Assembly: GCA_000143165.1 (NCBI GenBank)
Contig: CP002084.1
Span: 1-64,000, forward strand
From: Dehalogenimonas lykanthroporepellens BL-DC-9
GTDB lineage: Bacteria > Chloroflexota > Dehalococcoidia > Dehalococcoidales > Dehalococcoidaceae
Reading direction: 5' to 3'
Length of the DNA stretch: 64,000 nt
The position numbers and the translations under genes were made by a program. The notes under the pieces were generated by a model, which was not told the origin of the DNA, did not search any database, and saw only the letters and a program-made list of their open reading frames with translations. Numbering within the stretch: position 1 is the stretch's first letter; every line of letters starts with the position of its first letter. Positions 1 through 64,000 of the stretch are shown here, one piece after another.

Positions 1-181
1 AATAGTGAGTTACAGGGAGATTAAAAGAGATATGCGGCGTCGCCCCGCCTCGACCCCGGCCTTATTGGTGCTTGCCCCTCAATGTTGCGGGCTGGTACTA
101 TGTTTACAGTTTTCACGACGGCGCCGACCGGGCTGAAAACCGACCCTGAGAGTTAGCTAGGCCGGGCATTATTATTGCCTG

Positions 182-1573
182 ATGGACATTGTGTCCCCTG
201 CCATAGTTCTGGAGAAATTGCGCTTGCCTACCGAAGAAACCACAATCAATAATGATGCCGGCCGGATATGGGAAACGGCTCTGGGTGAACTGGAATGTTC
301 GCTCAACCGGTCGAATTTCCGCACCTGGTACACCGGTACCACCGGGCTGAGTTATGCCGGCGGGCGCTTTGTCATCGGGGTTCCCAATACTTTTGTCGCG
401 GAGTACCTTGAACGCAACCAGCGGTCGCTGATAGAGAAAACCCTGATCAAGGTTATGGGCGGGGTCTCTCTGGAACTGGATTTTTCAATCACCGGCTCAG
501 GTTTGAAACCGGCAAAAACCGACCGACAGCCCGTGAAAAATCGTGACGGCCATCGGTGCTTCAATCCCAAGTATAATTTCAACTCATTCATCGTCGGCAA
601 TTCTAACCGTATGGCTCACGCCGCCGCCCTGTCGGCGGCTCATCAGTCGGGCCAGGCCTATAATCCGCTGTTTATCCATGGTTCCAGCGGGCTGGGCAAG
701 ACCCATCTTCTTCAGGCTATCGGCCAGACAGCCGGTGACGAAGGTCGTCGGGTTCGTTATGTATCCGGGGAGCAGTTCACCTCTGAATTCGTCGCCGCCT
801 TGAAGGAGAGAAGGGCGGATGAGTTTCGAGAGTTGTACCGGAATGTCGATGTTCTGCTCATAGATGATATCCAGTTCATTGCCGGCAAAGCGCAAACCGA
901 AGAGAGTTTTTTCCATACCTTCAACGAACTGCACAATAACGGCAAGCAGATAGTATTGTCGGCGGACTCACCACCCAGGGAAATCTCCCAACTGGAAGAC
1001 CGTCTGCGTTCCCGGTTCGAATGGGGCCTGACGACGGAAATATTCCCGCCTGATGAAAAAACCCGCCTGTCCATTTTGAAAACCCGGGCGGAAGAAACGG
1101 GGGCTGAAATCACCCCCGATGTCTTGGATTACCTGGCTTCGGAAGTCATCCGGAATATCCGGGAACTGGAAGGTAACCTTAACCGGGTGCTGGCTTATTC
1201 CAGGTTATTACGCTCGGCTATCACACCGGAAGTGGCGCGCCAGGCCTTGAAAAATATTGCCGGCGACCCGGCGCCCGGGGTGAACGATTCTCCTGAAAAA
1301 CTGCTGGGTACAGTGGCGGAGTGTTTTGAAATGTGCCCGGAAGACTTGCTAGGTCGGCGGCGGGACAAGGAAACCGCAGGAGCGCGGCAGATGGCGATGT
1401 ACGTCCTTAAATCGCGCAACATCTGGTCCATGAATGAAATCGGCCGGGTTATCGGCGGGCGTAGTGCGGCTACGGTCAGCCATGCCTGTGACAAAATTAC
1501 TCGTGAGCTGGACTACAATCCTCTGCTCAAGAGGAAACTGATTGAAATAGAAAGACGCCTGCAGGAGCATTGA
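182..1573 (+). CDS. dnaA: Chromosomal replication initiator protein DnaA
   Basis: AAA+ ATPase that binds DnaA boxes, opens the origin and loads the replicative helicase. Seen in the 463-residue product: an N-terminal domain I (WETALGELE region), Walker A GSSGLGKT at residues 167-174, Walker B LLIDDIQF, and a C-terminal DNA-binding helix-turn-helix ending in the DnaA signature around GGRSAATVSHACDKI. About 25 residues precede the usual domain I start and no strong ribosome site precedes the ATG, so the true start may be a little further in. It is convergent with rpsT. I saw no convincing cluster of TTATNCACA boxes in the 181 bases upstream, so an origin is not claimed. Confidence 0.97.
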   Translation: MDIVSPAIVLEKLRLPTEETTINNDAGRIWETALGELECSLNRSNFRTWYTGTTGLSYAGGRFVIGVPNTFVAEYLERNQRSLIEKTLIKVMGGVSLELDFSITGSGLKPAKTDRQPVKNRDGHRCFNPKYNFNSFIVGNSNRMAHAAALSAAHQSGQAYNPLFIHGSSGLGKTHLLQAIGQTAGDEGRRVRYVSGEQFTSEFVAALKERRADEFRELYRNVDVLLIDDIQFIAGKAQTEESFFHTFNELHNNGKQIVLSADSPPREISQLEDRLRSRFEWGLTTEIFPPDEKTRLSILKTRAEETGAEITPDVLDYLASEVIRNIRELEGNLNRVLAYSRLLRSAITPEVARQALKNIAGDPAPGVNDSPEKLLGTVAECFEMCPEDLLGRRRDKETAGARQMAMYVLKSRNIWSMNEIGRVIGGRSAATVSHACDKITRELDYNPLLKRKLIEIERRLQEH

Positions 1574-1603
1574 TTCCGGTTTCGGCCGTTGTGACTATAT
1601 AAA

Positions 1604-1632
1604 AAGAAGGGATTGAACTTCAATCCCTTCTT
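1604..1632. terminator. Bidirectional terminator between dnaA and rpsT
   Basis: A 13-bp perfect stem (AAGAAGGGATTGA and its complement) with a 3-base loop, A-rich on the left and T-rich on the right. It sits between two converging genes, so it probably ends transcription from both sides. Confidence 0.75.
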
Positions 1633-1650
1633 GCTTACAGCGGGTGTGAT

Positions 1651-1905
1651 TTAGGCGGCGTTCAGTTTTTTCGCCAGACGGCTTTTCTTCCGTGCGGCAG
1701 TATTGGCATGGATGATGCCTTTCTTAGCCGCAATATCCAGGGCGCTCTGGCTGGCAATCAGGGCATTTTCAGTACCCTCTCCACTGGCGATAGCTTTCTC
1801 CGCTTTACGTATGGTCGTCTTCAAGGCGCTACGGGCGGATTTATTGCGCTCAGCGCGCTTGGCCGAAGTTAAAATATCCTTTTTCGCACTTTTGGTATTA
1901 GCCAA
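1651..1905 (-). CDS. rpsT: 30S ribosomal protein S20
   Basis: Primary 16S rRNA-binding protein of the small subunit. The 84-residue product starts [11 protein letters not shown], is very rich in Lys, Arg and Ala, and ends with the family's typical [10 protein letters not shown] tail; length matches the family. Strong ribosome site GGAGGCAT just upstream of the start. It is transcribed alone toward dnaA and shares a hairpin terminator with it. The IS256 copy at 2001 is inserted about 95 bases upstream of its start and may have separated it from distal promoter elements. Confidence 0.97.
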
Positions 1906-2000
1906 AGGGATGCCTCCTGATTTATTAACCTGATAACAGAATGAATATTATACCTCAGTCACGGTTGCGTCTGCAAGACTGTGCAGGCGTCCGGCACAGA

Positions 2001-2029
2001 AGTAGAATCCCCGTACGTGGTGTAAATTC
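2001..2029 (+). repeat. Left terminal inverted repeat of IS256 copy 1
   Basis: Begins AGTAGAATCCC and ends GTGGTGTAAATTC; pairs with 3347-3375, which read on the other strand begins GGTAGTGTCCC and has the same 13-base inner end. The same two sequences bound copy 2. Confidence 0.9.
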
Positions 2030-2108
2030 CTGGAATTGAAAAAGCAGGCCATTGTGTGGTTTCTTGAAAGAAAATAACAACAAAGACTTTCAGGAGGTAA
2101 CCACAACA

Positions 2109-3323
2109 ATGGCCAAAGACAGGATGACACTTTTGGAACTGCTACGCAAGTCAGGGAGTGACGGTGATCTTGATTTTCTGAGAGAAGGGGTGAAGATGCT
2201 GGCCGAAGCGGTCATGGAGCTTGAGGTTAAGCAGAAGACCGGAGCTGAGAAACATGAGCGCAGTAACGGTCGTTTAACCTACCGTAACGGCTACCGGGGG
2301 CGTATCTGGGACACCCGGGCCGGCACGATACCCTTGGCGATTCCCCGGTTGCGGGACGGCAGTTATTTCCCCAGCTTGCTCGAGCCCCGGCGCCGGGCGG
2401 AACAAGCCTTGCTGGCGGTAATCCAGGAAGCCTATGTATTGGGCATCAGCACCCGCAAGGTGGAATCTCTGGTTCAGTCACTGGGGCTTAACGGGGTCAG
2501 TAAGAGCGAGGTATCGCGAATATGCGGGGCTCTGGACGATGAAGTGGAACGATGGCGCCACCGGCCTTTGTTATGGCGTTATCCCTATCTGTGGCTGGAC
2601 GCGACCTACGTCAAGGTCAGGGATTCAGGGCGGGTGGTCAGTCAGGCGGTAATTATCGCCTACGGAGTCCGTGAAACCGGAGAACGCGAGATCATCGGGC
2701 TTGAGGTCGGCCCCAGTGAAGACGGTGTATTCTGGAAAGAGTTTCTGCGGGGGTTGGTCAGCCGTGGTTTGAGCGGGGTGATGCTGGTAATCAGTGATGC
2801 TCATCTGGGACTGAAGGAAGCCATCAGCACGGTACTCACCGGGGTATCGTGGCAACGCTGCCGGGTGCACTTCATGCGCAATGCGCTGGCCAGAGTGCCG
2901 CGGGGCGCCCAGGCTATGGTATCTGCCGCTATCCGGACCATCTTCGCTCAACCTGACCGCGACAGCGCTTACAGCCAGCTCCGCCGGGTAGCCGATAACC
3001 TCAGACTCCGATTCGGTCCTGTGGCCGACCAATTGGAAGAGGCAGAACCGGATATCCTGGCCTATACCGCCTTCCCCCGGGAACACTGGCGGCAACTGTA
3101 CTCTACCAATCCCCTGGAGAGACTGAACAAGGAAATCAAGCGCCGCAGTAATGTGGTCGGCATCTTTCCCAACAGCCAATCGGTAATCAGGCTGATTGGG
3201 GCGGTGTTAATGGAACAGCAGGACGAGTGGGAGGTCGGACGACGCTACTTTTCTTTGGATTCGATGAAGAAAACGCTGGAAGGGGCGCAGGAGGAACCCC
3301 TGATCATGGCTTTACCAGCTTGA
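2109..3323 (+). CDS. IS256-family (mutator-type) transposase
   Basis: DDE transposase that cuts and pastes the surrounding element. Start chosen at the ATG for MAKDRMTLLELL, 11 bases after a perfect AGGAGG; a longer in-frame opening upstream lacks such a site. The 404-residue product has the mutator-family core: first Asp in LWLDATYVKVR, second Asp in VISDAHLGLKEAI, the CRVHFMRNALARVP segment, and the Glu in TNPLERLNKEIKRRS. It differs from copy 2 at two residues only (Gln/His in RRRAEQALL, Tyr/Cys in DSAYSQ), so both copies are probably active or recently so. Confidence 0.96.
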   Translation: MAKDRMTLLELLRKSGSDGDLDFLREGVKMLAEAVMELEVKQKTGAEKHERSNGRLTYRNGYRGRIWDTRAGTIPLAIPRLRDGSYFPSLLEPRRRAEQALLAVIQEAYVLGISTRKVESLVQSLGLNGVSKSEVSRICGALDDEVERWRHRPLLWRYPYLWLDATYVKVRDSGRVVSQAVIIAYGVRETGEREIIGLEVGPSEDGVFWKEFLRGLVSRGLSGVMLVISDAHLGLKEAISTVLTGVSWQRCRVHFMRNALARVPRGAQAMVSAAIRTIFAQPDRDSAYSQLRRVADNLRLRFGPVADQLEEAEPDILAYTAFPREHWRQLYSTNPLERLNKEIKRRSNVVGIFPNSQSVIRLIGAVLMEQQDEWEVGRRYFSLDSMKKTLEGAQEEPLIMALPA

Positions 3324-3346
3324 TTATTCGGGAAACCACCAATGAT

Positions 3347-3375
3347 GAATTTACACCACTTGACGGGACACTACC
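3347..3375 (-). repeat. Right terminal inverted repeat of IS256 copy 1
   Basis: Mirror partner of 2001-2029; ends next to the second copy of the 8-bp target duplication GGCACAGA (3376-3383). Confidence 0.9.
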
Positions 3376-3453
3376 GGCACAGATTGAATGATGCCCAAAA
3401 TATATTGTATTTTATCTTGTCGGCGTGGAGTTATCCTGATAACATAAATACCG

Positions 3454-4251
3454 ATGAAGTTTAAGCAGAAACTACTGAGCGCCGCCAGACAAAACCGTTC
3501 ATGGCTTTGCATCGGGCTGGACCCTGATCCTGAAAAAATACCTCAAGGCTATGATACTCTGGATTTCTGTCGTCGCATAATCGATAAAACTCACGACCTG
3601 GTCTGTGCCTATAAACCCAACGTCGCCTTCTTTGAGACGCTTGGGGGCGATGCCTGGCCGACACTCAAGGGGGTTATCGACTATATCCCAGACGGTATTC
3701 CGGTCATCCTGGATGCCAAAAGAGGTGACATCGGCAATACCGCATCCGCCTATGCCCGTTCGGTTTTCGACATTCTGGGTGCCGATGCCGTAACCGTCAA
3801 TCCCTACATGGGTAGGGATTCAGTCCAGCCATTTCTGGATTATTCCGACCGCGGTGTTTTCGTATTGTGCCGAACCTCCAATCCCGGTTCCTCTGATTTT
3901 CAATTGCTGACATGTGAAGGTAGGCCTCTATACCGTATTGTTGCTGAAAAAGCGTTAGGTTGGAGCCACTCCGGGAATCTGGGGTTGGTGGTCGGTGCCA
4001 CCCAACCTGGGGAGCTGGGCATAATACGTCAGCTTTATCCGGATATTCCGTTGCTTATTCCCGGGATCGGCTCGCAGGGTGGTGATCTTGCCGAAACGGT
4101 CAGAAACGGGGCCGATCCCCGGGGAGAAATGGCGATTATCAATAGTTCCAGGCAGATAATCTACGCTTCATCCGGGAACGATTTTGCCGTGGCCGCCCGT
4201 CAGTCCGCCATTAATATCCGTGATGAAATCGCCAAAATTACCGGTGGTTGA
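3454..4251 (+). CDS. pyrF: Orotidine 5'-phosphate decarboxylase
   Basis: Last step of de novo UMP synthesis: decarboxylates OMP to UMP in the cytoplasm. The 265-residue product has the TIM-barrel active-site strand DAKRGDIGNTA from residue 87, with the Asp and Lys of the proton-donating network, and belongs to the longer type-2 subfamily (about 265-280 residues, with the extended TSNPGSSDFQ loop). It opens a run with overlapping genes (DUF951, folP, folK, lipase). Its promoter region abuts the right end of IS256 copy 1, 78 bases away. pyrD lies at the other end of the window, so pyrimidine genes are scattered. Confidence 0.95.
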   Translation: MKFKQKLLSAARQNRSWLCIGLDPDPEKIPQGYDTLDFCRRIIDKTHDLVCAYKPNVAFFETLGGDAWPTLKGVIDYIPDGIPVILDAKRGDIGNTASAYARSVFDILGADAVTVNPYMGRDSVQPFLDYSDRGVFVLCRTSNPGSSDFQLLTCEGRPLYRIVAEKALGWSHSGNLGLVVGATQPGELGIIRQLYPDIPLLIPGIGSQGGDLAETVRNGADPRGEMAIINSSRQIIYASSGNDFAVAARQSAINIRDEIAKITGG

Positions 4252-4259
4252 GTGATACG

Positions 4260-4505
4260 ATGGGATCGCGAGAGATAATTGAGTTTCGTATCGGTGATAT
4301 ACTGCGCCTGCGTAAACCGCACCCATGCGGCGGGATGGAATGGGTGGTTTATCGTCTTGGGGCCGACATCGGTGTCATGTGTACTACCTGTCAACGAAGA
4401 TTGCTGGTGCCCAGGTCACAACTGGAAAAAAAGCTGAAATCATTCGTCGCTCGGGGAGGGGATTTGGGAGAGGCCGATTCTTCAGAGCGGCATGGTGAGA
4501 TATGA
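4260..4505 (+). CDS. DUF951-family small protein
   Basis: An 81-residue protein of a family with no assigned function. It has the conserved core RIGDILRLRKPHPCGG, then a MCTTCQRR segment; three Cys in this arrangement could bind a metal, which is inference. The start is the ATG for MGSREI, 9 bases after the pyrF stop; an in-frame TTG overlaps the pyrF stop and is possible. Its stop overlaps the folP start, so the two are translationally coupled. In many Firmicutes and Chloroflexi this family sits near translation or replication genes, which does not settle its role here. Confidence 0.85.
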   Translation: MGSREIIEFRIGDILRLRKPHPCGGMEWVVYRLGADIGVMCTTCQRRLLVPRSQLEKKLKSFVARGGDLGEADSSERHGEI

Positions 4506-5359
4506 AATTGACCAGGCATATTTCAGAATTACCTCCCACCACCATCGGCGGAGTTCCTTTTCACTGGGGTTGTAAAACTTATATCATGGGTGTACTCAAC
4601 GTCACGCCCGATTCTTTTTCCGGTGACGGCTTGGCCGACGATATCGACGCCGCCGTTGTCCGGGCCAGGCAATTAGTTGATCAGGGCGCGGATATCATCG
4701 ATGTCGGCGGGGAATCCACTCGCCCGGGCGCTCCCGAAGTCGGGGAAGATGAGGAAATCCATCGGGTGGTGCCGGTCATCGGACGTCTGAAAGCGGAATT
4801 AAATATTCCCGTCAGTGTCGATACTTACAAGCACAGGGTAGCTGAAGAAGCGGCATTGGCCGGAGCCGACATGATCAACGATGTCTGGGGTTTGAAAAGA
4901 GATGTGGGTGTCGCCCGGATAGCGGCTGAATATAACCTTCCACTGATTGTGACTGCTTCTCAACGTGACAGGCGGGTAAAAAACATAATTCCTGCGGTCT
5001 TACGACACCTGCGGTGGGCTATCGTAAAAGCAGAAGGTTTCGGAGTATCTCCTGATAATATTATCGTTGATCCCGGATTCGGATTCGGTAAATCGGTAGA
5101 ACAGAATCTGGAAGTTGTCCGTCAACTTTTCCGTCTGAAGGTACTGGGCAAGCCGATATTGTTGGGGGCGTCACTGAAATCTACAATTGGCAGAGTCCTG
5201 GGGGATGTTCCGCCGTCCCAACGTCTGGAGGGCACACTGGCGGCACATGTCGTTGGTATCGTCGGAGGCGCCGACATCATCCGGGTGCATGACGTCGAAG
5301 CCCATGCCAGAGCGGCTCGGGTGACGGATGCCATCATGAGAGGTTGGGTCGATGACTGA
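4502..5359 (+). CDS. folP: Dihydropteroate synthase
   Basis: Condenses p-aminobenzoate with 6-hydroxymethyl-dihydropterin pyrophosphate in folate synthesis. The 285-residue product shows the family signatures MGVLNVTPDSFS near residue 29, VDQGADIIDVGGESTRPG, PVSVDTYK, the IVDPGFGFGKS loop and the final RVHDV strand. The SLK of GASLKSTIGR replaces the more usual SRK, a small deviation. It overlaps DUF951 upstream by 4 bases and folK downstream by 8 bases, giving a folate synthesis pair in one transcript. Confidence 0.95.
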   Translation: MKLTRHISELPPTTIGGVPFHWGCKTYIMGVLNVTPDSFSGDGLADDIDAAVVRARQLVDQGADIIDVGGESTRPGAPEVGEDEEIHRVVPVIGRLKAELNIPVSVDTYKHRVAEEAALAGADMINDVWGLKRDVGVARIAAEYNLPLIVTASQRDRRVKNIIPAVLRHLRWAIVKAEGFGVSPDNIIVDPGFGFGKSVEQNLEVVRQLFRLKVLGKPILLGASLKSTIGRVLGDVPPSQRLEGTLAAHVVGIVGGADIIRVHDVEAHARAARVTDAIMRGWVDD

Positions 5360-5879
5360 TGCGGATGAGCTGAAACTGACTTCAGCCACTACGGTTTATT
5401 TAAGTCTGGGCTCTAACATGGGCGACAGAGTCTTCAATCTGACCAGGGCTATAGACCTGCTCGGGCGGCCATTGAAGATTACTCGGATGTCCTCGGTTTT
5501 TGAAACTGCCCCGGTTGGGGTGCCGGAACAGGCTGATTTCCTCAATATGGTGATAGAGGCCCAGACCCATATCGCCCCCCCCGATCTGTTGCGGCTTATC
5601 AAGGGTGTGGAACAGGTTATTGGCCGGGGAAAAGCCGGGTCGGATGAACCCCGGGTTATCGACATCGATATCCTCCTCTATGGGGACAGACGGATCGATA
5701 CCCCGGAACTGGTGATTCCTCACCCCCGTATGACCAAAAGGGCCTTCGTATTGGTCCCTTTGTGTGAATTGGCCCCTCGGTTGAAAGAACCAAAGAGCCG
5801 GAGAACAGTTGAAGCATTACTGGCTTCGCTGGGGGCGGTTCAGACAGTCAAATTATTCAGTGGAACACTAACTGTATGA
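5352..5879 (+). CDS. folK: 2-amino-4-hydroxy-6-hydroxymethyldihydropteridine pyrophosphokinase
   Basis: HPPK transfers pyrophosphate from ATP to 6-hydroxymethyl-dihydropterin, making the folP substrate. The 175-residue product has LSLGSNMGDR, the substrate loop ETAPVGVPEQADFLNMV, and the metal-binding DPxxIDxDILLYGD region seen as EPRVIDIDILLYGD, then IPHPRMTKRAFVLVPL. Length is typical. The start overlaps folP and its stop overlaps the next ATG (ATGA), so these genes are translationally coupled. Confidence 0.95.
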   Translation: MTDADELKLTSATTVYLSLGSNMGDRVFNLTRAIDLLGRPLKITRMSSVFETAPVGVPEQADFLNMVIEAQTHIAPPDLLRLIKGVEQVIGRGKAGSDEPRVIDIDILLYGDRRIDTPELVIPHPRMTKRAFVLVPLCELAPRLKEPKSRRTVEALLASLGAVQTVKLFSGTLTV

Positions 5880-6679
5880 AAATAGGCTTGTCTCTGTCTG
5901 GAGGGGCCGCCCGCGGTCTGGCTCACATCGGTGTCATCGAAGTACTCGAGGAACACGGTATTCCGGTCGACGTCATGACCGGCACCAGTATGGGAGCGAT
6001 AATCGGGGCGGCTTATGCCGCTGGTCGAACCGCGGGTGAACTCAGGGCGGAAGCGCTGGAACTGGGTTGGGATAAGATGGCACCACTTATTGACATCAAT
6101 CCGTTTCAGCCCAGCGGGATTTTTGGCATCAGGCGCGTTAAGCGGAAATTGAGAAGCCTCATGGGGGACCCTGATTTCACAGACCTCAAAAAACCCTTCG
6201 CCTGTGTGGCAACCGATATTTTTACCGGGGAAGCCGTGGTTCTATCCACTGGTAAGGTGGTGGACGCGGTTCTGGCCAGCATGGCTTTGCCATTGATTTT
6301 CAAGGTACCGAAAATGGGTCGCCGTTATCTGGTGGATGGCGGGATTACCAATCCGCTTCCGGCTGGAGTTTGTCGGGAAATGGGGGCGGAAAAAGTCATC
6401 GGGGTCAATGTTCTCAAGCACCTGGTCATGCCGGTCGATAAAAGAAGCGGAACCGGGGTTATTGCCCGGCCGCCTAATATTTTTCATGTGCTATCGCAGG
6501 TCATCTACATCGCTTCCGGTCATCTGGCGGAAGCAGGGGCCAAAGAATCAGATGTGGCCATTGAGCCTGATATGAGCGGTATCCATCTGGCTGATTTTCA
6601 CCTTGCGGAAAAAGCTATCGGGTGCGGCAGGCAAGCCACGCACCAGCGTCTGAAAGAACTTGGTCACTTGGTACAATAA
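5876..6679 (+). CDS. Patatin-like phospholipase family protein
   Basis: Serine acyl hydrolase with a Ser-Asp dyad. In the 267-residue product the oxyanion loop is LSGGAARGLAHIG near the N-terminus, the nucleophile elbow is GTSMG with Ser38, and the dyad Asp is in VDGG at Asp154. This is the RssA/YchK-like bacterial group; the substrate is unknown, presumably phospholipid or lysophospholipid. No signal peptide, so cytoplasmic or membrane-associated. The ATG overlaps the folK stop by 4 bases; it closes the run and is followed by a hairpin terminator. Confidence 0.9.
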   Translation: MKIGLSLSGGAARGLAHIGVIEVLEEHGIPVDVMTGTSMGAIIGAAYAAGRTAGELRAEALELGWDKMAPLIDINPFQPSGIFGIRRVKRKLRSLMGDPDFTDLKKPFACVATDIFTGEAVVLSTGKVVDAVLASMALPLIFKVPKMGRRYLVDGGITNPLPAGVCREMGAEKVIGVNVLKHLVMPVDKRSGTGVIARPPNIFHVLSQVIYIASGHLAEAGAKESDVAIEPDMSGIHLADFHLAEKAIGCGRQATHQRLKELGHLVQ

Positions 6680-6693
6680 AACGGTTGATAAAA

Positions 6694-6723
6694 ACAAGAG
6701 AGAGCGTTACTGCACTCTCTTGT
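6694..6723. terminator. Terminator after the pyrF-to-lipase run
   Basis: A 9-bp stem, ACAAGAGAG paired with CTCTCTTGT, with A-rich sequence before it. It lies between two converging genes and could act in both directions. Confidence 0.65.
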
Positions 6724-6741
6724 AAATCCGCTTAAATACCC

Positions 6742-7368
6742 TTATGGATGTTCGATTCGGGCGTTGATTTCCCCGAAAGCAACCAGAGAATGTTCTTCAA
6801 AAAAATTATCGGACGGACCGATCGCCCAGATAAAAGAATTGATACCGTTGACAATCCGAACGTCATACGGGTCAAGTGTATTGAGGTGCCGTTTGAATTC
6901 GATCGTTGTGATACCGTTTACTTCACTTCCGGTAATATCGTAAAGGTCGTTTTGGCCATTATAGGCAGTATCCGGTGGATGACTGCCGGAATAGCCAGGA
7001 TTATAAGAATCGATTGCTATTACGTTTCCGCCGGAATCGACAGCTAACATCCAGAGGTCAGCTCCGGCCTTTTGCAGGCTTAGACTCAAGGCTATGCCTA
7101 TCCAACCGGTTGTTCGGGCTTTGATACCAACCGAAATACTACCGTCGTCGTTGCTTGTAGCCACCGTAATAACGTCATTATAGGTTTCATGATTCTGGTA
7201 TTTGCCTTGTGGGAAGGAAATCGGGCCTGTCGGAAACGACGTAGTGGGTGGCGCCGAAGTAGTGGGGTCAGGGTCTCCATTGTCACCACAGCCGGCTAGC
7301 AATACCGCCGAACCGAGCATTACTGCTAATAACAAAAACAAAGGCTTGCGAAAAGAAGTCAACGTCAT
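6742..7368 (-). CDS. DOMON-domain lipoprotein
   Basis: A 208-residue exported lipoprotein: hydrophobic signal, lipobox LLAGC, then a Thr/Ser/Pro linker (residues 33-50). The mature part matches the DOMON beta-sandwich pattern: an early GKYQNHETYNDVITVAT strand, TTGWIGIALSL, AGADLWMLAVD, and the late INSFIWAIGPSD. DOMON domains bind haem or sugars; no Met/His haem pair can be assigned with confidence here, so the ligand is unknown. Transcribed alone toward the lipase gene. Family call comes from pattern recognition only. Confidence 0.75.
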   Translation of the reverse strand: MTLTSFRKPLFLLLAVMLGSAVLLAGCGDNGDPDPTTSAPPTTSFPTGPISFPQGKYQNHETYNDVITVATSNDDGSISVGIKARTTGWIGIALSLSLQKAGADLWMLAVDSGGNVIAIDSYNPGYSGSHPPDTAYNGQNDLYDITGSEVNGITTIEFKRHLNTLDPYDVRIVNGINSFIWAIGPSDNFFEEHSLVAFGEINARIEHP

Positions 7369-7647
7369 GATTAATCCCCTGGATGAAATAAGGGATATTT
7401 TAACACATTTAGTATGTTTTACAAGTTAAGTAAAATAACCATCAGTAATGGATATAGGTAAGAAATAATAACCAACGCATGATAAGTTAAAAATATTTGC
7501 AAATTGGCCTCATTTTGCAAAGCTTTTCGGAAAATAATTTGAGTAAAGCTCAATCAGCTGGAGGGGAAACTGAATATATTGAAATTATGAACGTTGAACG
7601 TTTGCCCAATGGATGGCATAATAGGTTGAGCAAAAGGATAGTGTGTG

Positions 7648-8424
7648 ATGAAGATACTTTGTATTGGCGATATCATTGGTAAGCCCGGTCGTCGGGCTGT
7701 TAAGGAGATATTGCCGGCATTGAAGCTCGGTCTGAGTGTTGACCTGGTCATTGCCAACGGAGAGAATGCCGCCGGAGGCATCGGTTTGACCCCGGATGTG
7801 GCTGATGAATTATTCACCTATGGTATTGATGCAATTACTACCGGCAATCATATCTGGTCCCAATCTGAGATCATTCCCGTACTGGAAAGTGAATTACCGG
7901 TTGTACGTCCTTTAAACTATCCGGTGGGAGTTCCGGGAAAGGCCATAACTGTCGTAAAAAATGTCGCCGTAGTCAGTCTGATGGGCAGAACCTTCCTCAA
8001 CAGTCTCCTGGATTGTCCTTTCCGGGCAATGGATAGATTGCTGGCGGAGTTAGCGGGCCGGTTTTCGCATATTATCGTTGATTTTCATGCTGAGGCGACC
8101 TCGGAGAAGCAAGCGATGAGTTGGTACCTGGACGGCAGGGTAACTGCGGTTGTTGGCACCCACACGCACGTCGGTACCATAGATAATCGAGTGTTGCCCA
8201 CGGGAACGGCCACGGTTGCTGATATCGGTATGGTCGGCCCCAAAGATTCGGTCATCGGTGATTCCAGGGATGACGTACTGAAACGTTTCCTGACCGGACT
8301 CCCGAACCGACTGAGTGTCGGGAAGGGCCGGGCAGTTTTTAATTCAGTTCTTATTACAACTGATGAACAGGGGAAGGCCTTAACAATCGACAGAATTGAC
8401 CGGGAAACGACAGAATCAATATGA
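7648..8424 (+). CDS. YmdB-family metallophosphoesterase
   Basis: A 258-residue calcineurin-like dinuclear-metal phosphoesterase of the TIGR00282/YmdB group, whose characterised members hydrolyse 2',3'-cyclic nucleotides. Metal ligands are visible in order: CIGDIIGKPGR, NGENAAGG, TTGNHIW, DFHAEATSEKQAM and GTHTHVGT. The start is the ATG for MKILCIGD; a GTG directly before it is possible. The stop overlaps the next gene by 4 bases. In many bacteria this gene neighbours rny, which is not present here. About 280 bases upstream hold no recognisable gene, only AT-rich sequence suited to a promoter. Confidence 0.92.
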   Translation: MKILCIGDIIGKPGRRAVKEILPALKLGLSVDLVIANGENAAGGIGLTPDVADELFTYGIDAITTGNHIWSQSEIIPVLESELPVVRPLNYPVGVPGKAITVVKNVAVVSLMGRTFLNSLLDCPFRAMDRLLAELAGRFSHIIVDFHAEATSEKQAMSWYLDGRVTAVVGTHTHVGTIDNRVLPTGTATVADIGMVGPKDSVIGDSRDDVLKRFLTGLPNRLSVGKGRAVFNSVLITTDEQGKALTIDRIDRETTESI

Positions 8425-9260
8425 CCGGCAAAATTGATCTTCATGTTCATTCCAACGCTTCCGATGGCGTTTTATCACCGGCTGAGGTTGTGAGAAAAGC
8501 CGTTGCTCAGGGGGTCACATATCTGGCTTTGACCGACCACGATACAGTCTTCGGTATCGAGGAAGCGGTGCGTGAAGTCCGCAGATTCCAAAACCTGACG
8601 TTTATCCCCGGTGTTGAAATCTCTACTGATGTTGAAGCTGGAGATGTGCATATTCTGGGTTATTTTGTCGACTGGAAAGATACGGAATTCATTTCCAAAT
8701 TGCAGACGATGAGAGAATCGCGGGTTGAGCGTGGCCAGGCGATGGTCTCCAAGCTGTCCGCTTTAGGTATGCCACTGGATTGGGGTCGAATTCAGAAAAT
8801 TGCTGGAGACGCCGTTATCGGACGGCCTCACATCGCCCAGGCAATGCTGGAAAAATCATACATTAATAACTTTTCGGAGGCTTTTGAAAAATACCTCGGA
8901 CGGGGCAAACCGGCATATGCCGAACGAATCAAGCTGACACCTGAACAGGCAGTCGAACTGATTATATCTGCTGGAGGATTGCCGGTAATGGCCCATCCGT
9001 TTACTTTGCCGGGATTTGAACAATTAGTTCTCTCCTTGGTGCCTAAAGGTTTAGCCGGGATTGAGACATATTATGCCAGTTACAGCGTCAATGAAATAGA
9101 ACAGCTTAAGCAACTGGCCGACAGGCTGGGGTTGGTAGCCACCGGAGGGACTGATTTTCATGGTTTGGACCCGATAACTGAGATTATCATCGGCGGGCAA
9201 CATGTTCCCATAGATTCGGTGAGAGATTTATTAGCCCGCCGAGCCGTTAATAATAAATAG
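8421..9260 (+). CDS. PHP-domain phosphoesterase (nucleotide or RNA 5'-end phosphatase-like)
   Basis: A 279-residue stand-alone PHP protein. Metal-binding motifs in order: DLHVHSNASDG, TDHDT, GVEIS, GRPHIA, MAHP and GTDFHG. This order matches the YciV/RNase AM group, which dephosphorylates 3',5'-nucleoside bisphosphates and trims RNA 5' ends; the specific substrate here is inferred. It overlaps the YmdB-like phosphodiesterase by 4 bases, so two phosphoesterases that could both act on RNA-derived nucleotides are coupled. Confidence 0.88.
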   Translation: MTGKIDLHVHSNASDGVLSPAEVVRKAVAQGVTYLALTDHDTVFGIEEAVREVRRFQNLTFIPGVEISTDVEAGDVHILGYFVDWKDTEFISKLQTMRESRVERGQAMVSKLSALGMPLDWGRIQKIAGDAVIGRPHIAQAMLEKSYINNFSEAFEKYLGRGKPAYAERIKLTPEQAVELIISAGGLPVMAHPFTLPGFEQLVLSLVPKGLAGIETYYASYSVNEIEQLKQLADRLGLVATGGTDFHGLDPITEIIIGGQHVPIDSVRDLLARRAVNNK

Positions 9261-9272
9261 ACCGGAGTCGTC

Positions 9273-9959
9273 ATGCTGTTTCTATTAGTGGTTGCCGCTT
9301 ATTTACTCGGTAGTATTCCTGTCGCCTACCTGATCGCTCGCTGGACTCGTGGCATTGACCTGCGTAAATATGGTTCCGGGAACGTTGGTTCTTCCAACGT
9401 GATGCAGGCTACCTCTAAACGCTGGACGATACCGGTTGCTGTATGGGATATGGGTAAAGGTGTTTTAGCTGTATTGCTGGCTCGTTGGGCGGGGTTTGAA
9501 ATATTACCTCAGTTTGTCGTCGGTTTCGCCTCAATAGCCGGACACAATTGGCCAATTTTTTTAGGTTTCAAGGGGGGGCGTGGCATTCTGACCAGCCTTG
9601 GTGTTATTCTCGCTTTTTCCCCGGTGTTGGGATTGACGGTCCTGGCCATCTCTTTTTCCTTAGCTCCTTTTAAGAACCTGTCTTTGGGAGTTTTTATTGC
9701 CCTGTTGTTATTGCCTTTATTGGCTTTGATTTCCCCAGGCGTTTTTTCAATCGAAGATCCGAACAATGCGGCATTGGGTTTTTCCGTCATTACCGTCTTG
9801 GCTCTAAGTCGTCGTTTGATTGGTCAACGCTCGGACCTGGCAATTGGTTTGAGCAACTTTGAATTGGTTATCAACAGGCTACTGTTCGACCGTGATATCA
9901 GAGATCGGCTAACTTGGATTTCGCGCACCGTCAGTAGCAATAACAAGTCACTTAGTTGA
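9273..9959 (+). CDS. plsY: Glycerol-3-phosphate acyltransferase PlsY-like membrane protein
   Basis: Integral membrane enzyme that acylates glycerol-3-phosphate from acyl-phosphate, the first step of phospholipid synthesis. The 228-residue product has the PlsY motifs: LLGSIPVAYLIA, YGSGNVGSSNVMQ (usual form GSGNxGATN), GHNWPIFLGFKGGRGI, and about five hydrophobic segments. The substitution of SSN for ATN and a somewhat long C-terminus suggest a divergent paralogue. It starts 12 bases after the PHP gene and is probably cotranscribed. Confidence 0.85.
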   Translation: MLFLLVVAAYLLGSIPVAYLIARWTRGIDLRKYGSGNVGSSNVMQATSKRWTIPVAVWDMGKGVLAVLLARWAGFEILPQFVVGFASIAGHNWPIFLGFKGGRGILTSLGVILAFSPVLGLTVLAISFSLAPFKNLSLGVFIALLLLPLLALISPGVFSIEDPNNAALGFSVITVLALSRRLIGQRSDLAIGLSNFELVINRLLFDRDIRDRLTWISRTVSSNNKSLS

Positions 9960-10089
9960 TTTCTATCGCATAACAGCCGATGTAGCCGAAAAGCTTTTTG
10001 GATAAGGTAATGTTTCTGTCAATCGACAAGCGGACTATTGACGCGATTTATGTTTGGTAATAGAATACAAAATATAGGAGTGAAATTAT

Positions 10090-10302
10090 ATGCCAATATA
10101 TGAATATCGTTGCATGGACTGTCGTAAGAAATTCGATCTTCTTCGTCCGATGAGCCAGTCAACTGAACCTGCGGAATGCCCGCTCTGTAAAGGTAATGCC
10201 AGGAGGATCGCGTCCACCTTTATGGCCAAAGGTTCCGGAGGCAGTGTGGGTGGTGGCGGATGTTCCAGTTGTTCCACTTCATCCTGTTCCAGTTGCCATT
10301 AG
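10090..10302 (+). CDS. FmdB-family zinc-ribbon protein
   Basis: A 70-residue protein starting MPIYEYRCMDCRKKFD and carrying a CPLC pair 20 residues later, the two knuckles of a small zinc ribbon typical of the FmdB/putative regulatory family. The C-terminus is Gly/Ser/Cys-rich (CSSCSTSSCSSCH), as in other members. AGGAG lies 7 bases upstream of the ATG. Function is unproven: FmdB was proposed as a regulator of formamidase genes, but that is not established here. Confidence 0.88.
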   Translation: MPIYEYRCMDCRKKFDLLRPMSQSTEPAECPLCKGNARRIASTFMAKGSGGSVGGGGCSSCSTSSCSSCH

Positions 10303-10362
10303 ATTCATTGAAAGATAAACTCTTTCAGCAGGGACAGATATTCAAAGAAGTGTCCTCTGGTC

Positions 10363-10821
10363 ATGAAATTAGTAAAATGGGTGGGTATTCTCCCCGTCAC
10401 GCTCCTGTTAACAGGATACTGTATAGGGTGCTGGGGTTCGGTCACAACGTACGAATTGGGTCAACCGTTCGTTTTGAAACCAGGTGAATCAGCCGTCATT
10501 CCCGGTTAGAAGTTGACGGTGGGTTTTGAAGAAATTCCTACTGATTCACGTTGTCTAGCCGGCTCGGTCTGTATCTGGCTGGGCCAGGTTCAACGCCTGC
10601 TGGAAATCAGGTATTCTGGCAAGATAGAGTTGATAATGATTACCCAGACCGGTTTATCCGATGCTCCTGTTTCTTGATGGTATCGCCAGTACTGCATTGA
10701 GTTCAATGCATTCCTTACCCTAATCAACATCTACCCTTTCAAGAGCGGACTATCGCTTGCAAATGACCATAACCCTGGCAGATTAGTCATTTTGAATCCA
10801 ACTTCAAGCATGGTAGATTAA
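10363..10821 (+). pseudogene. Small lipoprotein pseudogene with two in-frame nonsense codons
   Basis: From the ATG at 10363 one frame stays coherent for 152 codons to a TAA at 10819 except for TAG at 10507 (codon 49) and TGA at 10675 (codon 105). The translation starts MKLVKWVGILPVTLLLTGYC (signal and lipobox-like), then ELGQPFVLKPGESAVI, EEIPTDSRCLAGSVCIWLGQ and MITQTGLSDAPVS, recalling a common small exported family with a DSRCP...CVWAG core. No frameshift is needed, so decay is recent. A hairpin follows the TGA (10693-10710), but the separate TAG argues against recoding. Bases 10822-10858 hold only the ribosome site of the next gene. Confidence 0.7.
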
Positions 10822-10858
10822 ATACAGAATTCAGAGGTGTGAAAGGAGAACATAATCG

Positions 10859-11161
10859 GTGAAATATTTGATTTCAGGAGAGCAGGTAACTTCCGCGGCA
10901 ACCCATGAAGACCAGGTTAAGTTCCTGGAGGCGGCAAAAAACTGGGTTGAAAATAACCGGGCTGAAGGCAAGATTGATGGAGCCTACAGCTTTCTAGATG
11001 GCGGCGGTATGATTATTGTCGACGTAAAAGACCACGAGGAAATGACTCAGTTATTGCTGACATTTCCACTCGGTCCCTTCAGCAATCTGGATGTCAGACC
11101 GTTGCTTGATTTTACCCGAAATGCAGAATTAACCATATCGGCGGTTAAAAAGATACTATAG
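10859..11161 (+). CDS. Hypothetical protein, muconolactone-isomerase-like small domain
   Basis: A 100-residue soluble protein beginning at a GTG with AAGGAG upstream. The layout of about two beta-alpha-beta units (MKYLISGEQV, GGGMIIVDVKDHEEM, TQLLLTFPLGPFSNLDVRPLLDF) resembles the muconolactone delta-isomerase/dimeric alpha-beta barrel fold, especially the FPLGPF...V.PL segment. No catalytic assignment is possible. A perfect terminator hairpin follows, so it is monocistronic or the end of a short transcript. Confidence 0.6.
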   Translation: MKYLISGEQVTSAATHEDQVKFLEAAKNWVENNRAEGKIDGAYSFLDGGGMIIVDVKDHEEMTQLLLTFPLGPFSNLDVRPLLDFTRNAELTISAVKKIL

Positions 11162-11179
11162 AGTTTATTGATCATCATT

Positions 11180-11209
11180 CGGAGGCTTCGTATTAATACG
11201 AAGCCTCCG
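11180..11209. terminator. Strong hairpin terminator, perfect 30-base palindrome
   Basis: CGGAGGCTTCGTA followed by TTAA and the exact complement, then TTTGG. It is the end of the 100-residue gene and precedes the response-regulator gene. Confidence 0.7.
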
Positions 11210-11261
11210 TTTGGTTGAAAAAGCCTTGCGTTAAAGAGTTTGTCAGGATATACTGCTTGCG

Positions 11262-11636
11262 ATGGTGAAAAAAGTATTGATTGTGGACGATCAGGAGCAG
11301 ATTAGGCTTCTTGTCTGTGGTATCCTGAAGGATGAATACGAAGTTTTGGAAGCCGGTAGCGGCGAAGAAGCGCTCCAGGTTGCCAGGGAGTATTTACCGG
11401 ATTTGATTATCATGGATATTCTAATGCCGGGAATGGATGGATTGACTGCCTGTAGTCAGATTAAAAGCAATCCTGCAACCAACAACATACCAGTGCTTGT
11501 GTTGACAATTATAGACTATGAATTGAATCGGCGTTTCGCAGAAAGCCTCGGCGCTGACGGTTATATTACCAAGCCCTTTACCCCCGAGGAACTCAGGAAG
11601 GCGGTTTCTGAACACTTGAAATCACCAGCCGCTTGA
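11262..11636 (+). CDS. Single-domain response regulator (receiver only)
   Basis: A 124-residue CheY-like receiver with no output domain. Seen: acidic pair VDDQEQ at the N-terminus, phosphoacceptor Asp in IIMDILMPGMDG, Thr in VLVLTIID and the conserved Lys in YITKPFTPEEL. Such proteins relay phosphate in phosphorelays or bind partner proteins. No kinase is adjacent; a soluble hybrid histidine kinase lies 36 kb away at 47545 and is only a possible partner. Confidence 0.93.
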   Translation: MVKKVLIVDDQEQIRLLVCGILKDEYEVLEAGSGEEALQVAREYLPDLIIMDILMPGMDGLTACSQIKSNPATNNIPVLVLTIIDYELNRRFAESLGADGYITKPFTPEELRKAVSEHLKSPAA

Positions 11637-11739
11637 GGCAACGGTTCAGGTATTTGATGGTCTGATCCAGTGTTTGCCCTTGGGTATAGAAATTCTTTCT
11701 GAGGTGAACCCCATTAAACTGGAGTAAATCAGGCCGTTA

Positions 11740-11850
11740 TCAAGATACTCTTTTCGCCCGCCGTGCAAAATCTATTGGACTTCGGTAATTCAGGCTTTGA
11801 TGCAGCCGCTCAGAGCGATACCAAGCCCGGTAGTTTGTCCGCGCCATGCG
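11740..11850 (-). pseudogene. Remnant of an IS3/IS481-type transposase C-terminus
   Basis: About 36 codons survive: the segment YRAWYRSERLHQSLNYRSPIDF is the C-terminal Glu-bearing part of an rve-type integrase core transposase, followed by a natural stop. Upstream of it the frame is unrelated sequence, so the rest of the element has been lost. It differs from the corresponding tail at about 24.3 kb (YLIWYNTERVHRSMGK), so it comes from a different element. Confidence 0.6.
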
Positions 11851-11925
11851 TGTGCTTCCAGGAATCCGCATATACTCATGCCGATAGAATATTAGGGGAT
11901 TAGCGCCATACCGAGGAGCGATTGA

Positions 11926-12945
11926 ATGATAATCCAAAAGGCCGGACTGGACCCCGAGGCCCTGGGAGGGAATGTGGCTGTAGTAATAGGAGGAGCCTCA
12001 GGAATAGGGCAAACAACGGCGATCAGCTTGGGAATTGTCGGGGCTACCGTCGGCATTGTTGATAACGATGAGAAAGCGGGCCGGCAGGTAGTCAAAATCA
12101 TCGAGTCCAATGGCTCCAGTGCAGAGTTCTTCAAAGAAAACAGTCTGCAAAACTTGGATATGGAGGGGTTATACCGGAAGATAATTAAATCTCTAGGTAA
12201 AATTGATTTGGCTATTGGGGATGACCGGTGCCGTGGTTTATTGGAATTTTTGCCGGGGATGTTGGAGCGTAATTATGGAGTGGTCTCTATCATTGGTAAT
12301 TCACCTGAGGCCAAATCAGAACTGGCCTCAGGTGATTCCGGCATCTTAACCGGAGCCCGGGTCGGAGCCTTTATCTTTGATTCCGATGGCGCGGATGATG
12401 ATCTTGCGAGTGCTGGCCTGATCGGTCTTCTTCGGTTTGGATGGGAATACCATGGTCAAATCGTTGATTGGAAGCAAGGTTTGACACGGCTTGGTTTGGA
12501 TACTCACGGTGAAAAGATACAACCAGAGGAACCTGTAATCATCCAGTCATCATTTACAGGGACGCCCGGCGTGATTTCACAAGCGTTGGTTGAGATTATG
12601 GTTGAAAATGAGACGGAGTATAATCAATTGTCTATTCTCGTGCGTCAAGTTGCCAAGAGGATGTTTCTTCAGGGAACCGGGCTTACCGTTAACGAATGGA
12701 GTGAATATGCCCGAAGCATGAGTCATCATTTATCAGAAGGCGATCTGGAGATACAGAAGGTCGAAGAATACCTTGATAGATTGAGACGCCTGTTTGATTT
12801 TATGGATGTTCAAGAAACTCAAGCCCACCGTTGGGCTAAGCACGAAAACAATCTTGAATCAGTGATTCAATCATTGGATTTTAGAAAAACAGTGGTAAAA
12901 GATTTAATAACAGTTATTGAAAATCAAATACTGCCCTCTATTTAA
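11926..12945 (+). CDS. Divergent short-chain-dehydrogenase-like protein with helical C-terminal extension
   Basis: A 339-residue protein. The N-terminal 110 residues carry an SDR Rossmann start: VAVVIGGASGIGQTTAISL (the TGxxxGIG glycine motif with G in place of T), then VGIVDNDEKAGRQVV. The catalytic Tyr-x3-Lys expected near residue 150-160 is not evident and the usual NNAG strand is replaced by IGDDRCRG, so classical activity is doubtful. The last 120 residues look alpha-helical. GAGGAG precedes the ATG. A two-domain nucleotide-binding protein of unknown function is the safest description. Confidence 0.55.
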   Translation: MIIQKAGLDPEALGGNVAVVIGGASGIGQTTAISLGIVGATVGIVDNDEKAGRQVVKIIESNGSSAEFFKENSLQNLDMEGLYRKIIKSLGKIDLAIGDDRCRGLLEFLPGMLERNYGVVSIIGNSPEAKSELASGDSGILTGARVGAFIFDSDGADDDLASAGLIGLLRFGWEYHGQIVDWKQGLTRLGLDTHGEKIQPEEPVIIQSSFTGTPGVISQALVEIMVENETEYNQLSILVRQVAKRMFLQGTGLTVNEWSEYARSMSHHLSEGDLEIQKVEEYLDRLRRLFDFMDVQETQAHRWAKHENNLESVIQSLDFRKTVVKDLITVIENQILPSI

Positions 12946-12980
12946 ATAACGATCAACTCAAGACAGGCCGTAATCACAAT

Positions 12981-14444
12981 TTACTGTTTGTTGAGTGTCT
13001 TTGCAATGTTCTTTGTCCGGACATCCGTTGCTTTAAGTTTGGCTTCACTTGTGTTCTTATTGAACATGACGGGCAGGGCATTTTTAATTAGTTCTCTGAC
13101 TGCTCCGAAAAACTCCGGGGGATTTTTTACCAGACTCAGGAAAAACCTTTTATTATGACGCACCATGAATCTGACACGCCGGCTGGCATAGGTTCGGGCA
13201 TATTCAGCAAACGCATTATTGATTATCTCATCCGGCACCTCGGATAAATTGGCTCGGGTAGCGGAATAAAACGCGAAATGGGGCCAATCAGCCAATGTTT
13301 TAGGCGGTTCGATAAGGTTGTTTTCAATACAATAATTAAAAAGAGGGGTTCCGGCGTAAGGGACAAAGCGCATATAAAGAAATGGAGGATTATCGAGCTT
13401 CTTAAGGAAGTCTCGGGTCAAATTGAAGTCTTCGATTGTTTCTGTTGGCAAAGCTTCCATGATGTACAATCGGGGTGAAATGCGATACTTGACCAGAAGC
13501 CAGAACGATTTTTCCATCTCGTCGAGGTCAACACCTTTTTTCAGAAACTCAAGCATTCTTTTGGATCCGGTTTCTACTCCGATGCCGACGGCAGTACAAC
13601 CCGCTTTGGCCATTAACGAAATATCTTCTTCGGAAAGATCAGCCCGCGCTTCGCAATCCCATTTAATTTTGATCTTTTTGTCTATAATCAATTTACAGAA
13701 TTGATGCAAGCGTTTTCGGTTGAAAGTAAAATTATCCTCGAAGAAACGGATGAATTCGATACCATATTCTTTTTGCAGGTGTTCGACTTGAGATACAATC
13801 CTTTCGGCGGAAAAATCCCCGCGATAGCCCGCGTGAAATGCGGAATTGTAGCAAAAAGTACAACGGAAAGGACAGCCGCGGGAAGTATTCAGGCTGGCGG
13901 CCCAGTATTTTTTTACATCTATCAAATGCCAGGCAGGATCGGGAAGTTCATCTAGATTCTTCAGTTCCTGACTTGCCGGGTTTTGTTGTATGCCATCTTG
14001 GGCTCTGTAGGCTAAACCGGGGATCTCACTCAAAGCCGGGCTACCGGTTTCAAGGTGTTCTACGAGTTTCAACAAAGGCTCTTCGCCAGCTCCTCTGATG
14101 ACATAATCTATGTAAGGTTCAGCCAGCGTCTGCTCCGGTGTTGTTGATGGATGTACGTTTCCCCAAATGAGCTTTGCCTCCGGGAATAACTCCTTGAACT
14201 CCTGGCTTTGAGAGATAGCCTGGGTGATATCGGTGCCGGTCAGCACCGAATAGCCAATCAGCTCCGGTTTGAAATCCATATAATCCGCTGGCTTGGCGTT
14301 CCATAATACGTTATCCAGTATTTTTACCTGATGCCCCGCTTGTTCGAGCACCGCCGCTAAAAATAGAAGTCCGTTTGGAAAAACAGCATACGTCTTGAAA
14401 CGAGGATTAACTTCGGTGCCTGGATTGACTAGTAAAACTCTCAT
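12981..14444 (-). CDS. Cobalamin-binding-domain radical SAM protein
   Basis: A 487-residue class B-like radical SAM enzyme. The N-terminal B12-binding domain (residues 1-145) starts MRVLLVNPGTEVNPRF and includes GNVHPSTTPEQTL; the SAM-cleaving [4Fe-4S] motif is CPFRCTFCYNSAF, near residue 193, then FFEDNFTFN and GVETGSKRMLEFLKKG. Relatives do methylations, ring contractions or C-C chemistry on lipids, tetrapyrroles or natural products; the substrate is unknown. Start set at the ATG with AGGAGA upstream rather than at the GTG 6 bases earlier. Twelve bases separate it from the upstream radical-SAM gene. Confidence 0.88.
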   Translation of the reverse strand: MRVLLVNPGTEVNPRFKTYAVFPNGLLFLAAVLEQAGHQVKILDNVLWNAKPADYMDFKPELIGYSVLTGTDITQAISQSQEFKELFPEAKLIWGNVHPSTTPEQTLAEPYIDYVIRGAGEEPLLKLVEHLETGSPALSEIPGLAYRAQDGIQQNPASQELKNLDELPDPAWHLIDVKKYWAASLNTSRGCPFRCTFCYNSAFHAGYRGDFSAERIVSQVEHLQKEYGIEFIRFFEDNFTFNRKRLHQFCKLIIDKKIKIKWDCEARADLSEEDISLMAKAGCTAVGIGVETGSKRMLEFLKKGVDLDEMEKSFWLLVKYRISPRLYIMEALPTETIEDFNLTRDFLKKLDNPPFLYMRFVPYAGTPLFNYCIENNLIEPPKTLADWPHFAFYSATRANLSEVPDEIINNAFAEYARTYASRRVRFMVRHNKRFFLSLVKNPPEFFGAVRELIKNALPVMFNKNTSEAKLKATDVRTKNIAKTLNKQ

Positions 14445-14456
14445 ATTCACTCTCCT

Positions 14457-15236
14457 CTAAAAAAGCCTGACCGGTGGGTCGCCGATACGTGCCATCTCCC
14501 CGGAAAGATAATTTACGGTATGTAAATGATTCTTGGCAAGGTTAGCCGCCACTTCGACTTCTTCACCGGAGGGAGCCCGGTATTTCACGCCGTTCAGACT
14601 GATAAATCCATTGATGCGTAATGGAATAGCCGGGTCGACCGAAGCTATGAATGACGCTACTTTTTCCACTTCGTCAGCTTCGATGATTCCCGGAATCAGT
14701 GTTATTTCAGCTTGCAGTTTTTTCCCGGATTCATGTAATTTCCGGAAATTGTTTAATGTTTTTTTATTATTCGCGGCAGTATATTCGTGATACAGTTCAG
14801 GGGTGATGGCTTTCAGACTGACGATTATTTCATCTAAAGCTGAAGTGTCCGGACACACTACTCCATTGGTAAAAAGGATATTGTAGGCCCCATACTTTGA
14901 TTTCAATGATTTTGCCAGGGGCGGAAATCCAGGGTCTAATGTCGGTTCAATCCCAATATAAATGGCTCTCTCAATGTCTAATCCATTTATCAAACTCAAT
15001 ACCTCGGATAATGACAGCAACTTCTCCGGGGGGTTTTCCGGCGGGTTTGTCGCCAGACGTGATTGCCAATCGGGCAGGAGGGAAAAATCCAGCTTCTCTC
15101 TTTGACAATAGCAACCGATGCATTTCAAGTTACACTCGGTCCAATGGTGAAAGATAATTGACTTATAACTGGGTTCATAAACGACGTGGTATACTTTCAA
15201 ATTCTTACCACTGGCTTCGTCGCTGTATAGGGACAT
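14457..15236 (-). CDS. Radical SAM protein
   Basis: A 259-residue radical SAM protein with the cluster motif CNLKCIGCYCQ near residue 35 and a following GIEPTLDP segment in place of the usual GGEP. The start is the ATG overlapping the upstream gene's TAA (TAATG), with GGAGAA upstream; a longer opening exists but lacks support. It resembles pyruvate-formate-lyase-activase-like or anaerobic-activase enzymes in the order of motifs (LKSKYGAYNILFTNG, then VSLKAITPELY). The partner protein is not obvious. It probably works with the B12-dependent radical SAM enzyme next to it. Confidence 0.82.
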   Translation of the reverse strand: MSLYSDEASGKNLKVYHVVYEPSYKSIIFHHWTECNLKCIGCYCQREKLDFSLLPDWQSRLATNPPENPPEKLLSLSEVLSLINGLDIERAIYIGIEPTLDPGFPPLAKSLKSKYGAYNILFTNGVVCPDTSALDEIIVSLKAITPELYHEYTAANNKKTLNNFRKLHESGKKLQAEITLIPGIIEADEVEKVASFIASVDPAIPLRINGFISLNGVKYRAPSGEEVEVAANLAKNHLHTVNYLSGEMARIGDPPVRLF

Positions 15237-15963
15237 TACAATTTCTCCGAAGGAAATGCCGCCGGTATGACAGCGGGTTGGTTCTTTTCCACCAGTTGGC
15301 ACGCTTTTATACCTATGAACCAATTGCCGTAAATCATAATTGGCTCAAAATCGGTAATTTCCAGACGTTTGGCGAATATGGGGCCATCAATGACAAGAGT
15401 GTGATAATAGCCCACTTGGCCGGACGGGGAAGCCTCTGCTCGAGCGCGTAACTCGGCTAAAGTATCATGATCCAGTCTCCGTCCGAGCCAGTCTTTACCC
15501 AGACGTGTATCGTCAACCACTATAATGATAGCCGTGAATCCAGAATCTATCAGGTCAGTCAGGAGTGACGCCCTGTCTTCGTCCCACAAGGGCATGATAG
15601 GTGTGATACCAGCCGGTTCACAAACACTTTTAACCCAGTTGAGATGTTTCTCCGCTAGATAGTTACCGACGCTGACGTCGCCGAAAACGCCGCCGGTAAT
15701 ACCTTCTGTCTGAAACGATTTGAGCATTTCGCGATAACTGTCATTATATGTATCTACCGTTGTTGTTGTTTGGGTTAGAGGTATTCCCATGGCTTCGGCC
15801 TGGAGCTTGTGACTATCTCAGGTGGTATTCTGTGCGGCCACACCTCTCCGGAATGCTCGGTGACAATGCTGGCCAGCCGACGGACTTTATGGCCTGATTT
15901 AATAGCCCGGTAGGTAGCTAAACAGCAATCTTTCCCGCCACTCCAGGATACGAAGACATCCAT
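15236..15963 (-). pseudogene. Dph6/COG2102-type ATP-pyrophosphatase, frameshifted
   Basis: PP-loop ATP-pyrophosphatase (diphthine-ammonia-ligase-like). The first 50 residues read VFVSWSGGKDCCLATYRAIK (PP-loop SGGKD), IPPEIV; the family then continues in another frame as HKLQAEAMGIPLTQ and on to GGVFGDVS, GYYHTLVIDGPIF and the C-terminus. The two halves join if one base is restored near 15812 (before CAC at 15809-15811). This is either a real single-base deletion or a sequencing error. The gene precedes two radical-SAM genes by overlap. Bacteria lack diphthamide, so the family's role here would be something else. Confidence 0.75.
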
Positions 15964-16141
15964 TTTTTAATCCCCTTAAATTAAGCGTGATGTTAACAAT
16001 AATGAAATACTTGATTATTCTACAATAAATGAGGCTATATAACCAGTACTAACGATGCGGTTAAAGAAAGATACAATGAGAAATCTAACCCGAGCAGGGT
16101 CTTTTACATGGGGTGTTTATTAGAGTAAAATAGCTTTGCTT

Positions 16142-16217
16142 GGGCGGCTAGTTCAGTGGTTAGAACGCCTGCTTCACACGCAGGAAGTCCGTGGTTCGAG
16201 TCCACGGCCGCCCACCA
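16142..16217 (+). tRNA. tRNA-Val (anticodon CAC)
   Basis: Cloverleaf with acceptor GGGCGGC/GCCGCCC, D-arm TTCAGTGGTTAGAA, anticodon stem CCTGC/GCAGG with loop TTCACAC (anticodon CAC, reads GUG), T-arm GGTTCGAGTCC, and encoded CCA end at 16215-16217. Second tRNA-Val in the window (the other is TAC at 43369). Confidence 0.97.
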
Positions 16218-16286
16218 TGACTACACAATAACCGTCTCTTCCCCTATTAATCGGTCTGCCCGCCCGCATTGTTCAGGATAGAAAAA

Positions 16287-17357
16287 ATGGAAAAAACGGT
16301 CAATTTACTGGATTTATCTCCTGAAGGTATTGCCTCCTTCCTGGTCTCTATCGGAGAAAAACCGGTTTTCACAGGGAAGATTATCAGACACCTTTTCGAA
16401 TGCAGGAATACAATTATTGACGAACCCAGCTACTTGCCGGAGTCGTTAAAACACAAACTGCGCCAGATTTCTGGACATGCCGCTCTGGAGGTTTTGGAGG
16501 AGTCGAAATCTGTGGACGGTAAGAATATTAAGACCTTATTTGGCCTTGATGATGGTAACACAATAGAGAGCACCGCGATGGAATTCGGAGGTAGTGCTGG
16601 GAAGATAAGACGAACCGTATGTGTATCCAGTCAGGTCGGTTGTATGATTGGATGCCCTTACTGTGCTACAGGAATGAATGGTTTTCATCGAAATCTCAGT
16701 CCCGGAGAAATGATAGAACAGGTTCTTTATTATCGAGGAGAGACTGGTCGCGTTGGCAGGAATAGTCTAACCAATGTTGTTTTCATGGGAATGGGGGAAC
16801 CTCTTCTCAATTACGATAATGTTGTTACTGCAGTATCGCTACTTAATAGCCACCATGGCATGGGATTCGGTGCCCGTCAGATAACGATATCGACTTCCGG
16901 TATTGTTCCCGGTATTCTAAGGTTGGCTCGTGAGGATCTGTACTGTCAACTGGCAGTTTCAATTCAGTCTGCTACTGACGAATTGCGTAATCTACTTGTT
17001 CCGGTTAACCGGAAATATCCGCTGGCTCATTTAATTGAGGCATGCCGGGAATACTCTGAACTGACCAGACGCAAAGTTTTTATTGAGTATGTTTTATTTG
17101 AGGGAGTCAATGATAGTATTCAGGATGCCGAAGGATTAGCGAAATTGTTGGAACCGCTGGATTGTTCGATAAACTTGATTATTGTTAACAACTCCGGGAT
17201 TGGTACTTTCAGGCCGACTTCATATGACACCGTGGTAGCATTTCAACGCCTGTTGGTTTCGAAAGGGTTTAGAACAATGCTCCGACTTTCAAGGGGTACT
17301 GATATTGAGGCAGGATGTGGGCAGTTGAGGAATCGACGGCTGAGGATTACGAACTAA
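16287..17357 (+). CDS. rlmN: 23S rRNA (adenine-2503-C2)-methyltransferase RlmN
   Basis: Radical SAM methylase of A2503 in 23S rRNA and A37 in some tRNAs. The 356-residue product has the cluster motif CMIGCPYC, the preceding SSQVGC, and MGMGEPLLNYDNV. The methyl-carrying Cys pair typical of RlmN is met by SSQVGC upstream and the late IEAGCGQL near the C-terminus. Start set at the ATG for MEKTVNLL; an in-frame TTG lies 18 bases upstream. It lies directly after tRNA-Val and before the interrupted ridA. Confidence 0.94.
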   Translation: MEKTVNLLDLSPEGIASFLVSIGEKPVFTGKIIRHLFECRNTIIDEPSYLPESLKHKLRQISGHAALEVLEESKSVDGKNIKTLFGLDDGNTIESTAMEFGGSAGKIRRTVCVSSQVGCMIGCPYCATGMNGFHRNLSPGEMIEQVLYYRGETGRVGRNSLTNVVFMGMGEPLLNYDNVVTAVSLLNSHHGMGFGARQITISTSGIVPGILRLAREDLYCQLAVSIQSATDELRNLLVPVNRKYPLAHLIEACREYSELTRRKVFIEYVLFEGVNDSIQDAEGLAKLLEPLDCSINLIIVNNSGIGTFRPTSYDTVVAFQRLLVSKGFRTMLRLSRGTDIEAGCGQLRNRRLRITN

Positions 17358-17558
17358 CGATAATGACACCCGAATTTGAGTTATGAGTATTACCAAAGGG
17401 GGGGGATTTCACTTGAACAATTCAGTTATAAACACAGACGATGCACCGAAAGCCATCGGTCCTTATTCCCAGGCACGTCGAGCGGGGGACTTTGTGTTTC
17501 TATCCGGGCAGTTGCCGATCAACCCTGAAACAGGAACTATGCCCCTGGGCATTGAAAA

Positions 17559-18933
17559 GGTAGTGTCCCGTCAAGTGGTGTAAATTCATCATTGGTGGTT
17601 TCCCGAATAATCAAGCTGGTAAAGCCATGATCAGGGGTTCCTCCTGCGCCCCTTCCAGCGTTTTCTTCATCGAATCCAAAGAAAAGTAGCGTCGTCCGAC
17701 CTCCCACTCGTCCTGCTGTTCCATTAACACCGCCCCAATCAGCCTGATTACCGATTGGCTGTTGGGAAAGATGCCGACCACATTACTGCGGCGCTTGATT
17801 TCCTTGTTCAGTCTCTCCAGGGGATTGGTAGAGTACAGTTGCCGCCAGTGTTCCCGCGGGAAGGCGGTATAGGCCAGGATATCCGGTTCTGCCTCTTCCA
17901 ATTGGTCGGCCACAGGACCGAATCGGAGTCTGAGGTTATCGGCTACCCGGCGGAGTTGGCTGCAAGCGCTATCGCGGTCAGGTTGAGCGAAAATGGTCCG
18001 GATAGCGGCAGATACCATAGCCTGGGCGCCCCGCGGCACTCTGGCCAGCGCATTGCGCATGAAGTGCACCCGGCAGCGTTGCCACGATACCCCGGTGAGT
18101 ACCGTGCTGATGGCTTCCTTCAGCCCCAGATGAGCATCACTGATTACCAGCATCACCCCGCTCAAACCACGGCTGACCAACCCCCGCAGAAACTCTTTCC
18201 AGAATACACCGTCTTCACTGGGGCCGACCTCAAGCCCGATGATCTCGCGTTCTCCGGTTTCACGGACTCCGTAGGCGATAATTACCGCCTGACTGACCAC
18301 CCGCCCTGAATCCCTGACCTTGACGTAGGTCGCATCCAGCCACAGATAGGGATAACGCCATAACAAAGGCCGGTGGCGCCATCGTTCCACTTCATCGTCC
18401 AGAGCCCCGCATATTCGCGATACCTCGCTCTTACTGACCCCGTTAAGCCCCAGTGACTGAACCAGAGATTCCACCTTGCGGGTGCTGATGCCCAATACAT
18501 AGGCTTCCTGGATTACCGCCAGCAAGGCATGTTCCGCCCGGCGCCGGGGCTCGAGCAAGCTGGGGAAATAACTGCCGTCCCGCAACCGGGGAATCGCCAA
18601 GGGTATCGTGCCGGCCCGGGTGTCCCAGATACGCCCCCGGTAGCCGTTACGGTAGGTTAAACGACCGTTACTGCGCTCATGTTTCTCAGCTCCGGTCTTC
18701 TGCTTAACCTCAAGCTCCATGACCGCTTCGGCCAGCATCTTCACCCCTTCTCTCAGAAAATCAAGATCACCGTCACTTCCTGACTTGCGTAGCAATTCCA
18801 AAAGTGTCATCCTGTCTTTGGCCATTGTCGTGGTTACCTCCTGAAAGTTTGTGTTGTTACTTTCTTTCAAGAAACCACACAATGGCCTGCTTTTTCAACT
18901 CCAGGAATTTACACCACGTATTGGGATTCTACT
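17559..18933 (-). mobile_element. IS256-family insertion sequence, copy 2 (inside ridA)
   Basis: 1375 bp, near-identical to 2001-3375 but inverted. Ends are GGTAGTGTCCC at 17559 and, on the other strand, AGTAGAATCCC at 18933. The 9-bp duplication CATTGAAAA is at 17550-17558 and 18934-18942. Near identity of the copies and clean duplications mean recent transposition. Confidence 0.95.
17611..18825 (-). CDS. IS256-family (mutator-type) transposase, copy 2
   Basis: Intact 404-residue DDE transposase starting at the ATG 11 bases after AGGAGG (the same start as copy 1), with first Asp in LWLDATYVK, second Asp in ISDAHLGLK and Glu in NPLERLNKEIK. Two residues differ from copy 1. It is transcribed against the interrupted ridA. 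Confidence 0.95.
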   Translation of the reverse strand: MAKDRMTLLELLRKSGSDGDLDFLREGVKMLAEAVMELEVKQKTGAEKHERSNGRLTYRNGYRGRIWDTRAGTIPLAIPRLRDGSYFPSLLEPRRRAEHALLAVIQEAYVLGISTRKVESLVQSLGLNGVSKSEVSRICGALDDEVERWRHRPLLWRYPYLWLDATYVKVRDSGRVVSQAVIIAYGVRETGEREIIGLEVGPSEDGVFWKEFLRGLVSRGLSGVMLVISDAHLGLKEAISTVLTGVSWQRCRVHFMRNALARVPRGAQAMVSAAIRTIFAQPDRDSACSQLRRVADNLRLRFGPVADQLEEAEPDILAYTAFPREHWRQLYSTNPLERLNKEIKRRSNVVGIFPNSQSVIRLIGAVLMEQQDEWEVGRRYFSLDSMKKTLEGAQEEPLIMALPA

Positions 18934-19182
18934 CATTGAAAATCAGACCAGACAATCCTTGCGCAACATCCAAGCGATACTTGCCGCTACCGGTTTGTCG
19001 TTATCTGATGTGATTAAAAACACCGTATTTTTAGTCGATTTGGGTGATTTCAAGGCGATGAATGAGGTCTATCAGGAATATTTTCCGAATTGTCCTCCAT
19101 CCCGCTCATGCGTCCAGGTGAGTGCCGTGCCGAAAGGTGCGTTGGTAGAAATTGAAACGGTGGCCTTCGTTAACAAGAGGCT

Positions 19183-20262
19183 CTAATTGGTGATGACTCC
19201 CGAGCCGACAACGATATCGTCTTCATAGAAGACCGCTATCTGGCCGGGTGCTGGCGCCATTTGCGGCACCTCGAATCTGACGGTTACTGAATCTGTGAGG
19301 TGATTCGGAATAACCATTGCCGCGGCTGGAACAGCGGCAGATCTGACTCGGGCGGTGAGCTGGACAGGGTTTTCCAACTGGGATATCGAAATCCAATTCA
19401 ACTTCTCAACCTGGATTTCATCTCTATAGAGAGCAGACCTGGCACCGACTACGATAGTATTCTCGGGGGCATCGATTTGGACTACATATAGAGGTTCCGG
19501 TGAAGATAAACCAAGCCCGTGTCGCTGACCGATGGTAAAACTAGATATCCCGCTATGTTGACCGATGATATCACCGGATTTATTTTTTATCGGACCTGAA
19601 GTATCCTGAGAGCAAACCAGTTGCCTGTATCCGCCTGAAATAAAGTTTTGACTTTCTTCTTTACGCGAGACCGGCAGATTTATACGCTCTGCAAGCTTTC
19701 TGACTTCATCTTTGGATAAATCGCCCAATGGGAATCGTAATATTCGTAACTGGGCCTGAGACAGGCGAGATAAGAAGTATGATTGGTCTTTATTGTGGTA
19801 GCGTGCTCTCAACAGCCTGTAACGATTGGATTGATGGTGGAAGTCTGTTCGCGCGTAATGACCGGTGAAAACGAATTCAAAATCCAAACCGGATTCTCGG
19901 GCTTTGTCGAGTAATGCTCCAAGTTTGATTTGCTGATTGCAGTAAACGCACGGGTTTGGGGTACGACCGGCTCGATATTCGTTTTTAAAACTTTCCAGAA
20001 TATTTGTCCGATATTCGTTCTTGAGGTCGAAAACCTGGAGTTTGATGCCCAGGTGTTGGGCGACAGCTTCAGCATCTTTAACATCTTCTTCTTCCCCAGG
20101 CCCATAACAGCCATGCTTATGGCTCTTCTCATTTGGTGATTCCGGGCCATCATAGATGGTCATGATGATTCCGGTAACATCGTAACCACTCTCTTGAGCC
20201 AGAGCGGCCGCCACTGCTGAATCAACGCCGCCGGATAGAGCGACCAGTATTTTTTCCCTCAA
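19183..20262 (-). CDS. mnmA: tRNA-specific 2-thiouridylase MnmA-like
   Basis: ATP-dependent thiolation of U34 in tRNA for Lys, Glu and Gln. The 359-residue product has the PP-loop ALSGGVDSAVAAAL at the N-terminus and TPNPCVYCNQQIKLG, where CVYC includes the first catalytic Cys. The place of the second, persulfide-bearing Cys (usually ESQxICF) reads EESQNFISGG, with no Cys there and one about 10 residues later (LVCSQD); this variant needs checking. Later FTIGQRHGLGL and YVVQID are standard. It converges on ridA with a 4-base overlap. Confidence 0.87.
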   Translation of the reverse strand: MREKILVALSGGVDSAVAAALAQESGYDVTGIIMTIYDGPESPNEKSHKHGCYGPGEEEDVKDAEAVAQHLGIKLQVFDLKNEYRTNILESFKNEYRAGRTPNPCVYCNQQIKLGALLDKARESGLDFEFVFTGHYARTDFHHQSNRYRLLRARYHNKDQSYFLSRLSQAQLRILRFPLGDLSKDEVRKLAERINLPVSRKEESQNFISGGYRQLVCSQDTSGPIKNKSGDIIGQHSGISSFTIGQRHGLGLSSPEPLYVVQIDAPENTIVVGARSALYRDEIQVEKLNWISISQLENPVQLTARVRSAAVPAAAMVIPNHLTDSVTVRFEVPQMAPAPGQIAVFYEDDIVVGSGVITN

Positions 20263-20350
20263 GTTAAGCGCTCCGTGAACTTTTTAGTTATTGTTTAAAT
20301 ATTCTACCATCTGCCATGCCAGCCTAGCCAAAGCATTTTGTGAAGAAAGA

Positions 20351-20383
20351 GAACCCGCCCCCTGTTGACCGGGAGGCGGGTTC
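20351..20383 (-). terminator. Terminator of the hydrogenase operon
   Basis: A 9-bp stem GAACCCGCC/GGCGGGTTC with a 15-base loop, followed on the minus strand by TCTTTCTTC. It is 24 bases downstream of the hupL stop. Confidence 0.65.
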
Positions 20384-20406
20384 GGACTTTGCCGATTGAT
20401 ATGATG

Positions 20407-21978
20407 TCAGCAGATCTGGAAGCGGCCTTTTTCAGTGCCTTTCGGACTGACTACATGAACAGCGCATGCCAGGCAGGGGTCAAAAGCCCGCACGATACGG
20501 ACTACTTCAAATGGATTCGCTTCATCTTTCACTTTGGCCCCGATCAAAGCCTGTTCCAAAGCTCCGGGTTGGTCGTTATTGTCTCTGGGGGAACAGTTCC
20601 AAGTTGAAGGAACAACGCATTGGTAACGTTCGATCTTCTGATCTTTGATACTGATCCAGTGACCTAGCGCGCCACGGGGAGCTTCCCAGAGCCCCATGCC
20701 TTGAGCTGAATCGGGGATGTCAGCAGTGACGTTAACCGGCTCACCGGGTTTAAGTTCATCCAGCCATTTATCCATGGCGTCAGCGACCATTTTACACTCC
20801 AATGCCCTTGCCGCATGTCTGCCGAGGGTGCTGAATAAAGCCGAAGCGGGGGCTCCGAAATGAGCCAGAGTGTCATTCACCAGTTTCTGGGCGGTCGGGT
20901 CTCCCGACAGATAGGCCACAAGCACCCTGGGTAATGGGCCGACTTCGTATACATCACCGCCATACCGCGGAGCTTTGAGCCATGTGTAAGCTCCCGTTTT
21001 ATTGGGGTCATCAACAGTATCGGTATCACCGGGATACCCTGAACCACTGGAGAACCAGCCGTATTTCACGTCTTCAGTAATCTTCTGAGGGTCGAATGTT
21101 CCCAGAGATAATCCCGAAGCAATACCCTGAGGGAGGAAACGTTGGCGTTTAGCCAGGTCCTTTTCCTTGCCATCGAGATCGAAGACGCCATAAGAAAGGA
21201 CGTTACCGGTACCGAAACCCTGGTCGAAATGATCCGAATACGCCTCGGCCACAGCAATAACGTCGGGAATATATACTTCGTCGGTGAACTTGCGAAGTTT
21301 TGTTAGTTTGGCACGGAAAGCTACGATATTGTCTTCAGTTGGACCCTGGGTGGCTCCACCGACGACTAACGCCGGGCTGTGGGGCATTCTGCCTGAGAAT
21401 ATGGCGCTCATTTCATGAGCGATACGGCGCATGTTGAGAGCTTCGACATAATCCTGAACGGCTTTGACGTTGATAGCTTTCGATAAACGATAATCACCTT
21501 CGTAACGAGGCCAGAAAGGGCCCAGCATCGAATAATCACCAGCGGCTAAGGCGCGGCTGATGAACTGTTGGACTTTAGTGAGCCCCGCATCGTTGCCGCT
21601 ATAATCGGCAACCGCGGTGACATCAACATAATCCAAGGCGGCAAGATGGTAAAAATGGAGGATGTGGGACTGGATGTAGTTAGCCCCCTGGATAAGGTTA
21701 CGAATGATTCTACCATTATCCGGGATTTTATCATCGACACCGAACGCACTGTCCAGATTAAGGACGGCGGTCATACCATGAGATGTGGGGCAAACCCCAC
21801 AAATACGTTGAGTGTAATGCTGGGCATCGGTCGGGTTATGACCTTTTAGGAAAATCTCGAACCCTCTGAACATCGTCCCCGATGAGTGGGCATCTTTTAC
21901 CACACCATTTTCGACCACCACCTCAATCTTGAGATGGCCTTCGATTCGGGAAATTGGATCAATTACGATTTTTGCCAT
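20407..21978 (-). CDS. hupL: [NiFe] uptake hydrogenase large subunit
   Basis: Carries the NiFe(CN)2CO active site that splits H2. In 523 residues the N-terminal nickel motif is RICGVCPTSHG and the C-terminal one is DPCLACAVH, after which 15 residues (VVSPKGTEKGRFQIC) would be removed by a maturation protease. This is the group 1 membrane-associated layout. It is last of hupX-hupS-hupL with 31 bases from hupS and is followed by a terminator. It has no export signal of its own and would ride with the Tat signal of HupS. No protease gene (hupD-like) follows it here. Confidence 0.96.
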   Translation of the reverse strand: MAKIVIDPISRIEGHLKIEVVVENGVVKDAHSSGTMFRGFEIFLKGHNPTDAQHYTQRICGVCPTSHGMTAVLNLDSAFGVDDKIPDNGRIIRNLIQGANYIQSHILHFYHLAALDYVDVTAVADYSGNDAGLTKVQQFISRALAAGDYSMLGPFWPRYEGDYRLSKAINVKAVQDYVEALNMRRIAHEMSAIFSGRMPHSPALVVGGATQGPTEDNIVAFRAKLTKLRKFTDEVYIPDVIAVAEAYSDHFDQGFGTGNVLSYGVFDLDGKEKDLAKRQRFLPQGIASGLSLGTFDPQKITEDVKYGWFSSGSGYPGDTDTVDDPNKTGAYTWLKAPRYGGDVYEVGPLPRVLVAYLSGDPTAQKLVNDTLAHFGAPASALFSTLGRHAARALECKMVADAMDKWLDELKPGEPVNVTADIPDSAQGMGLWEAPRGALGHWISIKDQKIERYQCVVPSTWNCSPRDNNDQPGALEQALIGAKVKDEANPFEVVRIVRAFDPCLACAVHVVSPKGTEKGRFQIC

Positions 21979-22009
21979 TTCTTATTACTCCCTCTGCTCC
22001 CTCAAGATA

Positions 22010-23059
22010 TCAGTGGCCACTATTGGCTGATTTATTTTTAGTCGCCGCAATCACACCAGCCGTAATAACGGTAGCTCCGGCGAAGCCCATGGCAATTTTA
22101 TCGCCAATCTTATCTTCGGTAACATCCATCGGTTCATGAATTGCACCCAGACCGGCAGGAAAGGCCATTTCAGTACAACCGATACAGGGGGCACCCGCTT
22201 CTATGCACCATCTGGTTTTGTTGTTCCACAGACGGTCATTACAATCAGCATGACAGATGGGGCCTTTACACCCCAATTTGTACAGACAACCAGGTTCACC
22301 GAACTTTTCGGCGAATTCACCGGCGTCGTATTGACCACGGCGAGGACATTGATCATGAATCAGTTTTCCGTAAATAGAAACCGGCCGAAGGTCTTCATCG
22401 ACTTCTACTGATTCAGGCCCATCCATGATCACCTGTGCCAGCGGCACCACCAGCCAATCAGGGTGTGGCGGGCATCCGGTAACATTGATCACCGGGGTAG
22501 TAATGCCCTTTCGCTCGTAAAATTCGGCGACCCCCACAACTTCGCCCGGATTAGGCGGAGAAGCAGAAATGCCACCTGAGCAAGCGCAGGTACCCAGAGC
22601 TATGGTGGCGATGGCTTTTTTGCCCAGTCGTTCGATGGTTTCGGTCATCGGAATCCCGTGGCCATCTTTTTCTCCGACCTCACAGTAAATCCCGCCATCC
22701 TTGAGGGGTATTCCCCCTTCCACCACGAGGGCGAACGGGCCGGTCTCGGTATCGTAAAGGGCCTGCATGGCCAGGTCTCCCTGGGCGGCCATGATAGTAT
22801 TGTGGAAGCGAAGGCTGACATGATTACCGGTGACAACTTCCGACAACAACAGATCTTGAATGGTTACCGGAAAACCGTTAAGGGCTGAAACGGAACACCC
22901 ATTACATCCGGAGCCCTGGAACCAGATAACCGGAACTTCATTCAACGCGGCGGCAAACAGCCGTTCAAATTCCGGATTTTTAAACATTGATATGCCCAGA
23001 GCCGCAGTAGAACCGGCACAAAGCTCAACGAAACTTCGACGGGTCATTTTGGTTGCCAT
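22010..23059 (-). CDS. hupS: [NiFe] uptake hydrogenase small subunit
   Basis: Electron-transfer subunit with three FeS clusters. The 349-residue product begins with a twin-arginine signal (TRRSFVELCAGS), then the proximal cluster GSGCNGCSVS, GTCACSGG and GCPPHPDW, then further Cys/His ligands in CKGPICHADC and GAPCIGCTE for the medial and distal clusters. A hydrophobic segment at 325-340 (MGFAGATVITAGVIAA) would anchor it outside the cytoplasmic membrane. Gap to hupX is 1 base, to hupL 31 bases. Confidence 0.96.
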   Translation of the reverse strand: MATKMTRRSFVELCAGSTAALGISMFKNPEFERLFAAALNEVPVIWFQGSGCNGCSVSALNGFPVTIQDLLLSEVVTGNHVSLRFHNTIMAAQGDLAMQALYDTETGPFALVVEGGIPLKDGGIYCEVGEKDGHGIPMTETIERLGKKAIATIALGTCACSGGISASPPNPGEVVGVAEFYERKGITTPVINVTGCPPHPDWLVVPLAQVIMDGPESVEVDEDLRPVSIYGKLIHDQCPRRGQYDAGEFAEKFGEPGCLYKLGCKGPICHADCNDRLWNNKTRWCIEAGAPCIGCTEMAFPAGLGAIHEPMDVTEDKIGDKIAMGFAGATVITAGVIAATKNKSANSGH

Positions 23060-23060
23060 A

Positions 23061-23858
23061 TTAGCCTTGGTCCTCCTTGCTTATATTCGAACCAGCTACT
23101 GATTTGAATTTGGCTTCACGGCGGGTTCGGAAAAGATAAACACCAGAAAGGAATAAAGCGAGGCCCGCAACTTCAATGGGAATCTTGCTGAGGAACTCTC
23201 GAGTCAAGGGTGGGTAAAGCTCGTTCTCAACTTCGATAAATCCAATTTCTTCCGGGGCCACTGAACTGATGTACATCACGGCGGTACCGCCGGCTTCATG
23301 CTCTCCGTATATATGATTGTAATATTTTTCAGGGTTGGCTTGAATCCGTTCGTGAGCCAAGGCAATCATGTCCGCTCTTTCCCCGAATCTGATGGCTTTG
23401 GTTGGGCAAACCTCGAAGCATACCGGGTCTTCGCCAACGGCCAGTCTGCGGTCATTACAGAAAATACACTTTGAAATCTTAGGCCACGGTTCATCCCATT
23501 CGAACTTAGGGATATCGAAAGGGCAGGCGTTCTGGCAGTAGCGACAGCCGATGCATTTGCCTTCTTCCCACACAACGGCACCGTTGGCTTCCTTATGAAG
23601 AGCGCCTACCGGACAAACCGAAACGCAAGCCGGGCTGAAACAATGCAGACACCGTTTACTGACGCCGACGACCTGAGTGCGGTCGTAATACGGCACTTGA
23701 TGAGTCTGTAAGACCACATAATGATAAGCGTCCAGTTCCGGCGAGTCCTCAGTACCGGCAAGGCGCTTGTCTTTGAGATCATAGAACTCATGGCACTCAA
23801 CTTCGCATAGGCGACACTTGATACACTTGGTGGTATCTATGAGCATACCTACGGGCAT
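23061..23858 (-). CDS. hupX: Membrane-anchored ferredoxin-like iron-sulfur subunit HupX
   Basis: A 265-residue four-cluster iron-sulfur protein of the HybA/FdnH type. Cys groups: CIKCRLCEVEC, CLHCFSPACVSVCP, CIGCRYCQNACP and CIFC...CFEVCP. A single hydrophobic helix near residues 231-250 (VAGLALFLSGVYLFRTRR) anchors it. It lacks its own Tat signal and would be exported by partnership. It is first in the hydrogenase transcript and closely resembles the Fdh iron-sulfur subunit at 28805, sharing the FLSKIP-EVAGLA tail. In Dehalococcoides the corresponding protein joins HupLS to the reductive-dehalogenase complex; that role here is inference. Confidence 0.9.
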   Translation of the reverse strand: MPVGMLIDTTKCIKCRLCEVECHEFYDLKDKRLAGTEDSPELDAYHYVVLQTHQVPYYDRTQVVGVSKRCLHCFSPACVSVCPVGALHKEANGAVVWEEGKCIGCRYCQNACPFDIPKFEWDEPWPKISKCIFCNDRRLAVGEDPVCFEVCPTKAIRFGERADMIALAHERIQANPEKYYNHIYGEHEAGGTAVMYISSVAPEEIGFIEVENELYPPLTREFLSKIPIEVAGLALFLSGVYLFRTRREAKFKSVAGSNISKEDQG

Positions 23859-24218
23859 AATTGAACTCCTTTCCTGAGCATGACTATTAATTTATTCCGG
23901 GTTCTTGCTTAAATTTTCAGTGTCTGTCGATTGAATCGAATTGTCAGGATTTTGTTCCCATCATCAGGTAAATTGTCAGGTAGCGAAAAATAAGAAAAGA
24001 GAAACAACCTGGTAAAGTAAAATGAGGAGAATAAATTCACTCCAGTTTCAGAAATTCTGGTGAATAGGTATTCTCCTTTCCTCACGAGAGAGAGCCGCAA
24101 CAGCCCGAATTGATCGGAATGAAGCCGAATCGATACGATCGGGTAGAAGCCCTCTCTTATAGTATATCTTTTTGGATTTTAACACCGCTTATGACGAGTG
24201 TCAAAGGATTGTAAGAGT
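23859..24218. other. Promoter-side intergenic region of the hup operon
   Basis: 360 bases of AT-rich sequence without a supportable gene. It lies upstream of hupX on the minus strand and must hold its promoter; I could not assign specific boxes. Confidence 0.5.
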
Positions 24219-25040
24219 CCAATACATATGGGACTTTTTGGGGTCAGTGATGAATTTATCCAGATAATAGCGTAGCGGGGGTATTTTGCCCATACTCCGA
24301 TGGACTCTTTCGGTGTTGTACCAAATCAGGTAGACAGGTCGATAGCGGTAATCAGATAGCGCTTGAGACCATCGACAAAGATATCTACGGTATCTATCTC
24401 TACCAATTCTCCCGACAAACGCGGCAGGAAGCCCTTTCTCCGGGTTTTCTTAATGGCTTTGCGTGATGCTTTCTCATGTAGCCGGACGGTTCTGCCATTG
24501 ATAGTGAGGTTTCCCCCTCTGGGTAACCGTGCCTGTTTCTTGAGATCCCCAATGATTCTGCCGACGGTTGATTCTGAAGGCGGTTTAATGCCTTTAGCCT
24601 CACAGGCGACTTGGAGCACCGGGGTTATGGTCACCTTGTCTACCCCGGGGTGTCTGGTGCGGTAATCCACAGGATGAACCCCGCAATAAAGGGGTCAGGT
24701 CTGCGCTTTCGCCGGCTCCTGGGTGCCTCATCCCCTGGAGCCAGGCTGGAGAGCCGACCGCCTGAGTTATTGAGTTTCTGCTTCCAGCGGTAAACAGTGG
24801 ACCGGCTCTTGCCGAAGGCTTCCCTGGTAGCTTCAGCACCATACTCATCGAAGAACTCGATGATTTTTATCCTTTGCTCAATTTCCCTGGACCTGGGGGT
24901 GAGAGAGAATATCGTTGATCTTCTGCATCCAACGACTATAGCCTCTGCGGTAATAGCTTGCTACATATATCTGCTTCACTATACAGACTCCCTGCTATCA
25001 CCTCCCCCGAAGTCCCACATGTTTCTGAACCTTTGCAAGT
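24219..25040 (-). mobile_element. Decayed IS481/IS3-like transposon (frameshift and internal deletion)
   Basis: Read on the minus strand it parallels the element at 44982-45845. It has the same opening (TTGCAAAGGTTCAGAAAC), the segment IEFFDEYGAEATREAFGKSRSTVYR, a frameshift near GFIL/WITAPD, the intact stretch from DYRTRHPG to LKRYLITAIDL, then an internal deletion that removes most of the rve catalytic core. A tail in another frame (YLIWYNTERVHRSMGK) ends near 24240. Outer ends share the inverted sequence ACATATGGGACT (24224-24235) and its near match at 25011-25022. Not functional. The 24326-24670 piece is the only open part. Confidence 0.8.
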
Positions 25041-25166
25041 ATTCCGAAGGTGAACTTCGCAAAACGGCAGTCATCCGGCCATAGACAAGTTAATAACAAT
25101 AACATAAGATCTTTATGTATCGTTGATTTGGCAGTGAACGAGTATTGTTGGCCGTTACAAAAAGAA

Positions 25167-25200
25167 CCGATACCCGCAGAATGATTTCTGCGGGTATCGG
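25167..25200 (-). terminator. Terminator of the biotin carboxylase gene
   Basis: A perfect 15-bp stem (CCGATACCCGCAGAA and complement) with loop TGAT, followed on the minus strand by TTCTTTTTG. It is about 35 bases after the stop codon. Confidence 0.8.
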
Positions 25201-25235
25201 CCAGCCGGATCACATTAATTTACGGTCTGAAATGA

Positions 25236-26645
25236 CTACTGGAAAATACGGCTCATTCTCGACTGTGCTTCGGTGTCCCTTTCCCTCACTTTCTGCATAT
25301 CCGCAAGCAGACTCAGTTCTCGCGCGATGAAATCAGTATCCAGATCCCCGGAAACAAATCTGGGGTTTTCCATAATCGCCTTGTGCAGGGCTATGTTGGT
25401 ATCGACGCCGACGATGATATACTCGCTGAGAGCTCGTCTCATTCTCTTGATGGCATCGGTCCGGTTTCTTTCCCAAACAATGAGTTTGCTGATCATCGGG
25501 TGATAGCAATCAGGAATGGTATAACCTTGATGCACTCCGGAGTCAACCCTGATTCCGATACCACCGGGTGACCGATAACCGGTTATCGTCCCGGGGGAAG
25601 GCAGGAAATTCCTCAGCGGGTCCTCGGCATTGATACGGCATTCAATAGCCCATCCGTTGTGTTCGACATCTTCCTGCTTCAGGGAAAGTTCCAAACCGGT
25701 AGCGATGTTGATTTGCTCTTTGACCAGGTCTATCCCGGTGATCATTTCAGTCACAGCATGTTCTACCTGGATTCTGGCATTCACTTCCAGAAAATAATAA
25801 TTACCTTCCGAATAAATGAATTCAATAGTGCCGGCTCCGACATAGCCGATGCCTCTGGCCAGGTCCACAGCCGCCTGCCCCATTTTTTCTCGGATTTCCG
25901 GTGTCAAAGCAGTGGAAGGGGCTTCTTCAATTACCTTGGAGTGGAAACGCTGGATCGAGCATTCACGCTCACCCAGATGGATCACGTTGCCTTTGGTATC
26001 TGCCAGAATCTGGAACTCAATATGACGAGGTTTTTCTATGTATTTTTCGATATAAATGGTCGATATCCCAAAGTATTTATTGGCCATTTCGGGGGAGGAA
26101 CTCAGTGCCCGTTGAAGATCGCCGTCGTTTCGGGCAATGACCATGCCGATACCGCCTCCGCCGCCGGCAGGTTTGACAATCAACGGATACCCGATATCCC
26201 CCAACTCATCCTGCAAAGCCGAAAAATCAGCTGGACACTCCCCTGTTCCGGGAATTATCGGAACTCCAGCCTTAACCGCCTCTTCTCTGGCGGTGATTTT
26301 GTTGCCGGTCAACTCCAGGACACGCGCCGGAGGACCGATGAACGCGATACCGGCCTTTTCACAGGCCTGGGCGAATGTCGGGTTTTCGGAAAGAAAGCCG
26401 TAGCCCGGGTGGATGGCTTCAGCGCCACTGGTTTTCGCTATTTCGATGATTTTGTCTATGTTGAGGTATGACAAAGTCGCTGGCGCCGGCCCGAGTAGAT
26501 AGGCTTCATCGGCATAAAAGGCAAAAAAAGCGTCCTTATCCGCTTCTGAATAGACGGCTACTGTATTGATGCCAAGCTCGCGGCAAGCCCGCATAACACG
26601 AACCGCAATTTCTCCGCGATTGGCAACAAGAATTTTACTTATCAT
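25236..26645 (-). CDS. accC: Biotin carboxylase subunit (acetyl-CoA or pyruvate carboxylase A subunit)
   Basis: ATP-grasp enzyme that carboxylates biotin on a carrier protein. The 469-residue product starts [21 protein letters not shown] and contains the glycine-rich ATP loop [11 protein letters not shown], the catalytic KVIEEAPS region (E and K of the carboxylation site), [10 protein letters not shown], and the C-terminal [11 protein letters not shown]. Without a neighbouring carrier or transferase gene it could serve acetyl-CoA carboxylase or a two-subunit pyruvate carboxylase; sequence alone does not decide. It is a single gene with its own terminator between the decayed transposon and the fdh operon. 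Confidence 0.88.
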
Positions 26646-26733
26646 AGTTTAGATGTCTCCCTGAATGATTGTTCAGCTTATATTAGCACGAAATAGACTT
26701 CTGGATAAACAGGTATTGGGACTTGAAAAAGAA

Positions 26734-26762
26734 GTCAGCCGGTAAAGTATTTACCGGCTGAC
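26734..26762 (-). terminator. Terminator of the fdh operon
   Basis: A 13-bp stem (GTCAGCCGGTAAA and complement) with a 3-base loop, followed on the minus strand by TTCTTTTT. It lies just past the fdhE-like stop. Confidence 0.75.
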
Positions 26763-26786
26763 GGTTGGTTGAACGAATGGATATGG

Positions 26787-27623
26787 TCAGGCCGGTCTGG
26801 TAAACCCTTCCCTGGTGGCCACCATATCTATAGGGGCGGTGATGATATCTTCTGCCTGAGGCCTGCATTCTCTCTTCAATTTCCGCTCATCGGTGGTTTT
26901 GATGTAAGAATGACAGGTATCGCATACCTCGGCAAAATGAGCCGAATCGTCACCGAGGCTCAACTGACGTATCTCGGTTCGCTCCGGGTTTTCACAGTCA
27001 GAACATTTGTGCCTTGGGTATTCCCATTGGGTATGACACATACCACAGAAGAGTTTTCTGAAGCCTTTTTCCCCATAAATGACGCTGTATCTGGGTGGAG
27101 TACCACAGAACGGGCATTTACCTTTAGTCCACGGAATTTCCCTGTTCTGGAATAACGGGTGATAATTCATTGCAGAATGAGAGAAGAAAGGTACCAGCAG
27201 GCTATGAAAGAAGAAAGCCATAGTCTCTGGGTTGAATCCGGTGTCTGACGATAGTGATTCGAGGTCCAATTTATCTGCCAGTAAATCACGAGCAAAAGAA
27301 GAGACATCGTTCCCGTACGACGATATTATTTTGAAAACATCTTCCAGCGGGAAAGAAACCCCGGAAGTCTTACCGAACAACTCTGCAAGATCCTCAGCGG
27401 CAGTTCGAAACACATTAAAAGGCATTTGGGGAATTTGCTCGTTCATAGCCGGTACTCCGGCCGCCAGATTATCTGTGCCGAATGAAGAAACGGCAGGAGC
27501 CGGTCCGAGCTTGGCTCGAACCGACTCCTGGATTTCCAGTATCTTTTTATTCAGGTCAATTACAGGCCCTAGATTGGGCTGTTCCGACTTGTAACGCTCC
27601 AGTTCGGAACATATTTTGTCCAT
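26787..27623 (-). CDS. fdhE: FdhE-like formate dehydrogenase accessory protein
   Basis: Cytoplasmic chaperone that binds the Tat-exported formate dehydrogenase catalytic subunit before assembly. The 278-residue product has a rubredoxin-like C-terminal half with CxxC pairs CPFCGTPP, CGMCHTQWEYPRHKC, CSDCENPERTE and CDTCHSYIKT. The ATG at 27623 (MDKICSELER) is preferred over a GTG 15 bases earlier because GGTGA sits at the right distance upstream. It is the last gene of the fdh operon, and its presence fits a real formate-dehydrogenase-type complex rather than a generic molybdoenzyme. Confidence 0.85.
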   Translation of the reverse strand: MDKICSELERYKSEQPNLGPVIDLNKKILEIQESVRAKLGPAPAVSSFGTDNLAAGVPAMNEQIPQMPFNVFRTAAEDLAELFGKTSGVSFPLEDVFKIISSYGNDVSSFARDLLADKLDLESLSSDTGFNPETMAFFFHSLLVPFFSHSAMNYHPLFQNREIPWTKGKCPFCGTPPRYSVIYGEKGFRKLFCGMCHTQWEYPRHKCSDCENPERTEIRQLSLGDDSAHFAEVCDTCHSYIKTTDERKLKRECRPQAEDIITAPIDMVATREGFTRPA

Positions 27624-27638
27624 ACTTGATTCACCCAC

Positions 27639-28802
27639 TTAGGCCGGTACAACCTCAGGGTCCATTTTGGCCACCGACTCAGGTAATCCAGCCTTCTGGT
27701 AAGAGAACAACGGCAGGTATTTGGCAGCCAGTCTGAAGACATACATCGCACCGGCGATAAGGCCGAAGGTGAATAGGAATTCCCATACGCTCGGGAAATA
27801 ACTACCAACGCGAGCTGGAGCATGGGAAACCATAAGTGTAGCGATACGGTTACTCATCATGCCCAAGACGATCAAGCCTGAAATCCACATCAATCCGGCA
27901 CGGGATTCACGGACTTTCTTGATGGCGATAAGGATTATCGGGATTACTGCCCCGACAGCTATTTCGGCGATGAACAGAGCCCCGAACTCATCAAAGGCAA
28001 AGGCTGACAGATTTCCGCCCTGCGCCAGGTCGTAGAATCTGACTACTAGCCAGACCACCAAGAGGCCAGCGACAATCGGCATGAGTTTGGCGTAAACGTC
28101 CAAACGAGTTGTCAGTTTCCATGATTTGGAAGCTATCAAGCCGAAGAAAGTCAATACCGCAAGGCCAAGGGGCATGGCGGAAATGACGAATAGATATCCC
28201 ATCATGTGCTGATGCCAGAGCAGGTGTTGGTCCGGAGTGATCAGGAACAGCGCACCGAGCGATGACTGATGCAGGAATGATAACAGGATACCGAAGGTAA
28301 CCAGAGGGATGGCCAGCGCGTGCTGGATTTTTGCGGCGTTTTTCAGGCCGAAACGCTCGAATACGTTAGGACTGAACTCAAGGTACAGGACTGTCAGGTA
28401 CATCATGACACACCAGCCCACCTCGAACATGATGGAGTTATGTTGCCACATCCACAGCGGATGTACGATTAAAGGTGTGCGACCTAAATCAACTGCGATA
28501 CCGATGGCACCGATGGTATAACACAGAGCGGCGATAAGGATCGCAGGTTTGACAAGAGGACGGAAAGTTTCGATCCGGAAGATATAAACCAAAGCGGCCA
28601 GAACGAAACCACCGGCGGCGCTGGCAATATAGACACCGACGTCGAAGGCGACCCAAAGCCCCCACGGCCAGTTATCAGTAAGATTGGTGATTGCCCCCAG
28701 GCCCAACACCAGCTTGGCCACAATGACACCTATAGCGCCTAGACCAAGAAGTATCTGGACGATGCCCCAGAAGCTGAACAACGGAATATTTCTGTTATTC
28801 AC
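27639..28802 (-). CDS. NrfD/HybB-family membrane anchor subunit
   Basis: A 387-residue polytopic protein with about ten hydrophobic segments, NrfD/PsrC superfamily, that passes electrons (and in some systems protons) between the iron-sulfur subunit and a membrane partner. Seen: WPWGLWVAFDVGVYIAS near the N-terminus, HNSIMFEVGWCVMMYLTVLYLE, SFLHQSSLGALFLI and LLWHQHMMGY, the last two typical of HybB-like anchors. It lies 2 bases after the iron-sulfur gene and 15 before fdhE. In Dehalococcoides the corresponding protein (OmeB) is thought to replace a quinone-linked anchor. Confidence 0.9.
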   Translation of the reverse strand: MNNRNIPLFSFWGIVQILLGLGAIGVIVAKLVLGLGAITNLTDNWPWGLWVAFDVGVYIASAAGGFVLAALVYIFRIETFRPLVKPAILIAALCYTIGAIGIAVDLGRTPLIVHPLWMWQHNSIMFEVGWCVMMYLTVLYLEFSPNVFERFGLKNAAKIQHALAIPLVTFGILLSFLHQSSLGALFLITPDQHLLWHQHMMGYLFVISAMPLGLAVLTFFGLIASKSWKLTTRLDVYAKLMPIVAGLLVVWLVVRFYDLAQGGNLSAFAFDEFGALFIAEIAVGAVIPIILIAIKKVRESRAGLMWISGLIVLGMMSNRIATLMVSHAPARVGSYFPSVWEFLFTFGLIAGAMYVFRLAAKYLPLFSYQKAGLPESVAKMDPEVVPA

Positions 28803-28804
28803 CT

Positions 28805-29632
28805 CTAATGAGTTCCTCCTTTTGAATTACTATCTATGACGCCTTTGGCTTTCAGGCGCATTGTGCGGAAATAGTAAACTCCAACCAGCAGAGCCGCTAA
28901 TCCTGCTACCTCGTACGGTATCTTCGACAGGAACTCCCAAGTGAAATCAGGATAGGGCTCATTTTCTACTTCTGGGAAGCCGATGTCAAGCGGAGAAACA
29001 CCAGCCAGGAACATCACCTGAGTCCCACCAACTTCGTTTTCACCGTAGACGTGGTCGTAGTATTTGTCCGGACGTTGTTGAATCCTGTTCTTGGCCAGGG
29101 CCAGCAACTGGTCGCGTTCTCCGTAGAAAATAGCACTGGGCGGGCAGGTCTTGGAACACGCCGGTTCCTCGGTGGGCTCTCCCGTTTCGGCGCGGTCCCA
29201 ACACATGGTGCATTTGGCGATCTTGGGCCAGGGGTCGGTTTCGCCTTCTTCGTTGTACCAGCTGAACTTGGGGATATCAAAGGGACAGGCGTTCTGGCAG
29301 TAGCGACAGCCAATACACTTGCCTTCTTCCCACACTACCCGTCCGTTTTCCAGTTTTTGCAGAGCGCCTACAGGACAGACGGAAACACAGGCAGGGTGAA
29401 TACAATGCATACAACGCTTGGAGACGAAATGCCAGGAGATTTCCCCGTTGGCTTTCGGTATTTCGAAAAACTCAACGTGGACATAAGTATGAGCGTTGGT
29501 TTCGACCGGGTTGGTCATGGTGGGGCTGAAACCGGTTTCCACGCCGGGCTTCAGATTCCATTGCTTGCAGGCGCTCTGGCAACCGCGACACCCGGTACAC
29601 CGGACAGTATCGATTAAAAGTCCTTTCGCCAT
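28805..29632 (-). CDS. Four-cluster iron-sulfur subunit of formate dehydrogenase-like complex
   Basis: A 275-residue HybA/FdnH-type subunit. Cys groups: CTGCRGCQSACKQW, CMHCIHPACVSVCP, CIGCRYCQNACP and CTMCWDR...CSKTCPP; a hydrophobic helix near residues 240-260 anchors it. It should collect electrons from FdhA and pass them to the NrfD-like anchor. It closely parallels HupX at 23061, including the tail. Only 3 bases separate it from fdhA and 2 from the anchor gene. Confidence 0.93.
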   Translation of the reverse strand: MAKGLLIDTVRCTGCRGCQSACKQWNLKPGVETGFSPTMTNPVETNAHTYVHVEFFEIPKANGEISWHFVSKRCMHCIHPACVSVCPVGALQKLENGRVVWEEGKCIGCRYCQNACPFDIPKFSWYNEEGETDPWPKIAKCTMCWDRAETGEPTEEPACSKTCPPSAIFYGERDQLLALAKNRIQQRPDKYYDHVYGENEVGGTQVMFLAGVSPLDIGFPEVENEPYPDFTWEFLSKIPYEVAGLAALLVGVYYFRTMRLKAKGVIDSNSKGGTH

Positions 29633-29635
29633 CGT

Positions 29636-32600
29636 TTAGCTCCCCCTTCTGATTACCGGAGGCTCAATGGGTTTGGCCTTCCCGGTGAATTCGGGCAATT
29701 CTCCACTGCCGACTCTTTCGACCTTGACCAGGAAAGCCTTGGATTCCGGAATCATCGTGTTGGCGTCACCGGCGTTGGGTGACAGAGTGTTGGCACTGTC
29801 GCCGACACTAAGCCCAGCCCAGCCCCAATGCCAGGGCATACCGATCTGGTGGATGGTCTTTCCGGCCATGTCGAACGGTTTGAACCGCTTGGTGACCATG
29901 GCCTGGAGCTCGACACTGCCTCTGGCGGAACTGACTTTGACGATATCACCGGATTCGATACTTTTTTCACCGGCCAGTTCTTCGCTGATTTCCACAAAAG
30001 GTTTGGGTACCATTTCAACCAGCCAGGGCAGATTTCGGGTCATGCCGCCGGACTGCCAGTGTTCGACCAGCCTGAAGGTGGTACACACGATGGGGTATTC
30101 ATTGCGATACCCCTTGATATCCAGTCCGCCTTCCCAGATACGGAAGGTCGGGTTATCCTGCTGACTGCTCATGGCGTTATCGACAGGGCTTTCCCAGGGT
30201 TCGTAGTGTTCCGGGAACGGCCCATCAGCCAGACCGGGGCCGAAGATGCTGGCAACGCCGTCGGTCTTCATGATGAACGGCAGGTAGCCACCTTGATTCA
30301 TCGGGGGCGCCCCGCCATCAGGAACGTCACCGTCCCATTTGGCTGATCCGGCATTCCACTTGATAACCGGTTTGGCGGGGTTCCAGGGATTGCCATCCAA
30401 ATCGACAGAACAGCGGTTGTAGATGATGCGGCGATTGATCGGCCACGCCCAGGCGTATTTTGCGTTTAAGCCGATATTGAAGGGGAAGTCATCAAGGTCT
30501 CTTCTGGCAGACATATTGCCGTCTTCGGTGTAACTCCCAGAATACAACCAATTACCGCTGGTAGTAGTGCCATCGGCCCTCAAGCCAACGAAGTTGGTCA
30601 TTAATTTACCGGTGGTCAGGTCATAGCCATTGTTCTCTTTGGCCACCTGGTGGGGGTCAACGTGCGTCCCGTAATTCCAGTCCATCTTGGTGATGGCTTC
30701 AGCATTCGGGCCGCCTTCGGCATTGTAAAGTTCCTGAAGCTTCATCATCAGTAAATTGATCATGTCCAGATCAGGCATGGCGTCTCCGGGTGGATCAACC
30801 GCCTTGTAGCGCCATTGCATCCAACGCGAAGAATTGGTGACCGAACCTTCCTTTTCATAAGAACAGGCGGCCGGCAAGAGGAAAACCTCGGTTCCGATAC
30901 TGGAAGGATCAACCCCGGGGCGTTTCCAGAAGTTGGCGCTTTCGATTTCCCACAGATCCGAGCAGATAACCCAATCCAGTTTTTCCATAGCCTGGATTGT
31001 CTGGGTGTTGTTCGGTCCGCTGATGATGGGATTCATGCCCCATATCATCAACCCTTTGATGTTTCCTTCGTACATGTTCTTGAACAGGGGAATCCAGGAA
31101 TAGTTGGCGCCGGCATCGGCCTTGGGCAACCAATCGAAGCCAAAGCCGTTCTCCGCTGTTCCGTTTTCTCCGTACCAGGCCTTGAGCATGCTGACTGTAT
31201 ACTTGGGGCGGTTTTTCCACCAGTTCAGACTTTTGGGGTCGTGGGATACCGGAGTAGTGCGTGTGTTGTAGTCTGTCAGTGTGAAATCGGTGTCCAGGAA
31301 CATTGGCAGATAGCCGGGCAAGATATGGAAGAGCAGACAATAGTCTGTGGCACCCTGAACATTGGATTCACCGCGGAGGGCGTTGATACCGCCGCCGGCT
31401 AAACCGACATTACCCAGCAGAAGTTGCAGGATACAATAACCACGGATGATTTGGGTACCGTAGGTATGCTGGGTGGCGCCCATGGCATACATGATGGTCA
31501 TGGCCTTTTCCGGGGCGCCGGTTTCGGTGACCAGGTCGGCGATTTCCTGCATCTTGGCGATCGGGATGCCGGCAATCTCGTTGGCTTTTTCAAAGGTGTA
31601 CCTGGAGAAATGTCGTTTCATTAACTGGAATACACAATTGGGGTCCTGGAGGGTCTTGTCCCTGATCGGAACTCCCTGTTCATCCAACTGGAAAGCCCAG
31701 GTGGACTTGTTGTAGTTTCGGGTGGCAGTGTTATAGCCGCTGAACAGGCCGTCAAGGTCAACCGGTCCTTTGAAATCCGGATTGACCAGGAAAGGCGCGT
31801 TGGTATATTCCTTGATGTAGGTCATGTTGTAGTGTTCAGGCCGGACTTCTATGTCTTGAATGACATAATTTATCAGCGCGCCGATTACTGAAATGTCTGT
31901 GCCGGAACGCATCGGGGCGTAGATGTCAGCCTTGGCTGAAGAACGGGTAAACCGGGGGTCAATGGAAATGATCTTGGCGCCGGTGGTCTGGGCTCGGAGA
32001 ATATGGGTGTAAGAAGCCGGATGATTCTCCGCGGGATTGGCGCCGATGATAAGTACAAGGTTAGCATTGGCGACGTCGGTCCAATGATTGGTCATGGCAC
32101 CGCGTCCGAACGATTCCGCCAAACTGGCGACAGTGGAGGAATGTCAGAGGCGGGCCTGTGTTTCCATGTATACCATGCCCAGACCTCTGAGCATTTTTAC
32201 AAGGAGTTCACATTCCTCATTGTCCAGGCAGGAAGCGCCGACCATGGCCAACGCCTCGGTGCGGCGCACCCTATTACCCTTGGCATTGGTTTCAATCCAG
32301 TTATCGTCCCTGGTTTTCTTGATACGCTTGGCCATTTCGGTAATGGCCCAGTCCCATTCCTTTTCTTCCCACTCGGAAGCGCCGGGCGCCCGGTATTTGA
32401 CTTTCTTCAAGCGGCGGGGGTTGTTGTGAATCTGAGCGATGGCCGCTCCTTTGGAGCAGGCGCCGCCTTGGTTTACCGGGTGGTTCGGGTCGCCTTCGAG
32501 GTTGGTCAGTCGGCCCTGCTCATCCGTGTAGCAGAGAAAACCGCAACCTGAAGCATCATAAGGGCAAATGGTGTAAGTTTCCTTGACCCATCTGGGGCGA

Positions 32601-32719
32601 TCGTCCACCGGGGTGGCCGAATCAGCCATGGGGCCCCTGAACAGACCGGCGGTCGCAAAGAGTCCGGCAACTCCGCCACTGGCCTTCAGGAAGTCCCGTC
32701 GCGTGACTTGAGACTTCAT
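29636..32719 (-). CDS. fdhA: Formate dehydrogenase-like catalytic subunit, selenocysteine at UGA
   Basis: One 1027-residue molybdo/tungstoenzyme split by an in-frame UGA at 32144-32146, codon 192. The first part has a twin-arginine signal (TRRDFLKASGG), [4Fe-4S] ligands CPYDASGCGFLCYTDE through ACSKGAA, and ends METQARL; UGA follows and the frame goes on HSSTVASLAESFGRGAMTNHW, exactly the place of catalytic Sec in FdnG/FdhF. The second part carries the bis-pterin-guanine-dinucleotide domains (LIIGANPAENHPAS, GANYSWIPLFKNMY, PVIRRGS end). A SECIS-like hairpin lies directly behind the UGA. First gene of the operon. Dehalococcoides homologues carry Ser here as I recall, so this would be the active form. 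Confidence 0.93.
32112..32146 (-). promoter_or_regulatory. Candidate bacterial SECIS element in fdhA
   Basis: Read on the minus strand, after the UGA come 18 bases, then loop AGTTT held by stem CGCC/GGCG, with outer pairs TTC/GAA. In E. coli fdhF the apical loop also begins 18 bases after the UGA and is preceded by a bulged U; a U precedes the CGCC stem here. Folding and SelB recognition are inferred. Confidence 0.6.
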
Positions 32720-32997
32720 GGATACCCTCCTTTATTTATTTGTCTCTCAAACCTATATGAAATACATCGTCGGCCGATGTCGGACAAATTAATCAGGATA
32801 GCAACGTGCCAACGGTACTAATCCAATTGCGGGGAATAATACCATGCTATCTTTTTGCTGTAAACCGCCAGTTTTAATACTATGTTGGAAACGGTATAGA
32901 AAAAGGGGGAAAAGACCAATATCGATAAAGTAATAATACACTAACCTGACCGGTTGATTATGTTATCGTAAGTACGTTTGACCGGGGAAACGGGTTT

Positions 32998-33672
32998 TCA
33001 GTTTGCCCTTCTGGAGCGGCGTTTACCGATACCCAATAAACGCCGGAGCCAGAGCGGTTGGGGTTTGATGGCGGTTTTTTCCAGTATCAGCTTCTCGTGT
33101 TCCAAAGGCTTGTAACCGGAATCAGGATTCATCCAGGGTAACGAGAAACCCTTGATGCCCCACATTACCACGATATCGAGTTTCGATGGCGGCGGTTCCT
33201 CAGGGCTAACCAGATAGTAGAGTTCCAGACGGGTTTTGTCCGGTAACAGGGTAAAGAATTCCCCTTTATGTTTCGGGTCTTTACGGCTCAAGGTGGCCAG
33301 AGACGCTGTTTCCGCCATACCCACCCGCGCCGAGATTGTTTTCGGGTCTAGCTTCAGATTGACGGGCGTCTGGCGAAACCGGTAGACGGTATTTTTCAGG
33401 TGACAGAAATCGACGAGGACGTCTGGATTGATGGTGATGCTCTTGAGATCGGGGTTCCGGCTGTGCAAGCTAGAGACGGCAAGGCTCAGATAAGGCGCTT
33501 TGGCGTCTGCTTTTTTCAACGAGGCTACAGCCTGGTTCCAACTGTCAGCGGGCATGATGATGCCGCACAGGTTTCCTTTATGATTGGCCGCCCAGTAGAG
33601 AACCCGTCCGGCGGAAGCCGGGACGACCGGCCCGCCCCATAGAAGCAGATATGTATCGGCATTTTCTTTCAT
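32998..33672 (-). CDS. Hypothetical protein between the fdh and com loci
   Basis: A 224-residue soluble protein from the ATG for MKENADTYLLLWGG; an upstream start would add 10 residues. I recognise no domain. It starts with an alternating strand and helix pattern (TYLLLWGGPVVPAS, GRVLYWAANHKGN), with a basic C-terminus (RRLLGIGKRRSRR). It is 3' of the fdh promoter region and transcribed the same way, but 280 bases separate them, so cotranscription is not shown. Confidence 0.55.
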   Translation of the reverse strand: MKENADTYLLLWGGPVVPASAGRVLYWAANHKGNLCGIIMPADSWNQAVASLKKADAKAPYLSLAVSSLHSRNPDLKSITINPDVLVDFCHLKNTVYRFRQTPVNLKLDPKTISARVGMAETASLATLSRKDPKHKGEFFTLLPDKTRLELYYLVSPEEPPPSKLDIVVMWGIKGFSLPWMNPDSGYKPLEHEKLILEKTAIKPQPLWLRRLLGIGKRRSRRAN

Positions 33673-33777
33673 GGGGTAATTGTATAAACCGCGGTTCCTC
33701 ACGTCAAAGCTGGAGATTTCTTGACTGACATCCGGCTTTGTTTTAGCCTTTAGCGACTATTTAGGGAGGCAATACCC

Positions 33778-34257
33778 ATGCTTATTTCCCAGCGACTGGT
33801 GAAAGTCTGTCTGTCGGCTGGCGCCTTTCTGACGACGCTTATGCTGGCAGGCTGCGGCGATTCGGGGTACATCGAAGTGTATTCGCCGGTTCCCGATGAT
33901 CCGATAACCGCATCCGTCATAATCGAAGGTGACGTTACTCTGCCCGGGATATATCCGTTGAAATCCGGCGACACCATCGAAGACCTGTTACGGGCGGCCG
34001 GAGGGCTCGAAGGCGAGCCGGTTATCAAACTGGTGGTTGGCCATGACCCGTCGCCGTCACAGCGGGTGGACCTTAATACGGCACCGGACTGGCTGTTGAT
34101 GGCCCTGCCGGGAGTGGGAGAAGCCAAAGCCGGCGCCATTATCCAATACCGGGAAACCAGCGGCCCGTTTGTCAATACCCTGGAACTCATGAAGGTTCCC
34201 GGTTTCGCCCAGGCAACTTACGACGCTCTCAAAGATTTGATTACGGTGTCGGCCTGA
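33778..34257 (+). CDS. comEA: ComEA-like lipoprotein with SLBB and helix-hairpin-helix
   Basis: DNA-binding protein for transformation. The 159-residue product has a signal with lipobox LAGC near residue 24, an SLBB-like segment (VIIEGDVTLPGIYPLKSGDT), then a tandem helix-hairpin-helix domain: VDLNTAPDWLLMALPGVGEAKA and the second hairpin LMKVPGFAQAT. AGGGAGG lies 9 bases upstream of the ATG. It is 1 base before comEC, the usual com pair. Whether this organism takes up DNA is unknown. Confidence 0.88.
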   Translation: MLISQRLVKVCLSAGAFLTTLMLAGCGDSGYIEVYSPVPDDPITASVIIEGDVTLPGIYPLKSGDTIEDLLRAAGGLEGEPVIKLVVGHDPSPSQRVDLNTAPDWLLMALPGVGEAKAGAIIQYRETSGPFVNTLELMKVPGFAQATYDALKDLITVSA

Positions 34258-34258
34258 A

Positions 34259-36637
34259 ATGGCGCTGGTCGTCCTGTCCCTCGCCTGGGTAGCCGGATTG
34301 TGGCTGGGCTCGGTGCTGGCCCCTTCCGGATGGTGGCTGGTGGCGTTAATCGTCCCGGCTGGCTTTGCCCTCGTCGGTGCGCGGACGCGCCGGGCCGGGA
34401 TACTCGGCGCGCTGGCAGTGGTTATCGCTTTCGGCGCTTCTTTTTATTATCAAAGCAGTCTGCCGGTACTGGACGAAGACCATGTAGTCGCCTACCTGGA
34501 TGAAAGCCATACCATATCCGGCACAGTCAGCCGGATGCCGGAAGAAAAGGAAAAAGCTCAGGCGCTGAGGCTGACCGATGTCGTTTTGGGAACAAACGAT
34601 GTCGCTCTGTCGGTGGCCGGGGCGGTGCTAGTTTATGTACCTCCTTTCCCCGAATATGAATATGGTCAACGGCTTACCCTGACCGGTCGGCTGACCGAGC
34701 CGGCGGTCTTCGAGACCTTCGACTGGAAGGCTTATCTGGCCCGGGACGATGTATTCGCCACGGTCTTCTATCCCGAAGTGCTGGCGGTCGAACCGGGACA
34801 TGGTATCCCGATACTGTCGGCCATCGACCGGTCTCGCCTGTCCCTGGCCGAAGGCCTGGCCCAGGTACTGCCGGAACCCCAGGCATCGCTGGCTCAGGGA
34901 CTGACGCTGGGACTGCGCTCCGGCATACCCGACGATGTGAGGCAGAAGTTTGCCGATTCGGGCACGGCTCACCTGCTGGCGATTTCCGGACTGCACCTGG
35001 GTATCGTGGCCGGGGCGATACTGTTGGTGGTCAGAGGGCTCCTTGGTCGGCGCGGTTACTGGTATGTCTGGCTGGCGCTGGCCGGTATCTGGTTTTTCGT
35101 CATCCTTTCCGGACTGGCGCCGCCAGTGGTTAGGGGTGCGGTCATGTCTTCGGTGTTTCTGACGGCAGAACTGTTCGGCCGCCAGAAAGCGGCTTTGCCG
35201 GCGTTGTGTCTGGCGGCGGCGGTCATGGCCTCAGCCAATCCGCAGATACTCTGGTCAGCCTCTTTTCAGATGAGTTTCGGTGCCATGGCCGGTCTGATCT
35301 TTCTGCTCCCGGGGATGGAACACCTGACACGCCGATTGGTGGGCCGGTTCCCTGGAAGTCAGAGCCGGTTTTATCAGCCGGCATATTACATTGGAGCCGG
35401 CCTGGCGGTGACTACCGCGGCGGTAGTCGGGGTGGCGCCGCTGATTGCTTATTATTTCGGTGCGCTGGCTACAGCCGGCGGCATCGCGACGCTGGCGGCC
35501 ATGCCGGTGGTGCCGCTGATTATCTTCGGCGCTTTAACGACAGGAGCCCTGGCTCTGGCCAGCCCGGTCCTGGCTGTACCGACGGCGGCACTGACCTGGG
35601 CCGGGCTGACTTACCTGGTCGGCGTAGTGGACTGGTTCGCGCGGTGGCCGCTACCGGAATTCGGCGTTTTTGACGCCGGATTCATCTGGCTCTTCTATGG
35701 TCTGCTGGGCTTAGGCGCCTGGAGGTTGAACCGGTGGTATCGCCGTCAGGCCGAGCTGGAGCCTCCGGTAACCCGAACCGGGTTCCGTTGGAAGCCGGCG
35801 GTGATTTCTCTGCTTCTTATAGTTGCCGTCATCTCCGCCGGGCTGTTCGCTCCGGCGGGCGACCGGTTGAAGGTAGTGTTTCTGGATGTGGGCCAGGGTG
35901 ACGCCGTCTACATACGCACGCCGTACGGGCAGGACATTCTGATAGACGGCGGGCCGTCGCCGCAACGCCTGGCGCAGGAACTGGGCCGGCAGATGCCCTT
36001 CTGGAATCGGACTATCGAGCTGGTGGTGCTGACCCACGGCGACGCCGACCACCTGACCGGACTGGTCGAGGCGCTGGGACGTTATCAGGTCGGGCAGGTG
36101 GTGTATCCCGGTGCGGATGCCTCCACCCAGCTTTACGGTGAATGGCGGGAACTGCTCCATGAAAAACAGGTCCCCTATACACCGGTCGTTGCCGGGCAGG
36201 CGATAAAACTGGCCGGCAATCTGCAATTGAATGTAGCCAACCCGTTAGGCGCCGGTGACGGCGAAGCCAATGACATGTCGGTGGTATTGAGCCTGAATTA
36301 CGGGGACATTACATTTCTCTTTACCGGCGACTTGCCGTTATCGGGGGAAAACGAACTTATTTACCGCAGGCTTCTGCCCGACGTTACCGTGCTGAAGGTC
36401 GCCCATCACGGTTCGAGTAGTTCTACCGGGACGCCGCTCCTGTCAGTGACTCGGCCGGAAATGGCGGTGATACAGGTAGGGCGCAACAGCTACGGCCACC
36501 CGACAGCCGGTGTCCTCACCGCGCTGGGAACTACGGTCATTGACGGCGGCGTCTATCGAACCGACCTCAACGGCACCATCGAAATGCTGACCGATGGTAA
36601 GCACGTATGGCTTAGACAGAACCGACCGTCAGACTGA
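34259..36637 (+). CDS. comEC: DNA internalization protein ComEC/Rec2
   Basis: A 792-residue channel protein for single-stranded DNA uptake. The N-terminal third is hydrophobic; the competence domain shows FADSGTAHLLAISGLHLGIVAG near residue 235 and PPVVRGAVMSS, then the C-terminal metallo-beta-lactamase domain with VFLDVGQGDAVYI, VLTHGDADHLTG and VLKVAHHGSSSSTG. Length is typical of full-length family members. Start 1 base after comEA. Its last bases overlap the antiparallel ferredoxin gene by 9. Confidence 0.94.
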   Translation: MALVVLSLAWVAGLWLGSVLAPSGWWLVALIVPAGFALVGARTRRAGILGALAVVIAFGASFYYQSSLPVLDEDHVVAYLDESHTISGTVSRMPEEKEKAQALRLTDVVLGTNDVALSVAGAVLVYVPPFPEYEYGQRLTLTGRLTEPAVFETFDWKAYLARDDVFATVFYPEVLAVEPGHGIPILSAIDRSRLSLAEGLAQVLPEPQASLAQGLTLGLRSGIPDDVRQKFADSGTAHLLAISGLHLGIVAGAILLVVRGLLGRRGYWYVWLALAGIWFFVILSGLAPPVVRGAVMSSVFLTAELFGRQKAALPALCLAAAVMASANPQILWSASFQMSFGAMAGLIFLLPGMEHLTRRLVGRFPGSQSRFYQPAYYIGAGLAVTTAAVVGVAPLIAYYFGALATAGGIATLAAMPVVPLIIFGALTTGALALASPVLAVPTAALTWAGLTYLVGVVDWFARWPLPEFGVFDAGFIWLFYGLLGLGAWRLNRWYRRQAELEPPVTRTGFRWKPAVISLLLIVAVISAGLFAPAGDRLKVVFLDVGQGDAVYIRTPYGQDILIDGGPSPQRLAQELGRQMPFWNRTIELVVLTHGDADHLTGLVEALGRYQVGQVVYPGADASTQLYGEWRELLHEKQVPYTPVVAGQAIKLAGNLQLNVANPLGAGDGEANDMSVVLSLNYGDITFLFTGDLPLSGENELIYRRLLPDVTVLKVAHHGSSSSTGTPLLSVTRPEMAVIQVGRNSYGHPTAGVLTALGTTVIDGGVYRTDLNGTIEMLTDGKHVWLRQNRPSD

Positions 36638-36826
36638 CGGGTCAACGTTGATGGCACCGCTGGGGCACTGGAATTCACAGCCGCCGAGCTGGTCGCAAAG
36701 GTTTGGGTCGGTTACCCGGCATAAATCGGTTGCCGGGTCCAACTCCAGTATCTGCCTGGGGCACATGGCCACGCAGACTCCGCAACCGGTACATAAATCC
36801 TGATCAACAGTAACTTTCTCCGCCAA
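36629..36826 (-). CDS. Small ferredoxin, two 4Fe-4S clusters
   Basis: A 65-residue electron carrier. Cluster one is classic: CTGCGVCVAMCP. The second uses C-x7-C-x5-C-x3-CP (CRVTDPNLCDQLGGCEFQCP) instead of CxxCxxCxxxCP, so its fold is a variant; similar spacing exists in other anaerobes. The partner is unknown. It converges on comEC with a 9-base overlap. Confidence 0.88.
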   Translation of the reverse strand: MAEKVTVDQDLCTGCGVCVAMCPRQILELDPATDLCRVTDPNLCDQLGGCEFQCPSGAINVDPSV

Positions 36827-36943
36827 GTGAGACGAACCTCCGTAATTTTATCCTTCAATTTCTTATATAAATTATTACCACGGCACCGCCCATTACGGCT
36901 GTGCTTTTGGTCACATCCATCCCCTGAGTGCTGACCAGACTGT

Positions 36944-37444
36944 TCAGCCGCCGGCGGCCGTGTAAGCCTTGAAACAGGCGTAATGTTCGCCGCCGACCAG
37001 TCCTTCCACCAGCCGGATGTACCACAGGGGTGGTACCGCGAAGTCGGCCAGGATAAGCCCTCCCCCCTTCTTGACCACCCGGCGCATCTCTTCCAGCACC
37101 TGGAGCTGGACTTCGCGTGGTTTCTCGTGGAGCGCCAGTGAGGTGGTGGCGTAATCGAAGGACCGATTGGGAAACAGCAGGGCCGAGGCGTCGGCCTGCC
37201 CGAAACTGACATTATCGAGCCCGGCGCGCCGCTTGTGGGATTCGGCCGTAGCCAGCATGCTTCCATTCAGGTCGATGCCGTGGACCTCTATTCCCTGTTC
37301 GGCCAGGCGTATCGCCTGGTCGCCGGTACCGCAACAGACATCCAGCACCCGGTCGCCCGGTTTCAACCCGGCGAATTCCGGCAGAGTCCGGCGCAATTCC
37401 CGCAGGGCCCGGTCGATGACCAGCGAATAAAAAGTAGCGATCAC
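36944..37444 (-). CDS. Class I SAM-dependent methyltransferase, C-terminus frameshifted
   Basis: A UbiE-like methyltransferase: SAM motif VLDVCCGTGDQAIRLAEQG, then GIDLNGSMLATA, TTSLALHE and LILADF. The annotated frame stops after TAAGG; the family's last strand continues in another frame (LNSLVSTQGMDVTKS to IIYIRN) to a TGA at 36855-36857. A single base lost near 36947 explains this. The protein keeps all SAM-binding parts but loses about 30 C-terminal residues. Its start overlaps the GNAT gene by 4 bases. Substrate unknown. Confidence 0.75.
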   Translation of the reverse strand: MIATFYSLVIDRALRELRRTLPEFAGLKPGDRVLDVCCGTGDQAIRLAEQGIEVHGIDLNGSMLATAESHKRRAGLDNVSFGQADASALLFPNRSFDYATTSLALHEKPREVQLQVLEEMRRVVKKGGGLILADFAVPPLWYIRLVEGLVGGEHYACFKAYTAAGG

Positions 37445-37983
37445 CGCCGAAACTCATCCCGGACGATACCGTACATGGCGGCGTCGTAGAATTGACCGCG
37501 ATGCAGGTAATACCGGGGCCGGGTTCCATGGTATTTCATGCCCAGTTTCAGCATCACCCGGCCGGATGCGGTGTTGGGCGCCAGGTGGTTGGCGAAGATA
37601 GTTTCCAGCCCAATAACCTCGAAGCCGTATTCCAGCATGGCCTTACCGGCCTCAGTGGCGTAACCCCGCCCCCAGAAGCGGCGACCGATCCAGTAGCCCA
37701 GCTCGGCCCGGCGGTGTTCCGGTGTCAGTATCAACCCGACGGCCCCCACCAGTGTTCCGTCGGTTTTTTCGGTGACGGCCAGCACCAACTCCTGGCCGAA
37801 GTTGAACTTTTCCTGGTGGGTGGCCAGCCATTCGGCGGCGGCCTGCCGGGGGTAGGGATGGGGTATGGCCGGAATATAACGGGACAACTCCTCGTCGTTG
37901 GCCAGGCGGGTAACATCGTCAATGTCGCCGGAATGGAAAGGCCGGAGCCTCAGCCGGGGTGTTTCAAGGGTTGGTCTGTTCAT
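37441..37983 (-). CDS. GNAT-family N-acetyltransferase (RimJ/RimL-like)
   Basis: A 180-residue acetyl-CoA-dependent acetyltransferase: N-terminal TPRLRLRPFHSGDIDDV, then AELGYWIGRRFWGRGYATEA (the acetyl-CoA loop RGYATEA) and VGLETIFANHLAPNTASGRVM. This matches the RimJ/RimL group that acetylates N-termini or amines. It overlaps the methyltransferase start by 4 bases, making a two-gene unit. Confidence 0.88.
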   Translation of the reverse strand: MNRPTLETPRLRLRPFHSGDIDDVTRLANDEELSRYIPAIPHPYPRQAAAEWLATHQEKFNFGQELVLAVTEKTDGTLVGAVGLILTPEHRRAELGYWIGRRFWGRGYATEAGKAMLEYGFEVIGLETIFANHLAPNTASGRVMLKLGMKYHGTRPRYYLHRGQFYDAAMYGIVRDEFRR

Positions 37984-38125
37984 TATTAATGAAGGTTATT
38001 ATAGCATCAATGGTGATTTCAACCAATGCTTTCACGTTTGCCCGGCTTGATTGACACCCCGCAATATGTGTGGTACTTTGAGAATATCATGCGCTTCGTA
38101 GCGCTATAATCAGAAGGAGTTCCAC

Positions 38126-38350
38126 ATGCAGGAAAAGGTCAAGGAAGTACTGGAGCAAGTCCGTCCCAATCTTCAGGCCGACGGCGGTGACGTCGAACTG
38201 GTCAGCGTCAGCGAGGACGGTATCGTCACTGTCAAACTCACCGGCAGTTGTGCCGGCTGTCCCATGTCGCAGATGACCCTTAAAAACGGCATAGAGCGCA
38301 TCCTCAAGCGCGAAGTTCCAGAGGTCAAGGAAGTAGTCTCCGCCTCATAG
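38126..38350 (+). CDS. NifU-like C-terminal domain (iron-sulfur scaffold) protein
   Basis: A 74-residue Nfu-domain protein: VRPNLQADGGDVELVSV and the cluster site SCAGCPMSQMTLKNGIE with its CxxC. Such proteins pass 4Fe-4S clusters to apoproteins, which are plentiful here. AAGGAG lies upstream. A strong hairpin follows, so it is transcribed alone. Confidence 0.94.
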   Translation: MQEKVKEVLEQVRPNLQADGGDVELVSVSEDGIVTVKLTGSCAGCPMSQMTLKNGIERILKREVPEVKEVVSAS

Positions 38351-38367
38351 AGCTTCTGTTACGGTTG

Positions 38368-38397
38368 AAAAAGCCCGCGGTCTGCCGCAGGCTTTTT
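38368..38397 (+). terminator. Terminator after the NifU-like gene
   Basis: AAAAAGCC and GCGG pair with CCGC and GGCTTTTT around a short loop. A-rich on one side and T-rich on the other, so it may also serve lysC on the opposite strand. Confidence 0.75.
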
Positions 38398-38430
38398 GCT
38401 TGTCCGGGTTTTTCCTGTCCAGCCGAATAT

Positions 38431-39648
38431 TCAGTCTTCGATTTCCAGGGCGAAGGCCTCATGCAGGGCCTTGACCGCCTCGGTGACCCGGCCTTTTTCG
38501 ATAAGCACGGTGATGCGAATCTCGGAGGTGGAGATAAGGTCGATATTGATGCCGGCATCGTACAGGGTGCGGAACATCTTGGCGGCATAGCCGGGCGCTG
38601 ACTGAATGCCGGTGCCGACGATGCTGACCTTGCCGATATTGGGGTCGGCTACGACTTTGGAGGCACCCAGTTCCTTGGCAATCGGCTTGATGACATCCAT
38701 CGCGCGGCTCAGGCAGGATTCGGCCACGGTGAAGGTGAGGTCGGTGATTTTCTGAACCGAGGCATTTTGCACGATGGTGTCGACGCTGATACCGGCCCGC
38801 GCCAGCGGTTCGAAGACCGAGGCGGCGATGCCCGGCTTATCGGGAACACTAATCAGGGTTACCTTGGCGACATCCCAGTCATGGGCGATGCCGCTGATTT
38901 TGTTTCTGATTTCCATCTTTCCTCCGTGTATCAGGGTGCCGGGATTGTCGTTGAAGCTCGAGGCCACCAGTATGGGTATTTTGTAAATCTGGCCCAGTTC
39001 TACGGCTCGGGGGTGCATGATCTTGGCACCGTAGGAGGCCAGTTCCAGCATTTCTTCGTAGCAGATTTCCTTGAGCCGACGCGCTTCGGGAACGACCCGG
39101 GGGTCGGCGGTGTAGACGCCGTCGACGTCGGTGAAACGTTCGCAGACCTCGGCGCCGAGGATAGCCGCCAGGGCGACCGCCGAGGTGTCGGAGCCGCCGC
39201 GGCCCAACGTGGTGACTTCCATACTGTCGTTGATACCCTGGAAGCCGGCGACGATGACGATGCGTCCCTGGTGCAGTTCCCGGTGGAGACGTCCCGGGTC
39301 GATGTCGGTGATACGCGCCTGGGAAAAGGAGCCGTCGGTGCGGATACCGGCCTGGGCCCCGGACAGGCTGATGGCGTCGTGCCCCATGTGCTTGAGGGTC
39401 ATGGCCAGCAGGGTGGACGAAACGATTTCACCGGTGGACATCAGCACGTCCAGTTCCCGGGGGTCGGGTTTATCGGTCAGCGACCGGGCCATTTCGATGA
39501 GGTCGTCGGTGGAGTCCCCCATGGCTGAAACGACCGCCACCACCTGGTGACCGCGTTCCTTGGTGGCGATGATGCGCCCGGCCACGGCGCGGATGCGTTC
39601 CGCACTGCCGACCGAGGTGCCGCCGTATTTCTGTACGATGATGTTCAT
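38431..39648 (-). CDS. lysC: Aspartate kinase
   Basis: Phosphorylates aspartate, opening lysine, threonine and methionine synthesis. The 405-residue product has the kinase start IVQKYGGTSVGSAERI, the TLGRGGSDTSAVALAA site and VDGVYTADPRVVPEA, then two C-terminal ACT domains (VTLISVPDKPGIAASVFEPL and KVSIVGTGIQSAPGYAA) for feedback control. It is a monofunctional class enzyme. The convergent NifU-like gene shares a terminator with it. Confidence 0.96.
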   Translation of the reverse strand: MNIIVQKYGGTSVGSAERIRAVAGRIIATKERGHQVVAVVSAMGDSTDDLIEMARSLTDKPDPRELDVLMSTGEIVSSTLLAMTLKHMGHDAISLSGAQAGIRTDGSFSQARITDIDPGRLHRELHQGRIVIVAGFQGINDSMEVTTLGRGGSDTSAVALAAILGAEVCERFTDVDGVYTADPRVVPEARRLKEICYEEMLELASYGAKIMHPRAVELGQIYKIPILVASSFNDNPGTLIHGGKMEIRNKISGIAHDWDVAKVTLISVPDKPGIAASVFEPLARAGISVDTIVQNASVQKITDLTFTVAESCLSRAMDVIKPIAKELGASKVVADPNIGKVSIVGTGIQSAPGYAAKMFRTLYDAGINIDLISTSEIRITVLIEKGRVTEAVKALHEAFALEIED

Positions 39649-39685
39649 TATGCCTCGCGATTGGTTGAATTGTCCGGATAGTTGC

Positions 39686-40552
39686 TTACCAGTAGATGGT
39701 CACCGCGCTGACGTCACCCAGGCTTTCCCAGTAGTAGCCGCCCAATCCGTCCGCCATGCTTTCCAGCTCCAGCCGGGTTTCTTCCAGTCTGTTGTACCAG
39801 CTTTTCATATAGCCGTAACCGTAACTGCCGTTGGCAGTGGCGCGGTTATATTCCCGGACGTCCTGCTCGTATTCGGCCATCAGGCTTTCGAAAGTCGCCA
39901 TGTCATTCAGATACGCCAGGTAGTCATTATAGAATGGGGACACGGCGACCTCAAGCGAGATGACACCGTATTCCTGGCCGATGGCGATGTAGGCCACCTT
40001 ATCGTAACTGTCGGCGGCGGTTGAACTCAGACCTCGCCCGCCGGTGCCATAGGAGGAGGTAACATCGATGATTACCAGTCCCAGGTCGGTGGTCTGAAAC
40101 GAGGTGGCGGCATGACCGATGTCCCGGTCGAAAAAGTCTATGCCCACCCAGCCGGCCCGGAGACCGGCGGCTTCGGCTGAGTTATGCAGGTCCTGAGCGA
40201 AGCCGCCGCACATGTAGAGGCCTTCCAGGTAGGCGTTGCGGTCGGTGGTGTCCGCCCCGATGAACGCCAGCAGTTCGGCCCAGGTCGGGTCGGTGGCTGA
40301 AGGGTTATCCACCAGCTGGACAGCCGGGCCGCCGGGGTTCAGCACATAAGGCGGCTGAACGCCTTCATAGACGACCGCCCCGGCGATGGAATTGAGCCCG
40401 GCGGCCGGAGCGCCCAGGGTTCGGGGTGGCGGCAGGTTGTCGCCGGTGGTCGGCAGACCCGGGGCGCAGGCAGACAGGAGCAGTAAAGCCAGTCCCAGAG
40501 GCAGGGCCAGCCGACGTCGTTTGGTCTTTAGAATGGTGGTACGCATTTTCAA
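39686..40552 (-). CDS. Exported lipoprotein with a transglutaminase-like domain
   Basis: A 288-residue lipoprotein: basic N-terminus, hydrophobic core, lipobox LLSACA. The mature region contains YMCGGFAQDLHNSAEAAG, then GHAATSFQTTDLGLVIIDVTS, in the order Cys, His, Asp of transglutaminase/papain-like folds. The C-terminal 70 residues are helical and rich in Tyr and Glu. I read it as a possible cysteine peptidase or non-enzymatic relative; activity is not shown. It lies 15 bases from the small membrane protein upstream and is probably cotranscribed. Confidence 0.7.
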   Translation of the reverse strand: MKMRTTILKTKRRRLALPLGLALLLLSACAPGLPTTGDNLPPPRTLGAPAAGLNSIAGAVVYEGVQPPYVLNPGGPAVQLVDNPSATDPTWAELLAFIGADTTDRNAYLEGLYMCGGFAQDLHNSAEAAGLRAGWVGIDFFDRDIGHAATSFQTTDLGLVIIDVTSSYGTGGRGLSSTAADSYDKVAYIAIGQEYGVISLEVAVSPFYNDYLAYLNDMATFESLMAEYEQDVREYNRATANGSYGYGYMKSWYNRLEETRLELESMADGLGGYYWESLGDVSAVTIYW

Positions 40553-40567
40553 ATAACAGGCGGCCGC

Positions 40568-40777
40568 TCAGGCCATGACGATGCCGGCGATGACGGCGAC
40601 CACGACAACGCCGATGACAACCCAGAACCATATCGGCAGACCGCCGCCGGAAACTTTGTTCTCCCGGTAGCGGGGTTTGCCCTCCCGCCGGGCTTCACAG
40701 CAGGCGACGCAGGTGCAGGCCGGCGGGTGGCCACCGTAGCGGGTCGAGCGGTAGGTTTCGTCTTCTCTTGGAGTCAT
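40568..40777 (-). CDS. Small Cys-rich single-pass membrane protein
   Basis: A 69-residue protein: an N-terminal CTCVACCEARREGKP segment with four Cys, which could bind a metal, and one C-terminal helix (WFWVVIGVVVVAVIAGIV). No family recognised. It lies 15 bases before the transglutaminase-like lipoprotein, so the two may be a unit. Confidence 0.6.
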   Translation of the reverse strand: MTPREDETYRSTRYGGHPPACTCVACCEARREGKPRYRENKVSGGGLPIWFWVVIGVVVVAVIAGIVMA

Positions 40778-40817
40778 CGCGTTTCCAGCTCCAATCTCCG
40801 TTCGGATGGTGTTTTCT

Positions 40818-42005
40818 TCAGCCCCTGACCACCAGGCTCATCAGGTAATGGCCTTCGTTGACGACCACGCCGGTGCCGCGGGCTTCGGCCTCGGTGAAGC
40901 GCCGGGCCCCCGAGGTGCGGACGCCGGAGCCCCAGATCAGGTAAGGCACCGGTTCGGAGGCATGAGTGCGGGTCTCCAGCGGCGTGGGATGGTCGGGCAT
41001 GATGAGCACCCGGAGTTTATCCTTTTTGTAATCACGAATCTGGGAGATCATCTCCCGGTCTATGTCCTCAATGGCCTTGACCTTGGCCCCGGCGTCACCC
41101 GAATGGGCGGCTTCATCAGGGGCTTCGACATGAACCACCACCAGGTCATAGTCATCCAGCGCCGCCAGCGCACCGGCCATCTGTCCATGGTAATCATTGT
41201 CGATATTGTCGGTTACGCCGGGGATGTCCAGTACGTCCATGCCTTGCATCCGGCCCAGGCCGCGAAGAAGGTCGACCCCGGAAGTTATGGCTGTCTTGAG
41301 GCCGTAACGTTCCTCGAATGAAGGCATCTCCGGCAGGGGGCCGCAACCCCAGAACAGCCAGACACCGGTGGCCGGAAGCTGGCCGCGTTCAACCCGGGCG
41401 GCGTTGACCGGGTGGTCCCGCAACACCTTCTCCGAAGCGGTCATGATTTCCCGCAGAAGGTCACTGCCGCCACCGCGGGGCAGGTAGTCAGCCACCGACT
41501 GACCGGGGATATCATGAGGCGGGGTACAGACAGCCTCCAGCGTGGCCGGCTGGTTTTTAAGCTTGAGTATCTGGCGATAGCCGACGCCGGGGAAGAAACA
41601 CCGGTCATCACCGCCCAGTTCGGCGTTGAGAGATTCGACGATGGCTGAAGCTTCCTCCGAGGTGACATGCCCGGCGGCGTAGCTCTGCATCCGGCCGTCG
41701 TCGAGGGTCACCAGGTTGGCGCGAAAGACCTGTTCATCGGCTGAAACGTCGATATCGAGGCTCCGGGCTTCTATAGCCGCCCGCCCCTTATAAAAGACGC
41801 GGGGATTGTAGCCCAGCACCGACATGCAGGCGCAGGCGCTGGAGGGTTCCATGCCCTCGGGCACGGTGCCGGCCATGCCGACGGTGGCGCGACGGGCCAT
41901 CTGGTCCAGACTGGGGGTGACGGCGCTTTCCAGAGAGGTTCTGCCGTCGAGTTCAACAGACGGCCAGCCGGAGGCGCCGTCAATAATCAACACCATGTAC
42001 TTCAT
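40818..42005 (-). CDS. apgM: 2,3-bisphosphoglycerate-independent phosphoglycerate mutase, archaeal type
   Basis: Interconverts 3- and 2-phosphoglycerate. The 395-residue product belongs to the ApgM branch of the alkaline-phosphatase superfamily: YMVLIIDGASG with metal Asp, EPSSACACMSVLGYNP with the phospho-Ser site, VVHVEAPDEAAHSGD, and MPDHPTP. Chloroflexi and archaea use this form instead of GpmI. A single gene directly upstream of tRNA-Pro on the other strand. Confidence 0.92.
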   Translation of the reverse strand: MKYMVLIIDGASGWPSVELDGRTSLESAVTPSLDQMARRATVGMAGTVPEGMEPSSACACMSVLGYNPRVFYKGRAAIEARSLDIDVSADEQVFRANLVTLDDGRMQSYAAGHVTSEEASAIVESLNAELGGDDRCFFPGVGYRQILKLKNQPATLEAVCTPPHDIPGQSVADYLPRGGGSDLLREIMTASEKVLRDHPVNAARVERGQLPATGVWLFWGCGPLPEMPSFEERYGLKTAITSGVDLLRGLGRMQGMDVLDIPGVTDNIDNDYHGQMAGALAALDDYDLVVVHVEAPDEAAHSGDAGAKVKAIEDIDREMISQIRDYKKDKLRVLIMPDHPTPLETRTHASEPVPYLIWGSGVRTSGARRFTEAEARGTGVVVNEGHYLMSLVVRG

Positions 42006-42058
42006 ACTGTCGTCCTATTTGCCTTGATTGAGGCGTAAAGCATATAATAACCGTCTGG

Positions 42059-42136
42059 CGGGGCGTAGCGCAGCCTGGTTAGCGCGCAGCGTTCGGGACG
42101 CTGAGGTCGGAAGTTCGAATCTTCTCGCCCCGACCA
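42059..42136 (+). tRNA. tRNA-Pro (anticodon CGG)
   Basis: Acceptor CGGGGCG/CGCCCCG, D-arm AGCGCAGCCTGGTTAGCGC, anticodon stem CAGCG/CGCTG with loop TTCGGGA (CGG, reads CCG), T-arm with GTTCGAAT, and encoded CCA end at 42134-42136. Confidence 0.97.
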
Positions 42137-42173
42137 TTTCCAACAGTTTCTCCGTTCCCACATACTACCATAA

Positions 42174-42977
42174 TCAGGGGTAATTTGCCGTTTTGGCCTG
42201 TTCCCAGAGGTGGTTCTGCTGGTCGAACGACAGGTCCTTGAAGCACAATCCCTGCCGGTCGCAGTGCTGTTCCATGGTGCGGAAACGCCGGTAAAACTTG
42301 CCCGACGCTTTTCTCAACGCGGCTTCGGCGTCGATACCCCGGCGGCGGGCGTAGTTAACCAGGGTGAAGAGGATATCACCGAATTCGGCTTCTTCTTCCT
42401 CTGGTGTCGCCGCTGAAGTCATCTCCCTGATTTCTTCATTCAGCTTGTCCAGAACGCCGTCATCGGTTTCCCAGTCGAAGCCCACCCGGGCGACCCGTCC
42501 CTGGATTTCCTGAGAGTAAGCGAGGGCCGGCATGGCTTTCGGCGCACCGTCCAGCATGGAAACGCCTGTTGGCCGTTCTTCTTTTTTGATGTCTTCCCAG
42601 TGGCGCAGAACCGTCTCCGAGTCAGCCGCTTCCCGGTCGCCGAAGACATGGGGATGCCGCCGTACCAGTTTGGTGACGATACCGGAGATAACGTCCTCTA
42701 TGGTAAAATCTCCGGCCTCCGCGGCGATGCGGGCGTGGAACACCACCTGCATCAGCAGGTCACCCAGTTCCACCCGGAGTTCAGCGGTATCACCGGCGTC
42801 CAGCGCTTCCAGCACTTCATAACATTCTTCCAGCAGGGCGTCGCGCAGGGAAAGGTGAGTCTGCGCCCGGTCCCACGGACAGCCTTCCGGCGAGCGCAGG
42901 CGGTTTATGATATCTACCAGCGTCTGGAATTCTCCGGGTTTTTCCAAAGTGCCCCCTGATGATGGTGATAAGCTCAT
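42174..42977 (-). CDS. mazG: Nucleoside triphosphate pyrophosphohydrolase MazG
   Basis: Hydrolyses NTPs to NMP and PPi, cleaning damaged nucleotides. The 267-residue product has the first MazG domain (RLRSPEGCPWDRAQTH, LLEECYEVLEALD with the EExxE metal ligands) and a second one (EEEAEFGDILFTLVNYARRRG). Duplicate domains and length fit the full-length form. It lies 37 bases past tRNA-Pro on the opposite strand. Confidence 0.92.
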   Translation of the reverse strand: MSLSPSSGGTLEKPGEFQTLVDIINRLRSPEGCPWDRAQTHLSLRDALLEECYEVLEALDAGDTAELRVELGDLLMQVVFHARIAAEAGDFTIEDVISGIVTKLVRRHPHVFGDREAADSETVLRHWEDIKKEERPTGVSMLDGAPKAMPALAYSQEIQGRVARVGFDWETDDGVLDKLNEEIREMTSAATPEEEEAEFGDILFTLVNYARRRGIDAEAALRKASGKFYRRFRTMEQHCDRQGLCFKDLSFDQQNHLWEQAKTANYP

Positions 42978-43368
42978 TATACGCCGCTGACGCCAGGCTG
43001 TCAGCTTCGCTCAGTCCCGGACGGTATTAGAAAACCATACTCCCCGGAGCGACTGCGCAACACCCGTTGAATCGTTTTTGGGAAAAAAACGAAGGAAACG
43101 AATCCCCCGGAACGAACGTAAAAATGGGAAAAATCGCCCGGTTTCGGGCGTTGAAACAATTACAAACAATTCGAAAAAAGGTTTCTGTTCAAGTGGCGGT
43201 ACCTGAAACGTTCGGGATAGAAAAGATATAACGTACTTAAGTTCTGAATAATAGTGATAATAATGGTAGTACAAGAAGTTGGTATTGTCAACAGGCTGAT
43301 GGCACAAATCGAGCTGGAGTCCAGGTTTTTTACAGGTGGCGGCGTTTTAGTCTAGAATATAAGCCTTC
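42978..43368. other. AT-rich gap before tRNA-Val(TAC)
   Basis: 391 bases without a supportable gene; openings on either strand have no recognisable product. It contains a small GC stem (CGCCCG/CGGGCG) at 43135-43150 and must include promoters for tRNA-Val and mazG. Higher AT than neighbours. Confidence 0.45.
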
Positions 43369-43445
43369 GGGCGGTTAGCTCAGTTGGTTAGAGCACCTGC
43401 TTTACACGCAGGGTGTCACAGGTTCGAGTCCTGTACTGCCCACCA
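43369..43445 (+). tRNA. tRNA-Val (anticodon TAC)
   Basis: Acceptor GGGCGGT/ACTGCCC, D-arm AGCTCAGTTGGTTAGAGCA, anticodon stem CCTGC/GCAGG with loop TTTACAC (TAC, reads GUA), T-arm GGTTCGAGTCC, and CCA end at 43443-43445. The 3' end directly abuts a recombinase remnant, so it is a likely integration site. Confidence 0.97.
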
Positions 43446-43651
43446 TCGCAGACACTTACCGAACCAGCGTTAGCTCGGGCTATTATGGCAAAAGGCGCGT
43501 TGTATTCGGTTTTTGTTATCCTACCGCCCTCAACATGAAGCTTTTTCAAAACCGTTTCGCATAGCAGCCGCTTCTGGTCGAAATTGCCGTGTTCGTAAAG
43601 GAAGTCAAACTGAGTGGCCAGTTGCCGGAGGCCTTGATGTTGCCGGCGCAT
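43446..43651 (-). pseudogene. C-terminal fragment of a large serine recombinase at the tRNA 3' end
   Basis: About 65 codons match the C-terminus of site-specific serine recombinases (QFDFLYEHGNFDQKRLLCETV, KTEYNAPFAIIA). The frame runs straight into the tRNA without its own stop, and the N-terminal and catalytic domains are missing. Upstream it merges with the zinc-binding protein gene through a deletion junction. It marks one end of a decayed integrated element. Confidence 0.75.
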
Positions 43652-44102
43652 TGCTGTCTTGATCTATAACGACCTGATCCTGCCCTCCGAGCATCGTCTG
43701 CACCTGTTTTTCCACGAGTCCTGGGAGTTTCTCACAGGTTTGCTCGATCATGCCGATAGATTGACTCATCATCGTCGACAGCCGCTCCTCGGCCTGTGAC
43801 ATCATTGACCGGACTCTGGCATCAACCAACGCCTGTATCTGGCGCTCAAACCCGTCCGGATTAACACCGGACGGCGGGTCGATGGTTTCAGTTTCGTCAG
43901 GCGGAGGTGTTTGCGAACCTTGGTCAAATTGCAGAGGCTCTATTGACTGCGGGTATTCTTCGGCGGTTTCTGAATCAGTCGTAATTTCCGGTGTTCCGTC
44001 TACCGGCATCCGCTGGCAACGGCGAAAGTGAGACCGCAGGCTGCCCTTGTTGGCATACGGGCCCTTGCCACAATATGGGCAGTATATTTCCCTTTTCGCC
44101 AT
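43605..44102 (-). CDS. Zinc-finger (C2HC-like) coiled-coil protein, C-terminus possibly truncated
   Basis: A 165-residue protein: N-terminal finger YCPYCGKGPYANKGSLRSHFRRC (written here as C-x2-C, then H-x3-C with CPYC and HFRRC), a Ser/Pro/Glu linker at residues 35-80, then a probable helix (RQIQALVDARVRSMMSQAEE). The last 15 residues (ATSRPPATGHSV) overlap a recombinase-derived region in another frame, so its original end may be lost. It overlaps the next gene by 1 base. No known family. Confidence 0.55.
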   Translation of the reverse strand: MAKREIYCPYCGKGPYANKGSLRSHFRRCQRMPVDGTPEITTDSETAEEYPQSIEPLQFDQGSQTPPPDETETIDPPSGVNPDGFERQIQALVDARVRSMMSQAEERLSTMMSQSIGMIEQTCEKLPGLVEKQVQTMLGGQDQVVIDQDSNAPATSRPPATGHSV

Positions 44103-44617
44103 TAACCCATCACTCTGTTCCAGACGGATTCATCTTCGGCTGGCTCCGGGATTGATTCAATGTTTGACTCCGCTTCCGTGGCTGGCACGATAGCAGTTTC
44201 AATATTGTCAGATGGTTTTTCGGGTACGACAACCGGTTCCTTCGCTTTAGATCGTTCGGCCAATCGTTTAGCCAAGTCGTCGGCCTTGGTTTTGCAGCCT
44301 GGGCAATTCAACCAATGGTCAAATAACTCCTCAGTCGGCGCGTAGTGTGAGTGTTCAGCAGCTTCGGCCTGCTCAGTCTGGCGAGCCTTTATATCGGCAA
44401 CGTCGGCTTTTATACCGTTCATGTTCTGGCAAAGTTCCGGGAACTTGGTGCAGAAATCTTCGGGAAGAGCCTGTGTTTTGGACTCAATTTTAGCCAACCG
44501 CTCAGCTATGTCGTCGCCCAACATTTGATCCGAAGAAGCGGTATTGGTATCGGGAACTTTTACCGAAAGTTTGCTTTTACAACTTGGGCAGTCAACGTCG
44601 ATGTTTTGATTTACCAT
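44102..44617 (-). CDS. Cys-pair zinc-binding protein of unknown function
   Basis: A 171-residue protein from the ATG for MVNQNIDVDCPSC, with GGAGCG upstream. It has two CxxC pairs (CPSCKSKL near residue 10; CPGCKTKA near 110) around a helical stretch (DDIAERLAKIESKTQ, KADVADIKARQTEQAEAAEH) and ends with an acidic low-complexity tail. Its stop overlaps the next gene by 1 base and its start overlaps the upstream finger gene. Unknown function. Confidence 0.6.
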   Translation of the reverse strand: MVNQNIDVDCPSCKSKLSVKVPDTNTASSDQMLGDDIAERLAKIESKTQALPEDFCTKFPELCQNMNGIKADVADIKARQTEQAEAAEHSHYAPTEELFDHWLNCPGCKTKADDLAKRLAERSKAKEPVVVPEKPSDNIETAIVPATEAESNIESIPEPAEDESVWNRVMG

Positions 44618-44801
44618 TTTTACGCTCCTCGATAACTCCAATTTCGGGGTGTGCAAACGCTACGTGGCCACGCAAACCGCTGTTGTACTTGCACTCTGCG
44701 CCGCAGACGGGGCAGACGAAGATCGGGATAGTGATGGTTTTCTTGCGGTAGCGCGCAGGCTCAGATAGAGCCTCGGTGATGTTGATGAATTGTATCCCCA
44801 T
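44592..44801 (-). CDS. Small C2H2-like zinc-finger protein
   Basis: A 69-residue protein with one finger: CPVC followed by 12 residues, HVAFAH (C-x2-C-x12-H-x4-H), and a basic tail (RKNGKSKHRR). This eukaryote-like spacing occurs in a few bacterial and viral DNA-binding proteins. It leads a three-gene overlapping run with the two proteins downstream. Target unknown. Confidence 0.6.
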   Translation of the reverse strand: MGIQFINITEALSEPARYRKKTITIPIFVCPVCGAECKYNSGLRGHVAFAHPEIGVIEERKNGKSKHRR

Positions 44802-44981
44802 AATTTCAGACTATCAGAGTTTGATGACCTGTCAATGGTTTTGAACGTAAACAGCGGGTTTTTGGTAGACAGTTTGCGGATGGTCTGATTAGTTAATCCA
44901 GCGGACGTCGAGTTTTTAAAATGAACTTGCGGGATACAGGAGGGGGTTTACCTTTCGTATCGCTCAGCCAATTGTGCAAAA

Positions 44982-45845
44982 GTTGCAAAAGTTCAGAAAC
45001 ATATGGGACTCCCGGGGAGGTGAAACCCGGGAGTCCTTTTAGTGAAACAGATATATGTGGAAAGCTATTACCGCAGAGGCTATAGTCGTTGGATGCAAAA
45101 GATCAACGATATCCTCTCTCACCCCAAGTCCAGGGAAATTGAGCAAAGGATAAGAATCATCGAGTTCTTTGATGAGTATGGCGCAGAAGCTGCCAGGAAA
45201 GCCTTCGGCAAGAGCCGATCCACCGTTTACCGCAGGAAGCAGAAGCTCAATAACTCAGGCGGTCGGCTCTCCAGCCTGGCTCCAGGGGATAAGGCACCCA
45301 GGAGCCGGCGAAAGCGCCGGCATGACTCCTTTATCGCGGAGTTCATCATTGATTACCGCACCAGACACCCCGGCGTAGATAAGGTGACCATAACACCGGT
45401 ACTCAAAGCTGCCTGTGAAGCTAAAGGTATTAAACCACCCTCGGAATCAACCGTCGGCCGAATCATTAGTGACCTGAAAAAGCAAGGACGGCTGCCTAAA
45501 GGGGTAAAGCTCACTATCAATGGCAGAACCGGCCGCCTGCACGAAAAAGCACCGCGTAAAGCTATAAGGAAGACTCGGAGGAAGGGCTTCCAGCCGCGTT
45601 TGCCGGGAGAACTGGTCGAGATAGATACCGTAGATATCTTTGTCGACGGGCTTAAGCGGTATCTCATTACCGCCATTGACCTGCCTACCCGGTTTGCCTT
45701 CGCCTATATCTACAAGACCGGTTCATCAGCTTCGGCCAAAGACTTCCTGGGCAAGCTGAACTGGGTGGCGCCTTTTAAGATAACCAGGCTTCAGACAGAC
45801 AACGGATCCGAATTCCTGAAGCACAAACCTATTTATTTGCGATAG
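44982..45845 (+). mobile_element. Truncated IS481/IS3-like transposon, second copy
   Basis: The left end (TTGCAAAAGTTCAGAAAC then ACATATGGGACT) matches the end of the decayed copy at 25 kb. The coding part is intact to the second catalytic Asp, then ends abruptly; no right end is seen. A related but different deletion shaped the other copy. Confidence 0.75.
45042..45845 (+). pseudogene. rve-type transposase, truncated at the C-terminus
   Basis: 267 residues from a GTG start: two helix-turn-helix parts (IRIIEFFDEYGAEAARKAFG, STVYRRKQKL; SESTVGRIISDLKKQG), then the rve core with first Asp in VEIDTVDIFVDG and second Asp in LQTDNGSEF. After that it reads LKHKPIYLR and stops, so the third acidic residue and C-terminal part are lost. 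Inactive unless supplied in trans. Confidence 0.8.
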
Positions 45846-46322
45846 CAGACAAGATATTGGCGAGGATGCCATAAGCAATAGGCAAAGAAAAAAGCTCAGA
45901 TAGCCAGTTTCTGCCTAAAATGAGGTATGGAAAGAAGTGCCTTACGACAAGATGGATTTTAAGTAAAGGTTCCGTATCCCTCCGCAAAATGTTGTGGATT
46001 AACAGCATTTTCAAGTGTGATATGATAGCAGGAATTGTTGGAGTATAGGGATCAGCCCCTTCTTCTCGAATAAAAGTTCGGGCACTGTCCCCCAAAGCCC
46101 ACCATTTCCAGCTTTTTTTTAATAATCAGCGTAATTTCCATTCATATCTTTACCACATATTGTTTCAGCTCAATCTATAACAGGTTTCAGGGCAAAGAAG
46201 AGTGCAAAGACACAATCATTTCCACCAAACAACTTCTAACTATGAACAGCTTCTGCTATAATGCCTGTTTAAAATAAGCGCAACCGGTTATGGGGCGCAC
46301 AAAAAGTAACGAGGGATCTGCT
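45846..46322. other. Low-GC gap with a decayed reading frame and a tRNA-end-like repeat
   Basis: 477 bases without an intact gene. On the minus strand 45829-46095 is open for about 88 codons (GDSARTFIREEGADPYTPTI, then a hydrophobic tail) with no known family. The 9 bases GCCCACCAT at 46097-46105 repeat the exact 3' end of tRNA-Val(TAC). Upstream of 46323 lies the promoter for the lipoprotein. Confidence 0.4.
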
Positions 46323-47183
46323 ATGCCAAAAATGCCTACGAGTTTCCGTTTTCTATTCATCTTTGCGGCTTTAATACTGGTAGCCGGTACGGCAGGATGC
46401 GGGCCTTCCGCTGAAGAAAATACTGACCCCACTACTCCTTCGCCAACTACCTCCCAACCGGCACCAAGCACGACTCCGGCACCCACAACGCAGGGACCTT
46501 ACAGCAATTATTACGGCTACTTACTGACAGGCTACCCGGAAGATATCTGGCCGCTGTATGAGAGTGCCGCAATAGAAAGCTGTACCCTGGATGTACAGTA
46601 CCCGGCTTACAATAACGGCTATAACATCTACCGGAATATTTACTATGTACTCTATAAGACAGAAGCGGCTAAAGAGGACATCGCAGAATATTACAACTCT
46701 CTCCTGGCCCAAAAGGAAGAAAGCAGTTACTATGATGCCATCGGGGTTATCGACGGCTATGAAGTAACCGTCCGTGTGGATGACAGCATTTCCCCGGCCA
46801 CTGTATATATCTCGGTAACCCTGCCCCGCAATCATCCCATGGTCAGCAATCCGCTACTGGAAGACTTCCCAGAAGACAGATTCCCGCTATATGAATTGAA
46901 TACAATATGGGCCGAAACCTTTAATGTAAACTCCAACCAGCCAAGCGGGGAGCAGTTCAGTGACGTTTATTTTTCCCACTCCGGGAACCGGGATGAAGCT
47001 CTTGAATTCTACCGGGATTTGTTTGAGGGCGCCGAAGGCTATGAAGAAGAAACAGTAGATTCTCTAAATGGGAAGCAGACAACGCTGAGCGGCAATATGT
47101 ATGATTATGAGTTTTCCATTGTGATAGGAGTCTGGGGCTATGATGATATGATTGAAATCAGGCTTGGACAGCCACAGGGGTAA
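46323..47183 (+). CDS. Lipoprotein with two repeated domains
   Basis: A 286-residue lipoprotein: signal with lipobox AGC near residue 22, a Thr/Pro/Ser linker (residues 30-60), then two related halves, each opening with a ...L...PED..PLYE pattern (GYPEDIWPLYESAAIES and DFPEDRFPLYELNTIWAE) and ending in charged strands (YEVTVRVDDS; YEFSIVIGVWGYDD). I recognise no named family. It lies alone, between a mobile-element wreck and a strong hairpin. Confidence 0.75.
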   Translation: MPKMPTSFRFLFIFAALILVAGTAGCGPSAEENTDPTTPSPTTSQPAPSTTPAPTTQGPYSNYYGYLLTGYPEDIWPLYESAAIESCTLDVQYPAYNNGYNIYRNIYYVLYKTEAAKEDIAEYYNSLLAQKEESSYYDAIGVIDGYEVTVRVDDSISPATVYISVTLPRNHPMVSNPLLEDFPEDRFPLYELNTIWAETFNVNSNQPSGEQFSDVYFSHSGNRDEALEFYRDLFEGAEGYEEETVDSLNGKQTTLSGNMYDYEFSIVIGVWGYDDMIEIRLGQPQG

Positions 47184-47260
47184 CCGACCGAAAAGCTAAA
47201 CTATTGTTGCCAAGCCAGACCGAATTGGCCACAGAGAAAGAGAATTATCTCCTGAAATAT

Positions 47261-47302
47261 TTAACGGCTACCGGATATTCTTTTTTATCCGGTAGCCGTT
47301 AA
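47261..47302. terminator. Very stable 17-bp hairpin after the lipoprotein gene
   Basis: TTAACGGCTACCGGATA pairs exactly with its complement across an 8-base T-rich loop (47278-47285). It is 78 bases after the stop, so it could be a terminator or a small repeat; it has only a short T run after it. The remaining bases of the 47184-47544 gap hold no gene, apart from a short minus-strand segment around 47330-47400 that is probably decayed. Confidence 0.55.
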
Positions 47303-47544
47303 TACATCTGCCTCTGTCCTACAATATAAGACACTGTTGGAACCCATGGATCAACCCCTTCGTTTTCAGCCGGCATTCTTCCAATTGCATCACTCTCTCT
47401 TAATGGGACAGTGTATTTTTAAAGATTGACATAACCAATTTAGCAGTTCATAGTTTGATTAGGTAAAATTAATTTACATCTATTTACGTTCCCCGTGGCG
47501 CCGGCAAACAGGTTCCCGTTTGGGGTTGTTCGAAAGGAGAGGCC

Positions 47545-49491
47545 ATGGATAACGCGCCCAGTAACGATGAACAAAACCCTCAATTGCCTCCGGAAGATCT
47601 GCCGGCCAAGGAATTCCACTATCGACGTCTATTCGAAACCGCCCCGGACGGCATCTTAGTGATCGATACTGAAACCGGCAATATAATTGACGTTAATCCT
47701 GTATTGACTGACAAGTTTGGTTATCCCCGTCAGGAGATTATCAATAAGCCGATATGGGAACTTGGCTTTCTGAAGAAAGTGTTTTCCGATAGAAACAAAT
47801 TGGATGAATTAGCACAAACAGATTATATGTTTATCGAAGACTTGTCTTTGGAGACTTTCACGGGCAAAGAATTGAAGGTCGATCTGGTAGGTAATTCATA
47901 TGAAGTCGAACACCAGAAATTGATTCAGTTGCGTCTTCAATTGAACAGAGAGCGAACAGAAGCCGAGTTAAGATTAGATGAAAGCAGACAACGTCTTAAC
48001 AACCTCATTGAGATGGCACCAATTGGTATCGCGCTGTCCCAACAGGGGAATACAATATATGCCAATACCAGATATCTCAAAATGTTCGGCTATGAAAATC
48101 TTGAAGAGCTGGTGGGCACTTCATTCTTGAACCAGATAGCCCCTCAATCAAGGGTAGAGGCTGTCGAGTTTGTTACACGACAGGAACAAGGTGTAAAAGC
48201 AGATACTGATCATGAATTTCAAGGAATACGGAAAGACGGCTCGCAATTTCCATTTCAAACTTCGGTTGACCGCGTTGAACTTGAAAATGGAGATGCGCTG
48301 ATTGGCTACTTCATTGACGTTACAAAGCGTAAACAGGTCGAACTGGAAAACCATGTACTCCGTGACAAGGCGGAGATGTCCAGCCGGCTGGCGGCGGTAG
48401 GCGAAATGGCGGCTGGTATAGCTCATGAGATAAATAACCCTCTGACCGGCGTCATCGGCTTCTCCGAGTTGTTGCTGGAGCGGAAGGACCTACCGGATGA
48501 TATGAAGGAGGAACTGACGATCATCAATGCCGGTAGCCAGCGGGTGAAAGAAATTGTCAAGCGGATGTTGACCTTTGCCCGTCAGCACGAGCTGGTGCAA
48601 AGCTCAGCCAGCATTGCCGAGTTGCTGGACAACACGCTGGAAATGAGGGCCTATGTCCTCAGGACGAGCAATATTGAGGTGGTCAGGGAATATGACCCTG
48701 ACTTGCCGTGGATGACGGCGGATGCAGGCCAGTTGCAACAGGTATTTTTGAATATAATCGTCAATGCGGAATACGCTATGAAAAAGGTACACGGCCGGGG
48801 GCGCTTGACGGTCGGGACGGAACGGGTCGATGAGCGGGTCAGAGTAACGATAGAAGATGACGGCGGCGGTATTCCGACCGATGCCAGGAGCCGGTTGTTC
48901 CAGCCTTTCTTTACTACCAAGGAACCGGGGGAAGGTACCGGTCTGGGTCTCAGTCTGTCCCGGGGCATCGTGGCCGAGCATGGCGGAACCATCGACGAGA
49001 ACGGCCTTCCGGGCGTCGGCGCCCGGTTCATCATCGATTTGCCCATTATCACGGCAACGGGTCAGGCCGAAGACAATGAAGACAGCCAAGCGTCAGCGCC
49101 CGTAGCTATTCCGAATGGTTACCGGATACTGGCGGTTGACGATGAGCCGGCCGTCAGGGCTTATATCAAGGCCAGGCTTGATTCGGTGGGGCACCGGACC
49201 GAGGTCACCGGCGACCACCAGGCGGCGATGCAGTTGTTGTCGGAGAAGGAATACGACCTGGTATTGCTGGATATCCGCATGCCGGGGCGGTCGGGCCTGG
49301 AGCTTTATTCGGAAATCATCGCTCACTGGCCGCAACTGAACCGCCGGGTGATATTCGTCACCGGTGATGTTTCCGATCAGACGGTCAGGGACTACCTGGA
49401 ACAGCACCATCTGCCGTGGGTGACCAAACCCTTTGATCTGGCTACGTTGACGGAGAAGATTCGGACAGTGATGGAGGATACCGGGGGGTGA
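47545..49491 (+). CDS. Soluble hybrid histidine kinase (PAS-PAS-HisKA-HATPase-REC)
   Basis: A 648-residue sensor kinase without membrane segments. PAS1 at about 25-100 (APDGILVIDTETGNIIDVNP), PAS2 at about 150-260 (MAPIGIALSQQGNTIYANTRYL), HisKA with phosphoacceptor His294 (AGIAHEINNPLTGVIGFSELL), HATPase with DAGQLQQVFLNIIVNAEYAM, DDGGGIP and GTGLGLSLSRGIVAEHGG, then a C-terminal receiver with Asp576 (VLLDIRMPGRSG) and Lys in VTKPFD. The internal receiver implies a phosphorelay, with no Hpt domain or output regulator adjacent. It might act on the lone receiver at 11262. Signal unknown. Confidence 0.94.
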   Translation: MDNAPSNDEQNPQLPPEDLPAKEFHYRRLFETAPDGILVIDTETGNIIDVNPVLTDKFGYPRQEIINKPIWELGFLKKVFSDRNKLDELAQTDYMFIEDLSLETFTGKELKVDLVGNSYEVEHQKLIQLRLQLNRERTEAELRLDESRQRLNNLIEMAPIGIALSQQGNTIYANTRYLKMFGYENLEELVGTSFLNQIAPQSRVEAVEFVTRQEQGVKADTDHEFQGIRKDGSQFPFQTSVDRVELENGDALIGYFIDVTKRKQVELENHVLRDKAEMSSRLAAVGEMAAGIAHEINNPLTGVIGFSELLLERKDLPDDMKEELTIINAGSQRVKEIVKRMLTFARQHELVQSSASIAELLDNTLEMRAYVLRTSNIEVVREYDPDLPWMTADAGQLQQVFLNIIVNAEYAMKKVHGRGRLTVGTERVDERVRVTIEDDGGGIPTDARSRLFQPFFTTKEPGEGTGLGLSLSRGIVAEHGGTIDENGLPGVGARFIIDLPIITATGQAEDNEDSQASAPVAIPNGYRILAVDDEPAVRAYIKARLDSVGHRTEVTGDHQAAMQLLSEKEYDLVLLDIRMPGRSGLELYSEIIAHWPQLNRRVIFVTGDVSDQTVRDYLEQHHLPWVTKPFDLATLTEKIRTVMEDTGG

Positions 49492-49646
49492 CGCCGGTGA
49501 TGAAATTCAATGAAATTGTCCTTTATCGTTTACACCAGGCGATGTCATCCAGGTAGATAATCTGGTTCGACTGGTGCGGGATGACTGACAGCTGTCACTC
49601 GGTTCACACCCGGCATCTTTAGAAGCTATAATAGGCCTCACCAACC

Positions 49647-51611
49647 ATGCTCAGTCTGACCGACATCTCCAAATCATTCGGCGCCCGCACTCTGTTCAGC
49701 GGTGTTGCTTTTCATATCGGGGCACGCGACCGCACCGCTTTGCTGGGGGCCAACGGCACCGGCAAGACTACCCTGTTCGAAATTATTTCCGGAAATCTAC
49801 CGGCTGACGGCGGCGTCATCACCCGGCCAAAGGGGATTACTGTCGGTTACCTGCGGCAGGAAGTGGACAGCGGCGCCGATATCCCCCTGCTCAAAAGGGT
49901 GACGACGGTGTCCGGGACCATTGGGACGCTGGAACACCGCATCAAGGTGCTTCAGGCGGAACTGACGGAGCCGGATACGGACCAGGCGGCGCTGGTCAGG
50001 GAGCTGGGGGAACTCCAGCACCGGTTCGAGGCGGCAGGCGGTTATGACCTGGAGCAGGAAGCCAGGGTCATCCTGACCGGTCTGGGCTTCGCTGAGGCGG
50101 ATTTCAACCGCTCGCTGAGCAGTTTCAGCGGCGGCTGGCTGATGCGGGCCGAACTGGGACGGATTCTGCTGGAAAACCCCGACCTGTTGTTGTTGGACGA
50201 ACCGACCAATCACCTGGACCTGGAAACTCAGTTATGGTTCGAGAGTTACCTGAGCCGTTACCAGGGTGCGGTACTGTTGACCTCGCATGACCGGGCTTTT
50301 TTGAACCGGGTGGCGACCCGGGTGGCGGCGCTGGAAAACGGGCAGGTCAGGGGGTACCGGGGCAACCATGACGATTATGTGCGCGCTCGTCAGACCGAGC
50401 TGGAATCGATGACCGCGGCGGCCACCCGGCAGGCGGCCAGGATAGAAAAGGAAACCCGCTTCATCGAACGTTTCCGCGCCAAGGCCACCAAGGCCAGACA
50501 GGTACAGTCCCGCATCAAGGCCCTGGAAAAAGTGGAGCGGATAGAAGTGCCCCGGCTGGTCAAGAGAATCACATTCGCCTTTCCGGAGCCGCCCCGTCCC
50601 GGCGAGGAGGTCATCCGTCTGGAAAACGTCGGTAAAACTTATGGCGACAAGACGGTTTATGAGAAGCTGAATCTGACCCTGCGGCGCGGTGACCGGGTAG
50701 CCGTCATCGGGCCGAACGGCGCCGGCAAAAGCACCCTGCTCAAGATGCTGGCCGGCGTCCTGGATTTTCAGTCCGGTGAGCGTCGGCTTGGGTATCATGT
50801 AAGGACGGCCTATTACGCTCAGCATCAGCTGGAACTGCTGGAGCCGGCCAATACCATGCTGGCGGAACTGCGCCGGGCGGCGCCGGATGAGGCGGACGTC
50901 CGGCTGAGGGCTATACTGGGCGGGTTTCTGTTTACCGGTGACGATGTACTGAAACCGGTAAAGGTGCTGTCGGGCGGTGAGCGGGCGCGGCTGGCCCTGG
51001 CCAAGATGCTGACTCAGCCGGCCAATCTGTTGCTTCTTGACGAACCGACCAACCACCTGGATATTGCCTCCCGGGAAATCCTGGCCGATGCCATGGAGGA
51101 CTATAAGGGGACGCTGTGCTTCATTACCCATGACCGGACGTTGATCCGGCAGGTCGCCAATAAGATTATAGAGGTACGGGACGGCCGGGCCGAAGTGTTT
51201 CCAGGCGGGTATGATGAGTATCTCTACCATCGGGAGCAACAGGATACGGCTACGGCACCGGATTCTGAAAGAGGTCGAGATACTTCCCAGTCACCGGCCG
51301 ACCAGAAACGGAAACGAGCCGCGGCCGGGGCGGTGCGCAACGAATATAATCGGCGGCTGACCCCGCTGAAGAAGAAGCTGTCGAATATAGAGGGCCGACT
51401 GGCTGAAGCCGAAGCGGCTCTGACTGCGGTGGAGTCTGAATTCGCCGACCCGGAAGCTTATGGCGATTCGGAGACGGTAGTCGGCCGCATTGACCGTCAT
51501 CGGGAGTTGAAAGACAGTGTCCGGGCGCTGACCGATGAGTGGGAAAGTCTGGCGGAAGAGGAAGAGCGTCTGCGGTCAGCCATGGCGGCGGAGCTGTCAG
51601 GGTTGGAGTAG
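49647..51611 (+). CDS. ABC-F family ATPase (Uup/EttA-like)
   Basis: A 654-residue soluble protein with two ABC domains and no membrane part, of the class that binds ribosomes. Walker A motifs: GANGTGKTT and GPNGAGKST; signatures [14 protein letters not shown] and [15 protein letters not shown]; Walker [12 protein letters not shown] in each. A linker region of about 80 residues (arm/P-site tether) lies between domains, and a basic coiled-coil C-terminus (residues 560-650) resembles Uup. Role likely in translation quality control; not a transporter. Confidence 0.93.
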
Positions 51612-51753
51612 CGCCGGGAAAACGGTAATAGTTACCCTGTCCGGTTAGTCAACTTGACCTGTATCATGTTCGCCTCAGACAATAGTGTCATATACTGATA
51701 TCACGGCGTTTCCGGGAACGGGGACGCTGAATAGCATAAAGAGGGGTTGTCTT

Positions 51754-53316
51754 TTGAGCGAAATGTTTTGTTTCCAGTGCGAGCAGACGGTAGGGGGCAA
51801 GGCCTGCACCAAGGTTGGGGCTTGCGGTAAGTCCGCGGTTGCTTCAGCCCGGCAGGATGAACTGACGGCGGCGCTGATAGACCTGGCGCTGGCGGCCGAA
51901 GATAAGAAAGTCGAACCGGCTGTCGATGCTCTGATGATGCGTGGGCTGTTCGCCACCGTGACCAATGTCAATTTTGATGACGACAAACTGGCGGAACTGA
52001 CCGCTACGGTCAAGACTGAAACCGGACGCCTGGGCGGTGGCGATGTCTTCGACCCGGCAGGATTGTTTGCCGGAGATCAGGATGTAGTGTCGTTGCGTTC
52101 GACCCTGCTGTTCGGTCTGCGGGGAATGGCTGCCTATGCCTGGCATGCCTATATCCTGGGTAAAACCGATGAATCGCTTAATGCCTGGTTCTACAAAGGT
52201 TTGCGGGCGCTGGCCGGCGAGCATTCGGTGGAAGAATGGCTGGGCCTCCTGATGGAATTCGGGCAGGTCAATCTGAAATGCATGGAACTGCTGGACGCGG
52301 CCAATACCGAAACTTTCGGCCATCCGGCACCGGCCAAGGTAGCAACCGCTGTCGAACCGGGGCCGTTCATCGTGATGAGCGGGCACGATTTGGCCGATTT
52401 GAAGCGCCTGCTGGAGCAGACCGAAGGTCGGGGCGTGGCTGTATACACGCATGGCGAGATGCTACCGGCTCATGGTTATCCCGGTCTCAGGAAATACGAG
52501 CACCTGAAGGGCAACTTCGGCACCGCCTGGCAGAACCAGCAGAAGGAGTTCGACGGTATTCCGGGCGTGGTCGTGTTCAACACCAACTGTCTGATGTCGC
52601 CCAAGCCGTCTTATGCCGACCGGGTTTTCACCTCGGCGGTAGTAGCCTATCCCGGGCTCCGGCACCTGGCGGAAAAGGACGGGGGCATCGACTATACTCC
52701 GGCGATAGACAAAGCCCTGGAACTGGGCGGTTACAAGGAACGGCAGGAATTTACCGGTATCAACGGCGGCCGGGAATTGACCACCGGTTTTGGCCGGGAA
52801 GCGGTCATGGGCGTGGCCGGGGCGGTCATCGACGCGGTCAAGAGCGGGGCGGTCAAGCATTTCCTGCTGGTAGGCGGGTGCGACGGCTCCCGTCCCGGCC
52901 GCAATTACTACACCGAACTGGTGGAGAAATCCCCGGCGGACACCGTCATCCTCACCCTGGCCTGCGGCAAGTATCGGTTCAATGACCTGGATCTGGGGAC
53001 GGTCGGCGGTTTGCCGCGACTGCTGGATATCGGTCAGTGTAACGATGCCTATTCGGCTATCCGCATCGCGCTGGCGCTGGCGGATGCCTTCGAGTGCGGC
53101 GTCAACGACTTGCCGCTGTCACTGATTCTGTCATGGTATGAGCAGAAGGCGGTCTGCATCCTGCTGACCCTGCTGGCGCTGGGTATCAAGGACATCCGGT
53201 TGGGGCCGACCCTGCCGGCGTTTATTTCGCCCAACGTACTCAGCGTCCTGGTGGAAAAGTTCGGCCTGACGCCGATAACGACTCCCGAAAAGGATCTGGC
53301 GGCGGTTCTGGGTTAA
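51754..53316 (+). CDS. hcp: Hydroxylamine reductase (hybrid cluster protein)
   Basis: Reduces hydroxylamine or nitric oxide through a hybrid 4Fe-2S-2O cluster. The 520-residue product starts MSEMFCFQCEQTVGGKACTKVGACGKS, with the CxxC-x-C-x-C set of the N-terminal cluster, later FNTNCLMSPKPSYADRVFTS and LLVGGCDGSRPGRNYYTE, and LACGKYRFN near the C-terminus; these carry the hybrid-cluster ligands. The TTG start with GAGGGG 8 bases upstream fits better than the later ATG. It is transcribed alone and probably protects against nitrosative stress. Confidence 0.94.
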   Translation: MSEMFCFQCEQTVGGKACTKVGACGKSAVASARQDELTAALIDLALAAEDKKVEPAVDALMMRGLFATVTNVNFDDDKLAELTATVKTETGRLGGGDVFDPAGLFAGDQDVVSLRSTLLFGLRGMAAYAWHAYILGKTDESLNAWFYKGLRALAGEHSVEEWLGLLMEFGQVNLKCMELLDAANTETFGHPAPAKVATAVEPGPFIVMSGHDLADLKRLLEQTEGRGVAVYTHGEMLPAHGYPGLRKYEHLKGNFGTAWQNQQKEFDGIPGVVVFNTNCLMSPKPSYADRVFTSAVVAYPGLRHLAEKDGGIDYTPAIDKALELGGYKERQEFTGINGGRELTTGFGREAVMGVAGAVIDAVKSGAVKHFLLVGGCDGSRPGRNYYTELVEKSPADTVILTLACGKYRFNDLDLGTVGGLPRLLDIGQCNDAYSAIRIALALADAFECGVNDLPLSLILSWYEQKAVCILLTLLALGIKDIRLGPTLPAFISPNVLSVLVEKFGLTPITTPEKDLAAVLG

Positions 53317-53332
53317 TCTGTTCAGGTAGCGC

Positions 53333-53372
53333 AAAAGGGGGGGGCAGGCTATTTCGCCTGTCCCCCCTTTTT
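53333..53372. terminator. Terminator between hcp and the universal stress protein gene
   Basis: A long G-rich stem (AAAAGGGGGG then CAGGC) pairs with GCCTG and CCCCCCTTTTT. A at the left and T at the right suit bidirectional termination between converging genes. Confidence 0.8.
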
Positions 53373-53391
53373 AATTCCAAGAATGTCAGGA

Positions 53392-54381
53392 TTATTCCAC
53401 TCCCGGCGGTACCGGTTTTCCCGGACGCAGGAGCAGGACGGAAGCTTCGATGGTGCGCAGGATACGATCCGCGGTGGAGCCGATGAGGTAGCGGCCGATG
53501 CCGGTGCGGGCGTGACAGGCCATGACCACCATGGCGGCGCCGCTTTCGGCGGTAAAAGCGGTGATTACTTCTTCGGGCTTACCGGTGCGTACCGTATGGT
53601 TGACGGTGACTCCGGACTTTTCCAGTTCGGCGCCGCAGGCTCGGAGATAGGCTTCGGTCTGCCGCAGGTAGTCATCTGTTTTGTCACCGGCCTTGCACCA
53701 GGTGGGGTCTTCGACGGTAGCCAGAAAGGCCGGCGACGGTTCGTCAGTGGTGGCGACCCGGCGTTCCGGGGCTACATGGAGCAGGTTGACCGTCATTTCC
53801 TGTCCGGTCAGCTTTTCAGCCATTTCTTCGACCACCCGGACGGCGGTTTCAGCCATGGCGGAGCCGTCCAGAGGGACGACGATGTTTCGACAGATACGGT
53901 TTTGAAGCTGGACGCCGTCTGGTTGCGGACGCACCAGGAGAACCGGCAGTCCGGAGCCGCGGACGATGGCATCAGCCACACTGGAAAGCGCCAGGCGTCT
54001 GAGGCCGGCATAACCATGAGTGGCCATGACGATGAGGCTGGCCCCTTGCTGGGCGGCGGCGGCGATGATGTCAGCCGCCGGGTGCCCGATGTCCCTGCCC
54101 GGGGGCTCCTCGGCAATCAGGTCTTCCTCTTCTACTTCATCAATCAGAAGCGGCGTAACACTGATATCCGGCCCGCCGCTTTCGAGAACTTTGGCTTTCA
54201 AGGCTTCAGCCCGGGCTTCCAGGTAGCAATGGAACAGATTGCCGTATCGACCCGCCCCTGGTTCCAGAACACTGAGCAGAATCACCTGCGAACCCATGCG
54301 CCCGGCCATTTCTTCGGCGCAGGGCAGGGATACTTCAGCCAGAGGGGAGCCGTCAAGCGGAACCATAATACGACGAAACAT
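53392..54381 (-). CDS. Tandem universal stress protein (UspA domains)
   Basis: A 329-residue protein with two Usp domains, each of about 155 residues: first FRRIMVPLDGSPLAEVSLPCAEEM, LIVMATHGYAGLRRLALSSVADAIVRGSGLPVLLV (written with ATP-loop GYAGLRRLALSS), second IVVPLDGSAMAETAVRVVEEM and MVVMACHARTGIGRYLIGSTADRI. Both halves keep the G-2x-G-9x-G nucleotide loop. It probably binds ATP and acts in stress responses. It is transcribed alone. Confidence 0.9.
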   Translation of the reverse strand: MFRRIMVPLDGSPLAEVSLPCAEEMAGRMGSQVILLSVLEPGAGRYGNLFHCYLEARAEALKAKVLESGGPDISVTPLLIDEVEEEDLIAEEPPGRDIGHPAADIIAAAAQQGASLIVMATHGYAGLRRLALSSVADAIVRGSGLPVLLVRPQPDGVQLQNRICRNIVVPLDGSAMAETAVRVVEEMAEKLTGQEMTVNLLHVAPERRVATTDEPSPAFLATVEDPTWCKAGDKTDDYLRQTEAYLRACGAELEKSGVTVNHTVRTGKPEEVITAFTAESGAAMVVMACHARTGIGRYLIGSTADRILRTIEASVLLLRPGKPVPPGVE

Positions 54382-54481
54382 GATCTTGCCCTCCTTTGCT
54401 CATACTTACCAACCGGTACCCGGATATGTACTCCTGTATATATAATACCACCTGAGTAAAGCCTGAGGGTTCAGCGGTAAA

Positions 54482-54509
54482 AAAAAAGGGGCCCGAAGGC
54501 CCCTTTTTT
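54482..54509 (-). terminator. Terminator of the hrcA-grpE-dnaK operon
   Basis: A 12-bp stem (AAAAAAGGGGCC and complement) with the loop CGAA, T-rich on either side. It follows the dnaK stop by about 15 bases. Confidence 0.85.
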
Positions 54510-54523
54510 CAAAACCGGGTTAA

Positions 54524-56452
54524 TTAAACTTCGCGGAACTCGCCTTCCACGGTACCGTCGTCTTTGGGCTGTTCGCCGGAGTCGGCGGACTGGCCTTCCG
54601 TCCCTTCGGTTGGGGGTTCTTCGCCAGCCTGCTGTTGCTGGCTGTAAACGGCGTTGCCCATTTTCTGCAAGGCCTGATTCAGCTCATCGATTCCGGACTT
54701 GAGCGCCGGGGTATCCGAACCCTGAAGCGCCTGTTTGACCGCTTCTATCTTGCCGGAAACCTCGGTCTGGAGGTCTTCAGGCAGTTTGTCCTTGTTGTCG
54801 GTGAGCATCTTTTCCGCCTGGTAAACCAGGTTGTCGCCCTGGTTCTTGGCTTCGGCCAGTTCCTTACGGGCGATGTCTTCGGCGGCGTGAGCTTCAGCAT
54901 CCTTCTGCATCTTTTCCACTTCTTCCTTGGACAGGCCGGAGGAGGCAGTGATGGTTATCTTCTGTTCCTTGCCGGTACCCTTGTCCTGAGCGCGGACGGA
55001 AAGGATGCCGTTGGCGTCGATGTCAAAGGTAACTTCAATTTGCGGCAAGCCCCGGGGTGCCGGCAGGATGCCGTCCAGCATGAAGCGACCCAGAGTTCGG
55101 TTGTCGGCGGCCATGGGACGCTCGCCCTGCAGGACATGAATTTCCACGCTGGGCTGGTTGTCCGCGGCGGTGGAGAACACCTGGCTTTTACTGGTGGGAA
55201 TAGTGGTGTTGCGCGGGATGAGGGGGGTAGCCACACCGCCCAGGGTTTCGATACCCAGGGTCAGCGGCGATACATCCAGCAGGAGAACATCGGAAACATC
55301 ACCCTTGATGACGCCGGCCTGGATGGCGGCGCCGATGGCCACAACCTCGTCGGGGTTGACGCTCATGTTGGGTTCCTTGCCGAAGAACTCCTTGACTTTG
55401 GCCCGAACCAGCGGCATACGGGTCTGGCCGCCGACCAGGATGACCTCATCAATCTGAGCGGCGGTCTTGCCGGCGTCGGTCAGCGCCTGGCGGCAGGGAG
55501 CGATGCTTTTCTCCACCAGTTCCATGACCAGCTGTTCCAGCTTGGCACGGGTCAGCGTGATGTTCAGATGCTTGGGGCCTGAGGCATCGGCGGTGATGAA
55601 GGGCAGGTTGACCTCGGCCTGCTGAACCGAAGACAGCTCTATCTTAGCCTTTTCGGCGGCTTCCTTCAGCCGTTGCATGGCGGTCTTGTCCTTGGACAGG
55701 TCGATGCCCTGATCTTTCTTGTATTCAGCCACCAGCCAGTCGATGATTTTCTGGTCGAAATCGTCACCGCCCAGGTGAGTGTCACCGTTGGTGGACTTCA
55801 CCTGGAAGGTGCCGTCACCCAGCTCCAGGATGGAGATGTCGAAGGTGCCGCCGCCCAGGTCGTAGACGGCCACAGTTTCTTCTTTTTTCTTGTCCAGGCC
55901 GTAGGCCAGTGCCGCGGCGGTGGGTTCGTTGACGATGCGCAGGACATTGAGACCGGCAATCTGGCCGGCGTCCTTGGTCGCCTGGCGCTGGGCGTCGTTG
56001 AAGTAAGCCGGGACAGTGATGACTGCCTCGGTCACCTTGTCGCCCAGGAAGGCTTCAGCGTCGGCCTTGAGCTTCTGGAGGATCATGGCTGAAATCTCGG
56101 GCGGGGAATAGTCCTTGCCCCCCAGGGTAACCTTGATCTCGTTATTGGCGCCCTTGATGACTTTGTAGGGCTTGCGCTTGGCGTCGTCCTCTACCGGCAG
56201 TTCCCGGCCGGCCGGCTCACCCCATTTGCGGCCCATGAAACGCTTGATGGAATAAATGGTGTTTTCCGGATTCAGCACGGCCTGGTTCTTGGCCTGGCGG
56301 CCGACCAGCCGCTCACCGTTCTTGTTGACGGCGACCACCGACGGCACAAGGGTGCCGCCTTCGGCTGAAGGGATGACTACCGGTTCGCCGGCCTGAATGA
56401 CGGCGACCTCTGAATTGGTGGTACCCAGATCGATACCGACTACTCTACCCAT
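54524..56452 (-). CDS. dnaK: Chaperone protein DnaK (Hsp70)
   Basis: ATP-driven chaperone. The 642-residue product begins [18 protein letters not shown], has the phosphate loops [14 protein letters not shown] and [11 protein letters not shown], the substrate domain from about residue 390, and an acidic C-terminal tail with a Gln-rich run ending in [12 protein letters not shown]. The start differs from the usual [14 protein letters not shown] only in detail. It is last of the operon and followed by a terminator; no dnaJ follows, unlike the common layout. Confidence 0.97.
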
Positions 56453-56515
56453 GGTGTGGAAACCTCCTTATCATTAAACATTAATTATACAACGGGTAAA
56501 CGCTTAGTCATTAAA

Positions 56516-57037
56516 CTATTCGCTGATGTCCTCACAGGCTACCTTGACCTGCGCTTGACGCAATACTTTGTCCTTGTACATATAACCGGTCAGCAGTTCC
56601 TCGACGATGACGCCCTCTTCGCCGGGACAGCGTAGCACCGCTTCGTGGTAAGCGGGGTCGAAGGCCTGGCCGACGGTCTTCATTGGGGTCACGCCCTCCT
56701 TCTCCAGTAACTGGCGGAATTTCTTCTCGATGAGCGATATCCCATTTACCCAGGAATTGTCGGCCAGGTCCGGCGGTACGGCTTCCAGGGCCCGGGAAAA
56801 ATCATCCAGTACCGGCAGTATCGAGAGAAAGGCCAGGCTTTTGCCGAAAGCGACTGAATCCGCTTTTTCGGCTTCGGCGCGGCGTTTGTAGTTGATGAAG
56901 TCGGCCTGGGCGCGTTTGAAGCTGTTCAGGTTTTCTTCGGCCCGGCCTTTTTCCTGCTCCAGCGACCGGCTCAGGCGTTCGAACTCTTCCTGAAGTTCGC
57001 GCTCACCGGATTCTTGATTTCCACGTTTTCCTGTCAT
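56516..57037 (-). CDS. grpE: Nucleotide exchange factor GrpE
   Basis: Cochaperone that releases ADP from DnaK. The 173-residue product has an N-terminal coiled coil (ELQEEFERLSRSLEQEKGRA), then the head domain FLSILPVLDDFSRALEAVP, GISLIEKKFRQLLEKEGV, GQAFDPAYHEAVLR and a final VKVACE. Located between hrcA (43 bases) and dnaK. Confidence 0.95.
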   Translation of the reverse strand: MTGKRGNQESGERELQEEFERLSRSLEQEKGRAEENLNSFKRAQADFINYKRRAEAEKADSVAFGKSLAFLSILPVLDDFSRALEAVPPDLADNSWVNGISLIEKKFRQLLEKEGVTPMKTVGQAFDPAYHEAVLRCPGEEGVIVEELLTGYMYKDKVLRQAQVKVACEDISE

Positions 57038-57080
57038 GATTACCTCTCAGTTGTTTGTACTGATTCAAATAGGGGAGCTA

Positions 57081-58127
57081 TCAGGTGCCGCTATCATTGC
57101 TGACGGTACCGGGGTCGTGGCCGTAAAGCTCGGCCACCAGCGCGCTCATAACCAGCGACAGATAGCGCACCGCGGCGATGGTTTTCTCGTAGTTCATACG
57201 GGTCGGCCCGATAACGCCCAGGGTGCCGCGGGCTTCATCGGCGAGGCCGTAACTGCCGAGGACCACCGAGTAATCGCGGATGCTTTCTTCCCGGTTTTCG
57301 CGGCCGATGAAGACCTTGATATCTTCATCGAATTCCTCTTCGGCCAGTATTTTGCCCAGACGGCGCTTTTCCACCAGTTCCATCAGTGCCTGGGCCCGCT
57401 GGCTCCGGGCGAATTCCGGCTGTTCCAGCAGGTAATTGAGGCCGTCGAGATAAGGCTCCTCGTTGCGCTGTTCATCTTCGGCCTGGAGCATCTTGACGAC
57501 GGCGTCGCGGACTTTGCGTTCGATTTCACTCAGAAACAGATTGTGGCTCTCGATGCGGGCGCGGCTGAGCCCATCGAAAGCTTCGTTCAGCTTGCCGGAA
57601 ATGGTGTTCAGCTCAAATTGCCCGACCGGGTTGTCGAAACTGATTAACTGCTGGCGGACCCGGGCGCCGCGCATAATCAGCACTCCCAGCCCCAGACTTT
57701 CTTGTAAGGTCACCAGCTCCAGGTGGTGGAACCGGGCGCTGACCTGACGGGGCTGGGTGACCACTGCGACGTTATGGGCGCGCTGAGAAACCAGTCCGGC
57801 GGCCAGCGACAGCCAGTTTTCCATCTCTTTTTCCACCTGGTGAAACAGATGATTGATGAGCGTCTGTTCCGCCAGTGGCAACCGGGCGTTCTTGATGCTT
57901 TCGACGTAATAGCGATAACCTTTGTCGGATGGGACACTGCCGGCCGAATGGTGGGGCTTGAGAATGTAGCCTTCCTCTTCCAGTTTGACCATCTCGTTGC
58001 GGACGGTGGCGGAGCAGACGTCCAGACCGCACTCGGTAATGACCGCCGAAGAAGATACCGGCGTCGCCTCGGTGACGTACTGGCGGATGATACTGGATAG
58101 TATGGTTTCGGATCGCTGAGTTAGCAT
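57081..58127 (-). CDS. hrcA: Heat-inducible transcription repressor HrcA
   Basis: Represses heat-shock genes through CIRCE. The 348-residue product has the N-terminal winged helix (RSETILSSIIRQYVTEATPVSS, SATVRNEMVKLEEEGY) and the C-terminal GAF-like part ending GVIGPTRMNYEKTIAAVRYLS. First gene of the operon, with a CIRCE-like element in front of it, so it should repress itself, grpE and dnaK. Confidence 0.95.
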   Translation of the reverse strand: MLTQRSETILSSIIRQYVTEATPVSSSAVITECGLDVCSATVRNEMVKLEEEGYILKPHHSAGSVPSDKGYRYYVESIKNARLPLAEQTLINHLFHQVEKEMENWLSLAAGLVSQRAHNVAVVTQPRQVSARFHHLELVTLQESLGLGVLIMRGARVRQQLISFDNPVGQFELNTISGKLNEAFDGLSRARIESHNLFLSEIERKVRDAVVKMLQAEDEQRNEEPYLDGLNYLLEQPEFARSQRAQALMELVEKRRLGKILAEEEFDEDIKVFIGRENREESIRDYSVVLGSYGLADEARGTLGVIGPTRMNYEKTIAAVRYLSLVMSALVAELYGHDPGTVSNDSGT

Positions 58128-58142
58128 TTAAATTATACCTGA

Positions 58143-58169
58143 TTAGCACTCCGTTGCCTTGTTTGCTAA
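58143..58169 (-). promoter_or_regulatory. CIRCE-like operator of the heat-shock operon
   Basis: TTAGCACTC, 9 bases, GTTTGCTAA: the left half matches CIRCE exactly and the right half matches 7 of 9 (consensus GAGTGCTAA). It lies 16 bases upstream of hrcA, where HrcA would be expected to bind. A second partial half site TTAGCAC is at 58180-58186. Confidence 0.75.
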
Positions 58170-58277
58170 TGAGCATAATTTAGCACTTTTAAGGTGATTT
58201 TGTCAAGGTTTCGCGTTGAAACGGCAGTCTTCATGCCGGCGGTTCCGAAGGTGGACAGAGTGGTTTATAATGATAGT

Positions 58278-58772
58278 ATGGTAAGAAAAACAGGTTATCT
58301 ATCGTGGTTGTTCCTGTCACTTGTTATTTTGGCGATGGCTCTGGCGGGTTGTCAGGCCTCATCACCCGGCGCGGTTACCGACCCGACCGGTGATGCCGAT
58401 GAGGCGGGTGCGCCATCGTTGACCGTATCCAGTGACGAAGCGCTTGAGCTGGCGGGGCAATGGTTTCCCGATGCTTATTCCGGACAGTTCACCGTCACCG
58501 CCCAATCGCTGGAGGGGGTGTGGCAGGTCAGAGCCAGCCTTTACCGGAACATCCTGAGCGGTAATGAACTCTCCGGCTGGCCGGAGCAGGCAGTATTTCT
58601 CAACTATGGTCTGTTGCCGGAGGGGCAGTACCGGTTGCTGATGGCCGAAATCGACGGGGGCAGCGGTGAACTGTTGAGTCTGACAGCCTCCGATTCGCTG
58701 GCCATGCCGGAGGATATTTCGGCTACCCCGGCCATCAATCCGGCTTGCGGTGGTTGCGAGGACAGCGCCTAG
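58278..58772 (+). CDS. Small lipoprotein of unknown function
   Basis: A 164-residue lipoprotein starting MVRKTGYLSWLFLSLVILAM, with lipobox LAGC near residue 24 and an acidic, Ala/Thr-rich linker. The mature part (SSDEALELAGQWFPDAYSG, TAQSLEGVWQVRASLY) has no recognised family and ends with a CGGC pair. It overlaps no neighbour; divergent from hrcA across the CIRCE region. Confidence 0.65.
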   Translation: MVRKTGYLSWLFLSLVILAMALAGCQASSPGAVTDPTGDADEAGAPSLTVSSDEALELAGQWFPDAYSGQFTVTAQSLEGVWQVRASLYRNILSGNELSGWPEQAVFLNYGLLPEGQYRLLMAEIDGGSGELLSLTASDSLAMPEDISATPAINPACGGCEDSA

Positions 58773-58812
58773 TAGCTTTGACCGGACATCCCGGCGTTGC
58801 TATAATTCCAGA

Positions 58813-59445
58813 ATGGAAATTAAATATCTGGGCCACTCCTGTTTTCGTATCAAGGGTAAAAATACCGCCATCGTTACCGACCCCTTTTCCCCCGATATCG
58901 GGCTGTCACTGGGCAAGCAGACCGCCCACATCGTAACCGTCAGCCACCAGCACGGCGGACATAATAATCATGAGGCCGTGGGCGGAGCCCCCCGGCTGGT
59001 TTCTCGTCCCGGCGAATATGAAATCGGTGATGCCATAATCATCGGCCTGGCGACCTATCATGATGCCGAGAAGGGAGATATCCGTGGCAAGAATGTCGTT
59101 TTCGTCATTGCGATGGACGAGTTGACCATCTGCCACCTGGGCGATCTCGGTACACCGCTCAAGGAGAGCGAGCTGGAAGAACTGGGCAAGGTGGACATCC
59201 TGATGGTACCGGTCGGCGATATGAGCGCCCTGAATGCCGCCGCCGCGGCGCGGCTGGTACGCCAGATTGAGCCGGCTATCGCTATTCCGATGCATTATCA
59301 GTTGCCGGGCAGTAATCGGGAACTGGAACCGGTGGAACGCTTCCTGTCCGAAATGGGAACGGAAAATATTACTCCCCAGCCCAAACTGACGGTAACCAAA
59401 AGCAATCTGCCACTGTCCACCCAGGTGGTAGTGCTGGAACCCTGA
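58813..59445 (+). CDS. Metallo-beta-lactamase-fold hydrolase
   Basis: A 210-residue protein starting MEIKYLGHSCFRIKGK, with the metal motif SHQHGGHNNH (variant of HxHxDH) near residue 50, SRPGEYEIGD, and a HLGDLGTPL strand near residue 110. It belongs to the small UlaG/UPF0173-like group, of unclear substrate. The start is the first ATG at a plausible ribosome site; a longer opening overlaps the lipoprotein's end and lacks the family start. Confidence 0.85.
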   Translation: MEIKYLGHSCFRIKGKNTAIVTDPFSPDIGLSLGKQTAHIVTVSHQHGGHNNHEAVGGAPRLVSRPGEYEIGDAIIIGLATYHDAEKGDIRGKNVVFVIAMDELTICHLGDLGTPLKESELEELGKVDILMVPVGDMSALNAAAAARLVRQIEPAIAIPMHYQLPGSNRELEPVERFLSEMGTENITPQPKLTVTKSNLPLSTQVVVLEP

Positions 59446-59465
59446 ACGGGGTCTACTGAACTGAA

Positions 59466-59498
59466 AAGAAAGCCTTCGCGTTGAGCGAGGGCTTTCTT
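59466..59498. terminator. Terminator after the metallo-beta-lactamase-fold gene
   Basis: AAGAAAGCC pairs with GGCTTTCTT, with an inner CGC/GCG pair; T-rich at its 3' side. It also reaches the end of the converging small gene at 59497. Confidence 0.75.
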
Positions 59499-59673
59499 AT
59501 TTCCCAGGCGGTGGCTTACCCGGATTTTTGCGCAGGTTACGCGTCCGGCCCTGCGCCAGTGACGTCCACCCCAGGACGCCGACAGCGATCATGACCGCTT
59601 CTTTTTCCTCAGGGGAGATGACCTGTTTTTCCGCCAGTTTCAGCAGGATTTCCGCGGCCTGTTTATGCTCCAT
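59497..59673 (-). CDS. Small hypothetical protein
   Basis: A 58-residue protein whose start overlaps the lgt stop by about 11 bases: MEHKQAAEILLKLAEKQVIS, then EEKEAVMIAVGVLGWTSLAQ and a basic tail. The ribosome site is weak and depends on coupling with lgt. No family recognised; it could be longer if another start is used. Confidence 0.5.
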   Translation of the reverse strand: MEHKQAAEILLKLAEKQVISPEEKEAVMIAVGVLGWTSLAQGRTRNLRKNPGKPPPGK

Positions 59674-60445
59674 TTTCCAGTCCCGGGTCATTTTCTGCCG
59701 GTTTGCGGTGGCGATACCACAAGAGAACGATGCCGACGATGACGGCGATGCCGGTAATCCAGCGGGCGGTGGGGATGCCGCCGACGGTCCAGACATTGAT
59801 CTTGAAACCCTCCAGGATGAAGCGGCCGATGCCATAATAAATCAGATACAGGATGACGATATCCCCGGTTTTCAGTCTGTCCGCCCACTTGCGGCCCAGA
59901 ATCATCAAGAAAGCGAATCCCGAGAGGTTCCACAGCGATTCATAGAGAAACATCGGGTGGAAATGGGTGTATTGTTCGAATCCCGGCAGACGGTTGACCG
60001 GGTCGATGAAGATGCCCCACGGCAGGTCGGTAGGGTAGCCGTAAAGCTCCTGATTGAAGTAATTGCCCCAGCGGCCGATCGACTGGCCCAGAATAACCCC
60101 GGGAGCGATGGAGTCCAGCCAGGGCAAGGGGTCCAGTTTTCGCCAGGTAGTATAAAGCAACAACCCGGCGGCACCGCCGATAAGAGCGCCGAAAATCCCC
60201 AGCCCGGCCCCGCCGATGATTTCTCCGGGGTTCTGTGAATAGTAATGCCACTGATCGATGACGTGATAAGCCCGGGCGCCGATAATACCCAGCGGCAGGA
60301 CGATCAGAGCCATGTTGAAGAGGTGGTCCAGGTTGAGTCCGCGGCGTCTGGCTTCCAGGTAGGCGATGATGACACCGGTCAGGGCGGCCAGCGCCAGAAC
60401 GATGCCGTATACATGTATGGTCAGAGGTCCGATATCGAAAGCCAT
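59663..60445 (-). CDS. lgt: Prolipoprotein diacylglyceryl transferase
   Basis: Membrane enzyme that adds diacylglycerol to lipobox Cys of lipoproteins, which are numerous here. The 260-residue product has about seven hydrophobic segments and the Lgt signature GQSIGRWGNYFNQELYG near residue 120, with YESLWN later. Located alone, with a small gene overlapping its end. Confidence 0.93.
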   Translation of the reverse strand: MAFDIGPLTIHVYGIVLALAALTGVIIAYLEARRRGLNLDHLFNMALIVLPLGIIGARAYHVIDQWHYYSQNPGEIIGGAGLGIFGALIGGAAGLLLYTTWRKLDPLPWLDSIAPGVILGQSIGRWGNYFNQELYGYPTDLPWGIFIDPVNRLPGFEQYTHFHPMFLYESLWNLSGFAFLMILGRKWADRLKTGDIVILYLIYYGIGRFILEGFKINVWTVGGIPTARWITGIAVIVGIVLLWYRHRKPAENDPGLENGA

Positions 60446-60488
60446 TTAAATCTCCGTTCGGGTCTTAATTGGTAAAACGGTTGTTGTT

Positions 60489-61412
60489 TTATTGTAACCC
60501 GTCGGCTATCTTCCCGGCCAATTCAAGGATGAAGGTGAAGTATGAGCCGTCATCGGGCAGGGCGGCCGGAGAAAGTTCCACTACCTTGGCCCCGGTGGCC
60601 TCGGATATCTGGCGGGCTACGCCGGCGGACACGCCAGGTTCGATGAAGATGGCCTTCACCTGGTGAGTTTCTATCTGGGCGATGATGGCGGCGACGTCGG
60701 CGGCCGAGATGTCAGCCTGACTGGACAGACCGGGAACCACGGTCCCCATGATGTCGAAGCCGTAACGCCGGGCGAAATAACCCAAGGAATCATGGCCGGT
60801 GACCAGCAGACGGGAATCGTCGGGGGTTACAGTCAGCATGGTCAAGACGTCGGCGTGGAGATTATCCAGCGAAGCGATAAGGGCGGCAGAACGCCCGGTT
60901 ACGTCCATGTTCAGTTGGGTCAACAGTTCCTGGGCCAGGGCGGAGACCACCTGTTTCATCGCCAGGGGGTCGGTCCAGAAGTGGGGGTCGGGCGCTCCCG
61001 GTTCATGGCTGTGGTCATCTTCATCTTTTTTATGACCGAATTCGGTTTCACCGGCGTAGCGGATTTCGATGTGGTCGGTGGCGGTAAAAAGCAGGGCACC
61101 GCCGGCCACGGCGTTGTCCACTGCCCCGGCAACGCTTTCTTCCAGCCCCAGTCCATTCCAGACGATGAGACGGGCGTTGTTCAATCTTTCGATGTCGCGG
61201 GCGGAAGGTTCCCAGTCGTGGGGGTCAGCCCCACCCGGCATGAGAGTGGTTACCTTTATCCTGTCACCCGCCAGCTCTTCGACGATGACGCCGAGTATGG
61301 CATGGGTGACGACGATGCCTTCCTTTTTCGGTTGGACACGGCAGGCGGTCAGTGGCAGTGATATCAGAGTCAGCAGTATCAGAGACAGGGTGACCAGAAT
61401 CCATCTTTTCAC
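60489..61412 (-). CDS. znuA: Metal-binding lipoprotein of a zinc/manganese ABC transporter (ZnuA-like)
   Basis: A 307-residue periplasmic solute-binding protein: signal with lipobox LTAC near residue 24, metal ligand region GGADPHDWEPSARDIERL, a His/Asp/Glu-rich loop (FGHKKDEDDHSHEPGAPDPH), VTGHDSLGYFARRYG and ATGAKVVELSP. This is the ZnuA/TroA cluster 9 type that binds Zn or Mn. Start GTG overlaps the fur stop (GTGA). The transporter's ATPase and permease are not in the window, so it may work with a system elsewhere. Confidence 0.88.
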   Translation of the reverse strand: MKRWILVTLSLILLTLISLPLTACRVQPKKEGIVVTHAILGVIVEELAGDRIKVTTLMPGGADPHDWEPSARDIERLNNARLIVWNGLGLEESVAGAVDNAVAGGALLFTATDHIEIRYAGETEFGHKKDEDDHSHEPGAPDPHFWTDPLAMKQVVSALAQELLTQLNMDVTGRSAALIASLDNLHADVLTMLTVTPDDSRLLVTGHDSLGYFARRYGFDIMGTVVPGLSSQADISAADVAAIIAQIETHQVKAIFIEPGVSAGVARQISEATGAKVVELSPAALPDDGSYFTFILELAGKIADGLQ

Positions 61413-61840
61413 TTTTCGGCCTCACACTGCCGGCAATAGCCGGCAAATTCCAGCCGGTGTTCGGTGATGCGGAAACCGGTCTCTTCCTCCAGCACCGTGG
61501 CGGTTTCATGCGGGCAATATCCGGAAAAATCAGTGACAAGGCCGCAACCCCGGCAGACCAGGTGATGATGGTGCTCTGTGCCGGCCAGCTTGTAGGCGGG
61601 CACGGTTCCTTCATTAAACCGGCAGAGCAGGCCCAGTTCCGTTAAGATATCGAGGGTGCGGTAAACCGTCACCAGCCCGATGTCCGGACGGTCGACGCTC
61701 AGCCGACGGTGCAACCCGGTCGGGGTCAGCGTCGCCGTGGAACTGCTCAACTCCGTTATGATAGCTCTGCGTTGCGGGGTCAGCTTGTAGCCGGCCTGAC
61801 GCAGGCTCTCCAATATTCCGAATTCATTTTTTTTGGTCAT
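61409..61840 (-). CDS. Fur-family metal-dependent regulator (Fur or Zur)
   Basis: A 143-residue winged-helix regulator: LTPQRRAIITELSS and LVTVYRTLDILTELGLL in the DNA-binding half, then TEHHHHLVCRGCG and CRQC with structural zinc pairs. It precedes the metal-binding protein with a 4-base overlap, so it is probably the zinc or manganese sensor of that unit. An AT-rich inverted repeat sits 10 bases upstream of its start as a candidate operator. Confidence 0.9.
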   Translation of the reverse strand: MTKKNEFGILESLRQAGYKLTPQRRAIITELSSSTATLTPTGLHRRLSVDRPDIGLVTVYRTLDILTELGLLCRFNEGTVPAYKLAGTEHHHHLVCRGCGLVTDFSGYCPHETATVLEEETGFRITEHRLEFAGYCRQCEAEK

Positions 61841-61849
61841 CCCGCCACC

Positions 61850-61872
61850 TAATTGAAAAACGTTATCAATTA
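61850..61872 (-). promoter_or_regulatory. Candidate Fur/Zur operator
   Basis: TAATTGA, 9 bases, TCAATTA: a perfect 7-9-7 inverted repeat, with an inner near-palindrome around AACGTT. It lies 10 bases upstream of the fur-family gene, where autoregulation would act. The exact metal is unknown. Confidence 0.6.
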
Positions 61873-61916
61873 GATAATAAACGCTGGCGGCAGTGGTGTC
61901 AATACCGGAAAAGAGT

Positions 61917-63260
61917 TTATTCTGACTGGATATGGGGGAGACGGCTCTGCCGTGGCCAGGAGGCGGCTACGCCTACCAGGCACAGCCCGGTGAACAGGGC
62001 GAAAGCCATTCTCATACTGGTCAGAAACTCGACATGCACCTCGGCAGAAATCTGGACATTGCCCACGATCAGGGAGAAAAGAAGCATGACGATACCCAGC
62101 GACAGCATCTGGCCGACCAGACGCATGGTGGAGAGAGTTGCCGAAGCTATGCCGTAATGGTGCCGGGGAACCGAGCCCATGATCGCCGCCGAATTAGGCG
62201 AGGAAAAAAGGCCGAAACCGATACCCAGTACCGCCAGGGCGGTGATGATATAGGCCATCGGTGATTGTTCCGTCAGGAAAATCAGCATGGCCAGGCCGGT
62301 GGCCGATACCGCCATACCGACGGTGGCCAGAAACCTGGGATCACGACGGTCGGCCAGTCGTCCGGCGAAAGGTGAGATAAGCGCCATCAGCACCGGCTGG
62401 GCTACCAGAATGAGTCCAGCCTCCACCGGGGAAAAACCCTTAACGAACTGAAGATACAGTGACAGTAAAAAACCGGTCGCGAAGGTGGCGGCGTAATTGA
62501 TGAGGGTAGCGGCGTTGGACAGGGCGAAAACCTGATTGTACCGGAACAGGGCGAGGGACAGGATGGGGTGCGGCGTGCGTGCTTCCAGCGCCAGAAAACC
62601 GGCCATGCCGGCCACGCCCAGACCGGTCAGAATGAAACCGCCGGCGGCCGGCAATTCCGAAAAGCCCAGCATCAGCCCGGTCAGGGCTAAACCGTAAATT
62701 ACGGCTCCTTTCAAATCGAACTGTTCCCTGCTGGCTTCCTGCCATTCCATTTTCAGCCGGGTTACGATGAAATACAAGGCCACAGCGGCGATGCCGGCGG
62801 TGATGAAAAAGATACTCCGCCAGCCAATTGATGAGGTCAGCAGGCCGCCGATGGTGGGGCCGAGTGACAAACCGATGTAGACGGCGGCGGCGTTCAAACC
62901 CAGCACCCGGCCTCTTTCGGCCGGGGGATAGACCGACGTCAGGATGGCGATGCCGGTGCCGAAGAGCATCGCCGCGGCGACACCCTGAGCGCCCCGCAGG
63001 GCGATGAGGACAACGCCGTCCGGGGTGAAACCGATGGCGACCGAAACCAGGATGTACAACGAGAGGCCGGTGATGAAGATCCGGCGACGGCCTTTGATAT
63101 CGGCCAGCCGGCCGAATGGCAGGAGAAACACCGCCGCCGCCAGAATATAGATGGTGGCCACCCAGCTCAGGGATACGGCGTCCAACCCGAATTCGTGACC
63201 GATGACCGGCAGGGCGATGTTGACCGATGAGCCCATGAACGGCGTCAGAAAGGAAGCCAT
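61917..63260 (-). CDS. MFS transporter, DHA2 (EmrB/QacA-like) family
   Basis: A 447-residue polytopic membrane protein with about 14 hydrophobic segments. Seen: SSVNIALPVIGHEFGLD (motif of DHA2), GRLADIKGRRRIFITGL (the A motif between helices 2 and 3), and RGAQGVAAAMLFG. It should export drugs or metabolites with protons. The frame upstream carries homologous residues (SATRRATLAAAI) without a start codon, so the N-terminus may begin a little earlier or by an unusual start. Its 5' side faces pyrD. Confidence 0.86.
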   Translation of the reverse strand: MASFLTPFMGSSVNIALPVIGHEFGLDAVSLSWVATIYILAAAVFLLPFGRLADIKGRRRIFITGLSLYILVSVAIGFTPDGVVLIALRGAQGVAAAMLFGTGIAILTSVYPPAERGRVLGLNAAAVYIGLSLGPTIGGLLTSSIGWRSIFFITAGIAAVALYFIVTRLKMEWQEASREQFDLKGAVIYGLALTGLMLGFSELPAAGGFILTGLGVAGMAGFLALEARTPHPILSLALFRYNQVFALSNAATLINYAATFATGFLLSLYLQFVKGFSPVEAGLILVAQPVLMALISPFAGRLADRRDPRFLATVGMAVSATGLAMLIFLTEQSPMAYIITALAVLGIGFGLFSSPNSAAIMGSVPRHHYGIASATLSTMRLVGQMLSLGIVMLLFSLIVGNVQISAEVHVEFLTSMRMAFALFTGLCLVGVAASWPRQSRLPHIQSE

Positions 63261-63334
63261 GATGGCCGCGGCCAGGGTTGCCCGGCGTGTCGCCGAAGCA
63301 TCTCGGCCGGCAGGGAGTTGCGGCGAGTCCAGGA

Positions 63335-64000
63335 TTACCTCGCTGTGCCGACCAGGTCGGTCACAGAATCAATGTTATTGCGAGTCAGCCAGCTTCGGAG
63401 GCCGCGCACAATAGCGGCCGGGGCCTGGGGGTCTACCAGAGCGGCGGTGCCGACTTCAACGGCCCTGGCGCCAGCCATGATGAACTCCAGGGCGTCTTCT
63501 GCCGAGGTGATGCCGCCGCCGCCGATGATGGGAATGTCCACTGCCGCGGCTGTCTGCCAGACCATGGCCAGGGCCACCGGTTTAATGGCCGGACCGGACA
63601 GTCCGCCGGTGACGTTGGCCAGCACCGGGCGTCGTTTTCTGATATCTATGGCCATGCCGCGCAGGGTATTGATGAGGGATATGGCATCGGCGCCGGCTGA
63701 GGCGACACCCCTGGCCAGGGCGGCGATATCGCCGGTATTGGGAGTCAGTTTGACGATAACCGGCAGGCTGGTGGCATTCCGGACGGCGGCGGTAACGGTA
63801 GCCGCTGACTCCGGGGTGGCGCCGAACTCCAGACAACCGGCTTTGACATTGGGACAGGAGATATTGACCTCCAGGGCGGCAATGCCGGGAACGCCGTTCA
63901 GGCGGCGGGCGATGCTGGCGTAGTCTTCGGCGGAATCGCCGGCGATATTGACGATAACCGGTATCGGCCAGCTGGCCCAGAGGGGTGAATATTTGGCGAT
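63335..64000 (-). CDS. pyrD: Dihydroorotate dehydrogenase, class 1B (3' part; runs off the window)
   Basis: Oxidises dihydroorotate to orotate in pyrimidine synthesis with FMN. Only about 222 residues are within the window. Seen on the minus strand: NISCPNVKAGCLEFG (the class 1B catalytic Cys region), VKLTPNTGDI, NTLRGMAIDI, the flavin loop IIGGGGITSAEDALEF and GTAALVDPQ. The N-terminal part is beyond 64000. Class 1B enzymes use a PyrK subunit, not seen here. The stop is 74 bases from the MFS start. Confidence 0.92.
   Translation of the reverse strand: MAKYSPLWASWPIPVIVNIAGDSAEDYASIARRLNGVPGIAALEVNISCPNVKAGCLEFGATPESAATVTAAVRNATSLPVIVKLTPNTGDIAALARGVASAGADAISLINTLRGMAIDIRKRRPVLANVTGGLSGPAIKPVALAMVWQTAAAVDIPIIGGGGITSAEDALEFIMAGARAVEVGTAALVDPQAPAAIVRGLRSWLTRNNIDSVTDLVGTAR

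Follow-up and report, generated by a model that had tools for sequence, protein, structure and literature searches.

The gene fdnG of Dehalogenimonas lykanthroporepellens BL-DC-9, which lies on the minus strand at 29636..32719 of the 64,000-nucleotide window analysed here, most probably (roughly 0.93) encodes a periplasm-facing, selenocysteine-containing formate dehydrogenase of the FdnG family, next to genes for iron-sulfur and NrfD-type subunits and FdhE. Earlier work on the genus already contains the core of this finding, namely a Sec formate dehydrogenase with a SECIS element and sel genes (PMC13390414, PMC7729418, PMC4918011, PMC5330540). In the published Dehalogenimonas systems (PMC13390414, PMC7729418, PMC4918011) the gene, the UGA and the sel genes are the same as here, with nothing essential different; the FdnG proteins are described as containing Sec (PMC13390414, 2026), and for strain IP3-3 the UGA was described together with a putative SECIS (PMC4918011). 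Our additions are the covariation of the hairpin, a three-residue contrast with OmeA and with a paralogue, the co-distribution of FdhD, the assignment of the membrane subunit to the NrfD type, and a genome (G005) in which no FdnG or FdhD was detected.

The gene and its codon were read directly from the genome. The frame of fdnG opens with an ATG at 32719 and closes with a stop at 29636; the TGA at 32146..32144 (codon 192) is the sole interruption within it, as the first-pass annotation had claimed. Read-through gives a product of 191 + 1 + 835 = 1027 residues, which matches TIGR01553 (formate dehydrogenase-N alpha) with 1270.6 bits against a cut-off of 814.2, as well as PF00384, PF01568 and PF04879. 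The gene had been called fdhA-type at first; it does encode a formate dehydrogenase catalytic subunit, but of the FdnG type. The product can be aligned over its full length with selenocysteine-containing formate dehydrogenases of known structure, E. coli FdnGHI (1KQF) and Desulfovibrio FdhAB (8CM4) being alignable over the whole catalytic subunit, and the UGA falls in the column that holds Sec/Cys in the structurally solved alpha subunit of D. vulgaris, where it had been placed from the start. TGA occupies this column in all seven Dehalogenimonas genomes that carry fdnG and in 73 of the best 80 relatives in other genomes, the other 7 having Cys codons, and one-TGA genes of the FdnG family are the common state in a sample of the order too. 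Judged from these alignments, the in-frame UGA at 32144..32146 (minus strand) is predicted to specify selenocysteine in a formate dehydrogenase linked to the membrane.

The catalytic residues are intact. FdnG of BL-DC-9 keeps U192, H193 and R449, the last located by aligning the protein to the D. vulgaris enzyme; this Arg is catalytic in formate dehydrogenases. Sec/Cys, His and Arg are conserved between the Desulfovibrio and BL-DC-9 enzymes. Dehalococcoides OmeA carries Ser, Thr and Gly instead, and the Ser given for these homologues in the first-pass annotation is indeed encoded, by AGC or AGT, in three genomes. BL-DC-9 has a second FDH-N-like gene at 413446-416433, whose product exceeds the TIGR01553 cut-off and is 46% identical to that of fdnG; it has Gly-Pro for Sec-His and Asn for Arg. 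The second FDH-N-like protein of genome G004 has Ser, Gln and Ser at the three positions, and a third, cytosolic FdhA-like enzyme of BL-DC-9 (212-214 kb) has Cys at its catalytic site. Since Sec, His and Arg are retained by fdnG and lost in the paralogue, fdnG is the gene fit for formate, and of the two FDH-N-like genes in BL-DC-9 it alone is predicted to be equipped for formate oxidation. In D. etheniformans GP, whose FdnG has Sec193 (PMC7729418), formate serves as an electron donor for growth (PMC11170663). The opposite claim, that Dehalococcoides and Dehalogenimonas cannot use formate and that their FDH-like protein is non-functional, has also been made (PMC5736913); judging by its gene number, the Dehly_0443 named there may correspond not to fdnG but to the Gly-bearing 413-kb paralogue.

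The paralogue also differs from fdnG in its setting, beside genes for a hexaheme cytochrome c and for Ccm proteins. In BL-DC-9 this run (406254-418445; L133:254-12445) comprises ccmF, an ABC ATPase, ccmB, a ccmC-like gene and a hexaheme CXXCH cytochrome c directly upstream of the FDH-N-like gene, followed by Fe-S and NrfD genes, and G004 has a gene run of the same kind (L134). Multiheme cytochrome and maturation genes would not be expected in a relative of Dehalococcoides, which is free of cytochromes, and a full-text literature search for the genus found nothing on such a run.

Three genes on the same strand follow fdnG, with gaps of 3, 2 and 0 bases between successive genes. The first (28805..29632) encodes an iron-sulfur subunit with 4Fe-4S dicluster domains, for which HybA and HmcB are the best models, both below their cut-offs; the second (27639..28802) a NrfD/HybB-like membrane subunit (PF03916, 59.8 bits); and the third (26787..27638) an FdhE-like formate dehydrogenase accessory protein (PF24860 and PF24859 over the cut-off, TIGR01562 below it at 68.7 bits). 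At the start of fdnG itself, 32640..32719 (minus strand) encodes a putative twin-arginine signal region, MKSQVTRRDFLK, with an RR motif and a Pfam TAT_signal score of 20.5 bits, just under the cut-off of 22.7. A family search of the membrane subunit gene gave no match to the cytochrome b561/FdnI family and returned only NrfD/HybB/HmcC/QrcD-type models; the membrane partner of FdnG is thereby assigned to the NrfD type, not to the FdnI cytochrome b of E. coli, where the membrane subunit carries heme b. In the published description the operon is instead fdnGHI, its gamma subunit being a b-type cytochrome (PMC13390414). The NrfD-type arrangement fits the quinone-free type II CISM complex drawn for Dehalococcoides (PMC10772276) and differs from the redox loop of E. 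coli FDH-N.

The resemblance to Dehalococcoides extends to the whole operon. Its OmeA is about 52% identical to the FdnG catalytic subunit, FdhE adjoins in both, and the order fdnG-FeS-nrfD-fdhE parallels omeA-omeB-fdhE, although the OmeA operon has no Fe-S subunit gene. The NrfD-type subunit of the fdnG operon shares 64% identity with OmeB (Dehalococcoides genome G008), versus 46% for that of the paralogue. In a protein tree, OmeA groups with the Sec-less paralogues (support 99/97), and an AU test against FdnG and OmeA as one clade gave p 0.032. By this tree the 413-kb paralogue might be the OmeA of BL-DC-9; the order of the genes, the identity to OmeB and the presence of FdhE instead favor the fdnG operon. 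Both Sec-less branches are long, so the tree grouping could possibly reflect either long-branch attraction or an old duplication.

This parallel raises the reading that Sec is inserted but that FdnG in BL-DC-9 is mainly an OmeA-like structural or proton-routing subunit of the organohalide-respiration complex, with formate oxidation a minor activity. It draws on the shared gene order and the OmeB identity, and a published proposal has FdnG serving both as a formate dehydrogenase and as the counterpart of OmeA (PMC13390414). However, the retention of Sec, His and Arg in BL-DC-9 goes along with that of FdhD and SelABCD, and the components tested, SelA and FdhD, are missing from the Dehalococcoides genomes that have OmeA only; we give this reading rather low odds. 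SelA was found in 8/8 Dehalogenimonas and 0/3 Dehalococcoides genomes. FdhD, which is required for the maturation of such formate dehydrogenases, occurs in 7/7 genomes of the family with FdnG and in 0/4 without. The one Dehalogenimonas genome in which neither FdnG nor FdhD was detected, G005 (1,725,728 bp), has kept SelA. This genome is at odds with the statement that all analysed genomes, including BL-DC-9, carry selCDAB and the fdn operon (PMC13390414). G005 also has a cytosolic FdhA-like gene (C1:1434268-1436934; L136:5269-7935) with TGA at the Sec column and a match to our SECIS model (E 1.2e-10); its BL-DC-9 counterpart has TGC instead.

The machinery for selenocysteine is complete in BL-DC-9. 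The first-pass annotation had held that the genome needs selA, selB, selC and selD, and a search of its single contig (1,686,510 bp) found all four contiguous, as selC-selD-selA-selB, at 1469900-1474348. The anticodon of selC is TCA, and selD (1470042-1470968, L137) has an in-frame TGA at 1470072, making it a selenoprotein gene itself. An unusual 7/5 fold had been described earlier for the BL-DC-9 tRNA(Sec) (PMC5330540).

The RNA behind the codon is also under constraint. Within the SECIS region (32102..32146, minus strand), a hairpin directly 3' of the UGA has a stem pairing 32126-32129 with 32117-32120 and a small apical loop, AGUUU, at 32121-32125. Counting the UGA as 1-3, the four pairs are C18-G30, G19-C29, C20-G28 and C21-G27, and the loop (22-26) bears a G-U; U17 and G23-U24 correspond in position to the bulged U and to the loop bases contacted by SelB in E. 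coli fdhF. Across 22 FdnG genes (18 distinct sequences), 100% of pair cells are kept, with one G-U and two compensatory changes (C18-G30 to G-C in L050 and C21-G27 to G-C in L070), whereas controls with slid partners gave 26-54% pairing and 0-1 compensatory changes. The codons after the UGA have a synonymous identity of 0.95-0.97 over 10-14 codons compared with a gene mean of 0.55, and the value of 0.95 for 14 codons ranks first among 969 windows of this length. The fdnG region is also the best match in the genome to our SECIS model R1 (E 4.4e-22, the sequence itself being part of the model). In contrast, folding the single sequence for minimum energy gives another structure (z -1.1; 26/200 shuffles as good). 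Covariation and synonymous constraint thus uphold the originally claimed hairpin, with its loop 18 bases after the UGA, while single-sequence folding does not return it; because the single-sequence energy is unremarkable, the hairpin claim rests on comparison. We rejected this minimum-energy fold of the 41 bases (stem ACUG/CAGU) as a functional candidate: its pairing holds in 81% of cells, and its covariation does not exceed that of shuffled sequences. In the 48 bases after the UGA (loci L040-L108), most desulfobacterial-type fdnG genes share a different, nearly invariant sequence, GTAGCGGCTCTGGCAGAGTCGTTCGG, its loop seemingly being shifted in the 3' direction relative to the Chloroflexota type.

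These data bear on whether the UGA might be a true stop, fdnG being a pseudogene or two open reading frames (191 and 828 aa), as the standard code, which splits the frame there, would have it. We regard this as highly improbable. The UGA and the next 14 codons are nearly invariant in the seven genomes, the full Sec machinery is present, and UGA is also what relatives from different phyla commonly carry. Moreover, amino-acid identity is similar on either side of the UGA; the downstream half is about as conserved as the upstream one and is therefore under selection, purifying and of similar strength in both halves, which argues that fdnG is not a pseudogene. A Cys codon misread as TGA is less probable still, for despite the TGC or TGT at this site in some relatives, the agreement of seven genomes makes a base-calling error in BL-DC-9 very unlikely and the SECIS hairpin is kept.

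For the selenocysteine-containing formate dehydrogenase that we favor, we infer the following route. Binding of SelB-GTP-Sec-tRNA(Sec) to the hairpin that immediately follows UGA 192 would lead to Sec insertion in place of termination. FdhD and FdhE would mature the molybdenum site, and the RR motif suggests export by the Tat pathway. Formate would then be oxidized outside the membrane by Sec192, His193 and Arg449, with electrons probably passing from FdnG through the Fe-S subunit to a quinone-independent organohalide-respiration complex, in which FdnG may hold the place that OmeA holds in Dehalococcoides. It is tempting to go further, although we put this at slightly under even odds, and to see FdnG doing double duty in the place of OmeA, with formate electrons reaching the reductive dehalogenase directly via the NrfD-type module and OmeA being a descendant that lost Sec, His and Arg along with the Sec machinery (Dehalococcoides has neither SelA nor FdhD in its genome). 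The dual role was already put forward in PMC13390414; the three-residue contrast is what we add to it.

A selenocysteine-containing FdnG helps explain why formate can be an electron donor in Dehalogenimonas, unlike in Dehalococcoides, and a key respiratory enzyme would be missed wherever automatic annotation split fdnG at the UGA. Sec/His/Arg in FdnG, Ser/Thr/Gly in OmeA and Gly/Pro/Asn in the paralogue form a natural set that would allow a direct test of the dual-role proposal.
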